Made by a program: the position numbers and the translations under genes | Origin: a bacterium | Lineage (GTDB): Bacteria > Patescibacteriota > Saccharimonadia > Saccharimonadales > UBA4665 | Assembly: GCA_021799595.1 (NCBI GenBank) | Contig: JAJZAF010000002.1 | Coordinates: 1-64,000 of the forward strand | DNA: 64,000 nt | Reading direction: 5' to 3' | The notes under the pieces: model-generated | Databases searched by the model: none | Told to the model about the DNA's origin: nothing | What the model saw: the letters and a program-made list of their open reading frames with translations, nothing else | Part shown: positions 1 through 64,000 of the stretch, piece after piece | Numbering within the stretch: the first letter of the stretch is position 1 | Layout: each line of letters opens with the position of its first letter

Positions 1-35
1 AATTCTTTTTCTGTCAGTTCTATTGTTTTTGGCAC
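1..35 (-). CDS. Start of an insertion-sequence transposase (partial, runs off the window)
   Basis: On the minus strand a GTG codon at 35-33 lies 8 nt after a perfect GGAGG (48-44). It opens a frame reading MPKTIELTEKE to the window edge, with no stop. A start of this sort (short, Lys/Glu-rich) directly inside a repeat-bearing terminus (71-127) is what an IS transposase of the integrase-core type would look like. Only 11 residues are visible, so the family is inference and the identity is uncertain. Confidence 0.35.
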   Translation of the reverse strand, partial: MPKTIELTEKE

Positions 36-70
36 TAACTATTCCTCCATTATTTAATCCATGGAGGATA

Positions 71-127
71 GCAAAACCGGACATTTCTATTTTGGAGAAT
101 TCAGGACATTTCTATTTTGGTGCGACA
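71..127. repeat. Putative IS terminus with twin 17-bp direct repeats
   Basis: The 17-mer ggacatttctattttgg occurs at 79-95 and again at 104-120 (period 25). It is followed by ggtgcgaca, which would read TGTCGCACC as the outer end of an element on the other strand. Paired sub-terminal repeats of this type are typical transposase-binding sites, and the element would extend leftwards with the GTG-started gene at 35. The inner boundary and the other end are outside the window. Confidence 0.4.
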
Positions 128-143
128 TCAACTGTTCATTATG

Positions 144-172
144 TTGCGCGAAATCCTTCTTTCCTGTACAAT
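144..172 (+). promoter_or_regulatory. rplS promoter, near-leaderless
   Basis: TTGCGC (144-149), a 17-nt spacer and TACAAT (167-172) lie just downstream of the IS terminus. The rplS start codon is 9 nt after the -10 box, so the transcript would begin at, or one to three bases before, the ATG. The element therefore appears to have left the native promoter intact. Confidence 0.5.
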
Positions 173-181
173 CTACCGGAT

Positions 182-712
182 ATGCCGGATCTAGTAAGTG
201 TAATTAACAATAGATACAAGAAAACCGCGGTCGTTGATGTCCGGAGCGGTGACAATGTCAAGGTGCATCAAAAAATCAAAGAAGGTAGTAAGGAACGTAT
301 CCAGATTTTCCAAGGTTTGGTTATTCGTACCGATCAAAAGAACAGTCATACTAATCGGATTACCGTTCGGCGGATCGCCAGCGGAGTTGGTGTCGAAAAA
401 AGTTTTTTGCTTCACAGCCCTTTAGTAGTCCAAGTGGAGGTTGTAAAGCGTAGCCGGGTTAGGCGTAATTACTTAAGCTATATGCGTAGTCGAACCGGTA
501 AAGCTGCTCGGATGACCGGTGTAGATTTTGATCACGAAGCCGTCAATGCCGTACACGACGAGACCTTAGAAGCTGAAGAAGCAAAGCTACGGGAACAGAA
601 AGCTGCCGAAGCAGCGGCCAAAGCAGAAGTCAAAGCTAAGGAAGAAGCTGAACTTGCCGCTAAAGCTGCTGAGGTGGAAGCCCGTCATAAGCAGTCTGAC
701 GAAGAGGAATAA
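182..712 (+). CDS. rplS: 50S ribosomal protein bL19
   Basis: Structural protein of the large subunit at the 30S-50S interface. The ATG at 182 (MPDLVS) is preferred over an upstream in-frame ATG at 23, because 23-181 encodes IS sequence and the promoter. The bL19 core is recognisable from the motif GDNVKVHQKIKEG, through the VRRIASGVGVEKSF segment, to VKRSRVRRNYLSYMR. The protein is 176 aa against about 115 usually. The extra C-terminal 60 or so residues are an Ala/Glu/Lys-rich, probably helical tail ending in an acidic run. It is followed closely by rnhB, a common bacterial arrangement. Confidence 0.93.
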   Translation: MPDLVSVINNRYKKTAVVDVRSGDNVKVHQKIKEGSKERIQIFQGLVIRTDQKNSHTNRITVRRIASGVGVEKSFLLHSPLVVQVEVVKRSRVRRNYLSYMRSRTGKAARMTGVDFDHEAVNAVHDETLEAEEAKLREQKAAEAAAKAEVKAKEEAELAAKAAEVEARHKQSDEEE

Positions 713-727
713 AAGTAAATCAGGCTG

Positions 728-733
728 TATAAT
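728..733 (+). promoter_or_regulatory. -10 box of rnhB, leaderless spacing
   Basis: A consensus TATAAT ends 7 nt before the rnhB ATG, so transcription would start on or next to the start codon. There is no Shine-Dalgarno in the 7 nt between. Confidence 0.5.
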
Positions 734-740
734 ACCGATT

Positions 741-1295
741 ATGGGCATTGTTGGTGTTGATGAGGTAGGCCGCGGTTGCTGGGCTGGCCCGGTGGTCGTT
801 GGAGCAGTACTACTTAGTAGCCGGATCGATGGACTAGACGATTCAAAGCTTCTCAGTCGCCATAAGCGGGTAGCGTTAACAGAACAGATTTATAAGAAAG
901 CCGAAGCAGTTGGTCTCGGTTGGGCTAGCCAGCAGGTGATTGACGAGCAGGGATTAACGCTGGCAATACGTCTGGCGATGATCCAGGCTCTTGAGGCCAT
1001 TACATGTACGTATGATTGCATTATTATTGATGGTTCATATAACTTTTTAGCGGATAATCCACGAGCAGTGGCAATAGTACGGGCGGATCATAGTGTCCCG
1101 GCAGTTAGTGCGGCCAGTGTTGTTGCTAAAGTAGCGAGGGATAGCTATATGTGTGATGCAGCTATTCAATATCCAGGTTACGGTTTTGACAAACACGTCG
1201 GCTACGGCACGCTCTTGCATCGTCAACAGCTGAGCAAGCGCGGCATCTGTGCTCTGCATCGCCGTTCGTTTAAGCCGATTAGTGCGCTGTTGTAA
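741..1295 (+). CDS. rnhB: Ribonuclease HII
   Basis: Endonuclease that removes ribonucleotides from DNA and RNA primers from RNA:DNA hybrids, using Mg or Mn. It is 184 aa when started at the ATG 7 nt after the -10 box. An upstream ATG at 654 would overlap rplS and adds unrelated residues. The four acidic residues are visible: D7 and E8 in GVDEVGRGCWAGP, D97 in IIIDGS and D116 in RADHS. The family blocks DSKLLS and SAASVVAKVARD are also present, as is the C-terminal GYGT segment. It lies between rplS and a yraN-like gene, the usual neighbourhood. Confidence 0.95.
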   Translation: MGIVGVDEVGRGCWAGPVVVGAVLLSSRIDGLDDSKLLSRHKRVALTEQIYKKAEAVGLGWASQQVIDEQGLTLAIRLAMIQALEAITCTYDCIIIDGSYNFLADNPRAVAIVRADHSVPAVSAASVVAKVARDSYMCDAAIQYPGYGFDKHVGYGTLLHRQQLSKRGICALHRRSFKPISALL

Positions 1296-1304
1296 AGAGA
1301 AAAT

Positions 1305-1640
1305 ATGAGAAGAGCGAACGATTTCAGGGACAGTCCAGAAATTCTGCGTCGTGCCCGGATTAGCGCTAGCAATTACCTGGAGATGCGCGGATTTCATATC
1401 ATTGAGCATGGCTGGCAGCAAGTAGGCAACCATGTCGATATTATCGCTAGATACGGCGAGACAATTTACTTTATAACGGTTCGTTTTGATACCAGTGACG
1501 TAGGCATGGCAGAGCGAGAAAAGTGCACCGAACGAGCTCGCAAACTTTGGGTAGAGGAAAATAAATGGCATGGATTAACTACGCTGGCAAGCTTGGAAGT
1601 GGCGCTACAGACGTATGAAATTTTGAGTTTCAACCAATAG
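1305..1640 (+). CDS. YraN/UPF0102-family protein with degenerate nuclease motif
   Basis: Small protein (111 aa) with the size, location after rnhB and fold pattern of the UPF0102 family, which has a PD-(D/E)XK nuclease-like core. The family consensus GEIDLI...FVEVK is here NHVDII...FITVR. The Asp is kept, but the Glu of GEID, the Glu of EVK and its Lys are gone, so a nuclease activity of the classical type is doubtful. Its last 11 bases overlap the 3' end of the convergent aminopeptidase gene. The role of the family is poorly known. Confidence 0.7.
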   Translation: MRRANDFRDSPEILRRARISASNYLEMRGFHIIEHGWQQVGNHVDIIARYGETIYFITVRFDTSDVGMAEREKCTERARKLWVEENKWHGLTTLASLEVALQTYEILSFNQ

Positions 1641-4209
1641 TTTTCAGATATTTCTTCAGCTCAGGTTCCTCACGTAGACGCCAGGCTACACGCGTGGCTA
1701 TTTCATTGAGTGCGATAGAGATATTTCGTGACAAACCTGGCTCTTTCATCTTTGAGGCAAAGAACTTTTGGAAGGCTCTTTGCCATTCGGGTGTAGATAA
1801 TGGTCCGGCAGCATACCAGATAAAATAGTCCATATGTTTGCCGCCACCGAAGACGTCGGCAAGATGGTCCCAATTGGCAGTTAGCCATTGCCAAACAAGC
1901 TTGCGGCTGTAATGGTTGCGCATAAGATAGGCGAACCAACGGTCTATATCCTGATGGCGAACTGGGCCGTCAAGACGGAGTCCCCACGCAATAATTGTCT
2001 TGACTACGTCTTCATCACGGGTGGAACATAATGCGCCGGCAATGGCTTGTTGGACATCAGAGTTCTGAGATGTTTCATGCTCTTTCATTAGCTGATTCAC
2101 TACAGATTTCTTACCAAAGCGGATAGCGGCACTAGCGACCATAGTACGTTGTTCAGCAGGAAGCTTCTCTACGCTGCCACGTTCTTCAAGCAATTTGAGA
2201 GCATGCTTAATGGCAACGGGGTTTTCACCAGATAGACTAAGGGATAGCATCGTGTTGCGCAGATGCTTTGTATTAGTGTCATCGTTCTTTTTGTCTGTCC
2301 AACCAAGCTTGTCGTACCAATATGTTGTTAACTGTCGTTCGAAATTATGCAGATATTTTTCGCTGTTTTTATCTCCATCTGTCAAGACATAAGCTTGACC
2401 AATTATTCTAAAAAACAGTGACCAGACAGCGTCACGTGGTTCCTTGGTGCAATCAGCAATAAGTTTTAGTACAGTGGCCAGGGAATGCTCACCGGCCCTT
2501 GAGAGCAGGAGCATGTCGTTTAAAAGATTGATGCGGGCAAGGGAATCAACGCTTCGTGTAGTGATAGCTTTATCTATCATATCGCGCGTTGATTGATCTT
2601 CATATCTGACGACGTAGTGGCCATCACCGTGAATATTGAAGATTGGTGACGGTTGTTCAGAGTTATAGGTAATATCTAATGAGCGGTTTTTTAAGATAGC
2701 CGGTTCAAGGATAATGTTTGTTAATAATGGAATGGGCCACAGCGACCTTGTATCTTCTCCGTCCATAAGAAAGCGCTTTTGACTGAGATGGAGTGTTTCA
2801 GGCTCTCGCTTTACTCTGAGTAACGGCATACCCGATTGTTCTAGCCACGGAGTCATTAATTGGGATATATCTTGCTTGCTGACATGACTCAGCGCTTGCC
2901 AAAGATCATCGCGAGTAGTGTTGTTATAGGCGTGAGCTTTAAAATAGTAGGCGAGGCCGGCTCGGAATGTCTTTTCTCCCAGGTAGTTATATAACATGGT
3001 CAACAATCGTGCCCCCTTCGCATAAACAATGGCAGGATCAAACAAGGTCATAATCTCATCAGGGTGTTTGACATTAACGGCCACTGGCTGTACATCCTTG
3101 TATATGTCTCGATGCGAACAACTTAACACTCGACTGGTGGCAAACTCTTCCCACTGATGCCAGTCTGGATGCAGTGCATCAGGCGCGATGTTCTCCATAA
3201 TAGAGGCGAAGCTTTCATTTAACCACAAGTCATCCCACCAGCGCATAGTTACGAGATTGCCAAACCATTGATGAGAAATTTCGTGAGATACAACGAGTGT
3301 GATGAGCTGTTCACTGGAGAGTGATCGATTAACAGGATCAGCCAACAAACCAACTTCTCGGTAAGTAATCAACCCCCAGTTTTCCATGGCCATGCTTTCA
3401 AAATCCGGCAAGGCTACTTGGTCCAACTTTGGTAAAGGGAAGGGAGTCTTAAAGTAGTCGACAAAAAATTCTAAGACCTTAATTGCTTCACTTGTTGCAT
3501 ATTTCAGATGACTTTTGGGCTGTGCTACCGTCGCCCAGCTGCGGACAAGCGTGCCACTGCTTGTCTTACCTTCCTCACAGTGCATTTCGCCAATAACGAA
3601 AGCCAGAAGGTAAGTAGACATACGTGGAGTCGTTTCAAAGCTAACGATTTGCATCTTGCCTTCTCTTTCAGCTCTTTTGATGGGGGTGTTTGCAAGGACG
3701 GTTTCATGCATTGGGGCCTTTAGTGTCAGATCAAAGGTGGCTTTGGCTTCCGGCTCATCAATACAAGGGAAGGCTTCACGAGCATGATGACTTTCAAACT
3801 GAGTAGCAATAAGTTTTTTATCTTTTCCTTCATGCTTGAAGGTACATGGGTACATGCCGTGCATCGGCCGGGTAATAGAACCTGTGAATGATAGCGAAAT
3901 AACATATCTGCCAGCCGACAGAGGTTCTTTACTATGGAGCCGTATCTCATCGTACGAACTATGGTGGTTAATGCGGTCAATAGAGATAACTTGATCTCCG
4001 TCTTTTTGCTTGCGGATTATTGTAACACTTGTAATTTTCAAGTCTTTTTGATGGAGTGTTAATCGCCTAGTCGGGCGGCCGACCTTTTGGCCGGTAATGA
4101 TAACACTACCTTCAAAGCGCATAGCCTTAGCGTCAGGTTCTATAGTCAGTTCATAATGCTCAGGCTGAAATCGTTCAAACAAACGAGTTACACGTCTTGC
4201 CATTGGCAT
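1630..4209 (-). CDS. M1-family metallo-aminopeptidase (aminopeptidase N type)
   Basis: Zinc aminopeptidase that trims N-terminal residues from peptides. It is 859 aa from the ATG at 4209; a second ATG at 4203 and an upstream GTG at 4251 are alternatives. The MARRVTRLFERFQPEHY segment begins the M1 N-terminal beta-saddle. The substrate-anchoring motif is SMAMENWG. The zinc site is HEISH (residues 309-313) with E332 in LNESFA, giving HExxH-18-E. A helical C-terminal domain follows (ERAP1_C-like). There is no signal peptide, so it is probably cytoplasmic. It is divergent from nusA, and its 3' end overlaps the yraN-like gene tail to tail without a terminator. Confidence 0.93.
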   Translation of the reverse strand: MPMARRVTRLFERFQPEHYELTIEPDAKAMRFEGSVIITGQKVGRPTRRLTLHQKDLKITSVTIIRKQKDGDQVISIDRINHHSSYDEIRLHSKEPLSAGRYVISLSFTGSITRPMHGMYPCTFKHEGKDKKLIATQFESHHAREAFPCIDEPEAKATFDLTLKAPMHETVLANTPIKRAEREGKMQIVSFETTPRMSTYLLAFVIGEMHCEEGKTSSGTLVRSWATVAQPKSHLKYATSEAIKVLEFFVDYFKTPFPLPKLDQVALPDFESMAMENWGLITYREVGLLADPVNRSLSSEQLITLVVSHEISHQWFGNLVTMRWWDDLWLNESFASIMENIAPDALHPDWHQWEEFATSRVLSCSHRDIYKDVQPVAVNVKHPDEIMTLFDPAIVYAKGARLLTMLYNYLGEKTFRAGLAYYFKAHAYNNTTRDDLWQALSHVSKQDISQLMTPWLEQSGMPLLRVKREPETLHLSQKRFLMDGEDTRSLWPIPLLTNIILEPAILKNRSLDITYNSEQPSPIFNIHGDGHYVVRYEDQSTRDMIDKAITTRSVDSLARINLLNDMLLLSRAGEHSLATVLKLIADCTKEPRDAVWSLFFRIIGQAYVLTDGDKNSEKYLHNFERQLTTYWYDKLGWTDKKNDDTNTKHLRNTMLSLSLSGENPVAIKHALKLLEERGSVEKLPAEQRTMVASAAIRFGKKSVVNQLMKEHETSQNSDVQQAIAGALCSTRDEDVVKTIIAWGLRLDGPVRHQDIDRWFAYLMRNHYSRKLVWQWLTANWDHLADVFGGGKHMDYFIWYAAGPLSTPEWQRAFQKFFASKMKEPGLSRNISIALNEIATRVAWRLREEPELKKYLKTIG

Positions 4210-4277
4210 AGTGTAGCCTACACTGCCTCCAGCTGACAATAATTGTGCCACATCTTTATAAGCTACATAAGCTTCTA

Positions 4278-4307
4278 TTGACTTTCACTACCAGGTCCAA
4301 CTATACT
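4278..4307 (+). promoter_or_regulatory. nusA promoter
   Basis: TTGACT (4278-4283), an 18-nt spacer and TATACT (4302-4307). The expected start site is near 4314, giving a leader of about 75 nt that contains a terminator-like hairpin. Confidence 0.75.
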
Positions 4308-4318
4308 AGTGCTAGTCG

Positions 4319-4345
4319 ATCCGGCCACTAGCGGTCGGATTTTTT
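4319..4345 (+). terminator. Intrinsic-terminator-like attenuator in the nusA leader
   Basis: The 8-bp stem ATCCGGCC/GGTCGGAT (one G-U pair) with loop ACTAGC is followed directly by six T (4340-4345). It begins about 5 nt after the predicted transcription start and ends 45 nt before the nusA ATG. No gene on the plus strand ends upstream of it and the flanking aminopeptidase gene reads away, so it is placed to control nusA itself rather than to end another transcript. Confidence 0.75.
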
Positions 4346-4389
4346 CATTTCAGTTTGTAGTCTTTAATGACAGGAAGGATAAAAATATA

Positions 4390-5568
4390 ATGGATCTGGA
4401 TATGAAACAACTGGCAGTGGCCATTCGGTCGATTGCCGAAGAAAAGAACTTGCCGGAAGACAGTGTCAAAGAAGTAGTCGAACAGGCCTTAGCAGCTGCT
4501 TACCGCCGAGACTATGGTGATAGAGAACAGGAAATCCGGGTTAACATGAACCTAAACACTGGAGATATTGATGTTTATGTTACTAAGGAGGTCGTAGAGC
4601 GAGTTGAGCATGAAGCCTACCAGATTAGCCTCAAAGAGGCTAGTGCTCGGAAGAAGAATGTGAAAGCTGGTGACAATATTGAGATACATGAACGACCAGA
4701 GAACTTTGGCCGTGTAGCTGCCCAAACTGCTAAGCAGGTTATCTTGCAACGCTTGCGTGAAGCGGAACGGGAGATTGTTATGGCTGAGTACGAAGATAAG
4801 ATTGGTACTGTCATTAATGCCACGGTAGCTCGAGTAGAGGGGAACATTGTACGCATTGATCTTGGCAAGGCGCAGGGTATTATGCCGCGCAGTGAACAAA
4901 TTCAAGGTGAACGGTACTATCCTGGACAACGTCTCAAGGTCTATCTCAAAGATGTAGAGCGAAGTTTTCGCGGACCCCAGCTGGTCGTTAGTCGGGGCAA
5001 TAAAGAGTTTATTGAGTGGCTGTTTCGGGCTGAGGTGCCAGAAATGGAAGGTGGCGCAGTTGAAATTAAGGGAATTGCTCGCGAAGCTGGCGTTCGCAGC
5101 AAGATTGCAGTGGCCAGTAATGTTCCTGGGGTCGACCCTGTGGGTACTTTCGTCGGCGGCCACGGTACACGTGTCAATGCCGTTGTATCAGAAGTTGGCG
5201 AGCAAGAGAAAATAGACATTGTTGTCTGGGCTGACAACGCAGTGGATTACATCACCCAGGCACTCAGCCCCACCAAAGTTAGCCAAGTAGTTGTTAACGA
5301 AAAGGACAAAAAAGCTCGGGTTATCGTGCCTGAAGACCAGTTAAGCATTGCTATCGGTAAGGCTGGACAAAATGTCCGTCTGGCTAGCAAACTAACGGGT
5401 TATGAGCTAGATATTGAAGCAGAGAAGACCACAGCTACTGTGACATCAAGCCCTGAAGAGGAAAGCGGAAACGTCAAGGCTATTGAATTGCCAAAAAAAC
5501 CAAAGTTAAAAAAGAAGAATGAACTGGAAAGCTCGCTGCTTGAAGCAATTGAGGAGCACGGCGAATAA
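4390..5568 (+). CDS. nusA: Transcription termination/antitermination factor NusA
   Basis: RNA polymerase-associated factor that promotes pausing and hairpin-dependent termination. It is 392 aa from the ATG at 4390, which has GGAAGG about 13 nt upstream; a longer frame from 4309 would start inside the leader hairpin. Domains in order: N-terminal polymerase-binding domain (1-130), S1 domain (from about 138, [15 protein letters not shown]), then two KH domains with GGHGTR near residue 256 and [11 protein letters not shown] near 320. A charged, low-complexity tail ends the protein. It lacks the acidic C-terminal repeats of enterobacterial NusA. There is no rimP next to it, unlike the usual rimP-nusA-infB order. 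Confidence 0.96.
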
Positions 5569-5598
5569 GTCTCTCTTCGTGATAAGATAGAAACACAT

Positions 5599-6357
5599 AT
5601 GGGGAAACAAATAAGGGTAGATAAGCATGTAGCTGCAATTGCTCATAAGAGGAGAACGGTATTTAGTCATCATCGGGAAGCGACACAACCACTGCTTACC
5701 GTATCAGGTATAAAAGTTGATGAACCACAGCAGATGGATGGCCTCAAATTGCTTGCTAAATTGCCAAACAATTCCCTGCCCCTTGTCTTTTTTGATCCTC
5801 AATACCGGAGCATCCTCGATAAGCAAGCCTATGGTAATGAAGGTAAGCTGCGAGGGAAAAAGCGCAGTGAGTTGCCGCAAATGTCAGACGCCCTCATCGC
5901 CAAGTTTATTGCGGTTATTGAAAAAGACCTGATGTCTAGCGGTCATCTGATGCTCTGGGTAGATAAATACATTATGGTCAGCGGTCGAATTCAAGAATTG
6001 CTAGCTGGCTCACGGCTACAAATTGTCGATATGATCACCTGGGACAAGCAGCGCATGGGCATGGGGTACAGGACCCGACGGCACAGTGAATATTTGGTTA
6101 TCTTGCAGAAACCGCCTGTTCGCGCCAAAGGTGTTTGGAAATTGCATGATATCCCTGATGTCTGGCCAGAGAAAATAGAAAACGGCGACCGCAATCACAC
6201 GCACGTTAAACCTTTTAAACTACAAGCTCGCCTAATTGAAGCGGTAACTAATCCAGGTGATGTGGTGGTTGATCCTGCCGCCGGTGGCTACTCTGTTTTG
6301 AAATCGACACGGAGTGTTAATAGGCACTTTATTGGCTGTGATATACTCGAAGTCTAA
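5599..6357 (+). CDS. Type II DNA methyltransferase (N6-adenine or N4-cytosine, beta-type order)
   Basis: AdoMet-dependent amino-methyltransferase, 252 aa, predicted to protect host DNA from the nuclease encoded next to it. The catalytic motif IV DPQY (residues 66-69) comes before the AdoMet-binding motif I (VVDPAAGG, D225), the order seen in beta-type enzymes. DPQY instead of DPPY is a mild deviation. The middle region (about 140-200, with many basic residues) would be the target-recognition part. The gene lies 30 bp after nusA, with TAAGAT at 5583-5588 as a possible -10 box 10 nt before the ATG. The recognition sequence cannot be read from the protein. Confidence 0.85.
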   Translation: MGKQIRVDKHVAAIAHKRRTVFSHHREATQPLLTVSGIKVDEPQQMDGLKLLAKLPNNSLPLVFFDPQYRSILDKQAYGNEGKLRGKKRSELPQMSDALIAKFIAVIEKDLMSSGHLMLWVDKYIMVSGRIQELLAGSRLQIVDMITWDKQRMGMGYRTRRHSEYLVILQKPPVRAKGVWKLHDIPDVWPEKIENGDRNHTHVKPFKLQARLIEAVTNPGDVVVDPAAGGYSVLKSTRSVNRHFIGCDILEV

Positions 6358-7047
6358 ATGGCACTGATTCAAAACGCCAAGGGACGAAGACAACACCAAA
6401 CGCCGAGTGGTTATACTCGTTTGTTTGGTGTACCGGATCTCGGCAATCTCATGAGTCGAGTGCAGAGCGCTGTTATATCTGCCGGCACCGAACTGGAACA
6501 CTTAATTATTGAGCGCTGTCAGCATATTGATAATCTCGATCAATTCCTCTCAGAGCGACTTCATGACAATGAGCCAGGTGTTTTCGTGGCGACCAAACGT
6601 CAAGTGAAAACATCAAAAATTATCCATTCCAGTTACGAGCCGGACTTCGTCGGCTTTCGCTTAGATAAACGTATCTGTTATGTCGTTGAAGTCAAAGACG
6701 GAGATCAATTTGATACCAAGAAAGCAAGTGCTGAGTACCAGAGTCTACATAATTTTGCTCATGATGTTTCACAAAAGCTACCGTTTTCAATGCAGATTTA
6801 CATGTGTTCCTTTAACTCCGAAAATGTTGAGGACGTCTACCAGGGTTTAAAACGGAAGTTTAATAAAGATGAGCTTCTGACTGGTCGCGGCCTCTGTGCT
6901 CTTTTTGGTATTAAACACCAAGATATTATTAAAGTCCGTATCAGCCAGCAGCAAGTTAATCTAGAGTATTTTGTTCAACAATTGGTTGCAATTCCAACCG
7001 TTCGATATGTCTTGGACAAAGTTTTGCATGAGAATGCTGAGTTATAA
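6358..7047 (+). CDS. Probable type II restriction endonuclease (PD-(D/E)XK fold)
   Basis: 229 aa. Its ATG follows the methyltransferase TAA with no spacing, so the pair is likely translated together. The PD-(D/E)XK signature is clear: P95-D96 in EPDFVGF, then 14 residues to E111-V-K113 in VVEVKDG. A conserved-looking N-terminal block (SGYTRLFGVPDLGNLMS) and a helical C-terminus flank it. I do not recognise the specific family. Function is inferred from the nuclease motif plus the adjacent methyltransferase. Confidence 0.75.
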   Translation: MALIQNAKGRRQHQTPSGYTRLFGVPDLGNLMSRVQSAVISAGTELEHLIIERCQHIDNLDQFLSERLHDNEPGVFVATKRQVKTSKIIHSSYEPDFVGFRLDKRICYVVEVKDGDQFDTKKASAEYQSLHNFAHDVSQKLPFSMQIYMCSFNSENVEDVYQGLKRKFNKDELLTGRGLCALFGIKHQDIIKVRISQQQVNLEYFVQQLVAIPTVRYVLDKVLHENAEL

Positions 7048-7310
7048 GGTTTCTTTAATGACCGTCTTCTTTTCAGTGTCTCTACTCCTATAGCTTTCGT
7101 ATAATTTATTGGGGATTAATTGGCTCAAATTGAACGGATCGTTGGTGGCGTCGTTTCTCGCATGACACATTTATGACACCTTCAATCTATTAGCTAACCT
7201 ACTATGTTTTCTCCATCCATGGGCAGCACACTAGGCTAAGCGCATTTCAGATGTACTTTTTAGCCAATAATTTACAACCCTATCCTTCCTGACAACAAGA
7301 GGAAAACTAA
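7048..7310. other. Intergenic region between the restriction gene and the clpC operator
   Basis: No gene of convincing size. A TATAAT-like box near 7101-7106 precedes a TTG-started frame of only 18 codons (MAQIERIVGGVV...), which has no supporting family or Shine-Dalgarno. It may be a gene remnant or noise. Confidence 0.4.
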
Positions 7311-7347
7311 CTAGCACTCTTGACCTAAGAGTGCCAAGTGGTATTAT
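7311..7347 (+). promoter_or_regulatory. CIRCE-type operator overlapping the clpC promoter
   Basis: ctagcactc (7311-7319), 9-nt spacer, gagtgccaa (7329-7337) matches the CIRCE consensus TTAGCACTC-N9-GAGTGCTAA with three differences. The spacer supplies the -35 box TTGACC (7320-7325). After 16 nt the -10 box is TATTAT (7342-7347). HrcA binding here would block polymerase directly. No hrcA gene is in the window. Confidence 0.85.
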
Positions 7348-7411
7348 GGATACAGGCTACTGTACCAAAACCTGAACTTAATAAAAGCCTATTAAAGGAG
7401 AGTATTAATAT

Positions 7412-9895
7412 ATGATGCCAAATACCCCAGACTTTCAAGAATTCTTAAATCATCTTACTAATAATGCCCTGCAAAGTTTAAAGCACGCTGACGCTATTGC
7501 TCGGAGTTTTGGCAGCGCATATATCGGTACGGAGCATTTACTTCTCGGGGTGTTGGCACAAGATACTTCAATGGGCGCGAAACTATTAGACGGGGCTGGT
7601 GTAACGCTCGATAGGGCTCGACTGGCGCTCAATATGACTCCAAAAACGCTTGTTATTAATGTTGGCGGCGCAAAAGGCTTAAGCGAGACAGCCAAGCTGA
7701 CTCTCAAGATGGCATATGACATTGCTCAGGATTATGATCAAGACTACTGCGGAACTGAGCATATTCTTTACAGTATTTTGTCGCAAAAGAATGCCCGGGC
7801 TACCATTTTGCTGAGGGACATGAATGTCAATATAGACAATTTGACGAGCGAGTTGGAGCAATTCTTAAACCATCAGCAATATGAAGAGCAACTAGTGGGT
7901 GGCAGTGGCCGGTCTAGAAGCAAGAAGGCTCCCAAAAAAACTGCCTTAGACTTTTTCGGTACTGATTTGACCTTCATGGCCAGACAAGGCAAGCTCGACC
8001 CGGTTGTCGGACGAGATAGCCAGATCCGCCGAGTCATTACAATCTTAAATCGCCGCACCAAAAATAATCCCGTATTAATTGGGGAACCAGGAGTTGGTAA
8101 GACAGCCATTGTGGAAGGATTAGCGCAGCGGATTGTCGCTGAAGATGTGCCGGATAATTTACTAGATAAACGAATAGTTATCCTCGATTTGGCTGGAATG
8201 ATTGCTGGCACAAAGTATCGCGGTGAGTTTGAAGAGCGTCTCAAAAAAGTTATGATTGAACTGGAAAAAGACTCCAGTGTTATTGTTTTTATTGACGAAC
8301 TACATCTAATTGTCGGAGCCGGTGCAGCGGAGGGCGCCATGGATGCTGGCAATATCTTAAAGCCGGCTCTCGCTCGAGGCAAGATGCAACTAATCGGGGC
8401 CACTACGACTGTTGAGTATACAAAGCATATTGAGAAGGACGCGGCTCTCGAACGACGCTTTCAGCCGATCCAAGTACCAGAAACTACCGTCGCAGAAACG
8501 GTTGCCATATTGAAAGGATTGCGCAAGCACTATGAAAACTTTCATGGTGTTAGCTTAAGCGATGAGGTCTTAGAAGATGCTACATTTTTTGCTAAGCGCT
8601 ATCTCAATGACCGCTATATGCCGGACAAGGCAATCGACCTGATTGACGAAACCTCTGCCCATTTACGTGTTGATAAGGGCAAGACATCACCCGAGGTGCG
8701 GGCGCTGCAAAAGGAGTTGAGACTAGTCAATGCCCAAATTGAAGAAGCTGTCGACAGTGAGGATTATGAGCGAGCTGCCCGAGCCAAGACCAGAGCTTCT
8801 CAGATTAATGAGAAACTTAAAAGTCTTCATGCTACCCAGAAACAGCAGAAAAGGCTGAACATTAGTAGTGAGGATCTGGCGGATGTCGTTGCTCGCATTA
8901 CTGGTGTGCCTGTTCGTAAAGTCATTCGTAGTGAAGCGAAATACTTACTCACCTTGGAGAAAACCCTCAGTAAATACGTGATAGGACAGAAAGAAGCAGT
9001 CACGGCTGTCTCAAAGGCCATTCGCCGTAACCGCAGCGGCATAGGCAGCGATAAGCGGCCGATCGGATCATTTATTTTTCTTGGTCCAACCGGCGTTGGC
9101 AAGACAGAACTTGCGCGTGTACTGGCGCGCGAGTTTTTCGGCAGCGACAATGCATTAGTGAAAATAGATATGAGCGAATTCAGCGAACACCACAACGTAG
9201 CCCGTCTCGTCGGAGCTCCAGCCGGTTATGTCGGTTACGATGACGGCGGACAGTTGACTGATAAAATTCGACGGCAGCCATATAGCTTAGTATTGTTTGA
9301 TGAGATCGAAAAAGCTCATCCTGATGCCTTCAATATGCTTCTACAAATAATGGAAGATGGCTACCTGACTGATGCCAAAGGGCGGCGCATTGATTTCACA
9401 AATACCATAGTCATCATGACCAGTAACATCGGAGCGGAGAAACTTCAAAAAGAAGCTAATTTAGGTTTCCATGCTAATAATGCCGATGACCTTAAAGATC
9501 TGGAAGAACTTCATAAAATGAATGAGAGCCGGGTACTTGATGAATTAAAGAAACTGCTCAGGCCGGAACTCCTTAATCGAATCGATAAAACCATTGTCTT
9601 CCATTCGCTGACCAAGAAAGATATCTATAAGATTATTGATCTTCAGATTGATGAACTGCGCGCTCGTTTGCAGCGTAAAGGCTTAAGTGTTGAACTGTCC
9701 AGTGGCGCCAAGGCTTATCTACTGAAAAATGGATATGATGCTCATAACGGCGTCCGACCGCTGAGGCGCCTGATACAGGACACTATTGAAGATCAACTGT
9801 CGCTCAATCTGCTCGACGATAAATATACGAAAGGTGATATTATTCAAGTTGATACCAAAAAGGGCGTCCTTGAATATGCCGTCACCAACGAATAA
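7412..9895 (+). CDS. clpC: ClpC-type AAA+ unfoldase of the Clp protease
   Basis: Hexameric ATPase that unfolds proteins for ClpP. It is 827 aa from the ATG at 7412, preceded by AAAGGAGAG at a good distance. Domains: Clp N-terminal repeat domain (1-145), AAA1 with Walker A GEPGVGKT (224-231) and Walker B VIVFIDE, a short UVR/M-domain coiled coil typical of ClpC (about 445-475, [13 protein letters not shown]), AAA2 with Walker A GPTGVGKT (558-565), and the ClpB-D2-small C-terminal domain. Its leader of about 55 nt follows the CIRCE promoter. The downstream peptidase gene overlaps it by 20 nt. clpP (23809) has the same operator. Confidence 0.96.
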
Positions 9896-10916
9896 TTTTT
9901 CGAATAATTTTTTAAGTGCAACACCAGCGCCGAAACATCATTATTGGCTGGCTGTAATTGGTGTGCTGACGTGGTTAATTCTGGTCGGTGTGCTTTTGTA
10001 TAATCGCCAGAGCATTATTGATTGGTTTCGCTTGCTTGGGTATGTACCGCCGAACGCAGTCATTACGCTTGCCAACGATGATACCATGACACCGTATACA
10101 CGGCATTTGTTTTACTTAAATCGACCACAGTTATTAACGTCGGTCACCAGCTTTCGGTTACACTGTCCTGAGGATGAAAATACTATCGTGCTCGGTTGCT
10201 ATCATCCTGACCAGGACGGTATTTTTATCTACGCTGTGACTGATCCGACACTATATGGAGTTCAGCAGGTAACGGCGGCGCATGAAGTTCTTCATGCTGT
10301 CTATGCTCGATTAACAAGCGCCCAGCGCACCCAGTTGGATAACGAGCTAGTGGCATATGATCGTCATGGCTTGACTAGCCCACTTGTTAAAGCGGAAGTA
10401 AAATTATATGAAAAAACAGAGCCTAACAGCGTCTATGATGAAATGAGCTGTACGTTTGGTACGGAGATTGCTGATCTGCCGGCCGGACTAAACAATTATT
10501 ACAAAAAGTACTTCTATAACCGACAGGCTATTGTTGCTTATGAAAACCATTACCAGGGAGAATTTGCATCCCGTGAGAATATTATTGCTAGTGACGATAC
10601 ACAGCTAATGAGCTGGAAGGCTGACATTAATTCTTTAGAGGCGCTGCTGAAAACCTTGCTTATGTCTCTTAACGCTCAAAGTGCGAGCCTAAATGGCCTA
10701 AGAATAAGTGGCAATATTGCTGCCTATAACCAAGGTGTCTCAACATATAACAGTGCCGTGGATAGTTATAACGAGAAAGTTAAGCAGATTCAGGCCTTAA
10801 TCAGTCAGTATAACCAGTTAGTCGATAGTCGCAACCAAGTAGCAGGGCAATTGTCTGTCTTAGCTGGGGCCTTGGATACTCGTATTACTGAGACAACCAA
10901 GCCTCTTACACCATAG
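9876..10916 (+). CDS. Membrane-anchored putative zinc metallopeptidase (HExxH)
   Basis: 346 aa from the ATG at 9876, which lies inside the end of clpC (20-nt overlap), pointing to coupled translation. One transmembrane segment (about 18-40) precedes a domain with HEVLH (136-140) and, further on, a DEMSCTFGTE segment that could supply the third zinc ligand. The last 90 residues are rich in Asn/Tyr/Gln heptads and probably form a coiled coil. The catalytic domain is likely extracytoplasmic, though orientation is inferred. I do not recognise the exact family. Confidence 0.65.
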   Translation: MPSPTNNFSNNFLSATPAPKHHYWLAVIGVLTWLILVGVLLYNRQSIIDWFRLLGYVPPNAVITLANDDTMTPYTRHLFYLNRPQLLTSVTSFRLHCPEDENTIVLGCYHPDQDGIFIYAVTDPTLYGVQQVTAAHEVLHAVYARLTSAQRTQLDNELVAYDRHGLTSPLVKAEVKLYEKTEPNSVYDEMSCTFGTEIADLPAGLNNYYKKYFYNRQAIVAYENHYQGEFASRENIIASDDTQLMSWKADINSLEALLKTLLMSLNAQSASLNGLRISGNIAAYNQGVSTYNSAVDSYNEKVKQIQALISQYNQLVDSRNQVAGQLSVLAGALDTRITETTKPLTP

Positions 10917-10954
10917 GCACTGAAGCTAGGTCGGTGTACACTTTTAGATACACT

Positions 10955-12295
10955 ATGCCAAAGAAACCATTAAGTCGTTACGTTTGCAGTCATTGCGGCT
11001 TCGTGATGAGTAGCTGGAGCGGGCGTTGTCCGGAGTGTGATGAGTGGGACGCACTAGAAGAACAGTTGACAAAGGAAAGTGTTACAGGCAGTCTTGCTCA
11101 GGGGCGCCCGCTGAAACCCGAAACAGTTACAAACAGTATTCGTAGCGACCAAAAACGATTGAAAACTGGTGTGGCCGATATAGACAATGTACTCGGTGGC
11201 GGTTTCGTGGTCGGCAGTGTTAATCTTATTGCTGGCCAACCGGGGGTTGGCAAAAGTACGCTGCTATTGCAACTGGCTCATACAGTAGCCGCTAGCCAGC
11301 CGGTGCTATATGTCAGTGGCGAAGAATCAGTTCATCAAATTGGTTTACGAGCGCAAAGGCTCGAGACGCTTAATTCAAAACTTGAGCTGGTAACATCTAA
11401 TCTGGCCGACGATATTGCTGCCACTATTACGAACGGGCCATACAAATTGGTGATTGTTGATTCTATTCAGACCATTACATGCAGTGCATTAAGCGCTGCA
11501 GCTGGTACTGTTTCGCAGATCACTAACAGCACGAATATGTTAACTCAAGCCGCCAAGCAGACCAACACAGCGCTTATCTTAGTCGGGCATGTTACAAAGG
11601 AGGGCGCTATTGCTGGTCCGAAGGTATTGGAACATCTCGTCGATAGCGTACTGGAACTTGAGGGCGACGCGTATGGTGGGTTTAAGATACTTCGAGCCAA
11701 CAAAAACCGGTTCGGTTCAACACTTGAGACAGCTATATTAGAAATGACCGACAACGGCCTAAAAGATGTCGAGAATCCCTCGGCAGCACTTCTCGCTGAG
11801 CGTCAGATTACTGATGGTTCGATCGTACTGGCGACGCTGGAAGGTACCCGACCGCTACTTGTTGAAGTACAGGCCCTCGTTAATCGGACAGCCTATGGCT
11901 ACCCCAAACGGGCCGCTAGTGGTTTTGATCTAAACCGACTGAACTTACTCATTGCTATGCTTGAGCGGCGTACGAAACTGAAACTAGCCGACCATGATAT
12001 CTACGTAAACATTGTCGGCGGTATTCGTGTCCGTGAACCGGCTGCTGATTTAGCAGTCTGTTTAGCCATTGGCTCAGCCGCTAAAGGACTCCAGCTAAAG
12101 CAGAATAGAGTCGTATTTGGCGAAGTTGGCTTAAGCGGTGAAGTCCGGCATGTCTCGCACGCTGAGAAACGATTGGCAGAAGGTAGAAAGCTAGGGTTTA
12201 TGGGGGCCGTTGGCCCAGTCTCAAGCGGCAAAAGACTAGCGGGACTTTTTGGAGTGAAAGATGTGCGTGCGGCGTTAAATCAGTTTTTAGATTAA
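10955..12295 (+). CDS. radA: DNA repair protein RadA/Sms
   Basis: RecA-like ATPase that drives branch migration in recombinational repair. It is 446 aa when started at the ATG at 10955 (MPKKPLSRYVC). Elements in order: N-terminal C4 zinc finger (C11, C14, C25, C28), Walker A GQPGVGKST (94-102), Walker B LVIVDSIQT, the RadA signature KNRFG (250-254), and a C-terminal Lon-protease-like domain without the protease residues. The zinc finger is intact here, in contrast to RpoC and L36 in the same window. The 3' end overlaps the convergent penicillin-binding gene by 4 nt, with no terminator between. Confidence 0.96.
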   Translation: MPKKPLSRYVCSHCGFVMSSWSGRCPECDEWDALEEQLTKESVTGSLAQGRPLKPETVTNSIRSDQKRLKTGVADIDNVLGGGFVVGSVNLIAGQPGVGKSTLLLQLAHTVAASQPVLYVSGEESVHQIGLRAQRLETLNSKLELVTSNLADDIAATITNGPYKLVIVDSIQTITCSALSAAAGTVSQITNSTNMLTQAAKQTNTALILVGHVTKEGAIAGPKVLEHLVDSVLELEGDAYGGFKILRANKNRFGSTLETAILEMTDNGLKDVENPSAALLAERQITDGSIVLATLEGTRPLLVEVQALVNRTAYGYPKRAASGFDLNRLNLLIAMLERRTKLKLADHDIYVNIVGGIRVREPAADLAVCLAIGSAAKGLQLKQNRVVFGEVGLSGEVRHVSHAEKRLAEGRKLGFMGAVGPVSSGKRLAGLFGVKDVRAALNQFLD

Positions 12296-15200
12296 GGTCC
12301 GCTGTAGGTCACATTGACAGTATTTGAGGTATCCCCGTCACTATCTGTTACCTGAATGGCGTTATTGCCTGGTGTAAGAGTAATGCTACACCCTGAGCTA
12401 GTGCAGCCGGTGCCTTGACCATTGTCTGTAACAGTGAAGGATCCTTGACCGCCTGTCCAAGTAACAGTTGCACTAGAAGAGTTTGGTGATGATGCCACCG
12501 TTGTAGTAATAGGACTAGAAGCAACGTAACTCATACTTTGACTGGCGCTACCTTCATACAACACACTGTCGGTCACTATCGCTCTTAGAGTTCCGCCTCC
12601 TGATGATTTGGGCGTATAGGTAAATGAGACCGTACTTGGCGATGTACTAACATAAGAACTATATATTCTGGTGCCGTTTAGTGTAATTTCGACGATACCA
12701 GGGTACTGAGGGAATTGAGGACTGCTTAAGGGGTGTGTTCCTTGTGTAACGGTAGCAGTGATAGTACAGGAATCGGTACAGGTTGCCGGCGCAGTCAGAG
12801 TCACTGTCGGCGGGCTGTCGTTACAATTATGGATGTCGTCATAGGCTGAGGCTGAGTTACTGGTGCTCGTATGAGTTGCTGTGCCAATATTTGCTTCGCC
12901 TCCCTTGAAGACGTCTACGTTCCAATCACTGGCAGATCCGCCACCATTATAGATAGTTTCTCGGGCGAGCGGAGGCGTACAACTGGTGGCAAGTAAACCG
13001 GATACTTTATCAATAGTTTGACTGCTACTTTTACCTGAGGAATTGCCACCGACGTACCAAGAAGGGTAGAGATCGTCAGTTGGACCCGGCACCTCAGCTC
13101 CATATCCTGGGGAAACTTCTTGAACATAACCTGGTAAAATCTTGATTCCTGCGGGCTGAGCCCAATTAACGGGTTTAGTATGGAGTGCTGTCAGTGCTTG
13201 CTCAAGCCATGTCCTGGTAATTGGTTCGGTGATATCTTCCATGTGCCCTTCTATGAGCGGTTGACTAAGTGTATGATAGCCGGCAAAACCAACAACTGCA
13301 TATTGTGTATTCCAGGCGGTCATTAGGCCGTTATAGTTTTGGTTTTCAGTACCGGTTTTGACGGCTATATCCCAACCGTCGTAATGCTGGAATTTCTGAT
13401 ATGACAACAAATATGTCGCGCGTGGATCATCAAGCATTGAATTAACTATGTAAGCACTTTCTGGTGAGAAGACTTGCTTGCTTTTCGGCTGTTTCCACTG
13501 GTAAATAGTTTTTCCAGAAGCATCAATAATTTGTTTGATATATGTCTGTGGTATTTCTTGACCCAAACGGGCTAGAGTAGCATCTCCATTAACTTCATTA
13601 TTGAGGTCAATGTAACCACCACCGATGGCCGCTGAGCCATAACACTGTGTTTGCTGAGCTTTGGTTGCTGTTTCTAGGTTTACGCCCTGCTGATAACAAG
13701 CGTAGGCATTGGGTGTGCCAATAGCTTCGTTGGCCATACTAATCCATTTGTTAACTGAATTGACGTCAGCTTGAGTAATAGTTCCATTGCCGCTATTTAA
13801 CTCATTTGCAGGAGCAGGTACCACTTCATAAGAGGCTTTAACCGCCGGCACGTTACGTGAACCTGCTAGGGCATAGCGGATTGTTTCTGGCCCTGGATAG
13901 GTGAAGTTGTCGTCCCAGAGACAATTTCCTCCGTTGCTCGTAGCGGTTGGCTGAGCTTTATTGGTGCATGGGTAACCAGGCAAAGGTTGCTGGCTATCAT
14001 AGAAAGCTGAACCGGCACCGACATTATTATTATTCTGAATAAGGGCGGCATACATAAATGGCTTCATACTAGAACCGGGGGACAGCAGTGTTGAGGCATA
14101 ATCGATTTGTCCATCAATAGGATTATTAAAGTTTTCGCCGCCGACTTGGGCAACTACTTGTCCGGTCTTGACATCTTCGGCCACCATTGCTTCCTCATCA
14201 CCGTTGACTGCTGCGACATTACTAGCGTTAGCTGCAATGTCTTTTTCAGCATCTTGTTGCAGAGGAAGATTGAGGGTAGTGATGACTTTCCACCCGCCGC
14301 GATTAACTGTTGTGGCGCCGTACGTCTGCTCCAATTGTTGCTTGGCTTCTAAAACAAAGTATGGTGCAATAATGTTCTGATACTTTGATTCTAGCGGGTG
14401 AACAAGTGCGAGCACGTTAACTTTCTTGGCTGCATTAGCCTGGGATTGTGTAATGTAGTGCTGTTGAGCCATCAGATTAAGGATATAGTGCTGCCTGGCC
14501 AAGAGCGCGCTGGCGCTGAACGTGCCTTGGGTAATAGCTGAATTCCATTGGCTGCTGTCGTATGGTGAGTAATAGCTTGGGGCTTGTGGTATGGCAGATA
14601 GCATAGCGGCTTCCGGCAAGGTTAGGTCAGCTGCAGAAGTATGGAAGTAATCTTCGGCGGCGCTTTGAACACCATATTCAATGCCGCCGTAGGGAGCAAT
14701 ATTGAGGTACCCGGTTAGGATTTGACTCTTGGAATATTCTCGGCCTAGTTCAATGGCAAGAATCAGCTCTTTGATTTTTCTTGTGATGGTACGATTGTCT
14801 GTCCAGCCTTCGTTCAGCTTCACAAGCTGTTGGGTAATGGTGGAGCCACCTTCGAGCGTGTTCCCGCCGCCAAAGACGTCATGTACAGCAGCGCGGGCAA
14901 TGCCGCGAATATCAAAGGCCCCTTCTGTATAGAAGTTCTTGTCCTCAATAGCAACAGTTGCCTCCTTCATGTATGGTGAGATCTGATTACTGCTTACCGG
15001 GATTCGCTTGACGGCATTATAGTCTTGCCACAGGAGTACCTTACCTGTACTGTCATAATAATCAATACTGCCGCCAAGGTTTTGTCCAGATAGATTGTCA
15101 ATAACAGGTAGGTCGCGGCGAAAATAGGCAAACAAACCAACCGTCAGAAAGAAACCGACAACGATGCAGACACCAATAACCTTGAGGGCCATAAAGGCGC

Positions 15201-15438
15201 CTTCACGACTGAACCAATAGTGATAGACACGCTTGGGGTGCATGCGATATGCGAGTCGCTTCCAACGGTCTTTCGGTAGCGTGCTTAGATAAGCGGCCCG
15301 AGCTGCTTCGCGCTCGGCTTTCCGGGCTTTTTTACGGTCGCTCATGGACCGGTTGAGTTTGATCGTCCGGCCACTTTTGGTTGTAATAGAGGCATTCCGT
15401 AAACGATGTCGATTACGGCGACCTGTACTTTTGTTCAT
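12292..15438 (-). CDS. Class A penicillin-binding protein (transglycosylase/transpeptidase) with C-terminal Ig-like region
   Basis: Bifunctional peptidoglycan synthase of the PBP1A type, 1048 aa. A basic cytoplasmic N-terminus precedes one transmembrane helix (about 83-108). The GT51 transglycosylase domain contains EDKNFYTEGAFDI and GGSTITQQLVK. The transpeptidase domain has SSMK (catalytic S456, K459), SRN (527-529) and KTG (694-696). The last 190 or so residues are Ser/Thr/Gly-rich with two closely spaced Cys pairs (CTDSC and CTSSGC), suggesting Ig-like or invasin-like surface modules stabilised by disulfides. A TATAAT at 15482-15477 lies 38 nt upstream of the ATG on this strand. Confidence 0.93.
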   Translation of the reverse strand: MNKSTGRRNRHRLRNASITTKSGRTIKLNRSMSDRKKARKAEREAARAAYLSTLPKDRWKRLAYRMHPKRVYHYWFSREGAFMALKVIGVCIVVGFFLTVGLFAYFRRDLPVIDNLSGQNLGGSIDYYDSTGKVLLWQDYNAVKRIPVSSNQISPYMKEATVAIEDKNFYTEGAFDIRGIARAAVHDVFGGGNTLEGGSTITQQLVKLNEGWTDNRTITRKIKELILAIELGREYSKSQILTGYLNIAPYGGIEYGVQSAAEDYFHTSAADLTLPEAAMLSAIPQAPSYYSPYDSSQWNSAITQGTFSASALLARQHYILNLMAQQHYITQSQANAAKKVNVLALVHPLESKYQNIIAPYFVLEAKQQLEQTYGATTVNRGGWKVITTLNLPLQQDAEKDIAANASNVAAVNGDEEAMVAEDVKTGQVVAQVGGENFNNPIDGQIDYASTLLSPGSSMKPFMYAALIQNNNNVGAGSAFYDSQQPLPGYPCTNKAQPTATSNGGNCLWDDNFTYPGPETIRYALAGSRNVPAVKASYEVVPAPANELNSGNGTITQADVNSVNKWISMANEAIGTPNAYACYQQGVNLETATKAQQTQCYGSAAIGGGYIDLNNEVNGDATLARLGQEIPQTYIKQIIDASGKTIYQWKQPKSKQVFSPESAYIVNSMLDDPRATYLLSYQKFQHYDGWDIAVKTGTENQNYNGLMTAWNTQYAVVGFAGYHTLSQPLIEGHMEDITEPITRTWLEQALTALHTKPVNWAQPAGIKILPGYVQEVSPGYGAEVPGPTDDLYPSWYVGGNSSGKSSSQTIDKVSGLLATSCTPPLARETIYNGGGSASDWNVDVFKGGEANIGTATHTSTSNSASAYDDIHNCNDSPPTVTLTAPATCTDSCTITATVTQGTHPLSSPQFPQYPGIVEITLNGTRIYSSYVSTSPSTVSFTYTPKSSGGGTLRAIVTDSVLYEGSASQSMSYVASSPITTTVASSPNSSSATVTWTGGQGSFTVTDNGQGTGCTSSGCSITLTPGNNAIQVTDSDGDTSNTVNVTYSGP

Positions 15439-15561
15439 AGTACGCTAATATTACCCATGATTAAAAAGCTACTGCTATTATAGCAAACATTCTCCTTAAA
15501 AAACTATAGTTTTGTAACTCTCACAGGCTTTTCTCAGTCACTTGAAGCGTCTTCCGTGCGG

Positions 15562-15567
15562 TATACT
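15562..15567 (+). promoter_or_regulatory. -10 box of tyrS, leaderless spacing
   Basis: TATACT ends 6 nt before the tyrS ATG at 15574, leaving no room for a Shine-Dalgarno. A weak -35 candidate, TTGAAG (15542-15547), has a short 14-nt spacer. Confidence 0.55.
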
Positions 15568-15573
15568 ACTACC

Positions 15574-16827
15574 ATGACATTTACGGAAGAGCTGATTTGG
15601 CGCGGTTTTTTTCATCAAACTACTTATCCTGACGGCGGGCAGAACGCTCTAAACGGCTCGCCGCTGATATTTTACTGGGGCGTTGATCCGACAGCTGATT
15701 CTATGACGGTTGGCAATCTTGCAGTTGCCATGCTGGTGCGTCACTTTATATCTCATGGGCACAAAGCGGTTTTGCTCGTCGGGGGTGCAACCGGCTTGAT
15801 AGGTGATCCTGATGGCAAAAGTAGGGAGCGGGAGCTTTTGTCTAGCGAAGAAGTATCCGTCAATAAACAGAGGTTGGTTGAACAATACAGGCAATTGTTT
15901 ACAAACTTACCATTTGAAATTGTTGATAACTATGATTGGTTTAAAGACATACACTTTCTGGATTTTCTACGAGACATCGGGAAACACGTGCCACTCAGTC
16001 AGATGCTTGGCCGAGAGTTTGTGAACACCCGGCTAAAAGAAGAAGGTGGTGGTCTTAGCTATGCCGAATTTTCTTATATCTTAATTCAGGCATACGATTT
16101 TCTAAAATTATATCAAGATAAAGGCGTTCGGCTGCAGCTATGTGGCTCAGATCAATGGGGCAACTCAATTGCCGGTGTTGACCTGATCAGACGGATAGCT
16201 GGCGGCGAGGCGCACGTTTATGCAGCCCCGCTTGTCGTTAATTCTGTAACTGGACAGAAGTTTGGAAAAACCGAGACAGGCGCAATCTGGCTTGATGCAG
16301 CCAAAACCAGCCCGACACAGTTTTACCAGTTTTGGATTAACCAACCGGATGAGGCGGTTGAGGGGTACTTAAAGATTTTTACATTTATGGATAAGTTAAT
16401 GATTGAAGAGTTAATGGCTAAGCAGCAACGAGATCCGGGCGCTCGACCGGCACAAACTGCTCTGGCGGCCGCGGTGACTGACATTGTTCACGGGCAGCAG
16501 AAAACAGCTGCTGCTGTAGCAGTAACTGATGTGCTTGTTGGCAACAAAGCTGTCGGTGATCTTGATGGGACAGTCTTGCAAGAGTTACGATCAGAAATCC
16601 CAGTGGTATCAAGATCAATCGGTAGTGAGCTGGCTGAGGTGCTAACCGCAGGCGGATTGGCGACGTCCAAAACCGATGCTCGGCAATTGATAAGTAATAA
16701 TGCTATTAGTTTGAATGGTCAGAAGACATCACGCGAGCATTTGCAGGCAGATGATTTTCAAACCGGGCGTCTCCTTATCCGTCGAGGGAAAGCCTATCGC
16801 GATACCATGTTAGTAGAACTAACATAA
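15574..16827 (+). CDS. tyrS: Tyrosyl-tRNA synthetase
   Basis: Class I aminoacyl-tRNA synthetase charging tRNA-Tyr, 417 aa. The start at 15574 is set by the -10 box 6 nt upstream. The active-site block is PTADSMTVGNL. T40 of the family is kept, but both His of HIGH are replaced (T45 and N48, numbering matching the Bacillus enzyme). KFGKT (229-233) is the KMSKS equivalent. Tyr-binding elements YAEFSYILIQAYDF and LCGSDQWGN are intact. A C-terminal S4-like RNA-binding domain covers about the last 75 residues. The gene stands alone, with a weak hairpin (16860-16879) downstream. Confidence 0.96.
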   Translation: MTFTEELIWRGFFHQTTYPDGGQNALNGSPLIFYWGVDPTADSMTVGNLAVAMLVRHFISHGHKAVLLVGGATGLIGDPDGKSRERELLSSEEVSVNKQRLVEQYRQLFTNLPFEIVDNYDWFKDIHFLDFLRDIGKHVPLSQMLGREFVNTRLKEEGGGLSYAEFSYILIQAYDFLKLYQDKGVRLQLCGSDQWGNSIAGVDLIRRIAGGEAHVYAAPLVVNSVTGQKFGKTETGAIWLDAAKTSPTQFYQFWINQPDEAVEGYLKIFTFMDKLMIEELMAKQQRDPGARPAQTALAAAVTDIVHGQQKTAAAVAVTDVLVGNKAVGDLDGTVLQELRSEIPVVSRSIGSELAEVLTAGGLATSKTDARQLISNNAISLNGQKTSREHLQADDFQTGRLLIRRGKAYRDTMLVELT

Positions 16828-16859
16828 AGACTAAGTAATAAATCATAAAATAAAGGTTA

Positions 16860-16879
16860 AGCAACCAATTCGGGTTGCT
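16860..16879 (+). terminator. Hairpin after tyrS (weak terminator candidate)
   Basis: A perfect 7-bp stem AGCAACC/GGTTGCT with a 6-nt loop sits 33 nt after the tyrS stop. It is not followed by a T-run, so intrinsic termination is uncertain. Confidence 0.3.
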
Positions 16880-16967
16880 ATTAGAACATTAAAACTAATA
16901 AACGGAAACGGACAGTAATTAGTTCGTCGTATCCTAGTAAGTGCAAACATAACTAGGAGGAAATACG

Positions 16968-17072
16968 ATGAGAGCTATACGCTGCCCGTATTTGTATTGT
17001 AACAACGTAAAGAGGAATGGAACGAGAAATGGTAGACAGCGGTATTTATGCCATGACTGCCAGGCAACTTGA
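16968..17072 (+). pseudogene. Remnant of an IS transposase zinc-ribbon (InsA-like N-terminus)
   Basis: 34 codons beginning with ATG 8 nt after AGGAGG. The product has CPYLYCNN...RNGTRNGRQRYLCHDC, the Cys4 zinc-ribbon plus NG-RQRYLC block at the N-terminus of IS1/InsA-type and related transposases. A TGA comes exactly where the next conserved block would begin, and no continuation is visible in the following 240 nt. It is either a decayed element or a tiny retained zinc-ribbon protein. Confidence 0.55.
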
Positions 17073-17284
17073 GTCATAGTCTCATTTTACTCAAGCTCAA
17101 GCGTATCTGTATAAAAATCTTTAGCTTTGGCTGTATTGTTGACAGAGAAGCTACTAAATTTGCAATAATTTTATTCTTTGTTCCCCCCTTTAATGTACGT
17201 ATTTTTTCCTGAACTATATTGACCGTGTCTCTAAAAGTTTATAGGAGAAATATTAAATAAATGTTAATTCAAGCTGTAACCATA
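17073..17284. other. AT-rich intergenic region upstream of the 76-aa gene
   Basis: I see no gene, tRNA or clear repeat here. It may include the rest of a decayed insertion sequence, since the zinc-ribbon remnant ends at its left edge. Confidence 0.3.
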
Positions 17285-17314
17285 TTGCTGACAAAGTAAA
17301 TCGGATCATATAAT
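17285..17314 (+). promoter_or_regulatory. Promoter of the small gene at 17322
   Basis: TTGCTG (17285-17290), an 18-nt spacer and TATAAT (17309-17314). An ATG at 17313 overlaps the -10 box and so would lie outside the transcript. The in-frame ATG at 17322, 7 nt later, fits as a leaderless start. Confidence 0.55.
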
Positions 17315-17321
17315 GAACGAT

Positions 17322-17552
17322 ATGGTGGCGCAATGGACACAGTCTGACAAAGAGAGTAGCCGATTAGCAGGCATTATTGAATTATTAGAAGTGTTACAGG
17401 TTCTACCGAATGAGGTAAATGAAGTCAAAGTCATCATGAGTCGACTCGAACACAGTAACGAACTATGTTATGCAATTTTAAAAGAGCAAGGTTGGCTCTT
17501 AAAAGAACAGCAGCAACGGCTCAACAAACTTGAAACAGGAGTGAGTGTCTAG
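17322..17552 (+). CDS. Small helical protein of unknown function
   Basis: 76 aa, rich in Leu, Glu and Gln, with a likely coiled coil over most of its length (LLEVLQVLPNEVNEVKVIM; a Gln/Lys-rich C-terminal helix). No Cys pairs, membrane segment or catalytic motif. The start is chosen at 17322 because the upstream ATG is inside the -10 box. It sits just upstream of recG, whose -10 box lies 7 nt after this gene's stop. I do not recognise a family. Confidence 0.6.
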   Translation: MVAQWTQSDKESSRLAGIIELLEVLQVLPNEVNEVKVIMSRLEHSNELCYAILKEQGWLLKEQQQRLNKLETGVSV

Positions 17553-17558
17553 GTTCGT

Positions 17559-17564
17559 TATACT
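17559..17564 (+). promoter_or_regulatory. -10 box of recG, leaderless spacing
   Basis: TATACT ends 7 nt before the ATG at 17572. This fixes the recG start: the longer frame from 17545 would begin upstream of the -10 box. Confidence 0.5.
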
Positions 17565-17571
17565 GAACACT

Positions 17572-19602
17572 ATGGCGCTAGTAAAATCCCTGGAAGAAGT
17601 GCGCGGGGTTGGCCCACGCATGGTAGAGCACCTTCAGACTCTCGGGCTCAGTACTGTCAGTGATCTGATCGACTATTATCCTCGACATTATGAAGATTAC
17701 TCCCAGGTGACACCTATCCAAAATCTTCGTCCTGGTCACGTAACAATTGAAGCAACTATTAAGCAAGTCAGTGGGCGCTATGTTCGGCGCGGCATGCATA
17801 TTACTGAAGCGATTGCATCTGATGAGAGCGGCAGCGTTCGCTTGGTGTGGTTTAACCAGGCTTATCGAGCGAGTGGTTTAAAACAAAATCAGACTTACTT
17901 TGTCTCTGGTCGGTATGAGCTTCGTCGCCAACGTTTTGCTATTATGAACCCAAGTGTAGAGCGGGCCAGCGATTTCCCTGTCAATACCGCACGCTTATTG
18001 CCGGTTTATAAAGAGAACAAGCATGTCAGCTCTCGACAACTGCGGACGCTGGTTCAAGAAATCCTACCAATCATCGATCACTTGGGAGAGACGTTGCCAG
18101 CATGGGTAGTGAAAGACCACGAGCTTTTACCGCGCTCTCGAGCACTCCATGCCATCCATGCTCCCCGATCTAGCCACGAACTTGATCAGGCCAAACGACG
18201 GCTCGGCTTTGAAGAGATTTTTACTCTCGGACTCGCCAGTCTCATCAACAAACGAGCTAATGACAGCGAGCAAGCCCTGGCGATTCCATTTAATGTCGAA
18301 TTGGCTCGCAGTTTCGTGAAGTCTCTGCCGTTTCGTCTAACTGATGCCCAGCGCAAAGTGGTATGGCGAATTTGTCAAGATATGGAGCATATCAGGCCGA
18401 TGAACCGCCTGGTGGAAGGAGACGTGGGTTCAGGCAAGACAGCAGTGGCGGCTATGGCATCTGTCATGGTGCTGGCAAAAGGCAAGCGAGTAGCTTTAAT
18501 GGCACCAACAGAGTTACTCGCTCGCCAGCACGCTAAAACTATGCGTGACTTTATCTCGCCACTTGGCTTTGGCGAAAGGATTTTATTACTGACAGGGGGC
18601 ATGCGATTCAAAGAGAAGCAGCGGGCAGCGGCGGCGATTGCCAGTGGTCAAGCCGGATTTCTGATCGGTACTCACGCACTTATTCAGGATAAAATTGATA
18701 TGCATGATTTAGCCCTTATTATTATTGATGAACAACAGCGATTTGGAGTGAGACAGCGTGCTCGTTTGCTCGCTAAGGCTGGACATATGCCTCACGTGCT
18801 AAGCCTAAGTGCTACCCCGATACCACGTAGCTTAGCTTTAACTATTTATGGCGAAATGGACCTATCCATACTTGACGAGAAACCGGTCGGTCGGTTGGCT
18901 GTAATCACCAAACTGGTTTCTCCGACAGAACGCATACGGTTATATAAGGAAATAGATGGTCAACTAGCAGCTGGACGACAAATGTTTGTGGTCTGCCCGC
19001 ATATCAGTGGCATTGAAGAAGATAGTCGTGCCGCTGAAGTTGTTTACGAGCGACTGACTAAGGATTTCCCGCACCGTAAAGTAGACCTGCTCCACGGCCG
19101 CATGAAAACGGATGAGAAAACAACTGTTATGGAACGTTTTATTAGTCATGAGAGTGACGTGCTTGTGTCTACCACAGTTATTGAAGTCGGTGTGGACGTG
19201 CCAAATGCGACTATAATGATGATTGAAGGAGCTGAACATTTCGGATTGGCTCAGCTGCACCAACTCCGGGGTCGAGTTGGTCGGGGAATAGACCAGGGCT
19301 ACTGCTATCTGCTGCTGGAGGGGAATGAACCGCCCAGTCGGCGTCTGCGGGCACTAGAGACAATGAATGATGGCTTTCAGCTTGCGGAGCTGGATCTTAA
19401 TTTACGTGGTCCTGGTGCTGTCTACGGTACTGCTCAGCATGGTGCACTTGATCTCAGGCTAGTACCACTAACTGATAGTAAACTGATTAGTGAAGCACGT
19501 GATGCTGCAGAGAAGTTTTTAGAGAAGGACGAGAGCTTGTTACACTATAAACATCTGAAAGTAGTCGTAGATCGGTTGCGTACCATTACGAACTTAAACT
19601 AA
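17572..19602 (+). CDS. recG: ATP-dependent DNA helicase RecG
   Basis: Double-stranded DNA translocase that remodels stalled forks and Holliday junctions. It is 676 aa, close to the family length. The N-terminal wedge/OB domain (about 1-160) precedes the helicase core with Walker A GDVGSGKT (283-290), DEQQRFG (386-392, the RecG signature with Gln for His), SATPIPR, and the C-terminal QLRGRVGRG motif VI. The TRG-like end (LELDLNLRGPGAVYGTAQHG) is present. rsmD follows after 9 nt, the usual recG/rsmD pairing in CPR-type genomes. Confidence 0.96.
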   Translation: MALVKSLEEVRGVGPRMVEHLQTLGLSTVSDLIDYYPRHYEDYSQVTPIQNLRPGHVTIEATIKQVSGRYVRRGMHITEAIASDESGSVRLVWFNQAYRASGLKQNQTYFVSGRYELRRQRFAIMNPSVERASDFPVNTARLLPVYKENKHVSSRQLRTLVQEILPIIDHLGETLPAWVVKDHELLPRSRALHAIHAPRSSHELDQAKRRLGFEEIFTLGLASLINKRANDSEQALAIPFNVELARSFVKSLPFRLTDAQRKVVWRICQDMEHIRPMNRLVEGDVGSGKTAVAAMASVMVLAKGKRVALMAPTELLARQHAKTMRDFISPLGFGERILLLTGGMRFKEKQRAAAAIASGQAGFLIGTHALIQDKIDMHDLALIIIDEQQRFGVRQRARLLAKAGHMPHVLSLSATPIPRSLALTIYGEMDLSILDEKPVGRLAVITKLVSPTERIRLYKEIDGQLAAGRQMFVVCPHISGIEEDSRAAEVVYERLTKDFPHRKVDLLHGRMKTDEKTTVMERFISHESDVLVSTTVIEVGVDVPNATIMMIEGAEHFGLAQLHQLRGRVGRGIDQGYCYLLLEGNEPPSRRLRALETMNDGFQLAELDLNLRGPGAVYGTAQHGALDLRLVPLTDSKLISEARDAAEKFLEKDESLLHYKHLKVVVDRLRTITNLN

Positions 19603-19611
19603 GAAATTATT

Positions 19612-20145
19612 ATGAGAATTATTGCTGGATCCCTAAAAGGACATCACTTTGTAAGCCCTCGAGGACGTCATACTCATCCGATGAGCGACAAGATGCGTGG
19701 TGCTGTCTTTAGCATACTTGGCGACATATCAGGCTTGACGGTACTAGATGCTTTTGCTGGTAGTGGTGCTTTGTCGTTTGAAGCAATAAGCCGGGGGGCA
19801 GTTGGAGTGCTGGCTATTGATTTTGATCGTATGGCTGTAGAGACGATGAAGCGTAATTGCCGTGAACTCACTCTGACAGACAAAGTTCATGTGCTGAAGG
19901 CAACAATACAAGGTTGGTCCCATCATAATGAAGACAAATGTTTTGACATCATTCTGGCTGATCCTCCTTACGACCAAATACCTTTTTATGACATAGAAAA
20001 ATTACCCAAGCATCTCAATACTAACGGGACGTTCGTCTTGTCTTGGCCTGGCCGACAGCAACTACCAACACTGCATAATCTGGGACTTATACAAGTGAAA
20101 GATTACGGAGATGGACAGTTAGCGTTTTACAAAAAAGTTCGGTAA
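19612..20145 (+). CDS. rsmD: 16S rRNA (guanine-966-N2) methyltransferase RsmD
   Basis: AdoMet-dependent enzyme that methylates G966 of 16S rRNA. It is 177 aa, starting MRIIAGSLKGHHF with the family's RIIaG start. Motif I is VLDAFAGSGALSFEA and the catalytic motif IV is DPPY (117-120). The gene lies 9 nt after recG and upstream of tRNA-Leu, probably co-transcribed with recG. Confidence 0.93.
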   Translation: MRIIAGSLKGHHFVSPRGRHTHPMSDKMRGAVFSILGDISGLTVLDAFAGSGALSFEAISRGAVGVLAIDFDRMAVETMKRNCRELTLTDKVHVLKATIQGWSHHNEDKCFDIILADPPYDQIPFYDIEKLPKHLNTNGTFVLSWPGRQQLPTLHNLGLIQVKDYGDGQLAFYKKVR

Positions 20146-20163
20146 AATACCCCTTAACCTAAC

Positions 20164-20249
20164 GCGGATGTGGTGGAATTGGTAGACACGCTAGCCTTAG
20201 GAGCTAGTGCCCTCTGGGCGTGAAGGTTCAAGTCCTTTCATCCGCACCA
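20164..20249 (+). tRNA. tRNA-Leu (anticodon UAG), CCA encoded
   Basis: 86-nt class II tRNA. The acceptor gcggatg (20164-20170) pairs with catccgc (20239-20245) and is followed by A and an encoded CCA. The anticodon arm gctag-cctTAGga-gctag presents UAG, which reads CUA and other CUN leucine codons. A variable arm and the T-loop ggttcaagtcc are present. A small hairpin GGTA-acaa-TACC follows downstream. Confidence 0.95.
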
Positions 20250-20290
20250 CATTTGTATGGTAACAATACCAAGGTTAGAATTATAGGTAT

Positions 20291-21598
20291 ATGGCACTCT
20301 CTACCCAACCGTATAAGGGGGCTCGGGATTTCTTTCCTGAGGATAAACGTCTGCAACGATATGTTTTCGGTATCTGGCGACAGGTTGTTGAGAGCTTTGG
20401 CTATGAAGAATACGATGCTCCCATACTTGAACCGTTAGACATTTATCTCGCAAAGACTGGTGAGGAGATCGTTAATCATCAGACATATGTCTTTCAAGAT
20501 CGTGGTGGACGTGATGTCGTTATCAGGCCAGAGATGACTCCGACTGTCAGCCGGATGGTGGCTGCTCGTCGCCAGGAACTAGCTTATCCATTACGCTGGT
20601 ATAGCATTCCAAACTTGTGGCGTTATGAACGACCGCAGAGGGGGCGGTTACGCGAGCATTGGCAATTGAATGTTGACATTTTCGGTGTAGAAGATACTAG
20701 TGCCGAGCGAGAGATGATTGCTCTTGTCAATGCCATCTTTAAGGCTTACGGTGCGGATAAAAACATGTACAGTATTCATCTTAATCACCGGGCACTTATT
20801 GATTATCTGCTGCATGATTACTTGGGCCTAAAGCCAAAATCCCAGCATGATATTGCCAAACTTATTGATCGTCTACATAAGATAGACCGCCCGACTTTTA
20901 TTACAAAAGTCGATGAAGTATTAACAGCTGAGCAGAGGCAGAAGGGTGTAGCCGAACGCTTACTTGAATTGCTTGACGTTAAAGACATTAAGGATCTGCC
21001 TCTTGAGGTACGCAAACAACCAGCAGCTGAAGAACTCGGTAAACTGATACGTGATTTGCGGACAGACAACGTCGGTCAGATTAGTTTCGATAGTACCTTA
21101 ATGCGCGGTTTTGATTACTATAGCGGTATCGTCTTTGAGGTCTTTGATAGCGACCCAAGCAATAATCGTTCCATGCTTGGCGGTGGTCGCTATGATGGAC
21201 TGGTTGGTTTGTTTGGCGTGACACCAGTTCCGACTGTCGGGTTTGGCTGGGGAGACGTGACGCTGATTAACTTTTTAAAAACTCACCATTTACTGCCAGT
21301 CTTGCACTCAATTACTGATATCTATCTTATCTCACTCGGTCAGGAAGCTGGCTCAGTAGCTCAATCATTGGCTGCTAATTTACGCTCCAAGAACCTCAAT
21401 GTAGCGTTCGGTGTTAATGGCCGTAAGATCGGAGATCAGTTGAAAGTAGCTGGCAAGAAAGATATCCCGTTCGCTCTTATTGTTGGTGAAAATGAAATTA
21501 AGAGTGGTCAATATACTCTGAAAAATCTGGCAAACGGCCAAGAGACATCGGCGGATATAGCTACTATCGTGAAGATACTTCAAAAAGGTCGCGATTGA
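20291..21598 (+). CDS. hisS: Histidyl-tRNA synthetase
   Basis: Class II synthetase charging tRNA-His, 435 aa, homodimer in the family. The start MALSTQPYKGARDF is the usual N-terminus. Motif 2 is LRWYSIPNLWRYERPQRGR. The His-binding loops are RGFDYYSGIVFEV and GGGRYDGLVG, and the motif 3 region is GFGWG. The anticodon-binding domain covers about the last 95 residues. TAGAAT (20276-20281) is a possible -10 box 9 nt before the ATG, so the mRNA may be nearly leaderless. Confidence 0.96.
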   Translation: MALSTQPYKGARDFFPEDKRLQRYVFGIWRQVVESFGYEEYDAPILEPLDIYLAKTGEEIVNHQTYVFQDRGGRDVVIRPEMTPTVSRMVAARRQELAYPLRWYSIPNLWRYERPQRGRLREHWQLNVDIFGVEDTSAEREMIALVNAIFKAYGADKNMYSIHLNHRALIDYLLHDYLGLKPKSQHDIAKLIDRLHKIDRPTFITKVDEVLTAEQRQKGVAERLLELLDVKDIKDLPLEVRKQPAAEELGKLIRDLRTDNVGQISFDSTLMRGFDYYSGIVFEVFDSDPSNNRSMLGGGRYDGLVGLFGVTPVPTVGFGWGDVTLINFLKTHHLLPVLHSITDIYLISLGQEAGSVAQSLAANLRSKNLNVAFGVNGRKIGDQLKVAGKKDIPFALIVGENEIKSGQYTLKNLANGQETSADIATIVKILQKGRD

Positions 21599-21607
21599 TC
21601 CATACTT

Positions 21608-22069
21608 ATGCGTGCCATTAACCATGCCTTAACCGGAGCAGTTATCGGGCTGACTATTACGGAGCCGATCGTGGCTGTGCCAGTAGCGTTTGTGTCACAT
21701 TACGTTCTGGACATCATTCCTCACCATGGGAGCAATCTCACAGGAGTCAGTCTGTTAAATAGCTTATGGTTTCGGTGGCTGTTGGTCGTTGATGCTTTCT
21801 TGTGCGTTCTCCTTGTATTTGTATTAGCGATTGCACGACCTAAGCACTGGTTACTGGCAGCTATCTGTGCTTTTGTAGCAGCAGCGCCTGATCTGGCTTC
21901 CATTCGGCGCTACCGACTTGCTCGTCGTCACGAGACATTTCAACTGAATTGGTATGAGCGCATTGCGAAAGACATACAGTGGTTTGAGCGTCCAATCGGG
22001 GCGATCGTGGAAGTTATATGGGCGATAGCGATGATCGTTATCTTGTTAACTATTACGCGGAAGGGTTAG
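21608..22069 (+). CDS. Membrane protein resembling YdjM-type putative metal-dependent hydrolases
   Basis: 153 aa with about four hydrophobic segments. The arrangement of INHALTGAVIGL, SHYVLDIIPHH and APDLAS recalls the His/Asp pattern of membrane-bound YdjM-like hydrolases. No activity is known from the sequence itself. It starts 9 nt after hisS and ends 34 nt before tig, so it may be co-transcribed with hisS. Confidence 0.5.
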   Translation: MRAINHALTGAVIGLTITEPIVAVPVAFVSHYVLDIIPHHGSNLTGVSLLNSLWFRWLLVVDAFLCVLLVFVLAIARPKHWLLAAICAFVAAAPDLASIRRYRLARRHETFQLNWYERIAKDIQWFERPIGAIVEVIWAIAMIVILLTITRKG

Positions 22070-22089
22070 CCAACGAGTAGACTTTCCGG

Positions 22090-22095
22090 TATGAT
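22090..22095 (+). promoter_or_regulatory. -10 box of tig, leaderless spacing
   Basis: TATGAT ends 8 nt before the tig ATG at 22104. No Shine-Dalgarno is present in between. Confidence 0.5.
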
Positions 22096-22103
22096 ATGCA
22101 GTA

Positions 22104-23396
22104 ATGCAAATTTCTAAACAGCAAATAGACGCGACAAGCGTCAAGCTGGATATTAATGCCGCTGGGAGTGAGCTCAGTAGTATCAAGCAAGCTGCCATTG
22201 ACCGCTTAGGAGAGCATGTCAAGGTGCCTGGCTTTAGGCCTGGTAAGGCTCCAGCAGCTTTGGTGGAGAAACAGCTTAATCCGAACCGGTTGCAAACTGA
22301 GTTCTTAGAGCAGGCAGTCAACCAGCTATTTGTTGCTGCAGTCGAGGAACAGAAACTGAGGCCAGTCTCACAGCCCAAGATTTCCATCACCAAGTTTGTG
22401 CCTTTCGATAGTCTTTCATTTACTATTGAAATGTCTGTAGTGGGAGACATAGTTTTAGCTAACTACCGGCAGTTTCGTTTAAAACCATCAAAGCCGACTG
22501 TCACAGCAGCAGATGTCAATGAAGTTTTAAAACGGTTGCAAGAACGTTCAGCCAAACGCACACAGGTTAAACGACCAGCTCAATTAAATGATGAGGTAGT
22601 TATAGACTTTAAAGGCGCCGATGCTATAACAAAAGAACCGATTGGTGGTGCCAGCAGTACGAATTACACGCTACTACTTGGCAGTCAGTCATTTATCCCA
22701 GGTTTTGAAGAGAGCCTAATTGGGCTGAAGGCGGGAGATAGTAAAGATGTTCTTCTGACGTTTCCGAAAGATTATGGCGTGCGTGAACTTCAAGGGAGGA
22801 AAGTAAACTTTGCGGTCAACGTCAAGACCGTGTCAGAACTTGTCTTACCGAAACTGGATGATAGCTTTGCGAGTAATATTGGTCCATTTGAGAAGCTTAC
22901 GCAAGCAAAAGAGGTGATTAAGAGAGATATTATTACAGAGAGAACGCGGGAAGCACAAAGTGCATATGACAATCAACTCGTTAGTCGTCTAGTTGAAAAA
23001 AGTACTATTGCTGTGCCGCAGACGCTTATTGAAGAAGAAGTTGATCGCATTGAAGAGGAAGAGAAGCGCAATCTAAGTTACCAAGGAGTCAGCTGGCAGC
23101 AACATCTCAAACAGGAAGGTGTGAGTGCTGAGGAACATCGTCAGCGTCAGTTTCTGCGTGCTGAACAACGAGTTAAGGCCGGTCTTGTCCTGTCAGAGGT
23201 AGCACAACAGGAAAAGATCACGGTCACTCCGGAAGAACTTGAAGTGCGAGTCATGCTTTTAAAAAATCAGTATAAAGACGAAGCTATGTTAGCAGAGCTT
23301 GATAAACCTGATAATAGGAGGGACATTCAAACCAGGCTACTAACAGAGAAAACACTCGATAAACTCAAAGAATATGCAACTAAAAAAGCAAAGTAA
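22104..23396 (+). CDS. tig: Trigger factor (ribosome-associated chaperone)
   Basis: Binds near the peptide exit tunnel and assists nascent-chain folding. It is 430 aa. The N-terminal ribosome-binding domain carries the signature GFRPGKAP, followed by an FKBP-type peptidyl-prolyl isomerase domain (about 150-240, NDEVVIDFKG, FIPGFEESLIGLKAGD) and the helical chaperone arms. It sits upstream of a small gene and clpP. A tig-clpP neighbourhood is common in bacteria, although here clpP has its own heat-shock operator. Confidence 0.95.
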   Translation: MQISKQQIDATSVKLDINAAGSELSSIKQAAIDRLGEHVKVPGFRPGKAPAALVEKQLNPNRLQTEFLEQAVNQLFVAAVEEQKLRPVSQPKISITKFVPFDSLSFTIEMSVVGDIVLANYRQFRLKPSKPTVTAADVNEVLKRLQERSAKRTQVKRPAQLNDEVVIDFKGADAITKEPIGGASSTNYTLLLGSQSFIPGFEESLIGLKAGDSKDVLLTFPKDYGVRELQGRKVNFAVNVKTVSELVLPKLDDSFASNIGPFEKLTQAKEVIKRDIITERTREAQSAYDNQLVSRLVEKSTIAVPQTLIEEEVDRIEEEEKRNLSYQGVSWQQHLKQEGVSAEEHRQRQFLRAEQRVKAGLVLSEVAQQEKITVTPEELEVRVMLLKNQYKDEAMLAELDKPDNRRDIQTRLLTEKTLDKLKEYATKKAK

Positions 23397-23455
23397 AAGT
23401 ATAAGCAATTTACTTGTAGTGAAGCAGTTGTATAATTTATTAGTTAAGGAGAAGT

Positions 23456-23767
23456 ATGAAGCCTGCTGGTAGATTTCATAGAGATAGCATTATACTTGAG
23501 AATGAAAAAGATCGTTCTCATTTCATGGCCCCTGCTTTAGGTCTGCATGAAATACCATATAATGAAGGCGCTCACCTAGGCCTATCATTTTATGAAAGAT
23601 GTGAGTTGCCTGTAATTGTGGGACGAACCTTAAGCCAAATGGCAGTACAAAAATGGCAAGTTATGGCAGAAGGTGGTCCTGAAAATGATGCTAGCGTGGC
23701 TCGAGAGTGTCTTTTAGAAGTTGGTCGACCCCTAGCAGCTAGAAACTACAGTCATTTAACAAATTAG
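23456..23767 (+). CDS. Unknown 103-aa protein between tig and clpP
   Basis: Reads MKPAGRFHRDSIIL and so on, with no recognised domain, membrane segment or Cys motif. It has conventional signals: TTTACT (23409-23414), 16-nt spacer, TATAAT (23431-23436), then AAGGAGAAG just before the ATG. The stop overlaps the left edge of the clpP CIRCE operator. Good expression signals support a real gene; function unknown. Confidence 0.6.
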   Translation: MKPAGRFHRDSIILENEKDRSHFMAPALGLHEIPYNEGAHLGLSFYERCELPVIVGRTLSQMAVQKWQVMAEGGPENDASVARECLLEVGRPLAARNYSHLTN

Positions 23768-23801
23768 CACTCTTGACTTGAGAGTGCTAATTACCTATAC
23801 T
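23764..23801 (+). promoter_or_regulatory. Perfect CIRCE operator overlapping the clpP promoter
   Basis: TTAGCACTC (23764-23772), 9-nt spacer, GAGTGCTAA (23782-23790): an exact CIRCE inverted repeat, the binding site of the heat-shock repressor HrcA. The -35 box TTGACT (23773-23778) is the start of the spacer. After 17 nt the -10 box is TATACT (23796-23801). The GTG start of clpP is 7 nt further on. Confidence 0.95.
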
Positions 23802-23808
23802 AGGGTAT

Positions 23809-24405
23809 GTGAGTGTATTAGTTCCAACAGTTATTGAAAGTGAAGGCCGATACGAACGGGCCTACGATATTTATTCGCGTCTCTTAAAAGACAGGATAAT
23901 TTTTTTGGGGAGTGACGTTAACGAAACTACAGCCAATTTGATTGTAGCCCAACTATTATTTCTGCAGGCTGAAGATTCCAAGAAGGATATTTTCTTTTAT
24001 ATAAATAGCCCAGGTGGAAGCGTATACGATGCTCTGGCAATTTATGACACTATACAATACGTAACGAACGACGTTCAAACTGTAGGTATCGGTGTTCAGG
24101 CATCGGCTGCCGCCTTCTTGTTGAGTAGCGGCACAAAAGGTAAACGTTATCTATTGCCAAATGCCACTGTGATGATTCACCAACCATCTTCTGGTACTCG
24201 AGGCAAAGTGACAGATCAAGAGATTGAGCTTCGTGAATCGTTAAGGGTCAAGAAGCTTTTGGAAGAAATTATGGCTAAGAATACTGGCCAAGAAGTGGCC
24301 ACCATTCATGAAGATATGGAACGGGACAAGTGGCTAGACGCTATCGGCGCAAAGAAGTACGGCTTGGTTGACGCCGTCATTCAGTCTCCACCTAAAACCA
24401 AATAG
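23809..24405 (+). CDS. clpP: ATP-dependent Clp protease proteolytic subunit
   Basis: Serine peptidase that forms the double-ring chamber partnered by ClpC. It is 198 aa from a GTG that coincides with the predicted transcription start. The catalytic triad is S99 (GVQASAAAF), H124 (VMIHQPSSG) and D173 (ERDKWL). The Gly-rich NSPGGSVYDALAIYD block is intact. There is no long propeptide. It is controlled by a perfect CIRCE site and shares that control with clpC at 7412. Confidence 0.97.
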   Translation: MSVLVPTVIESEGRYERAYDIYSRLLKDRIIFLGSDVNETTANLIVAQLLFLQAEDSKKDIFFYINSPGGSVYDALAIYDTIQYVTNDVQTVGIGVQASAAAFLLSSGTKGKRYLLPNATVMIHQPSSGTRGKVTDQEIELRESLRVKKLLEEIMAKNTGQEVATIHEDMERDKWLDAIGAKKYGLVDAVIQSPPKTK

Positions 24406-24598
24406 AAACGAGCACAAGTTAATAATATGATGAAACATTTCATATGATGATAGAACGTTACGATGATCAATTTTACGGGAAAAGATGCCGGCTGGCAGCG
24501 TAGATATAGAGATGGCTCACGAGGTGCACGCGCGCCACATAACTAAATATTTATGGTATAATTGGCAGCAAGATGTTCAATGTCGGGTCTAATACGTA
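24406..24598. other. Intergenic region after clpP with a GC-rich patch
   Basis: An 18-codon frame (ATG near 24447) is too short to trust. Around 24521-24540 a GC-rich segment (gaggtgcacgcgcgccac) stands out from its AT-rich surroundings. TATAAT at 24557-24562 may be the promoter of the following gene. Confidence 0.35.
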
Positions 24599-24901
24599 AT
24601 GGAAAAAGTATCAATAGGGACGGAATCCACGCCGGTTTATAGTGATGACCCTGAAGCTGTTTGCGGAGGCGAACTGCCAATCGCGAAGTGCCCGCTGATT
24701 AAAAGCTTACTCTCGAACATTGTCAACACAAGAGGTGGGGTTGAAGGCGATACGGGCAGTATTTGGGTCATAAGTAATCAGAACCGAAAATATTGCTCAG
24801 ATTGTGGTAATTATTGTCAAATGGAAGTTGATACCGTTGGCAGAAAGGTAACCGGTAGAGCCCGATTTCGGTTTATAAATGATGAAGCAAAGCTCCAATA
24901 A
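24599..24901 (+). CDS. Unknown 100-aa Cys-containing protein upstream of rpoB
   Basis: Contains six Cys: two in the first third (CGG, KCPL) and a cluster CSDCGNYC in the last third, compatible with metal binding. No recognised domain. TATAAT (24557-24562) would give a leader of about 30 nt without a clear Shine-Dalgarno; TCTAAT at 24588-24593 is a closer alternative. It lies between clpP and rpoB and is not co-transcribed with rpoB, which has its own promoter at 24917. Confidence 0.5.
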   Translation: MEKVSIGTESTPVYSDDPEAVCGGELPIAKCPLIKSLLSNIVNTRGGVEGDTGSIWVISNQNRKYCSDCGNYCQMEVDTVGRKVTGRARFRFINDEAKLQ

Positions 24902-24916
24902 TGTTGCTTCATCCTG

Positions 24917-24946
24917 TTGACAAGCGTATATGCCTTGCTTCATACT
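24917..24946 (+). promoter_or_regulatory. rpoBC promoter with a 200-nt leader
   Basis: TTGACA (24917-24922), 18-nt spacer, CATACT (24941-24946). The leader to the rpoB ATG is about 200 nt and contains the perfect palindrome TTCGGCCGAA (25032-25041). A further TATACT at 25124-25129, with AGGGGAAG before the ATG, could give a short transcript. Confidence 0.6.
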
Positions 24947-25152
24947 AGTAAACTAAGAAGTAGTGTAAGTTGAGGAAGCTTAAAGCTTGACAATGTAAAT
25001 GTATAAGTCAAACACACCCTCGCTTAGGATCTTCGGCCGAATTATAAACATATATATAAAAAATGGGGATATCTTTTCTGGTAGGCTGTGAGATCTGTCG
25101 GGGGAAGGTGTCTCTAAAGTAAATATACTATCAACGTAAACATAGGGGAAGT

Positions 25153-28100
25153 ATGGCGAAAGCAGCAAGTATGAAGGGTGCTGGCCGTGTGGCGTTCACT
25201 GCCACGGATAATGCGCTCAATTTACCAAACTTAGTGGATCATCAAAATCGATCATTTCAATGGTTTGTTGAGGAAGGACTGGGCGAACTTTTAGCCGAGA
25301 TTAGCCCGATCGATGACTATACTGGCGGCAAATTGTCGCTCTGCTTTAAGGAATATCATTTTGGGGCGCCCAAGATGACCGAAGCTGAAGCTCGGGAGAA
25401 TAACGTCAGCTTTGAATCTCCTTTGATGGCTACTGTGGAGCTAACCAATAAGGTTACCGGGGAAATTAAGGAAACAGAAATATATCTTGGAGACTACCCG
25501 TGGATGACTAGACGGGGCACCTTTGTTATTAACGGAGCGGAACGAGTTGTTGTCAGCCAACTTATTCGTTCAGCTGGCGTATTTTTCACAGCCGAGGCGC
25601 ATGGTTCGACCAATTTATATGGAGCTAAGGTTATTCCTGGTCGTGGTGCTTGGTTGGAATTTGAGACCTCATCCGGAGGTGCTCTCTATGTCAAAATTGA
25701 TAGGAAGCGTAAAATTGCCGTCACAACGTTGCTCAGGGCGCTCGGGGTTACCGAAAATCGGATGCGAGAGGCTTTCAAGCATGTCGACAGCGGCACAACT
25801 TGCTATCTAGATGCCACCCTTGAGAAGGATCCGACTAAAGGTCAAAACGACGCCCTGATTGAAGTATACCGGCGACTCAGACCTGGTGATCTTGCTACCG
25901 TGGATAATGCTAAATCCTTAATCGAAAATATGTTTTATAATTTCAAGCGCTTCGACTTTAGTCGTGTTGGTCGTTATAAGATTAATAAACGCCTTGATCT
26001 CGATGTTCCAAATACTCTTGAAAACCGGGTAATGAGACTTGAGGATATAGAGGCTATCGTTGCCGAAATAATTCGGCTCAATAATACTCAGGAGCCAGCT
26101 GACGATATAGATAGCTTGGCTAATCGTCGGGTAAAACTGGTTGGAGAACTGGTGCAACGCCAATTTCGTATTGGCTTACTGCGCATGGAGCGTAATACCA
26201 AGGACCGCATGAGTATGAGTGAAATTGAGACCGTGGGACCGGGACAGCTCATTAATGCTCGTCCGATTGTGGCAGCTGTAAGGGAGTTCTTTGCCAGCTC
26301 ACAGCTCAGCCAGTTTATGGATCAGATAAACCCTTTGAGCGAACTGGCGCACAAACGTCGTTTGAGTTCGATGGGGCCGGGAGGGTTAAGTCGCGAACGA
26401 GCTGGCTTTGAAGTGCGTGATGCCCACGCCACCCATTATGGCCGAATTTGTGCAGTTGAGACGCCAGAAGGCGCTAATATTGGGTTGGTACTAAACTTAG
26501 CGAATTACGCCCGTGTCAACGACTACGGCTTCATTGAAACCCCGTACTGTAAGGTTATTAATGCCGTGACAGCCAAAGAATCTGTCGGTCACATCGCCCG
26601 TGAAGATCTGACGGACAATAAAGGTCAAGTTATTGTGAAGAGTGGCGCTCGCATCAGCGCAAGTGACGCAAGTCGTCTGGCGAAAGTCGCGAGCCATAAG
26701 ACCTGGCCAGTTAAAGCTAAAGTAACAAATGAGATAGTCTACCTTGATGCTTACGAAGAAGGTTCAGCTATTATTGCCGGTGGTGGTAGTGAAGTAGACG
26801 ATCACGGCTATTTCACAACCGACCGAGTCAGTGCTCGTTATAGACTACAGTCAGGCGAAGTCGATGCCAACGACGTTACTCATATTGACGCCGCTCAGAA
26901 CCAGATTATTGGTTCTAGTGCCGGCTTAATTCCATTTATTGAGAAGAATTACGTGTACCGTTCCCTAATGGGTAGTAACCAGCAGAGACAGGCGGTGCCA
27001 CTCATTCATCCATCCAGCCCGATTGTTGGTACCGGATTGGAGGCTGACGTAGCGAGAAACACGGGACAGCTTATTGTGGCCGATGGTCCCGGAGAAGTTC
27101 TTAGTGCCAGGGCAGATGCTGTTGTCGTGAAATATAAGGACGGACCTGTTACCTATGAGCCGCAGCATTTTGTGCGCAGTAATGAAGGTACTTCAATCAA
27201 CCAGAAAGTCGTTGTCAACGCCGGTGATAAGGTCAAGAAAGACGACGTATTAATTGAAGGAATGTCGATAGCTGATGGCGAATTGGCTCTCGGTAAAGAT
27301 CTCATTACAGCTTTCATGCCCTGGGCCGGCTATAACTTCGAGGATGCCATTATTATCAGTCGCAAGCTGGTAGAAGACGACACCTTAACCAGTATTCATA
27401 TTGTCGATTTCATGATCGAAGTGCGAGAGACCAAACTAGGTCCAGAAATAGTCACTAGTGATATTCCAAACGTCTCGGAGGAAACTTTGCGTCACCTCGA
27501 CGAGGACGGTATTGTCCGCATCGGTGCTGAGGTACGGCCGGGAGATATTCTCGTTGGGAAAATCACTCCGAAGGGTGAGCAAGAGTTAAGCTCAGAAGAA
27601 CGGCTGCTACGAGCTATATTCGGCGAGAAAGCCAAAGAGGTTCGTGATACCTCACAGCGCATGAGCAATGGCAAGCACGGTAAAGTTGTTGGCGTCAAAG
27701 TGTTCAGCCGTGAGAGTGGTCATGAGCTGAAGGCTGGCGTTATCATGCAGATTCAAGTTTTTGTGGCCCAAATGCGCAAGATCGCAGTTGGTGACAAACT
27801 CGGTGGGCGGCATGGCAACAAAGGTGTCATCGCTCGTATTTTACCGATTGAGGATATGCCCTTCATGGCTGACGGAACACCGGTAGACATTGTGCTCAAC
27901 CCACTCGGTGTACCATCTCGAATGAATGTTGGACAGTTGTTTGAAACTCACCTTGGTATGGCTGCACGAGTGCTTGGCATGAAAGTTGTTAGCCCGTCCT
28001 TCAATGGTGTGCCGGTTGAGAAAATTCAAGAGCTCTTAAGACAAGCTGATTTGTCTGAAGATGGCAAGCAGCAGCTATTTGATGGCCGCACCGGTGAACC

Positions 28101-28713
28101 GTTTGTTGAACGGACGACTGTTGGCAGCATGTACATGATTAAGCTCAATCACATGGTTGCAGACAAAATTCACGCTCGTTCCACTGGACCGTACACCATG
28201 GTGACTCAACAGCCTCTCGGTGGCAAAGCTCAGAATGGCGGCCAACGTTTTGGTGAGATGGAAGTGTGGGCACTGGAAGCTTACGGCGCTGCCAATAGTT
28301 TGCAGGAAATGCTGACCATTAAGTCTGATGATGTTTATGGTCGCAGCAAAGCATATGAGTCAATAATTAAAAAGACTGAAATTGTTGGACCAAAAATTCC
28401 CGAAAGCTTCAATGTGCTTGTTAAAGAATTACAAGGCTTAGGACTTAAGGTTGACCTCGTCCATTCAGATACAGTAGTTGACGCAGAAGAAGTGTTGGCA
28501 AGCAATATTCAAGAAGAGGCTACTCACCCAGCTGATGTGGAGGTACCACAGGAAAGCATTTCTGATGTTGACGTTGCCGAAGAGACAGCAAGCGGTGATG
28601 AGAATTTTGCAGTGGTAGGAGTGGATGATGATCTGAAGGCCACTGACGACGATGATATGGCTATGGCCCAAGCAGCTGATGAAGTGACAGATGAAAAGGT
28701 AGAGGAGGTGTAA
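25153..28713 (+). CDS. rpoB: DNA-directed RNA polymerase subunit beta
   Basis: Catalytic subunit of RNA polymerase, 1186 aa. All main blocks are visible: the rifampicin pocket near residues 380-405 (SSQLSQFMDQINPLSE, HKRRLSSMGPGG) with the residues equivalent to D516, H526 and S531 of E. coli kept, so no classical rifampicin-resistance change is seen. GDKLGGRHGNKG and the C-terminal GQRFGEMEVWALEAYGAA clamp segment are also present. An acidic tail of about 75 residues follows the conserved end. rpoC begins 1 nt after the stop, preceded by a perfect AGGAGGTG located inside the rpoB tail. Confidence 0.98.
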   Translation: MAKAASMKGAGRVAFTATDNALNLPNLVDHQNRSFQWFVEEGLGELLAEISPIDDYTGGKLSLCFKEYHFGAPKMTEAEARENNVSFESPLMATVELTNKVTGEIKETEIYLGDYPWMTRRGTFVINGAERVVVSQLIRSAGVFFTAEAHGSTNLYGAKVIPGRGAWLEFETSSGGALYVKIDRKRKIAVTTLLRALGVTENRMREAFKHVDSGTTCYLDATLEKDPTKGQNDALIEVYRRLRPGDLATVDNAKSLIENMFYNFKRFDFSRVGRYKINKRLDLDVPNTLENRVMRLEDIEAIVAEIIRLNNTQEPADDIDSLANRRVKLVGELVQRQFRIGLLRMERNTKDRMSMSEIETVGPGQLINARPIVAAVREFFASSQLSQFMDQINPLSELAHKRRLSSMGPGGLSRERAGFEVRDAHATHYGRICAVETPEGANIGLVLNLANYARVNDYGFIETPYCKVINAVTAKESVGHIAREDLTDNKGQVIVKSGARISASDASRLAKVASHKTWPVKAKVTNEIVYLDAYEEGSAIIAGGGSEVDDHGYFTTDRVSARYRLQSGEVDANDVTHIDAAQNQIIGSSAGLIPFIEKNYVYRSLMGSNQQRQAVPLIHPSSPIVGTGLEADVARNTGQLIVADGPGEVLSARADAVVVKYKDGPVTYEPQHFVRSNEGTSINQKVVVNAGDKVKKDDVLIEGMSIADGELALGKDLITAFMPWAGYNFEDAIIISRKLVEDDTLTSIHIVDFMIEVRETKLGPEIVTSDIPNVSEETLRHLDEDGIVRIGAEVRPGDILVGKITPKGEQELSSEERLLRAIFGEKAKEVRDTSQRMSNGKHGKVVGVKVFSRESGHELKAGVIMQIQVFVAQMRKIAVGDKLGGRHGNKGVIARILPIEDMPFMADGTPVDIVLNPLGVPSRMNVGQLFETHLGMAARVLGMKVVSPSFNGVPVEKIQELLRQADLSEDGKQQLFDGRTGEPFVERTTVGSMYMIKLNHMVADKIHARSTGPYTMVTQQPLGGKAQNGGQRFGEMEVWALEAYGAANSLQEMLTIKSDDVYGRSKAYESIIKKTEIVGPKIPESFNVLVKELQGLGLKVDLVHSDTVVDAEEVLASNIQEEATHPADVEVPQESISDVDVAEETASGDENFAVVGVDDDLKATDDDDMAMAQAADEVTDEKVEEV

Positions 28714-28714
28714 G

Positions 28715-31700
28715 ATGATGCCACAGCGTTTCAGTAATAACACGACAAACATTGCCGACTTTGATGCTGTACGCCTTGCCGTAGCCAGTCCGAGCGATAT
28801 CTTAGAATGGAGTTATGGTGAAGTTACCAAGCCCGAAACGATCAATTACCGAACACAAAAGCCGGAGCGTGACGGCTTGTTTTGCGAACGTATCTTCGGG
28901 CCAGTCAAGGATATAAACCCGCACGATGCCAAATATAAAGGGGTGCGCAGCCGCGAAGCTGCTGTCGACAAAAATGGTGAGTTGGTAACACGTTCTATCG
29001 TTCGCCGCGAACGTATGGGTCATATTAATCTGGCCGTGCCGGTATCTCACATCTGGTTCTTAAGAGGGACACCGAGTGCTATGGGTCTGTTGCTCGGCAT
29101 GACAGTCAAAAGCTTGGAACGGGTAGCCTACTTTGCAAGCTACATTGTGAAATCTGTCGATAGTGACAAGCGTGAACAGATGCTCGATGATAAGGAGGCA
29201 GAGTTTGCTGCAGCTAAGGAAGCTGTTAAGCTGCGTTACGAAAAAGAGGCCGAGAAAGAAGATGCCAACCTTAAGGCTTTGAGCGAAATGCAAACGAAAG
29301 AATTGGATGAACTGACCAAAGAATTTGAGCTGTACCGTGAGCAGCTTACCTCACTTGAGAAACTAAACCTTATCAGTGAGACAGACTATCGTAATCTACC
29401 AAATGAGCTCAGAAACCTGATTACTGTTGGTATGGGCGGTGCCGCTTTGCAAGATCTATTAAGCGAAATTGATCTTAGAAAACTGATTGAAGATTTGAAT
29501 GCCGAAGCGGAAGATGCCAAGGGGCAACGTCGTAAGAAATTGATGAAAAGGTTACGGCTGTTGGAAAGCATGGACCGTGCTGGTATCAAACCGAGCAGCA
29601 TGTGTTTAAGTGTTTTGCCGGTTATCCCGCCGGATCTCAGGCCAATGGTGCAATTAACAGGGGGGCGTTTTGCCACCAGCGACTTAAACGACCTATATCG
29701 TCGAGTTATTAACCGTAATAATCGACTGAAAAAATTGATTGATTTGCATGCACCCGAGGTTATCCGCCGCAATGAACAACGTATGCTGCAGGAAGCAGTT
29801 GATGCTCTCATTGACAATAATTCCGCCCGGAGCGGTCGGGCTGTAGCTGCCACCGGGCAACGTCGTCGTTTGAAATCACTTAGTGACATGTTGAAGGGCA
29901 AGCAGGGCCGTTTTAGACAGAATTTATTGGGTAAGCGTGTTGACTACTCTGGCCGTTCCGTTATTGTGGCTGGCCCGGAGCTTAAGATTAACCAATGCGG
30001 GGTGCCGAAAATGATGGCACTTGAACTATTTAAGCCCTTTGTCATTGGCGAACTTATTGCACGTGAGCAGGCTCACAATATCCGCAGCGCCAGTCGTCTG
30101 ATTGAAATGGGAGAAACTGTTGTCTGGGACGCTCTTGATGAAGTCATCAAGGGCAAGTATGTGCTTCTTAACAGGGCACCCAGTCTGCATCGTTTAAGTA
30201 TTCAGGCTTTCCAGCCAGTCTTAATTGAAGGACGAGCTATCCAGCTGCACCCGTTGGTTTGTAAAGGCTTTAATGCTGACTTTGACGGTGATCAGATGGC
30301 TGTGCACCTACCTCTTAGTAATAAAGCCCAAGCTGAAGCTCGCAACATTATGGCAGCCAATCGGAACTTACTCAAACCGGCTGATGGCTCTCCTATCTTG
30401 CACATTGAACAAGACATTGTGCTTGGCTGCTACTACCTAACGTACGAGCGGCCTGGACGTAATAGGGAGCCTGTTTCCTATTCCTCGCTTGATGAAATTG
30501 TCATGGCGCTCGATGCTGGTAGTTTGGCTTTGCAAGATCCGGTTCGGGTAGTGTTCCGTGGCCATGAGCGAACAACGACACTCGGGCGACTGCTCTTCAA
30601 TGAGATTTTTCCTGAGGACTTCTCATTTCAAGACCAAACGATGACAAAAAAGCGTCTGCAGAAAGTCATGGCCAAGGTGTACGATCAATATGGTCAAGAA
30701 CGGGCTGCAGAAATAGCTGACGACCTAAAAGACCTTGGCTTCTACTATGCCACCAGATCTGGTTTATCGATGGGCATGAGTGACTTCGAGCCCATTCAGG
30801 GCATGCAAGCTGTTATTGACGAAGGCGAAGATCGAACGATCGCCATTGCCGACCAGTTTGAAGAAGGCTTCATTACTGACGACGAACGACACCGGCTAAC
30901 TGTAGATAATTGGACTAAAGTCGGGACACGGGTACAGGAAATGTTAACAGAGCAAATGATCGGACAAGATAGCTCGATGGCTATCGCTATTAATTCCGGT
31001 GCTCGAGGAAATATTACCCAGCTTAATAATGCTGTCGGCATGCTTGGTGTTTTACAAGATGCCGCTGGTAATGTGATTGAATTACCGATTAAGTCTGGTT
31101 ACATTGCCGGTTTGTCACCGCTTGAGTACTTTACCGGTACCCGTGGAACTAGAAAGGCGCTCATCGACATTGCTCTGAAAACTGCTGATGCTGGCTATCT
31201 GACACGTCGGTTGGTCGATGTTTCGCAAGATGTTTTTACACTTGAAGATGAAACCAGCGACCCTGGCTTTGCCATGCTCCGATCAGATGCCGAATATATC
31301 GGTACGTCATATAGCTCCCGGCTGGTTGGCCGTTATGCAGCCGAGACAATTAAAGATGTCGTTAAGAAGGGCCAGCTCATTACTCAGGAAGTCGCGGATA
31401 AGATTGAGGCTGATGATAGTCTTGACGGTGTTAAAATTATGAGTGCATTGAGTTGCACAAATGTCCGTGGTGTCTCCCGCCAATCATATGGCATTGATCC
31501 GGCTACTGGTATGACTGTGATGGATCACCATCCTGTCGGCGTTATTGCAGCACAGAGCATCGGTGAGCTTGGTACGCAATTGTCGCTTGATTCAAAACAC
31601 CGTTCCGGGGGTGTCATTGCCGATAGTAGTGCTCAAGGTCTGTCACGTGTCGAGGAATTGTTTGAAGTACGATCACCAAAGGGGCAAGCTTACCTAACGG

Positions 31701-32551
31701 CTATCTCCGGCGTAGCAAATACATGGGAAGAGGGGGATCACTATGTCGTTCAGGTTACTGCTGACGATAGTGAGAAAGTAGAGCTGAAGCTAGGTGAGCG
31801 CAAAGCAATGATTGCTTCTGGCAGCGATGTTATTGCTGGTGATGTGGTCGCAGCGCTTGAAGATGCTTCTGAGCCTCTTATTGCTCCAATGGGTGGTAAA
31901 GTACATGTTACTAAAAAGGCTGTCATCATTACGCCAACCAGTCAGAGTGTCGTGCGCTACGAGATACCAGGCTTTAAGCAGTTAACAGTTACTGATGGCG
32001 AAAAAGTTGTCAGCGGCCAGCGCTTGACTACCGGTTCTATTAATTTGCATGAGCTGATGAGTCTTCAAGGTGTCGAGGCAACACAGCGTTACATCATGAA
32101 TGAAATCCTGAAGATTTTTTCCGCTCAAGGACAGACCGTAGCCGATAAGCACCTGGAGATTATTGTGCGCCAGATGTTCAGCCGGGTTCAAATTGAGGAG
32201 ATTGGCGATAGCGAGTTCGTTACTGGAGATATCGTCAGTAAATTAGCTGTCGTTGAAGCTAATGAAGCGTTAGTTTCCCAAAAGAAGACTCCAGCTAAAT
32301 ACAATCAGCTGCTGCTTGGCATTACTAAGGCGTCGTTAAGTACTGACTCATTCTTGTCTGCAGCATCCTTCCAGGACACTACTCGCGTTCTCATTTCAGC
32401 AGCTACTTCTGGTAAAGTCGATAAACTCTATGGGTTAAAAGAGAATGTCATTTTAGGTCGTAAAATACCTGTCGGTACAGGCGTCTTAGAAGACAAAGAA
32501 ACCGACGAAGATCAAGTGTTGACAGCTGAAACCACTGCCAGTTTGTCCTAA
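28715..32551 (+). CDS. rpoC: DNA-directed RNA polymerase subunit beta', lacking both zinc sites
   Basis: Catalytic subunit, 1278 aa; ATG at 28715 or 28718. The active-site Mg motif NADFDGDQ (N520, D522, D524, D526) is intact. The N-terminal zinc ribbon is missing: in gapless alignment with E. coli the four Cys (70, 72, 85, 88) correspond to Pro, Asp, Val and Asn between GPVKD and RRERMGHI. At the second site only one of four Cys remains (LSCTNVRGVSRQSYG). The trigger-loop N-helix reads GTQLSLDSKH (residues 953-962) instead of GTQLTMRTFH. The frame is uninterrupted and all else is conserved, so this is not a pseudogene. Confidence 0.97.
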   Translation: MMPQRFSNNTTNIADFDAVRLAVASPSDILEWSYGEVTKPETINYRTQKPERDGLFCERIFGPVKDINPHDAKYKGVRSREAAVDKNGELVTRSIVRRERMGHINLAVPVSHIWFLRGTPSAMGLLLGMTVKSLERVAYFASYIVKSVDSDKREQMLDDKEAEFAAAKEAVKLRYEKEAEKEDANLKALSEMQTKELDELTKEFELYREQLTSLEKLNLISETDYRNLPNELRNLITVGMGGAALQDLLSEIDLRKLIEDLNAEAEDAKGQRRKKLMKRLRLLESMDRAGIKPSSMCLSVLPVIPPDLRPMVQLTGGRFATSDLNDLYRRVINRNNRLKKLIDLHAPEVIRRNEQRMLQEAVDALIDNNSARSGRAVAATGQRRRLKSLSDMLKGKQGRFRQNLLGKRVDYSGRSVIVAGPELKINQCGVPKMMALELFKPFVIGELIAREQAHNIRSASRLIEMGETVVWDALDEVIKGKYVLLNRAPSLHRLSIQAFQPVLIEGRAIQLHPLVCKGFNADFDGDQMAVHLPLSNKAQAEARNIMAANRNLLKPADGSPILHIEQDIVLGCYYLTYERPGRNREPVSYSSLDEIVMALDAGSLALQDPVRVVFRGHERTTTLGRLLFNEIFPEDFSFQDQTMTKKRLQKVMAKVYDQYGQERAAEIADDLKDLGFYYATRSGLSMGMSDFEPIQGMQAVIDEGEDRTIAIADQFEEGFITDDERHRLTVDNWTKVGTRVQEMLTEQMIGQDSSMAIAINSGARGNITQLNNAVGMLGVLQDAAGNVIELPIKSGYIAGLSPLEYFTGTRGTRKALIDIALKTADAGYLTRRLVDVSQDVFTLEDETSDPGFAMLRSDAEYIGTSYSSRLVGRYAAETIKDVVKKGQLITQEVADKIEADDSLDGVKIMSALSCTNVRGVSRQSYGIDPATGMTVMDHHPVGVIAAQSIGELGTQLSLDSKHRSGGVIADSSAQGLSRVEELFEVRSPKGQAYLTAISGVANTWEEGDHYVVQVTADDSEKVELKLGERKAMIASGSDVIAGDVVAALEDASEPLIAPMGGKVHVTKKAVIITPTSQSVVRYEIPGFKQLTVTDGEKVVSGQRLTTGSINLHELMSLQGVEATQRYIMNEILKIFSAQGQTVADKHLEIIVRQMFSRVQIEEIGDSEFVTGDIVSKLAVVEANEALVSQKKTPAKYNQLLLGITKASLSTDSFLSAASFQDTTRVLISAATSGKVDKLYGLKENVILGRKIPVGTGVLEDKETDEDQVLTAETTASLS

Positions 32552-32556
32552 CCAGC

Positions 32557-32586
32557 TTGCTTGATCAGGGTTCTATCTGTTACAAT
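32557..32586 (+). promoter_or_regulatory. Promoter of the rpsL-rpsG-fusA operon
   Basis: TTGCTT (32557-32562), 18-nt spacer, TACAAT (32581-32586), starting 6 nt after the rpoC stop. It gives a leader of about 100 nt before rpsL. Confidence 0.55.
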
Positions 32587-32620
32587 AAGGAAAACTAATA
32601 GCAAGTAGTTTTTAAGTCTG

Positions 32621-32674
32621 TGCAATCCGAGCCTCGGAAATGGGCATGTTTCTGGCAGTGTGCAGTAGATTGCA
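32621..32674 (+). promoter_or_regulatory. Structured leader upstream of rpsL
   Basis: TGCAATC (32621-32627) pairs perfectly with GATTGCA (32668-32674). Inside are two further hairpin-forming segments, CCGA-gcc-TCGG and GAAA-tgggcatg-TTTC, giving a three-way-junction-like leader. The Shine-Dalgarno AAGGAG lies just outside. It could be an autoregulatory site for a ribosomal protein; this is inference. Confidence 0.4.
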
Positions 32675-32693
32675 GACATAATAAGGAGAGTAA

Positions 32694-33107
32694 ATGCCAA
32701 CTATAAATCAGCTGGTACGTAAACCGCGTGCCAAGACGAATGCTAAGACAAAATCGCCGGCCTTGCAACGCGTAACAAATAATTTAAAGACGCGTAACTA
32801 TGAGAAGCCGTCGCCGTTTAAGCGCGGTGTTTGCGTGAAGGTAACAACCAAGACCCCGAAGAAGCCGAATTCAGCGCTTCGGAAGGTTGCCCGTGTTCGT
32901 CTCAGTAATGGCCACGAAGTCTGGGCCTACATCGGTGGCGAAGGCCATAATTTGCAAGAACATGCTGTCGTGTTAGTTCGTGGCGGTCGAGTCAAGGATT
33001 TACCAGGTGTTCGCTATCACATTGTGCGTGGTTCGCTTGATCTCCAAGGCGTTAATGATCGCAAACAAGGTCGTTCGAAATACGGCACTAAGAAGGGTAG
33101 CAAGTAA
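32694..33107 (+). CDS. rpsL: 30S ribosomal protein uS12
   Basis: Decoding-centre protein, 137 aa. The accuracy loops [16 protein letters not shown] and [13 protein letters not shown] are intact, with Lys at both streptomycin-resistance positions, so no classical resistance change. The N-terminus is about 12 residues longer than in E. coli. Good AAGGAG before the ATG. The stop overlaps the rpsG start (TAATG). Confidence 0.98.
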
Positions 33108-33586
33108 TGCCGAGGAAGAAAACAAAATCCTTAGTTCGCGATATTCAGCCGGACCGTATGTACAATAACATCCACGTGCAGCGCCTTATTAACCGTGTCA
33201 TGTTAAATGGCAAAAAACAAGTAGCTGAACGACTAGTTTACGATGGCATGGAAAAGGCTGCTAAGAAATTGAAAGTGGATAATCCGCTTGATGTCTTTGA
33301 GCAAGCGGTAAAGAATATTCAGCCACATATGGAAACACGGTCTCGACGGATTGGAGGCGCCAATTACCAAATTCCATTTGAGGTAAAAGGCCAGCGGCAA
33401 ACTCACTTGACGACCATGTGGTTTGTGCAGGCTGCCCGGGCTCGCAAAGGTATGAGCATGGAGGACCGGATTGCTCAAGAACTGATTGATGCCTATAACT
33501 CCCAAGGGGCGGCGGTTAAGAAACGAGAGGATACTCATAAAATGGCTGAGGCTAACCGTGCCTTTGCTCATTTTGCGCGAGGTTAA
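33107..33586 (+). CDS. rpsG: 30S ribosomal protein uS7
   Basis: Primary 16S rRNA-binding protein of the head, 159 aa. Recognised by MPRKKT, RLINRVMLNGKKQVAERLVYDGM, PHMETRSRRIGGANYQIPFEV and the C-terminal NRAFAHFARG. The ATG overlaps the rpsL TAA by one base, indicating coupling. Confidence 0.98.
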   Translation: MPRKKTKSLVRDIQPDRMYNNIHVQRLINRVMLNGKKQVAERLVYDGMEKAAKKLKVDNPLDVFEQAVKNIQPHMETRSRRIGGANYQIPFEVKGQRQTHLTTMWFVQAARARKGMSMEDRIAQELIDAYNSQGAAVKKREDTHKMAEANRAFAHFARG

Positions 33587-33590
33587 TATC

Positions 33591-33968
33591 ATGACTAGTG
33601 CACCTCATCAGGGGGGTGGAGAAAAATCTCCATTCTTTGACAACCAGCAAGCTATCTCGGAGGCTGAAAAGATTATGGCGGGGTTTCATGAGGCTTGTAA
33701 AGAATGTCCAGCGGCACGTCTCTGCATGCAAGCGATCAATGAAAATAATGATGTCAGCCCTCCAAGGACACCTGCTGATGTGCGCAACATGAGACTCTGG
33801 ACAGGAGGGTGGGGTGGTGCACTCAGTGGAAGTGCTCTGCTTGCTCTTATGGAAATATCTGCGTACGCTAATGAGTTAAAAGGGACAGGGCCAAATAAGA
33901 AAGGTGATCGATGTTGCCTTGACACGAACACAGCAATAGGAACAGGTAGATATAGTCGCTATTATTAG
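33591..33968 (+). CDS. Unknown 125-aa protein inserted between rpsG and fusA
   Basis: Starts at the ATG 4 nt after rpsG; an apparent upstream extension from 33486 lies inside rpsG in another frame. The product has a CKECPAARLC cluster and a later CC pair, a hydrophobic Gly/Ala-rich stretch (GGWGGALSGSALLALMEI), and no domain I recognise. fusA follows after 17 nt with its own AAGGAAG. The str operon normally has no gene here, so this is probably a lineage-specific addition co-transcribed with the operon. Confidence 0.6.
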   Translation: MTSAPHQGGGEKSPFFDNQQAISEAEKIMAGFHEACKECPAARLCMQAINENNDVSPPRTPADVRNMRLWTGGWGGALSGSALLALMEISAYANELKGTGPNKKGDRCCLDTNTAIGTGRYSRYY

Positions 33969-33985
33969 GATAAGGAAGAAAACAC

Positions 33986-36073
33986 ATGCCGACCAAAAAG
34001 ACTCCCATTGACAAGCTCCGCAACATTGGCATTATTGCCCATATTGATGCTGGAAAGACTACCACGACTGAAGGTATTTTGTATCGAACTGGACTAAAGC
34101 ATAAAATTGGCGCTGTTCATGAAGGTGAGACCACGACTGACTGGATGGCTCAGGAAAGAGAACGTGGCATTACCATCGTTTCAGCTGCAGTGACATGCTA
34201 TTGGAAAGACCACCAGATTAATATTATTGATACACCAGGCCACATTGACTTTACTGTTGAAGTCGAGCGCTCTTTACGAGTGCTCGATGGTGCGGTAGTG
34301 GTTTTTGACGGTAAGATGGGCGTTGAAAGCCAATCAGAGACGGTCTGGCGGCAAGCAGATAAGTACAATGTGCCACGCATTTGTTTTATTAACAAGATAA
34401 ATCAGACCGGAGGCGACTTTTATAAATCTCTTGAAAGTATTCACCATCGCCTTAGCAAGCGCGCTTTCCCTATTCACCTGCCGATCGGTTTTGAACAAGG
34501 AGTCAGCGGTGTTGTCGATCTTATAGATCTCAAAGCCTATACCTATAAAGAGTACGCTGACCATGAGCTGGTTAAAGGGGATATTCCGGAGGGCATGCAG
34601 GATCAAGTCAAGAAGTATCGGTCACTACTTATTGAAAATGCAGTGGCCGAAGACGAAAAATTGCTTGAGAAATACCTCGAATTGGGCGAAGAAGGATTAA
34701 GCCCCCAAGAAATCAAGCAGGCTGTTCGAAGCGCTGTGTTAACAGGTAAATTCTTTGCTGTTACCGGTGGTGATGGACGTGGCGTGATCGTTGAGAAAGT
34801 GCTCGATGCTATTATTGAATTACTGCCTAATCCTTTGGATCGTGGTTCGACTTGGGGCACGAATCCAAAAAACGGTGAAGAGATTGAACGTAAGCCAGTA
34901 GAGAGTGAACCGTTTGCCGGTTTAGCCTTTAAGATCGCGACCGACCCCTTTGTCGGTAAGCTGGCATATTTCCGGGTGTATTCCGGCAAAATCTTGGCCG
35001 GCAGTTATATCTTGAACAGTTCGACAGGCGAAAAAGAACGAGTCGGACGGATTGTCCGGATGCAAGCGGATAAGCGTGAAGATGTCAGCGAAGTTACGGC
35101 AGGAGATATTGCGGCTATAGTGGGCTTAAAGGGCACGACCACTGGTAATACATTGTGTGAGCAAGCACACCCTATCGTCCTTGAGAGTATTACTTTTCCT
35201 GAGCCACCCGTTTCTATTGCTATTGAGCCGAAGACAAAAGCTGATCAAGAGAAAATGAGCCTGGCGCTACAGCGTCTGGCAGAAGAGGACCCCACTTTCC
35301 GTATTCAGGTCAATGAGGAAACTGGGCAAACTATCATTTCCGGTATGGGAGAGTTGCATTTAGAGATCCTGGTTGATCGTATGAAGCGAGAATTTAACGT
35401 TGAAGCTAACATCGGTCAACCACAAGTTGCTTACCGTGAGACTATTCGCAAGGACGGTGTCGAAGTGCAAGGCAAGTTTATTCGGCAATCCGGCGGTCGT
35501 GGTCAGTATGGTGATGTTTGGCTGCGCCTCAGCCAAAACGAATCCGGTGCTGGCTTTGAATTTATTAACTCCATCAAGGGTGGTGTTGTGCCGAATGAAT
35601 ACATCAAGCCAGTTCAGGATGGCATTAAAGAAGCAATGGCTGGCGGTGTCGTTGCCGGTTACCCGGTAGTAGATATTAAGGCCGAGCTGTATGATGGTTC
35701 ATACCACGAAGTTGACTCAAGTGAAATGGCCTTTAAGATTGCTGCCTCCATTGCCTTACAGGAAGGTGTTAAGAAGGCGAATCCAGTACTTCTTGAGCCA
35801 ATTATGAAGGTTGTAGTAGTTACCCCGGAAAACTTTATGGGTGATGTCATTGGTGATTTAAACAGCAAACGTGGTCGGATTGAAAATATGGAAGACCTCA
35901 GTAGCGGTGTCAAAGAAATAACTGCATACGTACCACTTGGAGAATTGTTTGGCTATACCACGACGCTGAGGAGTAATACACAGGGACGGGCCAGCTCAAG
36001 CATGGAGCTTGATCACTATGCTGATGTACCGCCGAACGTAGCTGAAGCTATCATTGCTAAGCATGGCAAATAA
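33986..36073 (+). CDS. fusA: Elongation factor G with altered guanine-recognition loops
   Basis: Translocase GTPase, 695 aa, all five domains present. G1 AHIDAGKTTTTE, G2 RGITI and G3 DTPGHIDF are canonical. G4, normally NKxD, is NKIN (136-139) and the G5 loop is TGGDG where E. coli has CGSAF, so S262 and A263 correspond to Gly and Asp. Domain IV (GGRGQYGDVWL, KGGVVPNEYIKPVQDG) and the C-terminal GRASSSMELDHYADVP are normal. No second EF-G is in the window. Last gene of the operon. Confidence 0.97.
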   Translation: MPTKKTPIDKLRNIGIIAHIDAGKTTTTEGILYRTGLKHKIGAVHEGETTTDWMAQERERGITIVSAAVTCYWKDHQINIIDTPGHIDFTVEVERSLRVLDGAVVVFDGKMGVESQSETVWRQADKYNVPRICFINKINQTGGDFYKSLESIHHRLSKRAFPIHLPIGFEQGVSGVVDLIDLKAYTYKEYADHELVKGDIPEGMQDQVKKYRSLLIENAVAEDEKLLEKYLELGEEGLSPQEIKQAVRSAVLTGKFFAVTGGDGRGVIVEKVLDAIIELLPNPLDRGSTWGTNPKNGEEIERKPVESEPFAGLAFKIATDPFVGKLAYFRVYSGKILAGSYILNSSTGEKERVGRIVRMQADKREDVSEVTAGDIAAIVGLKGTTTGNTLCEQAHPIVLESITFPEPPVSIAIEPKTKADQEKMSLALQRLAEEDPTFRIQVNEETGQTIISGMGELHLEILVDRMKREFNVEANIGQPQVAYRETIRKDGVEVQGKFIRQSGGRGQYGDVWLRLSQNESGAGFEFINSIKGGVVPNEYIKPVQDGIKEAMAGGVVAGYPVVDIKAELYDGSYHEVDSSEMAFKIAASIALQEGVKKANPVLLEPIMKVVVVTPENFMGDVIGDLNSKRGRIENMEDLSSGVKEITAYVPLGELFGYTTTLRSNTQGRASSSMELDHYADVPPNVAEAIIAKHGK

Positions 36074-36100
36074 GGTTACTTTTTGGGTGATTGGTTTTAC

Positions 36101-37075
36101 TTACGCTTGACCTTTGGGCGCTAACTTGGTTGAAAGAATAGAAAATGCTTGTGTGTGCGGGCGAATAGTAATAGTAGTATGCGCTGGAATACGAAGGGGC
36201 TCGCCGTTGATTTGAGCCCAGGTTGGCTCATTTACTCTAAATGAAAGACGGTCAGTTGGTCCACGTTGCACTGATGCACCTCTTGCAATTTGGACGATGT
36301 ATGACAAGAGTAATGGGTGACGACGGCCGACAATAATTTCATAAAAACGTTGGTCAGTTAGGCTGATCGGTATGCGACTCAGTTTAGCAATCCGTGGTCC
36401 ATTAATGGCGGCTATGTCGTAGATAGGGCGCTTAAAATCGTCGATGGTTGCACTGAACGTCGGTGCTCCCAAAAAGGCTCTGGATACGCTGGCAACATCA
36501 GTTAAATTGCGCCCACCCGGGAAACGATATAGTCGCCGCCGCCGATGAGCAGGGTTACTAATGCGCATTGAGGCGTAAGCGGAGGCCCCAACGCTCATAT
36601 AGCAGGCGGCCAGACGAGTGGTGGTTTTTCCTCTGTTAAGTAACGTTACTTCCAAAGGATGGACGTAATGAACAGTAGCTGTTTCTAATAGACTCTGTAT
36701 TGAACTCGGTGGATTGCCGTTAATCATGTGAGCCAGATCATTAGCGTTACCCGCCCAAAGTGGCAATATGACAGTCCCTCTGGCCAATGGGGAGATGGCC
36801 GGACTGTTTAACAGGGCTTCTATAATGAGGTTGTCCGTACCGTCGCCGCCGGCAATAGCGAGTAGGCAGCGGCTTCCTCTGAGAGCCTGACTTAAGCGAC
36901 TGATAAGCCAGCTCGGACGATCATAATCACTTTGCCTGAGTTCAATGATAATCAACTGCTTAGCCGGAAAGATGCTAGTGAGTTCATGAATATAGCGTTG
37001 GCCGCGGTCATAATTTGAACTCGACGGATTAACGACTATAACGAGGCGCTGAAAGCCGGCAGGCTGTGTGTTCAT
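36101..37075 (-). CDS. Diacylglycerol/sphingosine kinase-family lipid kinase
   Basis: 324 aa with the DAGK catalytic domain: an N-terminal VVNPSSSN start, IAGGDGTDN (nucleotide-binding GGDGT) near residue 75, and the PLWAGNANDLAH block. Such enzymes phosphorylate diacylglycerol or related lipids in the cytoplasm at the membrane. The ATG overlaps the stop of the upstream CDP-alcohol phosphatidyltransferase gene (ATGA), so the two are an operon. The substrate cannot be read from the sequence. Confidence 0.82.
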   Translation of the reverse strand: MNTQPAGFQRLVIVVNPSSSNYDRGQRYIHELTSIFPAKQLIIIELRQSDYDRPSWLISRLSQALRGSRCLLAIAGGDGTDNLIIEALLNSPAISPLARGTVILPLWAGNANDLAHMINGNPPSSIQSLLETATVHYVHPLEVTLLNRGKTTTRLAACYMSVGASAYASMRISNPAHRRRRLYRFPGGRNLTDVASVSRAFLGAPTFSATIDDFKRPIYDIAAINGPRIAKLSRIPISLTDQRFYEIIVGRRHPLLLSYIVQIARGASVQRGPTDRLSFRVNEPTWAQINGEPLRIPAHTTITIRPHTQAFSILSTKLAPKGQA

Positions 37076-37740
37076 GCAGCGCCCCGTTTGTAATAAATAT
37101 TTCTGGTGTAATTAATGCTGCTAATGAGGGCTAAAATGACGAATAAGCAGAAACAGATGACACCCAAACTGCGTATTATGGTGGCATGACGAGAGGTGTG
37201 AATGATGTGAGCCAGTAAATAGAGCCCGACTGTTGACCATTCAAAGACGGCGCTGAGTTTACCCGTCCGAGACGGGTGTAGCTGGGCATTGAGGCCTTTG
37301 GCGACTACCGAAACCCCGCTATTATAGACGGCTTGAATAATCATAATAGTAATAATGAGTACCGGTAAGAGGTGTTTAATGAAGAGGGTAATGACAGCGG
37401 CAATGATCAGTGTTTTGTCAATTGAAGCATCAATAGCTTCACCGAGGGGGCTTTTGGTTTTGGTGTATTCTGCCACGATACCATCAAGAATATCTGCGCA
37501 GCGACCAATGATGATGAAGATCAATCCGGTGGTGAGCTGGTCATTAAACAAATACACTAAGCCGCGTATTGTGAGTGCTGCTCCGATGATGCTGACAATG
37601 TTGGCCGGAGTAATTGTACCGTGAGATCGGGCTGCACAGCGCTGCCAAATATTACGCTGTTGTGGGGTGATCTCGCTCCAGTCTGATCGAAGAGCACGAT
37701 GCAGTTTCATCTCTCTCTTTTTTTCCTTCCTATCTACCAT
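37072..37740 (-). CDS. CDP-alcohol phosphatidyltransferase-family membrane enzyme
   Basis: 222 aa with about five transmembrane helices. The family motif DGxxAR-x8-Gx3Dx3D appears as DGIVAEYTKTKSPLGEAID(ASID) near residues 85-105: all Asp and Gly are kept, but the Arg is Glu. It transfers a phosphatidyl group from a CDP-linked lipid to an alcohol, as in PgsA or cardiolipin synthesis. The ATG at 37740 has no Shine-Dalgarno; Met11 (MKLHRAL), preceded by a purine-rich tract, is an alternative start. It forms an operon with the lipid kinase downstream. Confidence 0.75.
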   Translation of the reverse strand: MVDRKEKKREMKLHRALRSDWSEITPQQRNIWQRCAARSHGTITPANIVSIIGAALTIRGLVYLFNDQLTTGLIFIIIGRCADILDGIVAEYTKTKSPLGEAIDASIDKTLIIAAVITLFIKHLLPVLIITIMIIQAVYNSGVSVVAKGLNAQLHPSRTGKLSAVFEWSTVGLYLLAHIIHTSRHATIIRSLGVICFCLFVILALISSINYTRNIYYKRGAA

Positions 37741-37814
37741 AGCACGAACAAGTGCGATCGCAATTTAATGGTACAATCATGGTCGGATATATTCACAGAA
37801 AGTGAGCAAAAAGC

Positions 37815-38600
37815 ATGAGATATGAACATGGAAATAGGGTGATGTTGAGAGGAGACTTTCATACTCATTCTGTCGCTTCTTACGACGGCGGCATACGACT
37901 TGATGATTATCGGAGAATGATTGAAGAAGGACCGCTTGATATTGTTGCCATTACAGATCATGACGTTATTGCCCCTGCTACCATTGATCTGGCCGAAGAG
38001 TACCCTGGGAGAGTTGTGGTAGGAGAAGAAATAACAACCTTATATGAAAGTGAAGATGGTAAAAAGAAAGAGATTGAAATAATTGGCCTCTGGTTGAGAG
38101 AACAGATTCCAAAACATTTACCAACACTGGAAGCTGCCGAACATATTATTGGCCAGGGAGGTGCCTTATATATACCTCACCCTCTTGATGAAACACGTAA
38201 AGGGGCTAACTGGGAGGCAATTGCAGAGCTTTATCGCAGTATCGGTATTGCAGCTATGGAGAGGTATAACGGCCGAAAGTGCTGGCGTCCATGGCTACAT
38301 AATGACTACGGGATGCTAGCTGACGAATGGGCAAAGAGGCAGGAACGGCCCATTGCCAGAATGGCTGGGAGTGATGCCCACGGTTCGCCCGGGTGGGGAA
38401 GAACCAGCACTGCATTGACAGAATTACCATCGCCGGAAAACCTTATTGATGTTGTTGATAGCGATGATCAGTTCGGACATTGCTCCGTTGGTTTTATAGG
38501 ATTGTTGCAACCGAAATATAACAAATGGTGGCTGCATCAGCGACAGACGAGACAGACTGAACAAGAGATTGCCGGTGCAGTGTTTTTTGATCATGAGTAA
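37815..38600 (+). CDS. PHP-domain metal-dependent phosphoesterase
   Basis: 261 aa. PHP motifs in order: DFHTHS (14-19), TDHD (45-48), GEEIT, PHP in YIPHPLDE and GSDAH near residue 193. These form the trinuclear metal site of the family, which includes nucleotidases and histidinol phosphatase-like enzymes. The substrate is unknown. TACAAT (37772-37777) is a possible -10 box. The next gene starts 8 nt before its stop, so it is coupled to the CarS-like gene. Confidence 0.85.
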   Translation: MRYEHGNRVMLRGDFHTHSVASYDGGIRLDDYRRMIEEGPLDIVAITDHDVIAPATIDLAEEYPGRVVVGEEITTLYESEDGKKKEIEIIGLWLREQIPKHLPTLEAAEHIIGQGGALYIPHPLDETRKGANWEAIAELYRSIGIAAMERYNGRKCWRPWLHNDYGMLADEWAKRQERPIARMAGSDAHGSPGWGRTSTALTELPSPENLIDVVDSDDQFGHCSVGFIGLLQPKYNKWWLHQRQTRQTEQEIAGAVFFDHE

Positions 38601-39150
38601 TCATATTCTTTTTGCGCTATGGTTCTTTTTGCCGGCTGGTATTGCAAACGTCACTCCAATACTTGTGTCTCATGTTCCGGGATTGAGCCGCCTGAACGTT
38701 CCGTTGGATAATGGTTGGCGTTTTCATGGGCACAGGCTGTTTGGAGCCCATAAGACATGGCGTGGAGTGCTGAGCGGAGCCTTTGTTGGTACACTGACAG
38801 TTTGGTTGCAGGTGATAGGTTATCGTCATAGTGCCTGGATCCGCTCTGTCAGCCAGCCAGTAATTTATGACCACATTTCTATCTTTGCTCTCGGTTTACT
38901 TTTAAGTCTTGGCGCATTAATTGGCGATACAATCGAGAGTGCCGTTAAAAGACAAGTTGGTGTAAGCGATGGCCAGCGTTGGTTTCCTTTTGATCAAGTC
39001 GATTACGTCGTTGGTGGTTTGATTGCAGTCAGCTTTTACATTAGGTTATCTCTAGAAGAGTACGGTCTTATTCTTGTTATATGGTTTGCCATGCATCTGA
39101 TATTTAGCTATCTTGGTTTTTTGTTAAAATTGAAGAGGCAGCCGATCTGA
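38593..39150 (+). CDS. CDP-archaeol synthase (CarS)-like integral membrane protein
   Basis: 186 aa, about five transmembrane helices. It has the CarS/DUF46 blocks: LPAGIANVTPIL near the N-terminus, RLFGAHKTWRG, GDTIESAVKR and a late FDQVDYVVGG. In archaea this family makes CDP-archaeol from CTP and an ether lipid; bacterial members are presumed to activate a lipid phosphate with CTP. The start at 38593 overlaps the PHP gene by 8 nt. A divergent block next to it encodes a CDP-alcohol phosphatidyltransferase that would use a CDP-lipid. Confidence 0.78.
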   Translation: MSNHILFALWFFLPAGIANVTPILVSHVPGLSRLNVPLDNGWRFHGHRLFGAHKTWRGVLSGAFVGTLTVWLQVIGYRHSAWIRSVSQPVIYDHISIFALGLLLSLGALIGDTIESAVKRQVGVSDGQRWFPFDQVDYVVGGLIAVSFYIRLSLEEYGLILVIWFAMHLIFSYLGFLLKLKRQPI

Positions 39151-39164
39151 TACTGTAAACTTTT

Positions 39165-39192
39165 TTGACAAACACTCTCTTCCTGCTATACT
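39165..39192 (+). promoter_or_regulatory. Strong tuf promoter
   Basis: TTGACA (39165-39170), 16-nt spacer, TATACT (39187-39192). The leader has a TAACTC-atgc-GAGTTA hairpin (39202-39217), and a second TATAAT-like box near 39233. AAGGAG lies about 12 nt before the ATG. Confidence 0.8.
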
Positions 39193-39275
39193 TCATAGGA
39201 GTAACTCATGCGAGTTATTGCTTGCATATACTATAATAGCCTAAACATATTGAAGAATAAGGAGTACTTTTCATT

Positions 39276-40460
39276 ATGGCAGAACAATTTGACCGGAGTA
39301 AACCGCATGTCAATGTTGGTACCATGGGACATGTTGATCATGGCAAGACGACCTTGACCGCAGCGATTACTGCTGTATTAGCCAAGCGTTTACCGAGTGC
39401 CGTGAACAAGCCTGTAGCTTATGATCAAATCGATAATGCCCCGGAAGAAAAAGCTCGTGGCATTACTATCGCGACATCACACCAAGAATATGAAAGTGAA
39501 AAACGTCATTATGCTCATGTTGATATGCCGGGTCACGCTGACTACGTTAAGAACATGATTACTGGTGCTGCTCAAATCGACGGCGCCATTTTAGTCGTCG
39601 GTGCCAATGACGGCCCATTGCCGCAGACACGTGAGCACGTACTACTTGCTCGTCAAGTCGGAGTTCCCTACATTCTTGTCTTCCTGAATAAGATGGATCT
39701 GGCTGATCCAGAGTTGGTTGATCTCGTTGAGGAAGAAATTCGTGAGCTGCTTGAAAAGAACGGTTTTGATAAAAACGCTCCGATTATCCGTGGCTCTGCC
39801 ACTAAGGCGCTTGAAGGAGATAAGGAATCTGAAGACGCCATCATGGAGCTCGTGAAAGCAATGGATGAGTTTATTCCGGAACCGAAGCGAGAATTAGACA
39901 AACCGTTTCTTATGCCAATTGAAGACGTCTTTTCAATTAAAGGACGTGGTACAGTTGCTACTGGCCGAATTGAGACCGGTATAGTCAAAATCAATGATGA
40001 AGTTGAGATTGTTGGTCTGAGAGACACCAAGAAAAGCGTCGTGACAGGCATAGAGGCCTTTAAGAAGAGTCTTGATCAAGGTCAAGCTGGCGATAACGCT
40101 GGTATTTTACTGCGCGGTATAGAGCGTGATGACATTGAACGCGGCCAAGTACTCGCTAAGCCTGGCAGTATTACACCACACACCGAATTTGATAGCGAAG
40201 TCTATATTCTGACCAAGGAAGAGGGCGGCCGACACACACCTTTTTTCAAAGGCTACAAGCCACAGTTTTACTTCCGCACTACTGATGTGACCGGTGAGGT
40301 TGAGCTTCCGGCTGACAAAGAAATGGTCATGCCAGGCGACACCGTTACTTTTAAGGTCAAGTTACTTGCTCCAATAGCCATGGAGCAAGGGTTGCGTTTT
40401 GCTATTCGTGAAGGTGGTCGTACCGTTGGTGCCGGTGTCGTGACGAAGGTAATTAAGTAA
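39276..40460 (+). CDS. tuf: Elongation factor Tu
   Basis: GTPase that delivers aminoacyl-tRNA, 394 aa. G1 GHVDHGKT (18-25), G2 RGITI, G3 DMPGHADY, G4 NKMD and G5 GSATK are all canonical, a useful internal control for the altered EF-G. The kirromycin/pulvomycin-region motifs ([16 protein letters not shown]) are normal. rpsJ follows after 37 nt. Confidence 0.98.
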
Positions 40461-40497
40461 CACCCATAAAACGATATAGAGAAGGAAGATCAAAAGA

Positions 40498-40830
40498 ATG
40501 ACGGCCACCGCTGCCAAGCCAGAAATAAAGCAACGCATCCGAATTCGTCTGAAAGCATACGATCATAAAGTCATTGATCAAGCTGCCAAACAAATCATTG
40601 ATACAGCATTGAGGACGGGAGCCAGCTTAGCGGGACCCATACCTTTACCGACTAGAAAAAGTACCTTTACGGTCGTGAAGAGTCCGCATGTCTTCAAAAA
40701 AGGACGTGAACAGTTTGAGATGCGGATTCATAAGCGTCTTATTGATGTGTTTGAACCGACTCCAAAAACGATAGACAGTCTCATGAATCTTTCGCTACCG
40801 GCCGGTTGTGATGTTGAAATCAAGATGTGA
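40498..40830 (+). CDS. rpsJ: 30S ribosomal protein uS10
   Basis: Head protein of the small subunit and NusE antitermination partner, 110 aa. Recognised by [34 protein letters not shown] and the [17 protein letters not shown] end. Good GAAGGAAG before the ATG. It directly follows tuf, and the rest of the S10 operon resumes only at 42414 after two unknown genes and a separate promoter. Confidence 0.98.
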
Positions 40831-40922
40831 GTGTTTAGTGAATCTAATACACTATTTATTTTGGGGTAAAGCCACTGCTAATATAGCATAATCTAGATAA
40901 AATAAGGATTTTAGTATTTGCT

Positions 40923-41885
40923 ATGGATTCTAAAAGTGCTCTTGAAGCAGTCGCAGCTATCCGTTTGACAGTGCCGCCCGAACAATTAAAAGACTTTGAT
41001 ACTCAACTTGCTGAGCAATATGGTCACACTGCTGAAATAGCTGGCCCTCTTGCTGTTCAGGCTGAGGCTGACGAAACTTTGCCTAAAAAAGAAATTAAGT
41101 GTTTTTTGAATGCTTCGATTGAAATGTCGTCTGAGCGCCAACTTGACGTGGTGCGTCAATTCTGGGAGGTACTAGGTTGTAAAATGCCTGAACTCGATGA
41201 GAAGCAAAAAGCAGCATTAAATAACACAATTGAAAGAAATCCCTTCATGCGTGTCATGCCTGCTCCTTTATTGGACATAAATGGTTGTAAAACTATTGCT
41301 GAGCGGGCGCGTTCAGCCTTTCGAAATCAGCATCTGTTTGCCATCAGACAAAACGTTTTATGGACACCAAACGAAAGCTATATGATACATGCTAAGCTTC
41401 TAAAAGATCCAGAGTCTATAGTCAAAGAGGGTCGTGTGTCATACGGAATACGTTATAAATCTCCTGATAGCGGTGAACTCTTAACGAAAGACCGCTTTGG
41501 CGCTCGTCTCCGCAAGATTGGTAAGGGTATTGAAGCCGATGGCGTCACCTGGGTCTTCCCAGTCATGGATGTACGGGTTCAAAGTGAACGTATCTGCGCT
41601 CCTGCTGGTGCGTTGCACCAAAAAGTAGAGCCTACAGTAGTACCTGAAGTGCTTATCGGTATGCAATTGTTGCATCGGGCTAGTGGCACCCCTAATTCTG
41701 ACTATCATGTAGATTTTGCCAATGAAGCAATTTACAAGTTAGACAAAAAAGATGTACCTAAAACTCCGGTACATGTTACCAGTGTTTATTGGTATCCTAA
41801 CGATCGTCGGGTCGTCTTGCTTTATTGGCATGCTGACAGCCAGAATGAGGACTTTGGCGTTCGTGCTGCGGAAAATGGGCTCTAA
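40923..41885 (+). CDS. Unknown 320-aa protein inserted between rpsJ and rplC
   Basis: Soluble, mixed alpha/beta composition, no signal peptide, membrane helix or motif that I recognise. The C-terminal half is rich in beta-strand-like hydrophobic/polar alternation (VLWTPNESYMIHAKLL, VHVTSVYWYPNDRRVVLLYW). A Leu/Ala/Glu-rich N-terminal 60 residues may be helical. It splits the rpsJ-rplC junction that is contiguous in most bacteria. No clear Shine-Dalgarno; an AT-rich tract with a possible TAATC-like box precedes the ATG. Confidence 0.65.
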   Translation: MDSKSALEAVAAIRLTVPPEQLKDFDTQLAEQYGHTAEIAGPLAVQAEADETLPKKEIKCFLNASIEMSSERQLDVVRQFWEVLGCKMPELDEKQKAALNNTIERNPFMRVMPAPLLDINGCKTIAERARSAFRNQHLFAIRQNVLWTPNESYMIHAKLLKDPESIVKEGRVSYGIRYKSPDSGELLTKDRFGARLRKIGKGIEADGVTWVFPVMDVRVQSERICAPAGALHQKVEPTVVPEVLIGMQLLHRASGTPNSDYHVDFANEAIYKLDKKDVPKTPVHVTSVYWYPNDRRVVLLYWHADSQNEDFGVRAAENGL

Positions 41886-42050
41886 GGTTTCGGTTTTTAC
41901 CCCTTCTTTATGCTTTTTCTTTTGAATCTTACTAAAGTCTAAATGTCTGTGAATAGCCAACGAAGCTATTAACGCTTAATTAACACATAAAAATCCAGAA
42001 ATTTTGGAGTTAGTAGAAGCTCCACTGGTCATAGCAGGGCTAGATCATTT

Positions 42051-42236
42051 GTGTCTACAGATAAAGAGGATTTTTTGCAAACATTGATTATGACTGCTGT
42101 TTATGGAAACAGGGGCTATTTGAAGGTTGAGGCTTTCAATCATATAGGGATTCCAGCAGTGGATGAAGATACTCTTGACATTGAAGAAATACTTGAACAC
42201 ATTCCAAGAAGTAGAGTGTGTATATGGCACGTATAG
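42051..42236 (+). CDS. Small hypothetical protein (61 aa), tentative
   Basis: GTG-started frame (MSTDKEDFLQTLIMTAVYG) with a reasonable composition, acidic C-terminal half and no recognised domain. There is no Shine-Dalgarno, and the -10 candidate TAGATC is too close (4 nt). It sits between the 320-aa unknown gene and the rplC promoter. It may be real or a remnant. Confidence 0.35.
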   Translation: MSTDKEDFLQTLIMTAVYGNRGYLKVEAFNHIGIPAVDEDTLDIEEILEHIPRSRVCIWHV

Positions 42237-42252
42237 TAAAGTTAGCAACAAG

Positions 42253-42293
42253 TTGACAGGGGTAAGAGGAGCATGATACTCTAGTACAGTATC
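42253..42293 (+). promoter_or_regulatory. Promoter of the rplC operon with inverted repeat over the -10 box
   Basis: TTGACA (42253-42258), 16-nt spacer, GATACT (42275-42280). The -10 box is the left arm of a perfect inverted repeat GATACT-ctagtac-AGTATC (42275-42293) that also spans the expected start site, so it could be an operator or a hairpin at the 5' end of the RNA. Confidence 0.6.
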
Positions 42294-42299
42294 TTAGTT

Positions 42300-42379
42300 T
42301 CGACTGCACTTGGTACGTGTTTGCAGGTCTGCCAACAACAGAGGTAGAAACCGCTCACTACCAAGCATTTTTTTGTCGA
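42300..42379 (+). promoter_or_regulatory. Structured rplC leader with attenuator-like stem and T-run
   Basis: Nested complementary arms: TCGAC (42300-42304) with GTCGA (42375-42379), and TGC-ac-TTGGTA (42305-42315) with TACCAAGCA (42359-42367). The inner stem is followed at once by seven T (42368-42374). The roughly 43-nt loop contains smaller hairpins. The layout resembles a ribosomal-protein autogenous leader or attenuator; the Shine-Dalgarno GGAAGGAG lies about 25 nt downstream. Confidence 0.55.
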
Positions 42380-42413
42380 CTTTAAGAATATTCATGTAAG
42401 ACGGGAAGGAGAT

Positions 42414-43028
42414 ATGAAAGCTCTCATTGCCAGAAAAGTCGGTATGACTAGCACCATCAGTGACGACGGTGTTGTGTCGGCTGTGACCTTGCTTTCCTTC
42501 TCTGATCACACTGTTCTTGCCCATAAGACTGAGGAAAAAGACGGATACACTGCAGTACAAGTTGGGACAGAAACATCTAAGCGTCTCCCGAAAAGTGTGG
42601 CAGGACACGTCAAGGCAGCGAAGGTGATGCCAAAAATTATTCGCGAATTTCGCATGTCTTCTATCCCTGAGGAACTAAGCGTCGGCACCAGCATCCAAGC
42701 AGCCGACGTTTTTAGTGTCGGCGATCATGTCAGTGTCACCGGTACTACCAAGGGGAAAGGCTGGGCTGGCACTATTCGCAGACACAACTTCCACCGTGGT
42801 CGCAAGACTCACGGCGGCAACTCATACCGTCGACCTGGCTCCATTGGCTCCATGTATCCGCAGCATATCTTCAAGGGTACTCGTATGGCTGGAAGATTAG
42901 GACATGATAGAGTTACCGTTAAGGGGCTCAAAGTAGCCCTCATCGATCCAGAACTTAAGGTCATTGGCGTGACCGGTGCTGTGCCGGGACCGAAGAAGGC
43001 CCTTGTTATTATTCGGGAGGCTAAGTAA
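42414..43028 (+). CDS. rplC: 50S ribosomal protein uL3
   Basis: Assembly-initiating large-subunit protein, 204 aa. The start MKALIARKVGMTS and the peptidyl-transferase-proximal loop GSIGSMYPQHIFKGTRMAGRLG mark uL3, including the Gln that is methylated in E. coli. GGAAGGAG precedes the ATG. The stop overlaps the rplD ATG (TAATG). Confidence 0.98.
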   Translation: MKALIARKVGMTSTISDDGVVSAVTLLSFSDHTVLAHKTEEKDGYTAVQVGTETSKRLPKSVAGHVKAAKVMPKIIREFRMSSIPEELSVGTSIQAADVFSVGDHVSVTGTTKGKGWAGTIRRHNFHRGRKTHGGNSYRRPGSIGSMYPQHIFKGTRMAGRLGHDRVTVKGLKVALIDPELKVIGVTGAVPGPKKALVIIREAK

Positions 43029-43672
43029 TGGCAACGCTTACCTTTACAGTCACAGGCGCAAAGGCTGCGACGCCTGCCCGTCTAGATAAATCAGTCTTCG
43101 ATGTAGAGATTACTCATCATGAACTGCTAAAAGCGTCATATGTAACGAACTTAACCAATAAGCGACGCAATCTGGCAGCAACAAAGACGCGTGGGCTGAT
43201 ACGTGGTGGAGGCAAGAAGCCATGGCGGCAAAAGGGAACCGGCCGTGCTCGTTTTGGTTCCAGTCGTAACCCTATTTGGCGTGGAGGTGGCACTGTATTT
43301 GGTCCAACGGGTGAAGAAAATTACAGCCGTCGAATGCCACTCAAGGCTAAGCGTACAGCGCTTCGCCAGGCTCTTAGCTTGGCTGCCCGGGAAGGCCATA
43401 TTTTGGTTATTGAAGACATGAAACTGAGAGAAGCCAAGACGGTGCATCTCAAAAAGCTATTAGATAGGATAAAGGCTGATGGCAACATCCTGATAGCAGT
43501 AGCAAAGCCGAGCGAAGAACTGCAACGGGCAGCTCGTAATCTCCCATATATTCATGTGATATCGGCCACTCGACTTACTACTCCACGTGTTATGGATGCA
43601 GATACCATTATCATGACAAAGGATGCGTTAGATGCTATCAGCGAGTGGCTTTCGGGAGGGAGTAAAGTATGA
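43028..43672 (+). CDS. rplD: 50S ribosomal protein uL4
   Basis: Exit-tunnel protein, 214 aa. The tunnel loop RGGGKKPWRQKGTGRARFGS and GPTGEENYSRRMPLK are characteristic. In E. coli L4 is the autogenous regulator of this operon, which is relevant to the structured leader upstream of rplC. It overlaps rplC by one base and rplW by 4 nt. Confidence 0.98.
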   Translation: MATLTFTVTGAKAATPARLDKSVFDVEITHHELLKASYVTNLTNKRRNLAATKTRGLIRGGGKKPWRQKGTGRARFGSSRNPIWRGGGTVFGPTGEENYSRRMPLKAKRTALRQALSLAAREGHILVIEDMKLREAKTVHLKKLLDRIKADGNILIAVAKPSEELQRAARNLPYIHVISATRLTTPRVMDADTIIMTKDALDAISEWLSGGSKV

Positions 43673-44094
43673 GCAAGTCAACCATACTACGGCCACACTT
43701 GAGCGAGAAGACCCATGTGCTCAGCGAAGGGAGAGTTTACGCCGTAATGGTTCCGGCCGGCCTTAATAAACATGGTGTTGCTCGTGCGATTGAATCTCAA
43801 TTTGATGTAATTGTTACCAAGGTCAACATTCTCAATATTCGTGGTAAAACCAAACGCACTGTCAGCATTACGGGGAAACGAATGCAGTCAAAGCTCGGGA
43901 AACGTTCCGATCTAAAGAAAGCCTATGTCACCCTGGCCGAGGGCAATCAGTTGCCTTTCTTTACGGCAATTGAAGAAGAAGCTGCTAAAGAGAAAGCTGC
44001 ACAAGAGAAAATTGATAAGGCAGCTAAGAAAGAAGCTCAGAAAGCAGCGCCACGACGCCGATTTAGTCGTAGACGAAAAGAAGAGGGAGTATAA
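43669..44094 (+). CDS. rplW: 50S ribosomal protein uL23
   Basis: Tunnel-exit protein that docks trigger factor, 141 aa. The core (PHLSEKTHVLSE, VKVNILNIRGKTKR, KKAYVTLAEG) is followed by a 40-residue Lys/Ala/Glu tail ending RRRFSRRRKEEGV, longer than the usual family end. ATGA overlap with rplD. Confidence 0.96.
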   Translation: MSKSTILRPHLSEKTHVLSEGRVYAVMVPAGLNKHGVARAIESQFDVIVTKVNILNIRGKTKRTVSITGKRMQSKLGKRSDLKKAYVTLAEGNQLPFFTAIEEEAAKEKAAQEKIDKAAKKEAQKAAPRRRFSRRRKEEGV

Positions 44095-44098
44095 ACGT

Positions 44099-44962
44099 AT
44101 GGCTAGTACAGTTACTTATCGCCCAACTACTCCCGGCCGTCGGGGTATGACTAATCAGGACCTGAGTAATATAACCACCAAGAAACCGGTACGCTCTTTG
44201 CTCGTCATGAAAAAGCGAGGGAGTGGTCGCAATAACCAAGGTCGTATCACCACGAGACACAAAGGTGGTGGCAGCAAGAAATTTTATCGACTGGTTAATT
44301 TTAAATTGGCTGACGGTATTAAGGCGACTATCGAGCATATTGAGTATGATCCAAATCGTTCTGCCCGTATTGCTCGTATTAAAGAAACTAACGGTACCTA
44401 TCACTACATATTGGCCGCACAAGGAATGCGTGTCGGTCAAAAAGTTTCCAGCGGTCAAGAAGTTGGCATTGATGTCGGCAACCGCTTGCCGCTAAAGAAC
44501 ATACCGATTGGCAGTTCTGTTCATGCGATTGAACTAAAAGTGGGCGGTGGCGCTCAACTTGTTCGCAGTGCAGGTGCCAGTGCGCAGCTCATGGGTCGGG
44601 ATAACGGTTATGCCCAGATGCGTTTACCCAGTGGTGAAGTACGTCTGGTGAACGAAAACTGCATAGCCTCTATTGGGGTTGTTGGCAATGAACAGCACCA
44701 AAACATTAAACTTGGTAAAGCTGGCCGTAATCGGCATAAAGGTGTTCGCCCGACTGTTCGTGGAGTAGTCATGAATGCAGTGGATCATCCTCACGGTGGT
44801 GGAGACGGTGGCCGGCACGGCATCGGTGGCGGCAAGAACCATGGTGCGGCCCCGAAGACTCCATGGGGGCAGAAGACGCTCGGCTATAAGACTCGACGAC
44901 GAAAAGTTACTGATCAATTTATTGTGCGAAGCCGTCACGTGTCAAAGAGGAGAAGATCATGA
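44099..44962 (+). CDS. rplB: 50S ribosomal protein uL2
   Basis: Large-subunit core protein, 287 aa, started at 44099 (MASTVTYRPTTPGRRG); a longer frame from 43925 lies inside rplW. The signature HPHGGGDGGRHGIGGGKN near the C-terminus includes the His important for peptidyl transfer. The stop TGA overlaps the next ATG. Confidence 0.98.
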   Translation: MASTVTYRPTTPGRRGMTNQDLSNITTKKPVRSLLVMKKRGSGRNNQGRITTRHKGGGSKKFYRLVNFKLADGIKATIEHIEYDPNRSARIARIKETNGTYHYILAAQGMRVGQKVSSGQEVGIDVGNRLPLKNIPIGSSVHAIELKVGGGAQLVRSAGASAQLMGRDNGYAQMRLPSGEVRLVNENCIASIGVVGNEQHQNIKLGKAGRNRHKGVRPTVRGVVMNAVDHPHGGGDGGRHGIGGGKNHGAAPKTPWGQKTLGYKTRRRKVTDQFIVRSRHVSKRRRS

Positions 44963-45477
44963 GAGACAATGCAGCTGGTACGAGTGGTTTCGAAGTTATT
45001 CGGGAGCTGGAGATGTCCGTTGCTCCATTTCCGCTCCATGAACTAGATGAAATTGAAAAGGCAGCAAATTTTGCCGCTGACGTTTTTTCAGGTGATTCAT
45101 CAAAAGGAGCCGGCTTTCGACATCTGTCAGAAATTCTGAAAGGTTATGATCAAGCTGATCTTATCTTGCCTCCGGAAGAATTAATTGGACTCGCTATTGG
45201 CTCCACCGCCCTCAGCGCCGGCAGATCACAGCGATTTCACGATATTCACGATATACGTGTTCATGGCACAAAACGACTCAGTTTGTTGAGAAAAGGTCTG
45301 ATGCAAGGGACTAATTTGGGCAGAATGCAGGCTGACAAACCATTTTTAGACATAGCAAGAAGTGAAGTAGAAGTAGCTTTAGAAAGTGATGAAGAGTTAT
45401 ACAGAATAATGGGCATAGGAGCTGGCTACAGAGCATATAGACTGCGACCTGATGGGGTAAGGGGATTGGCTGCATGA
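44959..45477 (+). CDS. Unknown 172-aa protein coupled between rplB and rpsS
   Basis: ATGA overlaps on both sides: its ATG overlaps the rplB stop and its TGA overlaps the rpsS ATG. This makes it a fully integrated member of the operon. The protein is acidic to neutral and mainly helical ([34 protein letters not shown]-like segments), with no signal, membrane helix or Cys cluster. I recognise no family. Because every ribosome reaching rpsS would pass through or re-initiate after it, it should be made in amounts near those of a ribosomal protein. Confidence 0.8.
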
Positions 45478-45755
45478 GTCGTTCATTAAAAAAGGGACCG
45501 TTTGTAGACTTTAAGCTAGCTAAGAAAATTGCTGCTCTTCCTGACAACGATCGCACAGTTATTAAAACCTGGGCTCGAGCCAGCACGATAGCGCCAGAGT
45601 TTGTCGGTCGAACAGTCGCTGTCCATAACGGTAAAGTACACGTGCCAGTCTTTATTACAGAGAATATGGTCGGCCACAAGCTTGGTGAATTTGCTCCAAC
45701 CAGAAAATTTCGCGGTCATGGCGGTAAATTAGCAAAGTCACAAGGGCAAGGATAA
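45474..45755 (+). CDS. rpsS: 30S ribosomal protein uS19
   Basis: Head protein, 93 aa, starting [12 protein letters not shown]. The [29 protein letters not shown] block is diagnostic. The ATG overlaps the stop of the unknown 172-aa gene. Confidence 0.98.
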
Positions 45756-45758
45756 TTT

Positions 45759-46160
45759 ATGGCAGTTTCAGCAATCGCAAAAGGAATTCGTATCCCTCCT
45801 CGCAAAGTAGCAGTAGTAGCTGCTCTGGTACGCGGGCGAAGCGTTGCTGACGCAGTTACTATACTTGAACATACTCCTCGCCGGAGTGCATTGGCAGTCA
45901 AGAAAGTTATCTTGAGTGCTCAGGCTAATGCTGACCATAACCATGGATACAAGCCTGGCTCCTTAACTATTACTGAAATTAGCGTAACCCCTGGTCCACG
46001 GTTGAAGCGTTATCGGCCTGCGGCTTATGGAAGAGCCTTGCCATATCAGAAGAAAACTTCTCATATTCGGGTTGCAGTCGACGGTGAAAAACGCACTATC
46101 AAGAAGTCTGCTGGTGAGAAAGCTAATAAACAGACTGCTAAGGAAGAAGGGGAGGTATAA
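45759..46160 (+). CDS. rplV: 50S ribosomal protein uL22
   Basis: Exit-tunnel protein, 133 aa. RIPPRKVAVVAALVRGRSV and the beta-hairpin tip (PRLKRYRPAAYGRALPYQKKTSHI) are present. A short Lys/Glu C-terminal tail is added. It lies 3 nt after rpsS. Confidence 0.97.
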   Translation: MAVSAIAKGIRIPPRKVAVVAALVRGRSVADAVTILEHTPRRSALAVKKVILSAQANADHNHGYKPGSLTITEISVTPGPRLKRYRPAAYGRALPYQKKTSHIRVAVDGEKRTIKKSAGEKANKQTAKEEGEV

Positions 46161-46163
46161 GAT

Positions 46164-46793
46164 ATGGGACAGAAAGTCAATCCCGTCAGCATGCGCCTCC
46201 AGGTCAATAAGGATTGGAGCAGTAAATGGTTTGCTTCTAAACGGGATTATGCCAAATTCCTTAGAGACGATTTAGCGGTTCGTCACCTGATTGCTGACAA
46301 GCTGGGCAGTAGAGCTGCTATACAGATGGTAGAGATTAACCGGACGCCAAATCTGGTAACGGTAACCATTGCTACTGCTAAGGCCGGTGTCGTAATTGGT
46401 CGTGGAGGCACCGGCGCCAATGAGCTGAAAGAAGAAATTGAAAAGATCTATGGTGTCCCCGTTCGGGTTAACATTGACGAGGTCAAAAAACCTGATCTGT
46501 ATGCCAAATTAGTGGCAGAGAACATTGCCCATCAGTTGGAACGCCGTATCAGTTTTCGTCGGGCCGTCAAGTCCGCCGCAGCCACAACTATGCGGGCTGG
46601 CGCTAAGGGTGTTCGTATTGAGGTGTCAGGAAGACTGAATGGAGCAGAAATGTCACGGCGCGAGAAAGAAGTGGTCGGTTCTGTCCCGTTACATACTCTG
46701 AGAGCGAATATAGATTATGCCCAAGTTGATGCTAAGACTGTAGCCGGCATTATTGGGGTCAAGGTTTGGATATATAAAGGAGAGGTGCACTAG
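46164..46793 (+). CDS. rpsC: 30S ribosomal protein uS3
   Basis: mRNA-entry protein, 209 aa. KH domain with [16 protein letters not shown], and the C-terminal [18 protein letters not shown]. Shorter at the C-terminus than E. coli S3 (233 aa). GGAGG precedes the start. 3-nt gap from rplV. Confidence 0.98.
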
Positions 46794-46795
46794 TC

Positions 46796-47209
46796 ATGTT
46801 AATGCCGCGTCGTCAGAAGCACCGTAAGGTACGCAAGGGCCGTATTAGGGGTGTAGCTGGTAGTGGTCACATCATGGCGTTTGGTGACTATGCACTTCAG
46901 GCCCAGGGACAAGAACGGATTACCGCTCGACAAATTGAATCAGCTAGACAAGCCATGACGCGTTACATTAAACGTGGTGGTAAAATCTGGATTCGAATTT
47001 TTCCCCATACGCCTGTCACGCGCAAGCCCCAAGATGTAAAAATGGGTAGCGGTAAAGGTAATCCGGAATTTTACGTTGCTAAAGTTCGTCCGGGTACCAT
47101 TATGTTTGAAATGCAAGGCGTTAATGAAGAAACGGCTCGAGAGGCAATGCGCCTGGCGGCTCACAAGTTGCCAGTGAGAACCAGATTTGTAACACGGGAT
47201 GACGGGTAG
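46796..47209 (+). CDS. rplP: 50S ribosomal protein uL16
   Basis: A-site-proximal protein, 137 aa, [15 protein letters not shown] start. Contains [26 protein letters not shown] and [18 protein letters not shown]. The first Met is kept by analogy with the family; a second Met (46802) is possible. Confidence 0.97.
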
Positions 47210-47215
47210 AAAATC

Positions 47216-47416
47216 ATGAAAGTTGTTGAAATTCGTAAATTAACGACGGCTCAATTGACCAGCGAGAGCAATAACTTACGCGAAGAAATTGTTGAACTGA
47301 AGCGTCGTCTTTATGCCGGTGAACTCCAGAATGTCCGGCAGATTCGCTCCAAGCGCAAAGACTTAGCTCGAGTCTTAACCGTCCTCGGTGAAGCTCTGAT
47401 TAAGGAGGCAAAGTAG
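47216..47416 (+). CDS. rpmC: 50S ribosomal protein uL29
   Basis: 66-aa two-helix protein near the tunnel exit, part of the trigger-factor docking site. Typical end VRQIRSKRKDLARVLTVLGE. The rpsQ ATG follows the stop directly. Confidence 0.95.
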   Translation: MKVVEIRKLTTAQLTSESNNLREEIVELKRRLYAGELQNVRQIRSKRKDLARVLTVLGEALIKEAK

Positions 47417-47770
47417 ATGGCTCGTTCAATTACAGGTAGAGTTAGTTCAAAAAAGACCAACAAGACAATTGTTGTGACTGTTCAGACTCGTAAAACCCAT
47501 CCGCTCTATAAAAAACAATACATAGTGACTAGTCGTTTTATGGCTCATGATGAAAAAAATGTTGCCGAAGTCGGTGACAGTGTCCTTATTACCGAGTGCC
47601 GACCACTCAGTGCCCGTAAGCACTTTATATTAACCGAGATTTTACAGTCACCAACTCTCCGCGAAGAGCATCTTGAGTTGGTGACATCAGAGGATAAAGG
47701 ACGTAAACCGATACGCGAGAAGGTGGTCAGTGAAGAAACCGAAAAACCGAAAAAGGAGATCTTATCATGA
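47417..47770 (+). CDS. rpsQ: 30S ribosomal protein uS17, C-terminally extended
   Basis: 117 aa; the OB-fold core ([49 protein letters not shown]) is followed by about 35 extra charged residues compared with E. coli. The TGA overlaps the rplN ATG. Confidence 0.96.
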
Positions 47771-48135
47771 TACAGCAGGAAACCCGTTTGGCTGTCTGTG
47801 ATAACAGTGGTGCTCGTGAGCTGCTCTGCATTCGTGTGCTCGGTGGTAGTCGACGCCGTTATGCTCGAGTCGGTGATATCATTGTTGCCAGTGTTAAACA
47901 GGCCAGCCCAACCGGCCAGGTCAAGAAAAAATCAGTGGTGAAAGCAGTCATTGTGCGTACCCGCAATCAGATTCGTCGCCGCGATGGCTCTACCATTCGT
48001 TTTGACGACAATGCTGCTGTCATCTTAGGCGAAGATAGGCAACCGAGAGCTACTCGTATCTTTGGACCGGTACCGCGAGAGTTACGTGACAAAGGTTATA
48101 GTAAGATTATTTCATTGGCGCCGGAGGTATTGTGA
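47767..48135 (+). CDS. rplN: 50S ribosomal protein uL14
   Basis: Subunit-interface protein, 122 aa, [22 protein letters not shown] start and [23 protein letters not shown] end. ATGA overlaps with rpsQ upstream and rplX downstream. Confidence 0.98.
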
Positions 48136-48476
48136 TGATTGCGTCAAGAATATATAAAATACGTCTGAAGAAGGGTGACTTAGTAGTGGTGCGCTCTGGT
48201 AAATATAAGGGGAAAACCGGAAAGGTGACAGCAACTCATCCAAGAGAAAACAAGGTGACGGTTGAAGGCATTAACGTTGTTAAACGACACATAAAGCCAA
48301 ACCAGTCTCATCCTCAGGGAGATATCGTGGAAGTAACCAAGCCGATCTGGGTCAGTAAAGTGTCTATTGTTGAGCCAATCTCAAGACGACCGAGCCGCAT
48401 CAGTTACGGTACGGATAAGAACGGTAAAAAAATCCGCCTTTATGCCCGGAGTGGCAAGGAGATTGCTAATGGCTGA
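48132..48476 (+). CDS. rplX: 50S ribosomal protein uL24
   Basis: Assembly-initiator protein with a KOW motif ([20 protein letters not shown]), 114 aa, and the [18 protein letters not shown] block. rplE starts 8 nt before its stop. Confidence 0.97.
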
Positions 48477-49062
48477 GGCAACTAAAAAGGCAGCGAACCG
48501 AATTGAGCGGACAATGCCGCGATTGCGGCAGGCATACTATATGTCAATTCGAACTGAGCTGAAAAAAGAATTGGGGTTAAAAAATATCCACGAGGTGCCG
48601 ATACTAGAGAAAATAGTGATAAATTGCGGTCTTGGTAAAGCCAAAGACGATAAAAGGCTTATGGAAGTAGCTACGAATACGTTGAGAAAAATTACCGGTC
48701 AACAACCGGTACCGACACTTGCCCGTCAGTCCATAGCCAGCTTTAAGTTGCGTGAAGGCAATCATATTGGCTTAAAAGTAACACTACGTGACGATCGAAT
48801 GTATGAATTCATGGATCGCCTCATTACGCTTGTTATACCCCGCTTACGAGATTTTCATGGTGTTAACCCCAGGTCATTTGACAGACAGGGTAATTTTGCG
48901 CTTGGGCTAAGCGATCAATCAGTTTTTCCGGAACTCAGCTTCGAAGAAACGACACCTGCTCACGGGCTACAAGTAATTTTTGTCATTTCTGTTCGGGATA
49001 AGACTCAAAGTCGGGCACTGTTAGAAAAATTTGGGCTGCCATTTGAAAAGGAAAGGAGTTAA
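48469..49062 (+). CDS. rplE: 50S ribosomal protein uL5
   Basis: 5S rRNA-binding protein, 197 aa from the ATG at 48469 (8-nt overlap with rplX, AAGGAG upstream). The N-terminus has about 18 extra residues before RLRQAYY. Core blocks [36 protein letters not shown] and [15 protein letters not shown] are clear. Confidence 0.97.
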
Positions 49063-49066
49063 AGCT

Positions 49067-49336
49067 ATGGCAAAGAAGTCTATTGTTATTCGCGATCAGA
49101 AGCGGCTTAATATGATTAATCAGTATGCACAAAAGCGTGCTGAGCTGAAACGACTTGGTGATCAGGAGGGACTGGCTAAATTACCAAGAAACAGCAGTCC
49201 TACCAGGCGAAAAAATCGCTGCATTGAGACAGGTCGACCACGGAGCTACATGCGCCAGTTCGGCTTAAGCCGTATTAGTTTCCGAGAGCATGCTTCTAAG
49301 GGTGAAATCCCGGGTGTAACGAAATCGAGCTGGTAA
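49067..49336 (+). CDS. rpsN: 30S ribosomal protein uS14, zinc-free long form
   Basis: 89 aa with the Cys-poor (C-minus) type of S14: [20 protein letters not shown] contains one Cys only, without the CxxC pairs of the zinc form. [24 protein letters not shown]-like end is typical. Started at 49067 after GGAAAGGAG. Confidence 0.96.
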
Positions 49337-49348
49337 AGGAGAAAGACT

Positions 49349-49747
49349 ATGATAGCCACTACTGACCCTATCGCTGACATGTTAACCCGCATCCGCAATG
49401 GTATTGCGAGTAGTAAGACGGTAGTTCGTCTGCCACACTCTAATGTTAAAGAGGCAGTTGCTCGTTTATTGAAAGATAGCAACTTTATTGATGACGTGAT
49501 CGTAGAAGATGCACCGGTTGGTAAGACACTGCAGCTTACTATCCGCGATCCGGAGAGCGTAGCTCACATTACTGAGATTGTTCGTCTGTCAAAACCAGGT
49601 CGTCGTTCTTATGTGCGAGCTCGAGAAATTCCCGTTGTCAAACGTGGTCGTGGTTTGGTTATTGTTTCTACCTCCAAGGGTATGATGAGTGGCGGTCAGG
49701 CCCGCAAGGAACATATTGGCGGCGAATTAATCTGTAAAGTGTATTAA
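49349..49747 (+). CDS. rpsH: 30S ribosomal protein uS8
   Basis: 132 aa; TDPIADMLTRIRNGIASSKTVV start and RGLVIVSTSKGMMSGGQAR end. It binds 16S helix 21; in E. coli S8 regulates the spc operon. AAAGGAGA precedes the ATG. Confidence 0.98.
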   Translation: MIATTDPIADMLTRIRNGIASSKTVVRLPHSNVKEAVARLLKDSNFIDDVIVEDAPVGKTLQLTIRDPESVAHITEIVRLSKPGRRSYVRAREIPVVKRGRGLVIVSTSKGMMSGGQARKEHIGGELICKVY

Positions 49748-49766
49748 AGGAGAACAGGAAGAAAGT

Positions 49767-50306
49767 ATGAGTCGCATTGGAAAACTACCAATACAATTGC
49801 CGAATGGGGTGACATTTTTGAATAACGACCAGGCAATTACTGTGACTGGTCCCAAGGGCACGCTTTCTCAGTTCCTGATGCCTGGTATCACTGTTGCTCA
49901 AGAAGGGGATACACTTACAGTTACCAGAGCTAACAATAAACCCGAACTTAGGGCCAAACATGGTCTGATGCGTTCGCTTGTGAATAATATGGTGAACGGT
50001 GTGAGTGAGGGCTTCAGCAAGCAGCTTGAAATTAGTGGTGTTGGCTACCGTGCATCACTCCAGGGAAACAGTTTAAAGTTTAATGTAGGTTTTTCACATG
50101 ATGTTGTGTATACTCTGCCAGAAGGCATTTCTGCCAAGGTTGAACAGAACGTCATTACCATTGAAGGTATTGACCGTCAGCAAGTTGGTCAGGTAGCAGC
50201 TGAAATCAGGGCCCTCAAGAAGCCGGAGCCATATAAGGGCAAAGGTATCGCATATGTTGGCGAACGGATTTTGCGCAAGAGCGGAAAGAGCGGTAAGGAT
50301 AAATAG
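49767..50306 (+). CDS. rplF: 50S ribosomal protein uL6
   Basis: 179 aa, MSRIGKLPIQLPNGV start, VTGPKGTLSQ, and the C-terminal KKPEPYKGKGIAYVGE motif of the factor-binding region. Confidence 0.98.
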   Translation: MSRIGKLPIQLPNGVTFLNNDQAITVTGPKGTLSQFLMPGITVAQEGDTLTVTRANNKPELRAKHGLMRSLVNNMVNGVSEGFSKQLEISGVGYRASLQGNSLKFNVGFSHDVVYTLPEGISAKVEQNVITIEGIDRQQVGQVAAEIRALKKPEPYKGKGIAYVGERILRKSGKSGKDK

Positions 50307-50308
50307 TT

Positions 50309-50668
50309 ATGAGTAAGGTTCTTGAAAAGAAGTTAGATCATAGAGCCCAGCGCAGGCGACGGGTTCACGCGGTAGTTAGGGGCACAGCAGTTCGTCCTCG
50401 GCTCAGTGTTTTTATAAGCAGTCGTCATATTACTGCGCAGCTGATTGATGATGACAAGGGTGTTACTTTGGGCTACGCTACAACAGTTGGTCAAAAAGGT
50501 ATTACGGGTACTATGACAGAAAGAGCTAGCACGGTTGGTCAAGCAATCGCCAAACAAGCTAAGGGTAAGAAGCTTAAGTCAGTTGTGTTTGACCGCGGAG
50601 GGAGATTATATCATGGCCGGGTGGCTGCTCTTGCAGATGCGGCACGTAAAGAAGGGTTGATATTTTAA
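50309..50668 (+). CDS. rplR: 50S ribosomal protein uL18
   Basis: 5S rRNA-binding protein, 119 aa. RRRRVHAVVRGTAVRPRLSVF and VVFDRGGRLYHGRVAALADAARKEGL are diagnostic. 2-nt gaps to both neighbours. Confidence 0.97.
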   Translation: MSKVLEKKLDHRAQRRRRVHAVVRGTAVRPRLSVFISSRHITAQLIDDDKGVTLGYATTVGQKGITGTMTERASTVGQAIAKQAKGKKLKSVVFDRGGRLYHGRVAALADAARKEGLIF

Positions 50669-50670
50669 TT

Positions 50671-51288
50671 ATGGCCGATGCACGGACTCAGAATCGACGA
50701 ACAAACCGCTCTGGTGCGGGAGCTGAAGAAAAGCAATATGATGAAAGGACGCTTCACATTGATCGGGTAGCCCGGGTTGTCAAAGGAGGTCGACGCTTTC
50801 GGTTCCGCGCCCTGGTAGTTGTCGGTGATCGCAAGAGCAAAGTTGGTGTAGGTTCAGCTAAGGGAGCTGACGTGACGGCAGCTGTTACTAAAGCGACGGA
50901 AGTTGCAAAAAAACACTTTAAAGTAGTGTCCTTATACAAAGGTACATTACCTCATGAAGCTGAAGCCAAGGTTAGCGGTGCGCATATTCTCGTCAAGCCA
51001 GCCAGTCCAGGTACCGGCTTGATTGCCGGCGGTGTAGTCAGGAGCATTTTAGAGGTAGCAGGAGTTAAGAACGCTCTTTCGAAGTCATTGGGTAGTTCTA
51101 ATAAGACTAATGTGGCTTATGCTACCATGGCAGCGCTGGACAGCCTCGTGCCGGCTCAGAAATGGGTGACCAATGCCAATAAGCAAACTGTCAAAGCGAC
51201 AAAGACTGTCACTAAAAAGACAGAAGTTAATATCATCAAAAAAGTGGTAGCGAAGCAATCGACTACAAAAGGCACAAAGAAGAAGTAA
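50671..51288 (+). CDS. rpsE: 30S ribosomal protein uS5, C-terminally extended
   Basis: 205 aa. The S5 core includes VVKGGRRFRFRALVVVGD and GTGLIAGGVVRSILEVAGV. A Lys/Thr-rich C-terminal tail of about 35 residues is additional. rplO follows after 3 nt with no room for rpmD (uL30), which normally sits here. Confidence 0.97.
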   Translation: MADARTQNRRTNRSGAGAEEKQYDERTLHIDRVARVVKGGRRFRFRALVVVGDRKSKVGVGSAKGADVTAAVTKATEVAKKHFKVVSLYKGTLPHEAEAKVSGAHILVKPASPGTGLIAGGVVRSILEVAGVKNALSKSLGSSNKTNVAYATMAALDSLVPAQKWVTNANKQTVKATKTVTKKTEVNIIKKVVAKQSTTKGTKKK

Positions 51289-51291
51289 ATT

Positions 51292-51786
51292 ATGAAGTAT
51301 CACGAACTGAAAACGGAGAAGCAAAAAACGAAGGCTCGGGTTGGCCGAGGCATTTCTGCAGGTCAAGGCAAAACAGCAGGTCGTGGCACCAAAGGTCAAG
51401 GAGCTCGTGCCGGCTACAGTAAGCGTCCAGGGTTTGCTGGCGGCAGTAATCCGCTCATGCAAAAGCTGCCGAAGTTGCCGGGTTTTAAAAGTCATCGGGC
51501 ACGTACAGAGAATGTCTACACCGGCCAGCTTAGCCAGTTCGGAAGTAAAACTATCGATACGCGTGCATTAGCAGATGCTGGAATTATTAGTAGTCCTTAC
51601 GTAACCGTAAAACTGATTGTAAAGGGTGATGTCACTAAGAGATTGACTGTTAAACTGCCGAAGGCCAGTAGCGCTGCTATTGCCGCACTTGAAGCGGCTG
51701 GAGGGAACTTTGAAGCAACAAAACGTCTCGGCCGCTCAAGCAATAACAAAAAAAATGAGAAAAAAAATAAATCACGTGATGCTTAA
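51292..51786 (+). CDS. rplO: 50S ribosomal protein uL15
   Basis: 164 aa. KARVGRGISAGQGKTAGRGTKGQGARAG-type Gly-rich N-terminus (residues 16-43), GGSNPLMQKLPKLPGF, and a Lys/Asn-rich tail. It directly follows rpsE, because rpmD is absent. Confidence 0.96.
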   Translation: MKYHELKTEKQKTKARVGRGISAGQGKTAGRGTKGQGARAGYSKRPGFAGGSNPLMQKLPKLPGFKSHRARTENVYTGQLSQFGSKTIDTRALADAGIISSPYVTVKLIVKGDVTKRLTVKLPKASSAAIAALEAAGGNFEATKRLGRSSNNKKNEKKNKSRDA

Positions 51787-51789
51787 TTA

Positions 51790-51819
51790 TTGACAAAATT
51801 ATTTAAACTTCTGTAATAT
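51790..51819 (+). promoter_or_regulatory. Promoter inside the spc-type operon, before the GNAT gene
   Basis: TTGACA (51790-51795), 18-nt spacer, TAATAT (51814-51819), ending 10 nt before the next ATG. It gives the acetyltransferase a very short leader and could also serve secY. Confidence 0.6.
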
Positions 51820-51829
51820 ATTTACATAT

Positions 51830-52240
51830 ATGGAAATTATGGAGTTTAGCTGTCCAGAAACCGTGCCGGAATTATCTCGTCAGGCTGCTGAATTAGTGTT
51901 GGAGATTGGAAACTATAAAAGAACGAGAGGCATAGATAAAATTTTAGAAAATATGGTCGACAGAACAACTGTTGTCGCCATAGACGGTTCTGAACAAGTA
52001 ATCGGTACTGCTGGATTACGTATAGTGAGAGCTCATATTGGAATGTTAGAAGACGTAGTTTCCGAACCAAGAAGACGGCGTAGCGGAGTAGGGAGTAGTG
52101 TCGTGCAAGCTGTAGAGAATATAGCACGTTGGCAAGGAATCTCAGAACTTGTTTTGGCCTCGACGCGAGAAGGTGTGCCTTTTTACAAACACTTAGGTTA
52201 TACACAGCTAGCTGTTCGTATATTTCAAAAATATCTCTAG
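51830..52240 (+). CDS. GNAT-family N-acetyltransferase
   Basis: 136 aa. The acetyl-CoA-binding motif A is RRRRSGVGSSVVQAVENIA, followed by LVLASTREGVPFYKHLGYTQ (motif B). The acceptor is unknown. Its own TTGACA promoter and hairpin downstream suggest a separate transcription unit inside the ribosomal-protein run. Possible roles, such as ribosomal-protein acetylation, are guesses based only on location. Alternative start at the next Met (residue 4). Confidence 0.75.
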   Translation: MEIMEFSCPETVPELSRQAAELVLEIGNYKRTRGIDKILENMVDRTTVVAIDGSEQVIGTAGLRIVRAHIGMLEDVVSEPRRRRSGVGSSVVQAVENIARWQGISELVLASTREGVPFYKHLGYTQLAVRIFQKYL

Positions 52241-52250
52241 TTTGGTTTAT

Positions 52251-52292
52251 AAAACAGGGGAGATGGTGAGAATTTGCTAGCCTCTCTGTTTT
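52251..52292 (+). terminator. Hairpin between the GNAT gene and secY
   Basis: ACAGGGGAG pairs imperfectly (two G-U, one A-C mismatch) with CCTCTCTGT, and the right arm is followed by TTTTG. Weak terminator candidate. Confidence 0.35.
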
Positions 52293-52329
52293 GATGGCTG
52301 CATGATCTGTGGTTAAATAGGGGGCAAGA

Positions 52330-52353
52330 ATGCGAGAGATAAGCGGGGCATGA
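52330..52353 (+). CDS. Seven-codon leader ORF coupled to secY
   Basis: ATG at 52330, preceded by a GGGGGC tract, encodes MREISGA and stops at TGA (52351-52353), which overlaps the secY ATG (ATGA). secY itself has no well-spaced Shine-Dalgarno, so ribosomes ending here could re-initiate on secY. Short and unproven. A TTGATG-16-TTAAAT pair (52291-52318) may be the promoter. Confidence 0.35.
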   Translation: MREISGA

Positions 52354-53873
52354 ATTGGAAAATTATTTGGCGTTCTCTAACGCACAAGGATATGCGCGGT
52401 CGAATATTGGCTGTGCTTGGTATTTTGCTTGTTTTTCGTATTTTGGCTCAAATTCCAGTGCCGTTGAGCAATCCGACAACATTCCATCAAGTTCTCACTA
52501 ACCTCTTCAGTTCTTCTCATACGCCACAGCTACTCAGTTATCTAAACTTATTGTCTGGTGGTGCGCTGGCTAACTTTTCTATCATGATTGCTGGCATGGG
52601 ACCGTACATTAACGCCTCTATTATTATGCAACTACTGACCAAGGCGTTGCCACAGCTAGAAGCGCTTCATAAAGAAGGAGAATTCGGTCAGAAAAAGATT
52701 AATCAGTACACTCGCATATTGACCTTGCCGCTTGCAATCATACAATCCATCGGCTCTATTTATCTGATCCGCGAATTGGCTCAACAAAATTCAGGTATTT
52801 CTAACCTAATGGGCAATACTTCTTTGATGCAATGGGTGCTTATGGTGGCGGCTTTGACAGGTGGATCAATGCTTTTAATGTGGCTCGGTGAACTCATTAC
52901 CGAACAAGGTATAGGCAATGGTATCTCTCTTATTATTACAGTGGGTATTGTCAGCCGCCTACCCTCAACTATCCAGCAAATTCTTCAGTCAGTTCTAGCG
53001 AGCGGTCACCGCTGGGTGCTATTCGGTCACAAGGTTCCTATCAACCGTGGTGTGATGATTTATAGTGTTGCTATTTTAGTTATTATTTTGGTGCTCACAT
53101 GGTTGGTGGTGATGTTGAACGAAGCGGCGCGTAATCTAACTGTCAATTATGCAAAACGAGTTCAGGGCAACCGTACCTATGGAGGTGTAACAACTGTTTT
53201 ACCGGTTAAGCTGATTACGGCTGGAGTCATACCAATCATCTTTGCCGTTGCATTCTTAAGTGTGCCTAACTTTGTCGGCGGTCTTTTAAGTGGCAACCAT
53301 AATCCGCACTGGGCGAAGCTAGGATCAGACCTATCGACATGGTTTCAGGCGCCATCTGCCACCACGTTCTCTACAGAAGGATTGCAAGCCTATATTTATC
53401 CAGTCACTTATTTCTTGCTGGTATTTGTCTTTACCTTCTTTTACACCAGCATTACTTTTAACGCCAAAGAAATTGCCGAGAATCTGCATAAGCAAGGAGG
53501 ATTTATTGAGGGAATTCGTGGCGGCGATCAGACAGAACGCTATTTATCCAAAATTGTTAATCGCTTGACACTTTTCGGTGCGTTTAGCCTTGGTGTGTTA
53601 GCTATTTTACCGATTATTGCCCAGGTATTTGTGACAACCAGTATCACAATTGGCGGCACCAGTGTGCTTATCTTAGTGTCGGTTGCGCTACAGACTCTTA
53701 GGGCTGTTGAATCACGTGCTTTGATGGTGACGTATGATCAGTACTCGGAACCAGACTTTTTTTATGATACTGATGTGAGTGGCAGCGGTGCACCGTTAGG
53801 TGGTAGCCGACTTCGTTTTTTGCCAAAAAAGTTGCGTCTAGGCCGGGCAGGCAAAAACACTTCTCAAAAATAG
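52350..53873 (+). CDS. secY: Preprotein translocase subunit SecY
   Basis: Protein-conducting channel of the inner membrane, 507 aa with ten predicted transmembrane helices; longer than E. coli SecY (443 aa). Recognised by IPVPLSNP, the plug region GGALANFSIMIAGMGPYINAS, GEFGQKKINQYTR, LWLGELITEQGIGNGISLII and FNAKEIAENLHKQGGFIEGIRGG. The longer periplasmic loops lie near residues 300-345. A C-terminal basic tail of about 35 residues faces the ribosome. adk and map, often next in bacteria, are absent; infA follows. Confidence 0.97.
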   Translation: MNWKIIWRSLTHKDMRGRILAVLGILLVFRILAQIPVPLSNPTTFHQVLTNLFSSSHTPQLLSYLNLLSGGALANFSIMIAGMGPYINASIIMQLLTKALPQLEALHKEGEFGQKKINQYTRILTLPLAIIQSIGSIYLIRELAQQNSGISNLMGNTSLMQWVLMVAALTGGSMLLMWLGELITEQGIGNGISLIITVGIVSRLPSTIQQILQSVLASGHRWVLFGHKVPINRGVMIYSVAILVIILVLTWLVVMLNEAARNLTVNYAKRVQGNRTYGGVTTVLPVKLITAGVIPIIFAVAFLSVPNFVGGLLSGNHNPHWAKLGSDLSTWFQAPSATTFSTEGLQAYIYPVTYFLLVFVFTFFYTSITFNAKEIAENLHKQGGFIEGIRGGDQTERYLSKIVNRLTLFGAFSLGVLAILPIIAQVFVTTSITIGGTSVLILVSVALQTLRAVESRALMVTYDQYSEPDFFYDTDVSGSGAPLGGSRLRFLPKKLRLGRAGKNTSQK

Positions 53874-53940
53874 TAAAACTATGTTAAACTTAGACAAGTT
53901 TCCTGCAGCATCAGGGCTAGGTGGCTGTGGAGAAAACCAC

Positions 53941-53970
53941 TTTACAAATTATTGGGGGAAATGATATAAT
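53941..53970 (+). promoter_or_regulatory. infA promoter
   Basis: TTTACA (53941-53946), 18-nt spacer, TATAAT (53965-53970). The -10 box lies inside a GGGG...CCCC inverted repeat (53954-53976). Leader of about 14 nt to the infA ATG, without a Shine-Dalgarno. Confidence 0.6.
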
Positions 53971-53990
53971 GAACCCCTAGTTATTAATTT

Positions 53991-54209
53991 ATGGCAGTTA
54001 ACAAGGAAGTCATTGAACTGACAGGAACCATAATTGAGACTCTTCCAGGAGCTCAATTTCGGGTCGAACTTGAGAATGGTCATCAAATTATAGCTCACGT
54101 TGCCGGTAAGATGCGGAAACATTTTATCCGTCTTGTGCCAGGCGATAGCGTTACAGTAGAGTTGACACCTTACGATCTTACGAAGGGTCGGATTACGTAT
54201 CGCAAATGA
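53991..54209 (+). CDS. infA: Translation initiation factor IF-1
   Basis: 72-aa OB-fold protein that binds the 30S A site. [20 protein letters not shown] and the [29 protein letters not shown] segment are standard. It is followed by rpmJ, the usual order. Confidence 0.98.
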
Positions 54210-54271
54210 TAGGAATCAATCATAGAAAGAGCAGTAGTGTCATTGCCATTAAATGAAGGAGCATGATCCGC

Positions 54272-54388
54272 ATGAAAGTGCGTGCCAGCGTCAAGAAAAT
54301 GAGTCCCGATGATATTGTAGTCCGTCGTAAGGGACGGGTGTACGTTATTAATAAATTTAAGCCGAAGCATAAGCAACGGCAGGGCTAA
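54272..54388 (+). CDS. rpmJ: 50S ribosomal protein bL36, without zinc ligands
   Basis: 38 aa: [17 protein letters not shown], then [13 protein letters not shown] and the PKHKQRQG end. The three Cys of the usual form (positions 11, 14, 27) are Ser, Asp and Asn; only His remains. AAGGAG lies 10 nt upstream. This is the C-minus type of L36. Confidence 0.95.
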
Positions 54389-54410
54389 AAAGCAGGGAGC
54401 ATAAAAGAAC

Positions 54411-54797
54411 GTGGCAAGAATTGCAGGCGTAACCATTCCGGATAACAAACAAGTTTGGGTTTCCCTTACGTATATTTACGGAATTGGTCCATCCACGTCC
54501 TATGAGGTGCTTAGTAAAGCCAACATTGAGCCGACTACTCGAGTCAAAGATTTAACGGACAGTGAAATTTCTCGTATTCAAGACGTTATTGGTAATGACC
54601 TTGTTATTGAAGGTGAACTGCAGCGTATTGTTAGTGGAAATATTAAACGACTCAAGGATATCAATGCCTATCGTGGGCTCAGACATAAGGTGAATTTACC
54701 GAGTCGGGGACAGCGTACCAAGACGAACGCACGTACTCGTCGAGGAAAGCGTGTAACTGTAGGTGGTACCGCCAAGAAAGTAGCGTCTAAGACCTAG
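54411..54797 (+). CDS. rpsM: 30S ribosomal protein uS13
   Basis: 128 aa, GTG start (MARIAGVTIPDNKQVWVSLT). Contains TYIYGIGPSTS, the GLRHKVNLPSRGQRTKTNARTRRG block and a short basic tail. Head protein contacting the P-site tRNA and L5. Confidence 0.97.
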   Translation: MARIAGVTIPDNKQVWVSLTYIYGIGPSTSYEVLSKANIEPTTRVKDLTDSEISRIQDVIGNDLVIEGELQRIVSGNIKRLKDINAYRGLRHKVNLPSRGQRTKTNARTRRGKRVTVGGTAKKVASKT

Positions 54798-54815
54798 AGC
54801 AATTGAGAGTAGAAT

Positions 54816-55280
54816 ATGCCAGAAATAGAAGAATCAGTACAAACGAAACCGGCTGAATCAGTCAGCGAAGAAGCTGATCAGCCAAAAACCACTTTACCTG
54901 CTCATAAGCGACGCAAGAAAACGAAGCGCAATGTCGCAAGTGGACAGGTGCATGTACTTGCGACATTTAATAACACTATTGTCAGTATTACTGACCCAAA
55001 AGGTAACGCTTTGACGATATCGAGTTCTGGTGCCTGCGGTTTTCGTGGGTCGAAAAAGGGTACTGCTTACGCCGCCCAAGTAGCGGCTGAACGGGCTGTT
55101 CAAACCGCTAAACAACAGTATGGTCTTTCCCGTGTCGAAGTATTTGTACGTGGTATCGGTCTGGGTCGTGATGCAGCTATTCGAGTACTGGCTTCATTAG
55201 ATGTGGCTATTGATAATATTAGTGATGTTACTGGCGTGCCTCATGGTGGTGTCCGTCCGCCGAAGGCGAGGAGAATCTAA
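54816..55280 (+). CDS. rpsK: 30S ribosomal protein uS11, N-terminally extended
   Basis: 154 aa; about 35 acidic/basic residues precede the S11 core, which starts near VASGQVHVLATFNNTIVSIT. GACGFRGSKKGTAYAAQ and DVTGVPHGGVRPPKARRI are diagnostic. The first 35 residues are unusual but lie in frame after a normal ATG. Confidence 0.96.
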   Translation: MPEIEESVQTKPAESVSEEADQPKTTLPAHKRRKKTKRNVASGQVHVLATFNNTIVSITDPKGNALTISSSGACGFRGSKKGTAYAAQVAAERAVQTAKQQYGLSRVEVFVRGIGLGRDAAIRVLASLDVAIDNISDVTGVPHGGVRPPKARRI

Positions 55281-55281
55281 G

Positions 55282-55902
55282 ATGGCTCGTGATCGTCAAT
55301 CGATAGTCAAAATGAGCCGTCGCGAAGGTTATGCCTTGCACCCGAAGGCCCATAAAGCACTAGTGAGAAGGAATGCCCAACCTGGTCAAAGTTCTCAAGG
55401 GCGGATACGAGCTGGCAAAGCTAGTCAATATGCCTTACAGCTGCGAGAAAAGCAAAAGGTTAAGCGTCTCTATGGACTACTTGAGCGTCAGTTCTCTAAC
55501 CTGATGAAAGAAGCTGGTCGTCAGCCAGGTCAATCCGGTCAGCTGCTTCTACAGATGCTAGAGCAGCGAGCGGATAATGCTGTGTATAGGGCTGGTTTCG
55601 CTCCCTCCAGACGGGCCGCGCGACAACTGGTGACCCATGGACATTTTTTGTTAAACGGTATTCGAGTTGACATTCCGTCTATTCGTTTGAAAATTGGAGA
55701 TAGTCTTGTTGTTCGTCCACACAGCTTAAAAACGGATTATTTTAAGAAGCTTGATGATGTTAGCCCTCTACCTACTGAAATACCTGCCTGGCTGAAAGTA
55801 GATCGTAAAAAGATGACTGTTTCTGTCACTAATGTCCCGTCACGAGAGGACGCTGAACCGGATATTAATGAGCAACTAATTGTCGAGTATTACTCACGCT
55901 AA
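55282..55902 (+). CDS. rpsD: 30S ribosomal protein uS4
   Basis: 206 aa from the ATG one nt after rpsK. LRRN-like N-terminus without zinc ligands; the S4 domain is at about 100-165 (LEQRADNAVYRAGFAPSR, RQLVTHGHFLLNGIRVD). In E. coli S4 autoregulates the alpha operon. Confidence 0.97.
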   Translation: MARDRQSIVKMSRREGYALHPKAHKALVRRNAQPGQSSQGRIRAGKASQYALQLREKQKVKRLYGLLERQFSNLMKEAGRQPGQSGQLLLQMLEQRADNAVYRAGFAPSRRAARQLVTHGHFLLNGIRVDIPSIRLKIGDSLVVRPHSLKTDYFKKLDDVSPLPTEIPAWLKVDRKKMTVSVTNVPSREDAEPDINEQLIVEYYSR

Positions 55903-55919
55903 GTAAAGGAGCAACAACT

Positions 55920-56876
55920 ATGACAAATACTATTTACACCCCAGGGCTGGTCAAAGTCGACAAGCACGGCGCAACCAGTGCTTCCTTCGTGGTAGAGCCC
56001 CTGCACAGCGGCTATGGCATGACTCTCGGTAATTCTCTACGCCGGGTACTGCTTTCGAGTATTGCTGGCGCAGCTATTACGGCTTTTAAGATTGAGGGAA
56101 TTACTCACGAATTTACCAGCGTAAAGGGTGTTAAGGAAGATGTCGTTGATATCATGCTGAACTTGAAAGGTATTCGTTTTCGGCTTTATGGTCAAGACAG
56201 TCAAACCTTGCGAATTGTAAAAACTGGCAAAGGAGAAGTAACAGCCAAGGATATTCAGACTAACGCTGACGTGGAAGTTGTTAATCCAGACCACCTGATT
56301 GCCACTATTGATGACACTAAGACCAAGCTAGTAATGGATTTGGTGGTTGAAGTCGGTCGAGGATACAGAACTATTGAAGAGGGAGCTGCCAAGAAAGCTA
56401 GCGACATGATTGCTCTGGATGCTATCTTTAGCCCTGTGCAACGTGTTCGCTACAAGGTTGAGAATACACGTGTTGGCCAGGCTACTGATTTGGACCGTCT
56501 ACTGCTCACTATCGACACTGATGGTTCTATTACGCCACAAGATGCATTTGAAGAGGCAGCAGCCATACTAGTTAATCAATACACAGCTTTGGCAGGTAAG
56601 ACCCGGCTGCCTGTCAAGGAAGTCGGAAGCGAAAGTTCTCAAGATGGCGACATAGAATTTGGGGATGACATGATTGATAGTGAGACGACTGCGTTATCTA
56701 CTTCAATTGAAGATCTGAATTTGAGTGCTAGGACCACAAATGCACTTATTAATAACGATATTCATACCATCCGTGATTTGTTTGCTTTAAATGATGCTGA
56801 GCTGCGTGACTTGAAAGGCTTCGGCTCTAAAGCACTTGATGAAGTTAAGGAAAAACTAGCGGAGTTGGAGCTTTAA
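55920..56876 (+). CDS. rpoA: DNA-directed RNA polymerase subunit alpha
   Basis: 318 aa. N-terminal dimerisation domain (HSGYGMTLGNSLRRVLLSSI, GVKEDVVDIMLNLK), a linker and the C-terminal domain with helix-hairpin-helix (LSARTTNALINNDIHTIRDLF, KGFGSKALDEVKEKLAELEL) that binds UP elements and activators. Follows rpsD in the alpha-operon order, with AAAGGAGC upstream. Confidence 0.98.
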   Translation: MTNTIYTPGLVKVDKHGATSASFVVEPLHSGYGMTLGNSLRRVLLSSIAGAAITAFKIEGITHEFTSVKGVKEDVVDIMLNLKGIRFRLYGQDSQTLRIVKTGKGEVTAKDIQTNADVEVVNPDHLIATIDDTKTKLVMDLVVEVGRGYRTIEEGAAKKASDMIALDAIFSPVQRVRYKVENTRVGQATDLDRLLLTIDTDGSITPQDAFEEAAAILVNQYTALAGKTRLPVKEVGSESSQDGDIEFGDDMIDSETTALSTSIEDLNLSARTTNALINNDIHTIRDLFALNDAELRDLKGFGSKALDEVKEKLAELEL

Positions 56877-56880
56877 TAAA

Positions 56881-57396
56881 ATGCATCGGCACGGATATCA
56901 GGGAAGAAAATTTCATCGAGAGCGAGATCAACGCGAGGCTCTCATCCAGGGTCTGGCTGAAGCGCTCATTACGCATGGCTCAATCGAGACGACACTTGCC
57001 AAAGCCAAAGAGACTGTACCATACGTCGAGAAACTCATCACTAAAGCCAAGAAGCAGGATCTCCATAATCGGCGTTTGATCATTGCAAGCTTACAAACAA
57101 AAGCCAGTGCCCATAAACTGATTGATGATATTGCCCCCAAGCTTACCAAGCGTAGTAGCGGACATCTGAGGATTGAAAGAACACGGTTACGACGGGGAGA
57201 TAATACTCAAATGGCTCGTCTTAGTTTTGTCGATGATCTGACTGCTACTCCAACAGCAGCTCCGTTTAAGAAAGAGACCAAGCCAGAAGAATCCCGAAAA
57301 CAGCTGACTACTACTGCCGCTGGTGCTAAGAAATCGACATCGAAGCCAGCAATTGCAACTCGGAGGAAGAAAACAAAGCAAGAGGCTGGCACATGA
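56881..57396 (+). CDS. rplQ: 50S ribosomal protein bL17, C-terminally extended
   Basis: 171 aa against about 120 in most bacteria. The core is MHRHGYQGRKFHRERDQRE, ITHGSIETTLAKAKE and GHLRIERTRLRRGDNTQMA. About 50 Thr/Ala/Lys-rich residues follow. TGA overlaps the rplM ATG. Confidence 0.96.
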   Translation: MHRHGYQGRKFHRERDQREALIQGLAEALITHGSIETTLAKAKETVPYVEKLITKAKKQDLHNRRLIIASLQTKASAHKLIDDIAPKLTKRSSGHLRIERTRLRRGDNTQMARLSFVDDLTATPTAAPFKKETKPEESRKQLTTTAAGAKKSTSKPAIATRRKKTKQEAGT

Positions 57397-57833
57397 AGAC
57401 CTACAGCGCCAAAATCAGTGATGTAGCTCGAAAGTGGTATGTGCTTGACGCGACTGAAGCACCACTTGGCCAGGTGGCTAGCAGGGTAGCCGGCTTACTT
57501 ATGGGCAAAGGAAAGTCTCAGTTTACACACCACATTGACTGTGGGGATTATGTGGTGGTAATAAATGCCGAGCAACTTGTTGTAACTGGCAATAAGATAA
57601 ATAAGAAAGTATATTACCGTCATTCAGGTTACCCGGGTGGCTTGAAAGCAAGAACGCTTGCCGAATCTCAAGCCAAAGATCCGACGTTTGCTATTATGCA
57701 TGCTGTACGAGGCATGTTGCCTGTTAATAAGTTGCGCGATGAACGCTTAAAACGACTGAAGATTTATGCTGGATCAGAACATCCTCATGAACCACAAAAG
57801 CCCCAGAGAATTACTTTTAAGGATAAGGTATAA
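57393..57833 (+). CDS. rplM: 50S ribosomal protein uL13
   Basis: 146 aa. RKWYVLDATEAPLGQVASRVAGLL-like start, GDYVVVINAEQLVVTGNK, and AVRGMLPVNKLRDERLKRLKIY. ATGA overlap with rplQ; rpsI follows after 4 nt. Confidence 0.98.
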   Translation: MKTYSAKISDVARKWYVLDATEAPLGQVASRVAGLLMGKGKSQFTHHIDCGDYVVVINAEQLVVTGNKINKKVYYRHSGYPGGLKARTLAESQAKDPTFAIMHAVRGMLPVNKLRDERLKRLKIYAGSEHPHEPQKPQRITFKDKV

Positions 57834-57837
57834 AAGG

Positions 57838-58236
57838 ATGGCAAAAAATTCATATTTCTATGGCCTAGGGAGACGGAAGAGTGCTACAGCCCGAGCACAT
57901 TTAATCGGTGGCAAAGGGCAGATAATCATAAATGGTAAGCCTGCCGATATGTATTTCTCCGATAGCAAGTACCTGTTGACTCGTCTCCAGCAACCGTATG
58001 TCGTACTCGATGTAGTTGATAAGTTTGATGTTAGCATCGTTGTTTCTGGTGGTGGTCACGATGGCCAAGCAGAAGCTATTCGTCTTGCTATCGCCAAAGC
58101 GCTTGTGGCTGTTAACGAAGATTATAAGAGTACACTCAAACGAGCTGATTTACTGGGTCGTGACCCACGCGAGAAAGAACGTAAGAAGTTCGGTCTCAAA
58201 GGTGCTCGTAAGAAGCAGCAGTTTACCAAGCGATAG
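57838..58236 (+). CDS. rpsI: 30S ribosomal protein uS9
   Basis: 132 aa. YGLGRRKSATARAHLI start, VSGGGHDGQAEAIRLAIAKAL and the C-terminal KKFGLKGARKKQQFTKR tail, whose last residues contact the P-site tRNA. Last gene of the ribosomal run. Confidence 0.98.
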   Translation: MAKNSYFYGLGRRKSATARAHLIGGKGQIIINGKPADMYFSDSKYLLTRLQQPYVVLDVVDKFDVSIVVSGGGHDGQAEAIRLAIAKALVAVNEDYKSTLKRADLLGRDPREKERKKFGLKGARKKQQFTKR

Positions 58237-58254
58237 CATAAGTTTTTATTATCG

Positions 58255-58284
58255 TTGACAAATGCAAAGCTCTTGCCTTAAACT
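58255..58284 (+). promoter_or_regulatory. Promoter upstream of the DAHP synthase-like gene
   Basis: TTGACA (58255-58260), 18-nt spacer, TAAACT (58279-58284), giving a leader of about 150 nt that contains the hairpin at 58391-58408 and a possible CTACCC/GGGTGG pairing upstream. Confidence 0.5.
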
Positions 58285-58390
58285 TATTTTCGTGATAAAA
58301 ATGCTGACCTACCCGTTTTGGTTTACGAACTCCTGTTAGGGTGGCGCGTTTATTGTCTACATAAAATAACGAAACAATGAAGAGAAAACA

Positions 58391-58408
58391 AACCGCCGTC
58401 AGGCGGTT
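58391..58408 (+). terminator. GC-rich hairpin before the DAHP synthase-like gene
   Basis: Perfect 7-bp stem AACCGCC/GGCGGTT with tetraloop GTCA, followed by the moderately T-rich TTCTTAATT. It may end transcription from the ribosomal operon or attenuate the next gene, whose promoter at 58255 lies upstream of it. Confidence 0.6.
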
Positions 58409-58441
58409 CTTAATTATAAGGGAGTGGTGTTCAAAGAGACA

Positions 58442-59662
58442 ATGAGTGAAACAGTACTACTATCACATGAAGATCGGTTAGATCGCGCTAGATCGATAGC
58501 TGACGATTTGCCGCAGTCTGCTTATTCGGTTCATTATCAACCGACATATGAAGATCAGACGGCTCTTTTACAAGCTATGGCTAATAATATGTCTATCGGA
58601 GGCATTACGACCTCAGCGCAAGCATGGGCATTTAGAAAAAGCTTAGAATCCGTTAGTGATCAAGATGATCCTACAATTCTGATTCTCAGTGGCAGCTGCC
58701 GCGAGCCAATTGTACCAGACGAGCAAGTAGAAAATTTGGCTTCTAACGCTGTAAAAGAGATAAATATTGTTGCTAGTTCCAGAGTCCGTTACTACATATA
58801 TGCACAACGTAACCGAGGCCAAAACATAAAGCCTCGTTCTAGTTCAGAAGATGTCGACGAAGCTGGCAATATCGTGCCCCCGTATATGGGGGATAGTGTC
58901 AACAGTAAGGACTTGGCTGACCGACAACCTGATCCTAAAAAAATGGAGAGGGCCGCAGTTCAAGCCCATAAACTTGAGGAAGCAATGACGAGGCGAATAG
59001 GCTTTCATGTTCCTTCGGCACATGAAGCACTTCATCTTGCTTATGAACTGCCGTTTGTAGTGTCTGACCCTCTCCACAGCGGTGAGATTTCTTTATCCGC
59101 TGATGCCTTATGGGCGGGTCGTAGAACTAATCGGCTAGAGAATAACCCCATTTTAGACTTACTCAGTCGGCTTAATAACACTGTAGGCGTAAAGATTGCT
59201 GCAAATAGTACTGAAGAGCACATAGCTGGTCTTGTTGAACGCCTGGATCCAGACCACCTTCCGGGGAAATTGATATATATGCTTCGGTTGAGTCTTAGTG
59301 AAGCCGATCAATATCCAAGCATATTGAAAGCCATCAAAGAACACGCACCGGGGTCCATTGTTATGTTTGACATACATGGCATGACTGAAAAACGGGTGGA
59401 AGAAAAAAAGATTGTTAAACTTCGTTCTGTTCCGCGAGTGCTTGAGAATATGGGCCTGATGGCACTAGCTTGCAAAGAAGCAGGTGTCAAATTCGGAGGT
59501 ATTCATCTAGAGACAACTGTAGATCCATATCGATTAGAATGTACCGATGAGTTTCATACCCATCCTCTTCATGAAGGTGACCTGGATCCGTGTACAAATC
59601 CGTTGCAAACAGTGCGAATATTAAATGGTTTGGCAGATATTGTGGAAGAAAAGTATATGTGA
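58442..59662 (+). CDS. Class II DAHP synthase homologue, orphan
   Basis: 406 aa from the ATG at 58442; GTG codons at 58424/58427 are possible starts. The class II (plant-type) 3-deoxy-D-arabino-heptulosonate 7-phosphate synthase pattern is clear: SGSCREP, RGQNIKPRSS, GDSVNS, WAGRRTNR, VGVKIAANST, DIHGMT, GGIHLETT. The metal ligands map to C86, H312, E357 and D382, so catalysis is plausible, condensing phosphoenolpyruvate with erythrose 4-phosphate or a related aldose. DPMHGNT of the family is FDIHGMT here. No other shikimate gene is nearby, so the product may feed something other than aromatic amino acids. Confidence 0.8.
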   Translation: MSETVLLSHEDRLDRARSIADDLPQSAYSVHYQPTYEDQTALLQAMANNMSIGGITTSAQAWAFRKSLESVSDQDDPTILILSGSCREPIVPDEQVENLASNAVKEINIVASSRVRYYIYAQRNRGQNIKPRSSSEDVDEAGNIVPPYMGDSVNSKDLADRQPDPKKMERAAVQAHKLEEAMTRRIGFHVPSAHEALHLAYELPFVVSDPLHSGEISLSADALWAGRRTNRLENNPILDLLSRLNNTVGVKIAANSTEEHIAGLVERLDPDHLPGKLIYMLRLSLSEADQYPSILKAIKEHAPGSIVMFDIHGMTEKRVEEKKIVKLRSVPRVLENMGLMALACKEAGVKFGGIHLETTVDPYRLECTDEFHTHPLHEGDLDPCTNPLQTVRILNGLADIVEEKYM

Positions 59663-59713
59663 TTGGAAGTAGGCTAGTCTCTATTCAAGAATCTTAAAAA
59701 TGAAAGCGTAAGA

Positions 59714-59719
59714 TATAAT
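59714..59719 (+). promoter_or_regulatory. -10 box of trpS, short leader
   Basis: TATAAT 13 nt before the trpS ATG, so the leader would be about 7 nt. Confidence 0.45.
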
Positions 59720-59732
59720 AGGACTGATCAAC

Positions 59733-60767
59733 ATGAATAAACCAGTTATCTTAACGGGCCTGCGGGCCAACAATGACCTACACCTTGGTAATTACTTAGG
59801 AGCACTCTTGCCTTTGATTGATCTAGCCAAGAGCCTGGCTGGCGAGTATCAGATTAACCTATTTGTGCCGGACTTGCATAGTTTTACTACTCCGATTGAT
59901 CACGCCAGTTTGCAAGAGACAGTGATGAACAATGTCAAGTTATTTGTGGCAGCAGGCTTACCTATAGATAATCCGGATGTACATATTTACCGCCAAAGTT
60001 ATATACCGGCTCATAGCGAGCTTACTTGGATTCTTGATTGTTTTACTGGCATGGGTGAGATGCGGCGCATGACACAGTTTAAAGAGAAGTCAGCTATGCT
60101 TCAGGCCGATCGTGTCAGTGTCGGCTTATTTCATTATCCTGTACTCATGGCGGCAGATATATTACTGTATGACGCTTCTTATGTTCCGGTTGGAGACGAT
60201 CAGACGCAGCATTTGGAATTTGTCAGGGTCATAGCCGAACGACTTAATAAACGTTTTAAACAAGAACTGTTTACTGTTCCGAAGCCTGTTAAAGAACAAC
60301 ATACTTTTTTTGGCAACGACCAAGGATTGCGCATAAAGGATCTTGTCGATCCAACCAAAAAAATGAGTAAATCCTCAACGAACTATAAGGGGACAATATT
60401 TTTAACAGATAACCCAGACACAGCTCGAGGAAAAATTATGTCAGCGACCACAGATAGTTATGGACGAATTAGCTACAACCCGGAAAAACAGCCAGGAGTT
60501 ACTAATCTTCTTGATCTTCTGGCACTCTTGAGCGCACAACCTATTGAGGAAATTAAGAAGAAATATGAAGGTCAGATAGAGTATGGACCGCTGAAGGTTA
60601 CACTCGGTGATATTGTCAGTAAGTTCCTGGTTGACTTTCAAAGAGCAAGTATCAGCGTTGACACGAACACCTTGTTGACGAAACTGGAAGAATCTGAAAG
60701 GCTGATGAATGTACAAGCCAACACCAAACTTCATCTCGTTCAGCAGGTTGTGGGATTGAGAGGCTGA
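59733..60767 (+). CDS. trpS: Tryptophanyl-tRNA synthetase
   Basis: Class I synthetase charging tRNA-Trp, 344 aa. The HIGH equivalent is LHLGNYLGA (normal HLGN for TrpRS) and the KMSKS motif is KKMSKSS. GDDQTQHLEF is the tryptophan/ATP-site block. The next gene starts with GTG immediately after the stop. Confidence 0.96.
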   Translation: MNKPVILTGLRANNDLHLGNYLGALLPLIDLAKSLAGEYQINLFVPDLHSFTTPIDHASLQETVMNNVKLFVAAGLPIDNPDVHIYRQSYIPAHSELTWILDCFTGMGEMRRMTQFKEKSAMLQADRVSVGLFHYPVLMAADILLYDASYVPVGDDQTQHLEFVRVIAERLNKRFKQELFTVPKPVKEQHTFFGNDQGLRIKDLVDPTKKMSKSSTNYKGTIFLTDNPDTARGKIMSATTDSYGRISYNPEKQPGVTNLLDLLALLSAQPIEEIKKKYEGQIEYGPLKVTLGDIVSKFLVDFQRASISVDTNTLLTKLEESERLMNVQANTKLHLVQQVVGLRG

Positions 60768-61616
60768 GTGGAAGAAAAGAAGACTTTCAATCAGCGGCTT
60801 GACCGCTATGTGTTAACGCAATTACCGAATCACAGTCGAGCCTTTGCTTCGAAGCTGATCGATCTTGGTAGAGTGAACGTCAATGATCAAGTGCAAACGA
60901 AAGCCGGTTATAGAGTGCGAACAGGCGATAAGGTAGTTATTAACTATAACCACGATCAAGAGCTAGCAATTCCAGAGATTGACATACCTATTCTCTATGA
61001 AGATAAAGACTGCGTGGTTATTAATAAGCCAGCCGGATTGCTCACTCATAGTAAAGGAGTCTTCAACTCTGAACCCACTGTTGAGAGCTGGTTGCGTCCG
61101 CGCCTTAAAGACATAAGTGGTGAACGGGCTGGTATTGTACACCGTCTTGATCGGGCGACTAGCGGTGTCATGATCTGTGCTAAAAAGATAAAGGCTCAGC
61201 AATGGCTACAAAAACAGTTTGCCAATCGAAAGGTAAAAAAGGACTATGTTGCAGTTGTAGCAGGCCATATGAATTCACCAGAGGCATTAATTGATATGCC
61301 AATTGAACGCCACCCTCGTCATCCGCAAACCTTTCGGGTTGGCGCTAACGGAAAGCTAGCCCAGACCGCTTTCAAAGTATTGAAAACTAATGTAGACCGA
61401 AGTCTTATTGAGCTGCAGCCTGCCACAGGGAGAACGCATCAATTACGGGTACACTTGGCACATCTCCATCACCCCATTGTTGGCGATACACTCTATCGAG
61501 GCCCAAAAGCAAGGCGACTGTTTTTACATGCTCATAAACTAGAGATTACACTCGCCAGTCGAGAAAGAAAGATATTTACGGCGCCTGTTCCAAAAGAGTT
61601 TATACTGGAAATGTGA
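60768..61616 (+). CDS. RluA/RluD-family pseudouridine synthase
   Basis: Modifies uridines in rRNA or tRNA; 282 aa, GTG start directly after trpS. An N-terminal S4 domain (KLIDLGRVNVNDQVQTKAG) precedes the catalytic domain with HRLDRATSG, where D128 is the nucleophile, and TGRTHQLRVHLAHLHHPIVGD. The exact position modified cannot be told; the S4 domain favours an RluD-like enzyme. Confidence 0.9.
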   Translation: MEEKKTFNQRLDRYVLTQLPNHSRAFASKLIDLGRVNVNDQVQTKAGYRVRTGDKVVINYNHDQELAIPEIDIPILYEDKDCVVINKPAGLLTHSKGVFNSEPTVESWLRPRLKDISGERAGIVHRLDRATSGVMICAKKIKAQQWLQKQFANRKVKKDYVAVVAGHMNSPEALIDMPIERHPRHPQTFRVGANGKLAQTAFKVLKTNVDRSLIELQPATGRTHQLRVHLAHLHHPIVGDTLYRGPKARRLFLHAHKLEITLASRERKIFTAPVPKEFILEM

Positions 61617-62458
61617 AGAGAAGATTAGTGTTGCATCCTGATACACGGGCGCAGATGGATGATTTCGCCGACCAACCTGGTCATGCCCTTATTCTAGTTG
61701 GCCCGAGTGGCAGCGGCAAACTGGCTTTAGCTCAGACTATTGCCGAAGAGTGCCTGGTTATCAGTTCGGTTGAGTCGTACCCATACGCGCTACACATAAA
61801 GCCCAATGGAGGCTCAATTAGAATTGATGCCATCCGGCAGATTGAACAGTTTGTACATCTCAAAGTGCCGAGGGAAACACCTCTCAGGCGGATTGTTATT
61901 ATTGAGGCGGCGCATCTGCTTGGCTTAGAGGCTCAGAATGCATTACTCAAGAATTTAGAAGAGCCACCGCTTGATACACTCCTTATATTGACCGTCGACC
62001 GTTTGTATAGCCTTTTGCCGACTATTCGCTCGCGGGCGCAGATAATTCGGGTGGGAACGCCATTAAAAGAGGAAGTAGCTGCTTATTTTGAAAATGTCGA
62101 ACCGGATATTTTTACTCGTGCCTATGCTATGAGCGGGGGCCAGGTAGGTTTATTGAAAGCGCTGCTGGCTGATAGTGATCATCCATTAAAGACAGCGGCT
62201 CAGTATGCCAGACGTTTGCTTACAATGAGCCTATACGAGCGACTTTGCCTGGTGGATGAGATTGCGCGACAGGATCAACTAGGAGTGGGCATCAGCGCTA
62301 TGTTGATGCAGATGGCTCACTTAAGTCTCAAGACCGCTGAGGGCCAAGTCAGTCGTCGTTGGCAATCTATTCTATCATCAGCTTATGAAGCGCAAGAAGA
62401 TTTGAAGCGAAACGGACAGACAAAGCTTGTTTTAACCAATCTGATGTTTCAGCTGTGA
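61613..62458 (+). CDS. DNA polymerase III delta'-like clamp-loader subunit
   Basis: 281 aa, GTG start overlapping the upstream stop by 4 nt. Walker A is GPSGSGK (30-36) with Leu where Thr/Ser is usual, and Asp/Glu of Walker B is IIEAAHLL. LGLEAQNALLKNLEEPP and TIRSRAQIIR (SRC-like sensor) are clamp-loader blocks. Without the Cys4 zinc module of E. coli delta' and gamma/tau. The Walker changes suggest a non-hydrolysing subunit, as expected for delta'. Confidence 0.82.
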   Translation: MKRRLVLHPDTRAQMDDFADQPGHALILVGPSGSGKLALAQTIAEECLVISSVESYPYALHIKPNGGSIRIDAIRQIEQFVHLKVPRETPLRRIVIIEAAHLLGLEAQNALLKNLEEPPLDTLLILTVDRLYSLLPTIRSRAQIIRVGTPLKEEVAAYFENVEPDIFTRAYAMSGGQVGLLKALLADSDHPLKTAAQYARRLLTMSLYERLCLVDEIARQDQLGVGISAMLMQMAHLSLKTAEGQVSRRWQSILSSAYEAQEDLKRNGQTKLVLTNLMFQL

Positions 62459-62481
62459 GTGTTTAAAAGGCTTCATCATGC

Positions 62482-62487
62482 TACAAT
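62482..62487 (+). promoter_or_regulatory. -10 box of the TPR gene
   Basis: TACAAT 11 nt before the ATG; short leader with AAGGAAA. Confidence 0.4.
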
Positions 62488-62498
62488 AAGGAAACATA

Positions 62499-63155
62499 AT
62501 GTACGGCTTATTAATAGTGGCTGGTTTCGGGTTGCTTGCATTTTACAATGTGCAAATTCGAGATGATGAGTTTGCTAATATGTCTCGTCGAGTAGGTGAT
62601 AGATTGGGTAAATTGTGGGACATTGCTCATCAAGGTATGCGAGAAAACCGGTTTTTACGGGCTGAAAAGGCGCTCCTGACTATTTTGAAGATTGATGATA
62701 AAAACGCTGCCGCTTACAACCGACTCGGTATTTTGTACGCTAAGCAAAAAGAATATAGGGATGCGATTGACTGTTTTGAGATTGCCTCGTCAATTGAGCC
62801 ATCACCGTCAAGTTTGCATAACCTCGGTCTCATCTATTATGAAACAGAAAATTACGAGAAGGCAGCAGTAGCCTTTGAGCAGGCCCTCAAGCTGGAAGAT
62901 AACCTTGCGACCCGGCATGTAGCCTATGCCAAAGTAGAAGAAAAACTGGGAAATGAAAAACTGATGCTTCAGGAGCTTGAGAAAGCTGCTGAGCTGGAAC
63001 CGACAAAGGAAACTTTTACCCTTCTCTATCGGGCCTATCACGATCGTGGCATGAGTGAGCAAGCTGATTTAATTGCCAATAAATTGAAGCGTCTACGACG
63101 TTCACCGCGTGACCGAGCTCGACGTATTTTACGACCTAAGCGAGTTATCGCTTAA
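62499..63155 (+). CDS. Membrane-anchored TPR protein
   Basis: 218 aa. A short N-terminal hydrophobic segment (about 1-17) anchors it; residues 45-190 form about four tetratricopeptide repeats (AAAYNRLGILYAKQKEYRDAID, SLHNLGLIYYETENYEKAA and so on), a protein-protein interaction scaffold. The C-terminus is strongly basic. Partners are unknown. Confidence 0.8.
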   Translation: MYGLLIVAGFGLLAFYNVQIRDDEFANMSRRVGDRLGKLWDIAHQGMRENRFLRAEKALLTILKIDDKNAAAYNRLGILYAKQKEYRDAIDCFEIASSIEPSPSSLHNLGLIYYETENYEKAAVAFEQALKLEDNLATRHVAYAKVEEKLGNEKLMLQELEKAAELEPTKETFTLLYRAYHDRGMSEQADLIANKLKRLRRSPRDRARRILRPKRVIA

Positions 63156-63163
63156 GTTCTGGT

Positions 63164-63187
63164 CTAGATGTGTCACTAGATGTGTCA
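63164..63187. repeat. Tandem 12-bp duplication
   Basis: ctagatgtgtca occurs twice head to tail (63164-63175, 63176-63187), just after the TPR gene. Probably slippage; function not evident. Confidence 0.6.
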
Positions 63188-63289
63188 TATGGTTTGAGTC
63201 CGAGATGACAGCCTGTATCGGCAGTCCAACTAAAGCTTGCCAATAACTTATTAAAACAGTCTATCAATTTTAGCTGAATAAGAGAAAGT

Positions 63290-63904
63290 CTACTTAAAGT
63301 TGCTGTTATAAAAATCTTCAGGAACATCAATGTTACCATAGCTTGTTGTTATTATGTCTTGATGTGGCTGGAGGAGAATCTCTTTATCTGTGGCTTCGTT
63401 ACTTTTGACTAGTCTTGAAATGACAAATGGTTCATGCTGCCAATCGGCAGCTTCAAATACATAAAACTTGTCTCCGGGTACCGTAATCGCAGGCGTGACG
63501 CTAGGGTTAAGGGGATAGATAGTTGTCGGGAAACCGTCATCATCCTCGGTTTCAGTATTTCCGAGCATCAAATAGCCAAAGCCCCTGTGAACTTCAAATA
63601 TTTTGGGGCGTCCTCTAATCGGTAAGTAGGCAGCCTGATTATGATGACCAGGCATAATGAGATAAATAAGACGGCTAGCTGCTACATGATTACTTCTATC
63701 AAAATAATCAATCCGGGCGAAGTAATAATCTATTCTCTCACCGGTTTGTTTCAGTATGACAGGTTTCCCATAATCATCCATTGGCATAAGGATGGGGGTA
63801 AGATCGCAGGGGTTATTAAGTCCAAGAAAAACGTCTATATCTAATCGAAGTGCAAAGTCTTCAGCACGTTTTTGAGCCATCGCAACGCTAGGGGTAGAAA
63901 GCAT
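63290..63904 (-). CDS. Unknown 204-aa protein, possibly cupin-like
   Basis: Strand-rich protein with Pro/Gly spacing like a beta-barrel (FEVHRGFGYLMLG, ITVPGDKFYVFEAADWQHEPF), which suggests a cupin fold. The pattern of metal His is incomplete, so this is tentative. It has a good leaderless promoter: on the minus strand TTGTAT, 17-nt spacer, TATAAT (63916-63911), then 6 nt to the ATG. The gene stands alone, converging on the TPR gene. Confidence 0.55.
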   Translation of the reverse strand: MLSTPSVAMAQKRAEDFALRLDIDVFLGLNNPCDLTPILMPMDDYGKPVILKQTGERIDYYFARIDYFDRSNHVAASRLIYLIMPGHHNQAAYLPIRGRPKIFEVHRGFGYLMLGNTETEDDDGFPTTIYPLNPSVTPAITVPGDKFYVFEAADWQHEPFVISRLVKSNEATDKEILLQPHQDIITTSYGNIDVPEDFYNSNFK

Positions 63905-63910
63905 ATTAAA

Positions 63911-63939
63911 ATTATATAATTGAAATGTTAAATATACAA
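63911..63939 (-). promoter_or_regulatory. Promoter of the cupin-like gene
   Basis: On the minus strand TTGTAT (63939-63934), 17-nt spacer, TATAAT (63916-63911), with the ATG 6 nt later (63904). Leaderless spacing. Confidence 0.6.
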
Positions 63940-64000
63940 CTATATGTTACTTAAAATGTTTGTATGAAATATGATGTGACAATCATTAAACCGCGGTAGC

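Follow-up and report, generated by a model that had tools for sequence, protein, structure and literature searches.

What controls the synthesis of ribosomal proteins in a bacterium whose operon begins with rplC, the rpsJ gene having moved elsewhere? The question is posed by a genome of approximately 0.9 Mb from the Saccharibacteria, of which we have analyzed a stretch of 64,000 nucleotides (the window; all features described below lie on its forward strand). An original prediction had placed a leader with an attenuator-like hairpin upstream of rplC, and an operator-like palindrome at its promoter. By comparison with related genomes we find that the leader contains an RNA hairpin that is conserved, covaries, and has a U-tract behind it, and that the palindrome is not conserved. 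On balance we lean toward the view that this is a ribosomal protein (r-protein) leader attenuating the rplC operon, with L4 as the best guess for its ligand; both the ligand and the termination step are putative.

The rplC Locus and Its Promoter

The genes in the window run from fusA through to tuf, followed by rpsJ, an open reading frame of 320 amino acids, a gap of 528 nt, rplC, rplD, and the remainder of the S10/spc block. rpsJ (S10; 40498–40830, Pfam PF00338) lies beside tuf, about 1.6 kb from rplC. rplC (L3; 42414–43028, Pfam PF00297) is the first gene of the presumed controlled operon. The second is rplD (L4; 43028–43672, Pfam PF00573), the product of which is a candidate autoregulator.

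For comparison, 100 genomes belonging to the same order (Saccharibacteria) provided rplC with 2.5 kb of upstream sequence, and rplC, rpsJ, and tuf were located in each. The separation of rpsJ from rplC, with rpsJ accompanied by tuf, is common to the whole order, and the size of the gap varies among relatives. The L3 gene was the nearest gene at every locus examined. The content of the rpsJ-rplC interval changes from genome to genome; the 320 amino acid open reading frame of the window (40923–41885), situated between rpsJ and the rplC leader, has no Pfam match, and no homologue was found in the regions taken from the 100 relatives.

In 88 of 89 genomes the leader is preceded by a dedicated promoter. 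The −35 sequence of the window is TTGACA (42253–42258); TTGAC occurs in the same proportion of genomes, at a distance of 95 nt or less from the leader on its 5′ side. The conserved −10 is an extended element, TGATACTCT, located 18 nt from TTGACA. It reads TGA-TACTCT in the window (42274–42282), and its order consensus is TGnTA[A/C]TCT. The position originally assigned to the −10 differs by two bases from the conserved TACTCT (42277–42282). Transcription is predicted to start at about 42289–42290.

A further element lies 5′ of the −35 (42236–42249; GTAAAGTTAGCAAC in the window). Its order consensus is GTAGAATnnrCAAC, with half-sites GTWG/CWAC, and most positions contain 0.9–1.4 bits of information over 88 promoters. 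Together with TTGACAG it occurs once in its own genome. It is possibly an activator site or an UP-like element. Extra conserved bases, ACAGnnGTA, are seen in the −35/−10 spacer of the window (42256–42264) and its relatives. In some relatives, including those at class level, inverted repeats are formed with the −10, such as GAGTAAC-N8-GTTACTC and TATCAG-N8-CTGATA. Overall, inverted repeats in the spacer barely exceed those of shuffled sequences, and any signal of covariation inside the promoter is swamped by relatedness.

The two halves of the proposed operator, GATACT (42275–42280) and AGTATC (42288–42293), are present in the window. Among 88 aligned promoters, all six pairs of GATACT-N7-AGTATC are found in the window only, and five are found in one other. 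Moreover, the 64 kb window contains 21 perfect 6 bp repeats with the same spacing. The palindrome is not conserved, and was discarded as an operator.

A Covarying Hairpin in the Leader

Folded alone, the leader is unremarkable, with a z-score of −1.3 and 18 of 200 shuffles equally good. The question is therefore settled by comparison, and it is the comparative evidence that bears the claim. Matches to the leader DNA were found in 26 of 40 related genomes. Forty leaders were aligned using MAFFT without a structural model. Under the implied structure 90% of cells are paired, and the doubly changed cells exceed those in all 500 shuffles. Later alignments were fitted to a covariance model, and so lean toward the structure. 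In the aligned hits from the order there are changes on both sides at 15 of 17 pairs, and 170 doubly changed cells compared with 50 ± 10 in shuffles. The covariation score for this set is 0.365, falling to 0.107 or less when one strand is slid by one to three columns. Covariation is strongest in the broad set, with a score of 0.480 against 0.167 for shuffled sequences.

Relatedness was allowed for by counting switches from one Watson-Crick pair to another on a tree of L3. This gave at least 147 switches in total, with 10 at the last pair of stem P1. Covariation is thus strong across the order, and the inner stem and T-run that drew attention to this DNA belong to a conserved, covarying RNA. 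Conservation of the stem had been named beforehand as one point on which the proposal could fall, and the stem is conserved. The leader therefore has a feature expected of r-protein leaders, a conserved covarying structure in the 5′ UTR of r-protein genes.

The whole motif occupies 42301–42377. It was recognized by covariance models R1 (order hits), R2, and R3 (broader), with scores of 74.2, 72.7, and 66.3 bits (E = 6e-13), respectively. Placed side by side, the leaders share a common layout. The 5′ half comprises CUUGGU, 8–12 nt, A, RGUC, and then a hairpin, while the 3′ half comprises GA(A/U)ACY, about 8 nt, ACCAAG, NA, UUUUU, and AUG. Within this layout the core, A-RGUC...GA(A/U)ACY, contains one bulged A and a bulge of two bases; the hairpin at the apex is variable.

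P1 is formed by CUUGGU (42309–42314) and ACCAAG (42360–42365). In this stem 98.3% of cells are paired, and double changes occur at all six pairs. The pairing first proposed here, TTGGTA (42310–42315) with TACCAA (42359–42364), is present; the relatives back the addition of C42309-G42365 at the base of the stem, but an additional TGC/GCA pairing is not conserved. In P2, GC (42323–42324) pairs with 42353–42354, and the pair types vary between GC, AU, UA, and CG. The bulged A (A42325) lies between P2 and P3. P3 is formed by GGU (42326–42328) and ACC (42350–42352); for its first pair the L3 tree requires 12 or more switches between G-C and A-U, and the other two (last) pairs are invariant. The apical hairpin P4 (CUGCC-AACAACAGA-GGUAG, 42329–42347) has strands at 42329–42333 and 42343–42347. 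Its pairs have undergone at least 5, 18, 21, 13, and 13 Watson-Crick switches, and its length is highly variable among genomes, from very short up to tens of nucleotides. The conserved two-base bulge AA (42348–42349) lies between P4 and P3, and is part of the GA[A/U]AC[C/U] motif. Straight after P1 comes the U-tract of seven U (42368–42374, the T7 of the original prediction), a putative site of termination or pausing.

An outer helix, P0, may be drawn tentatively between 42292–42304 (UCUUAG, UCGAC) and 42375–42387 (GUCGA, UUAAGA). It contains the TCGAC (42300–42304)/GTCGA (42375–42379) pairing suggested at the outset. This pairing folds in the window, where the free energy is −29.7 kcal/mol with P0 and −21.7 kcal/mol without it, but its comparative support across the order is weak. 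The flanks pair better with their own than with a foreign partner (z about −4), in a permutation that ignores relatedness. P0 is compatible with P1, and is not an alternative to it.

Distribution of the Leader

Using R1, the motif was found before rplC in 88 of 99 relatives, in addition to the window. A search with R3 run without filters adds six, so that the motif is present in about 94 of 100 genomes of the order. There is one copy in the source genome, where the next best match has E = 1.7; paralogous leaders were sought elsewhere in this genome and none was found. The relatives mostly have one motif per genome. Two of them (G148 and G012) carry an additional leader together with part of an rplC gene at the end of a contig, which probably reflects a mixture of strains in the assembly. 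All hits checked in detail lie directly before rplC, bar chance matches in G584, G147, and L081; that in G584 is away from rplC and was set aside on this account. In its own genome and in the hits examined the motif is thus confined to the front of r-protein operons, as would be expected for an r-protein leader.

The motif extends beyond the order. R1 with strict filters gave matches in half of a class-wide sample. Outside the order, the five hits first examined are located before rplC, with P1 rewritten in a compensatory manner (for example CUAGG/CCUAG and CUGAG/CUCAG); in one of these the start codon comes next, at the end of the contig. Among 20 further rplC regions, in a search space of 25 kb, there was a match with E ≤ 1 in 17 and with E < 0.01 in 13. 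In phylum-wide samples nothing above chance was found beyond the class except in G390, which is among the matched regions just mentioned but belongs to another class, and where the hit lies about 25 nt before rplC; the other hits had E values of 0.06–0.3.

The U-Tract and Proposed Transcription Attenuation

T is found at +3 to +6 after P1 in 85–87 of 90 genomes. A run of four or more U, starting 2–3 nt after P1, is present in 83 of 90, compared with 4 of 90 in a control stretch. The arrangement of an intrinsic attenuator, a hairpin followed immediately by a U-tract, has therefore been kept between species. Within the order the motif lies 13–253 nt from rplC, and this freedom of distance favors control of transcription over the masking of a ribosome-binding site at a fixed position.

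A gene for NusA is present in the source genome. No Rho was found over the curated cut-off in this genome, which is 99% complete; the best match scored 42 bits compared with a cut-off of 509, and such weak Rho-like matches may be other ATPases. The presence of NusA and the lack of a Rho above cut-off are consistent with an intrinsic attenuator. A short stem whose base is rich in A-U pairs, P1 would be a weak terminator without help. We also considered a short upstream open reading frame that would begin with the conserved AUG 3′ of the U-tract. Its lengths and frames are random, and 20 of 90 genomes have no start codon there, so the idea was rejected.

Outside the order, inspection by eye often shows an interrupted U-tract (for example CUUAUUUAUG), and the start codon is no more than a few tens of bases away from the motif. 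Control of translation is thus also possible there. In one order-level family (f35, five loci) the leader is followed immediately by the conserved AAGUGGGAG and the rplC start, an arrangement in which the leader adjoins the ribosome-binding site.

Discussion

We propose that a strong promoter of the extended −10 type would initiate transcription near 42289, and that the first RNA made would fold into the irregular hairpin P1–P4, with a core that resembles a protein-binding site (bulged A, RGU/ACY, and AA bulge). An r-protein encoded in the operon (L4 being the most likely) would bind this core and stabilize the hairpin whenever its supply exceeded that of 23S rRNA. The bound hairpin, together with NusA, would then cause RNA polymerase to halt at the U-tract, reducing expression of the whole rplC-rplD-rplW-rplB... 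operon. Three observations suggest transcription attenuation: few parts of the leader are as well conserved as the U-tract, the distance to rplC is free, and NusA is encoded in a genome where no Rho exceeds the cut-off. The nomination of L4 is a best guess drawn wholly from prior knowledge, since this protein controls the operon in E. coli (PMC10931766) and has been proposed as the ligand of an archaeal leader (PMC7247131).

The same device might instead sense another product of the operon, such as L3, or L23, L2, L22, or others. L3 is a fair alternative; its gene is the one nearest to the leader at all loci examined, and in a survey of new r-leaders the ligand is often taken to be the product of the closest or only gene (PMC7247131). 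However, L4 is the sole established regulator of this operon elsewhere, as well as the protein proposed for the archaeal rplC-rplD leader, and we regard a different ligand as a real but distinctly lesser prospect. Rather unlikely, too, is a leader that, once bound by protein, affects mainly translation or RNA stability instead of termination. This would suit the class-level relatives and the one order-level family in which the motif is at most a few tens of bases from the start codon, the more so as the U-tract is weaker where the motif abuts the start, and P0 would enclose the U-tract. Against this, within the order the U-tract is among the best conserved elements, while the stretch that separates it from the ribosome-binding site is free to vary in both length and sequence.

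A hairpin with a U-tract is also just what an ordinary, unregulated intrinsic terminator would look like, and a simple stability hairpin might be considered alongside it. Yet this one lies directly 3′ of its own conserved promoter and 5′ of an essential operon, and has invariant bulge nucleotides and covariation across the class; we think it scarcely likely to be unregulated. Kept through well over a hundred paired changes, the hairpin is almost certainly a switch for r-protein production. Control chiefly by a DNA-binding regulator at the promoter, through the palindrome, the GTAGAATnnrCAAC element, or the −35/−10 spacer, seems very improbable. The strong conservation and single occurrence of the element 5′ of the −35, and the conserved ACAGnnGTA of the spacer, would fit such a regulator. 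The GATACT/AGTATC palindrome is nevertheless unconserved and the spacer repeats are just above shuffles, and a regulator of this kind would leave the covariation of the RNA unexplained, although it could act additionally. We thus return to r-protein-dependent attenuation as the reading that we prefer. The chances seem to us evenly poised that the leader is an undescribed r-leader family, near-universal in Saccharibacteria and sporadic beyond, that arose in the Patescibacteria and confers L4- or L3-dependent attenuation on a rearranged S10 operon by means of an RNA unrelated to that of E. coli.

The leader is a defined and testable candidate for an RNA switch governing ribosome production in Candidate Phyla Radiation bacteria, and the covariance models can be used to annotate the element throughout the class. 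If the proposal is true, feedback control would have arisen convergently in an ultra-small lineage that has few known regulators and lacks a recognizable Rho. A different RNA with the same job would show how easily such control can evolve again.

Comparison with Known Leaders

In Rfam 15 no family matched the window leader or 16 of its relatives at the gathering score, and at E ≤ 10 the window leader gave a single chance match to a microRNA and none to an r-leader family. Our literature search found no r-leader reported for Saccharibacteria or Candidate Phyla Radiation bacteria. Mimicry of 23S rRNA sequence was also considered. Covariance and motif searches of E. coli 23S rRNA and that of the source genome gave matches that were at chance level or badly paired, and the idea was dropped; GAAACC also occurs in E. 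coli 23S rRNA near 674, and nothing here links it to L4. Aligned with its E. coli counterpart, the 23S gene of the source genome has two extra stretches, possibly introns: one of about 888 nt following position 2262 and one of about 301 nt following 1951 (E. coli numbering).

The L4 protein of E. coli acts on a leader to regulate the S10 operon, with the participation of NusA (PMC10931766). The present leader resembles that system in serving an operon that carries rplC and rplD, in having a run of U downstream of an irregular hairpin, and in the availability of NusA, and putative autoregulation by L4 would follow the same logic. In contrast to E. coli, where the leader precedes rpsJ, here it precedes rplC. 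The S10 leader of E. coli was not matched by the covariance model; the lone match at that locus is at chance level, and lies antisense within rplC. By eye the two leaders have no core in common, and by these comparisons the hairpins here are not those of E. coli. Given this lack of relation in sequence or structure, any attenuation by L4 would be analogous to that of E. coli and not an inherited copy.

A closer parallel in position is a leader candidate of the Archaeoglobi, located before rplC-rplD-rplW-rplB, which has been proposed to respond to L4 (Eckert and Weinberg, 2020; PMC7247131). It occupies the same place in the operon as the leader described here, but is archaeal, and the likeness is one of position. 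The S10 r-leader of Firmicutes/Clostridia (PMC7247131) likewise serves an S10-type operon, but in another phylum, and no Rfam family was matched here. In the L20 and L10(L12)4 leaders of B. subtilis, an excess of r-protein promotes premature termination (PMC10931766). The logic is that proposed here, while the operons and ligands differ. The L10 leader of B. subtilis employs mutually exclusive structures, for which we found no evidence in the present case from the one additional pairing tested, P0. Since its position and structure differ from those of E. coli, we do not class the leader as an E. coli-type L4 leader, but rate it as a new RNA family that would work like known r-protein leaders.
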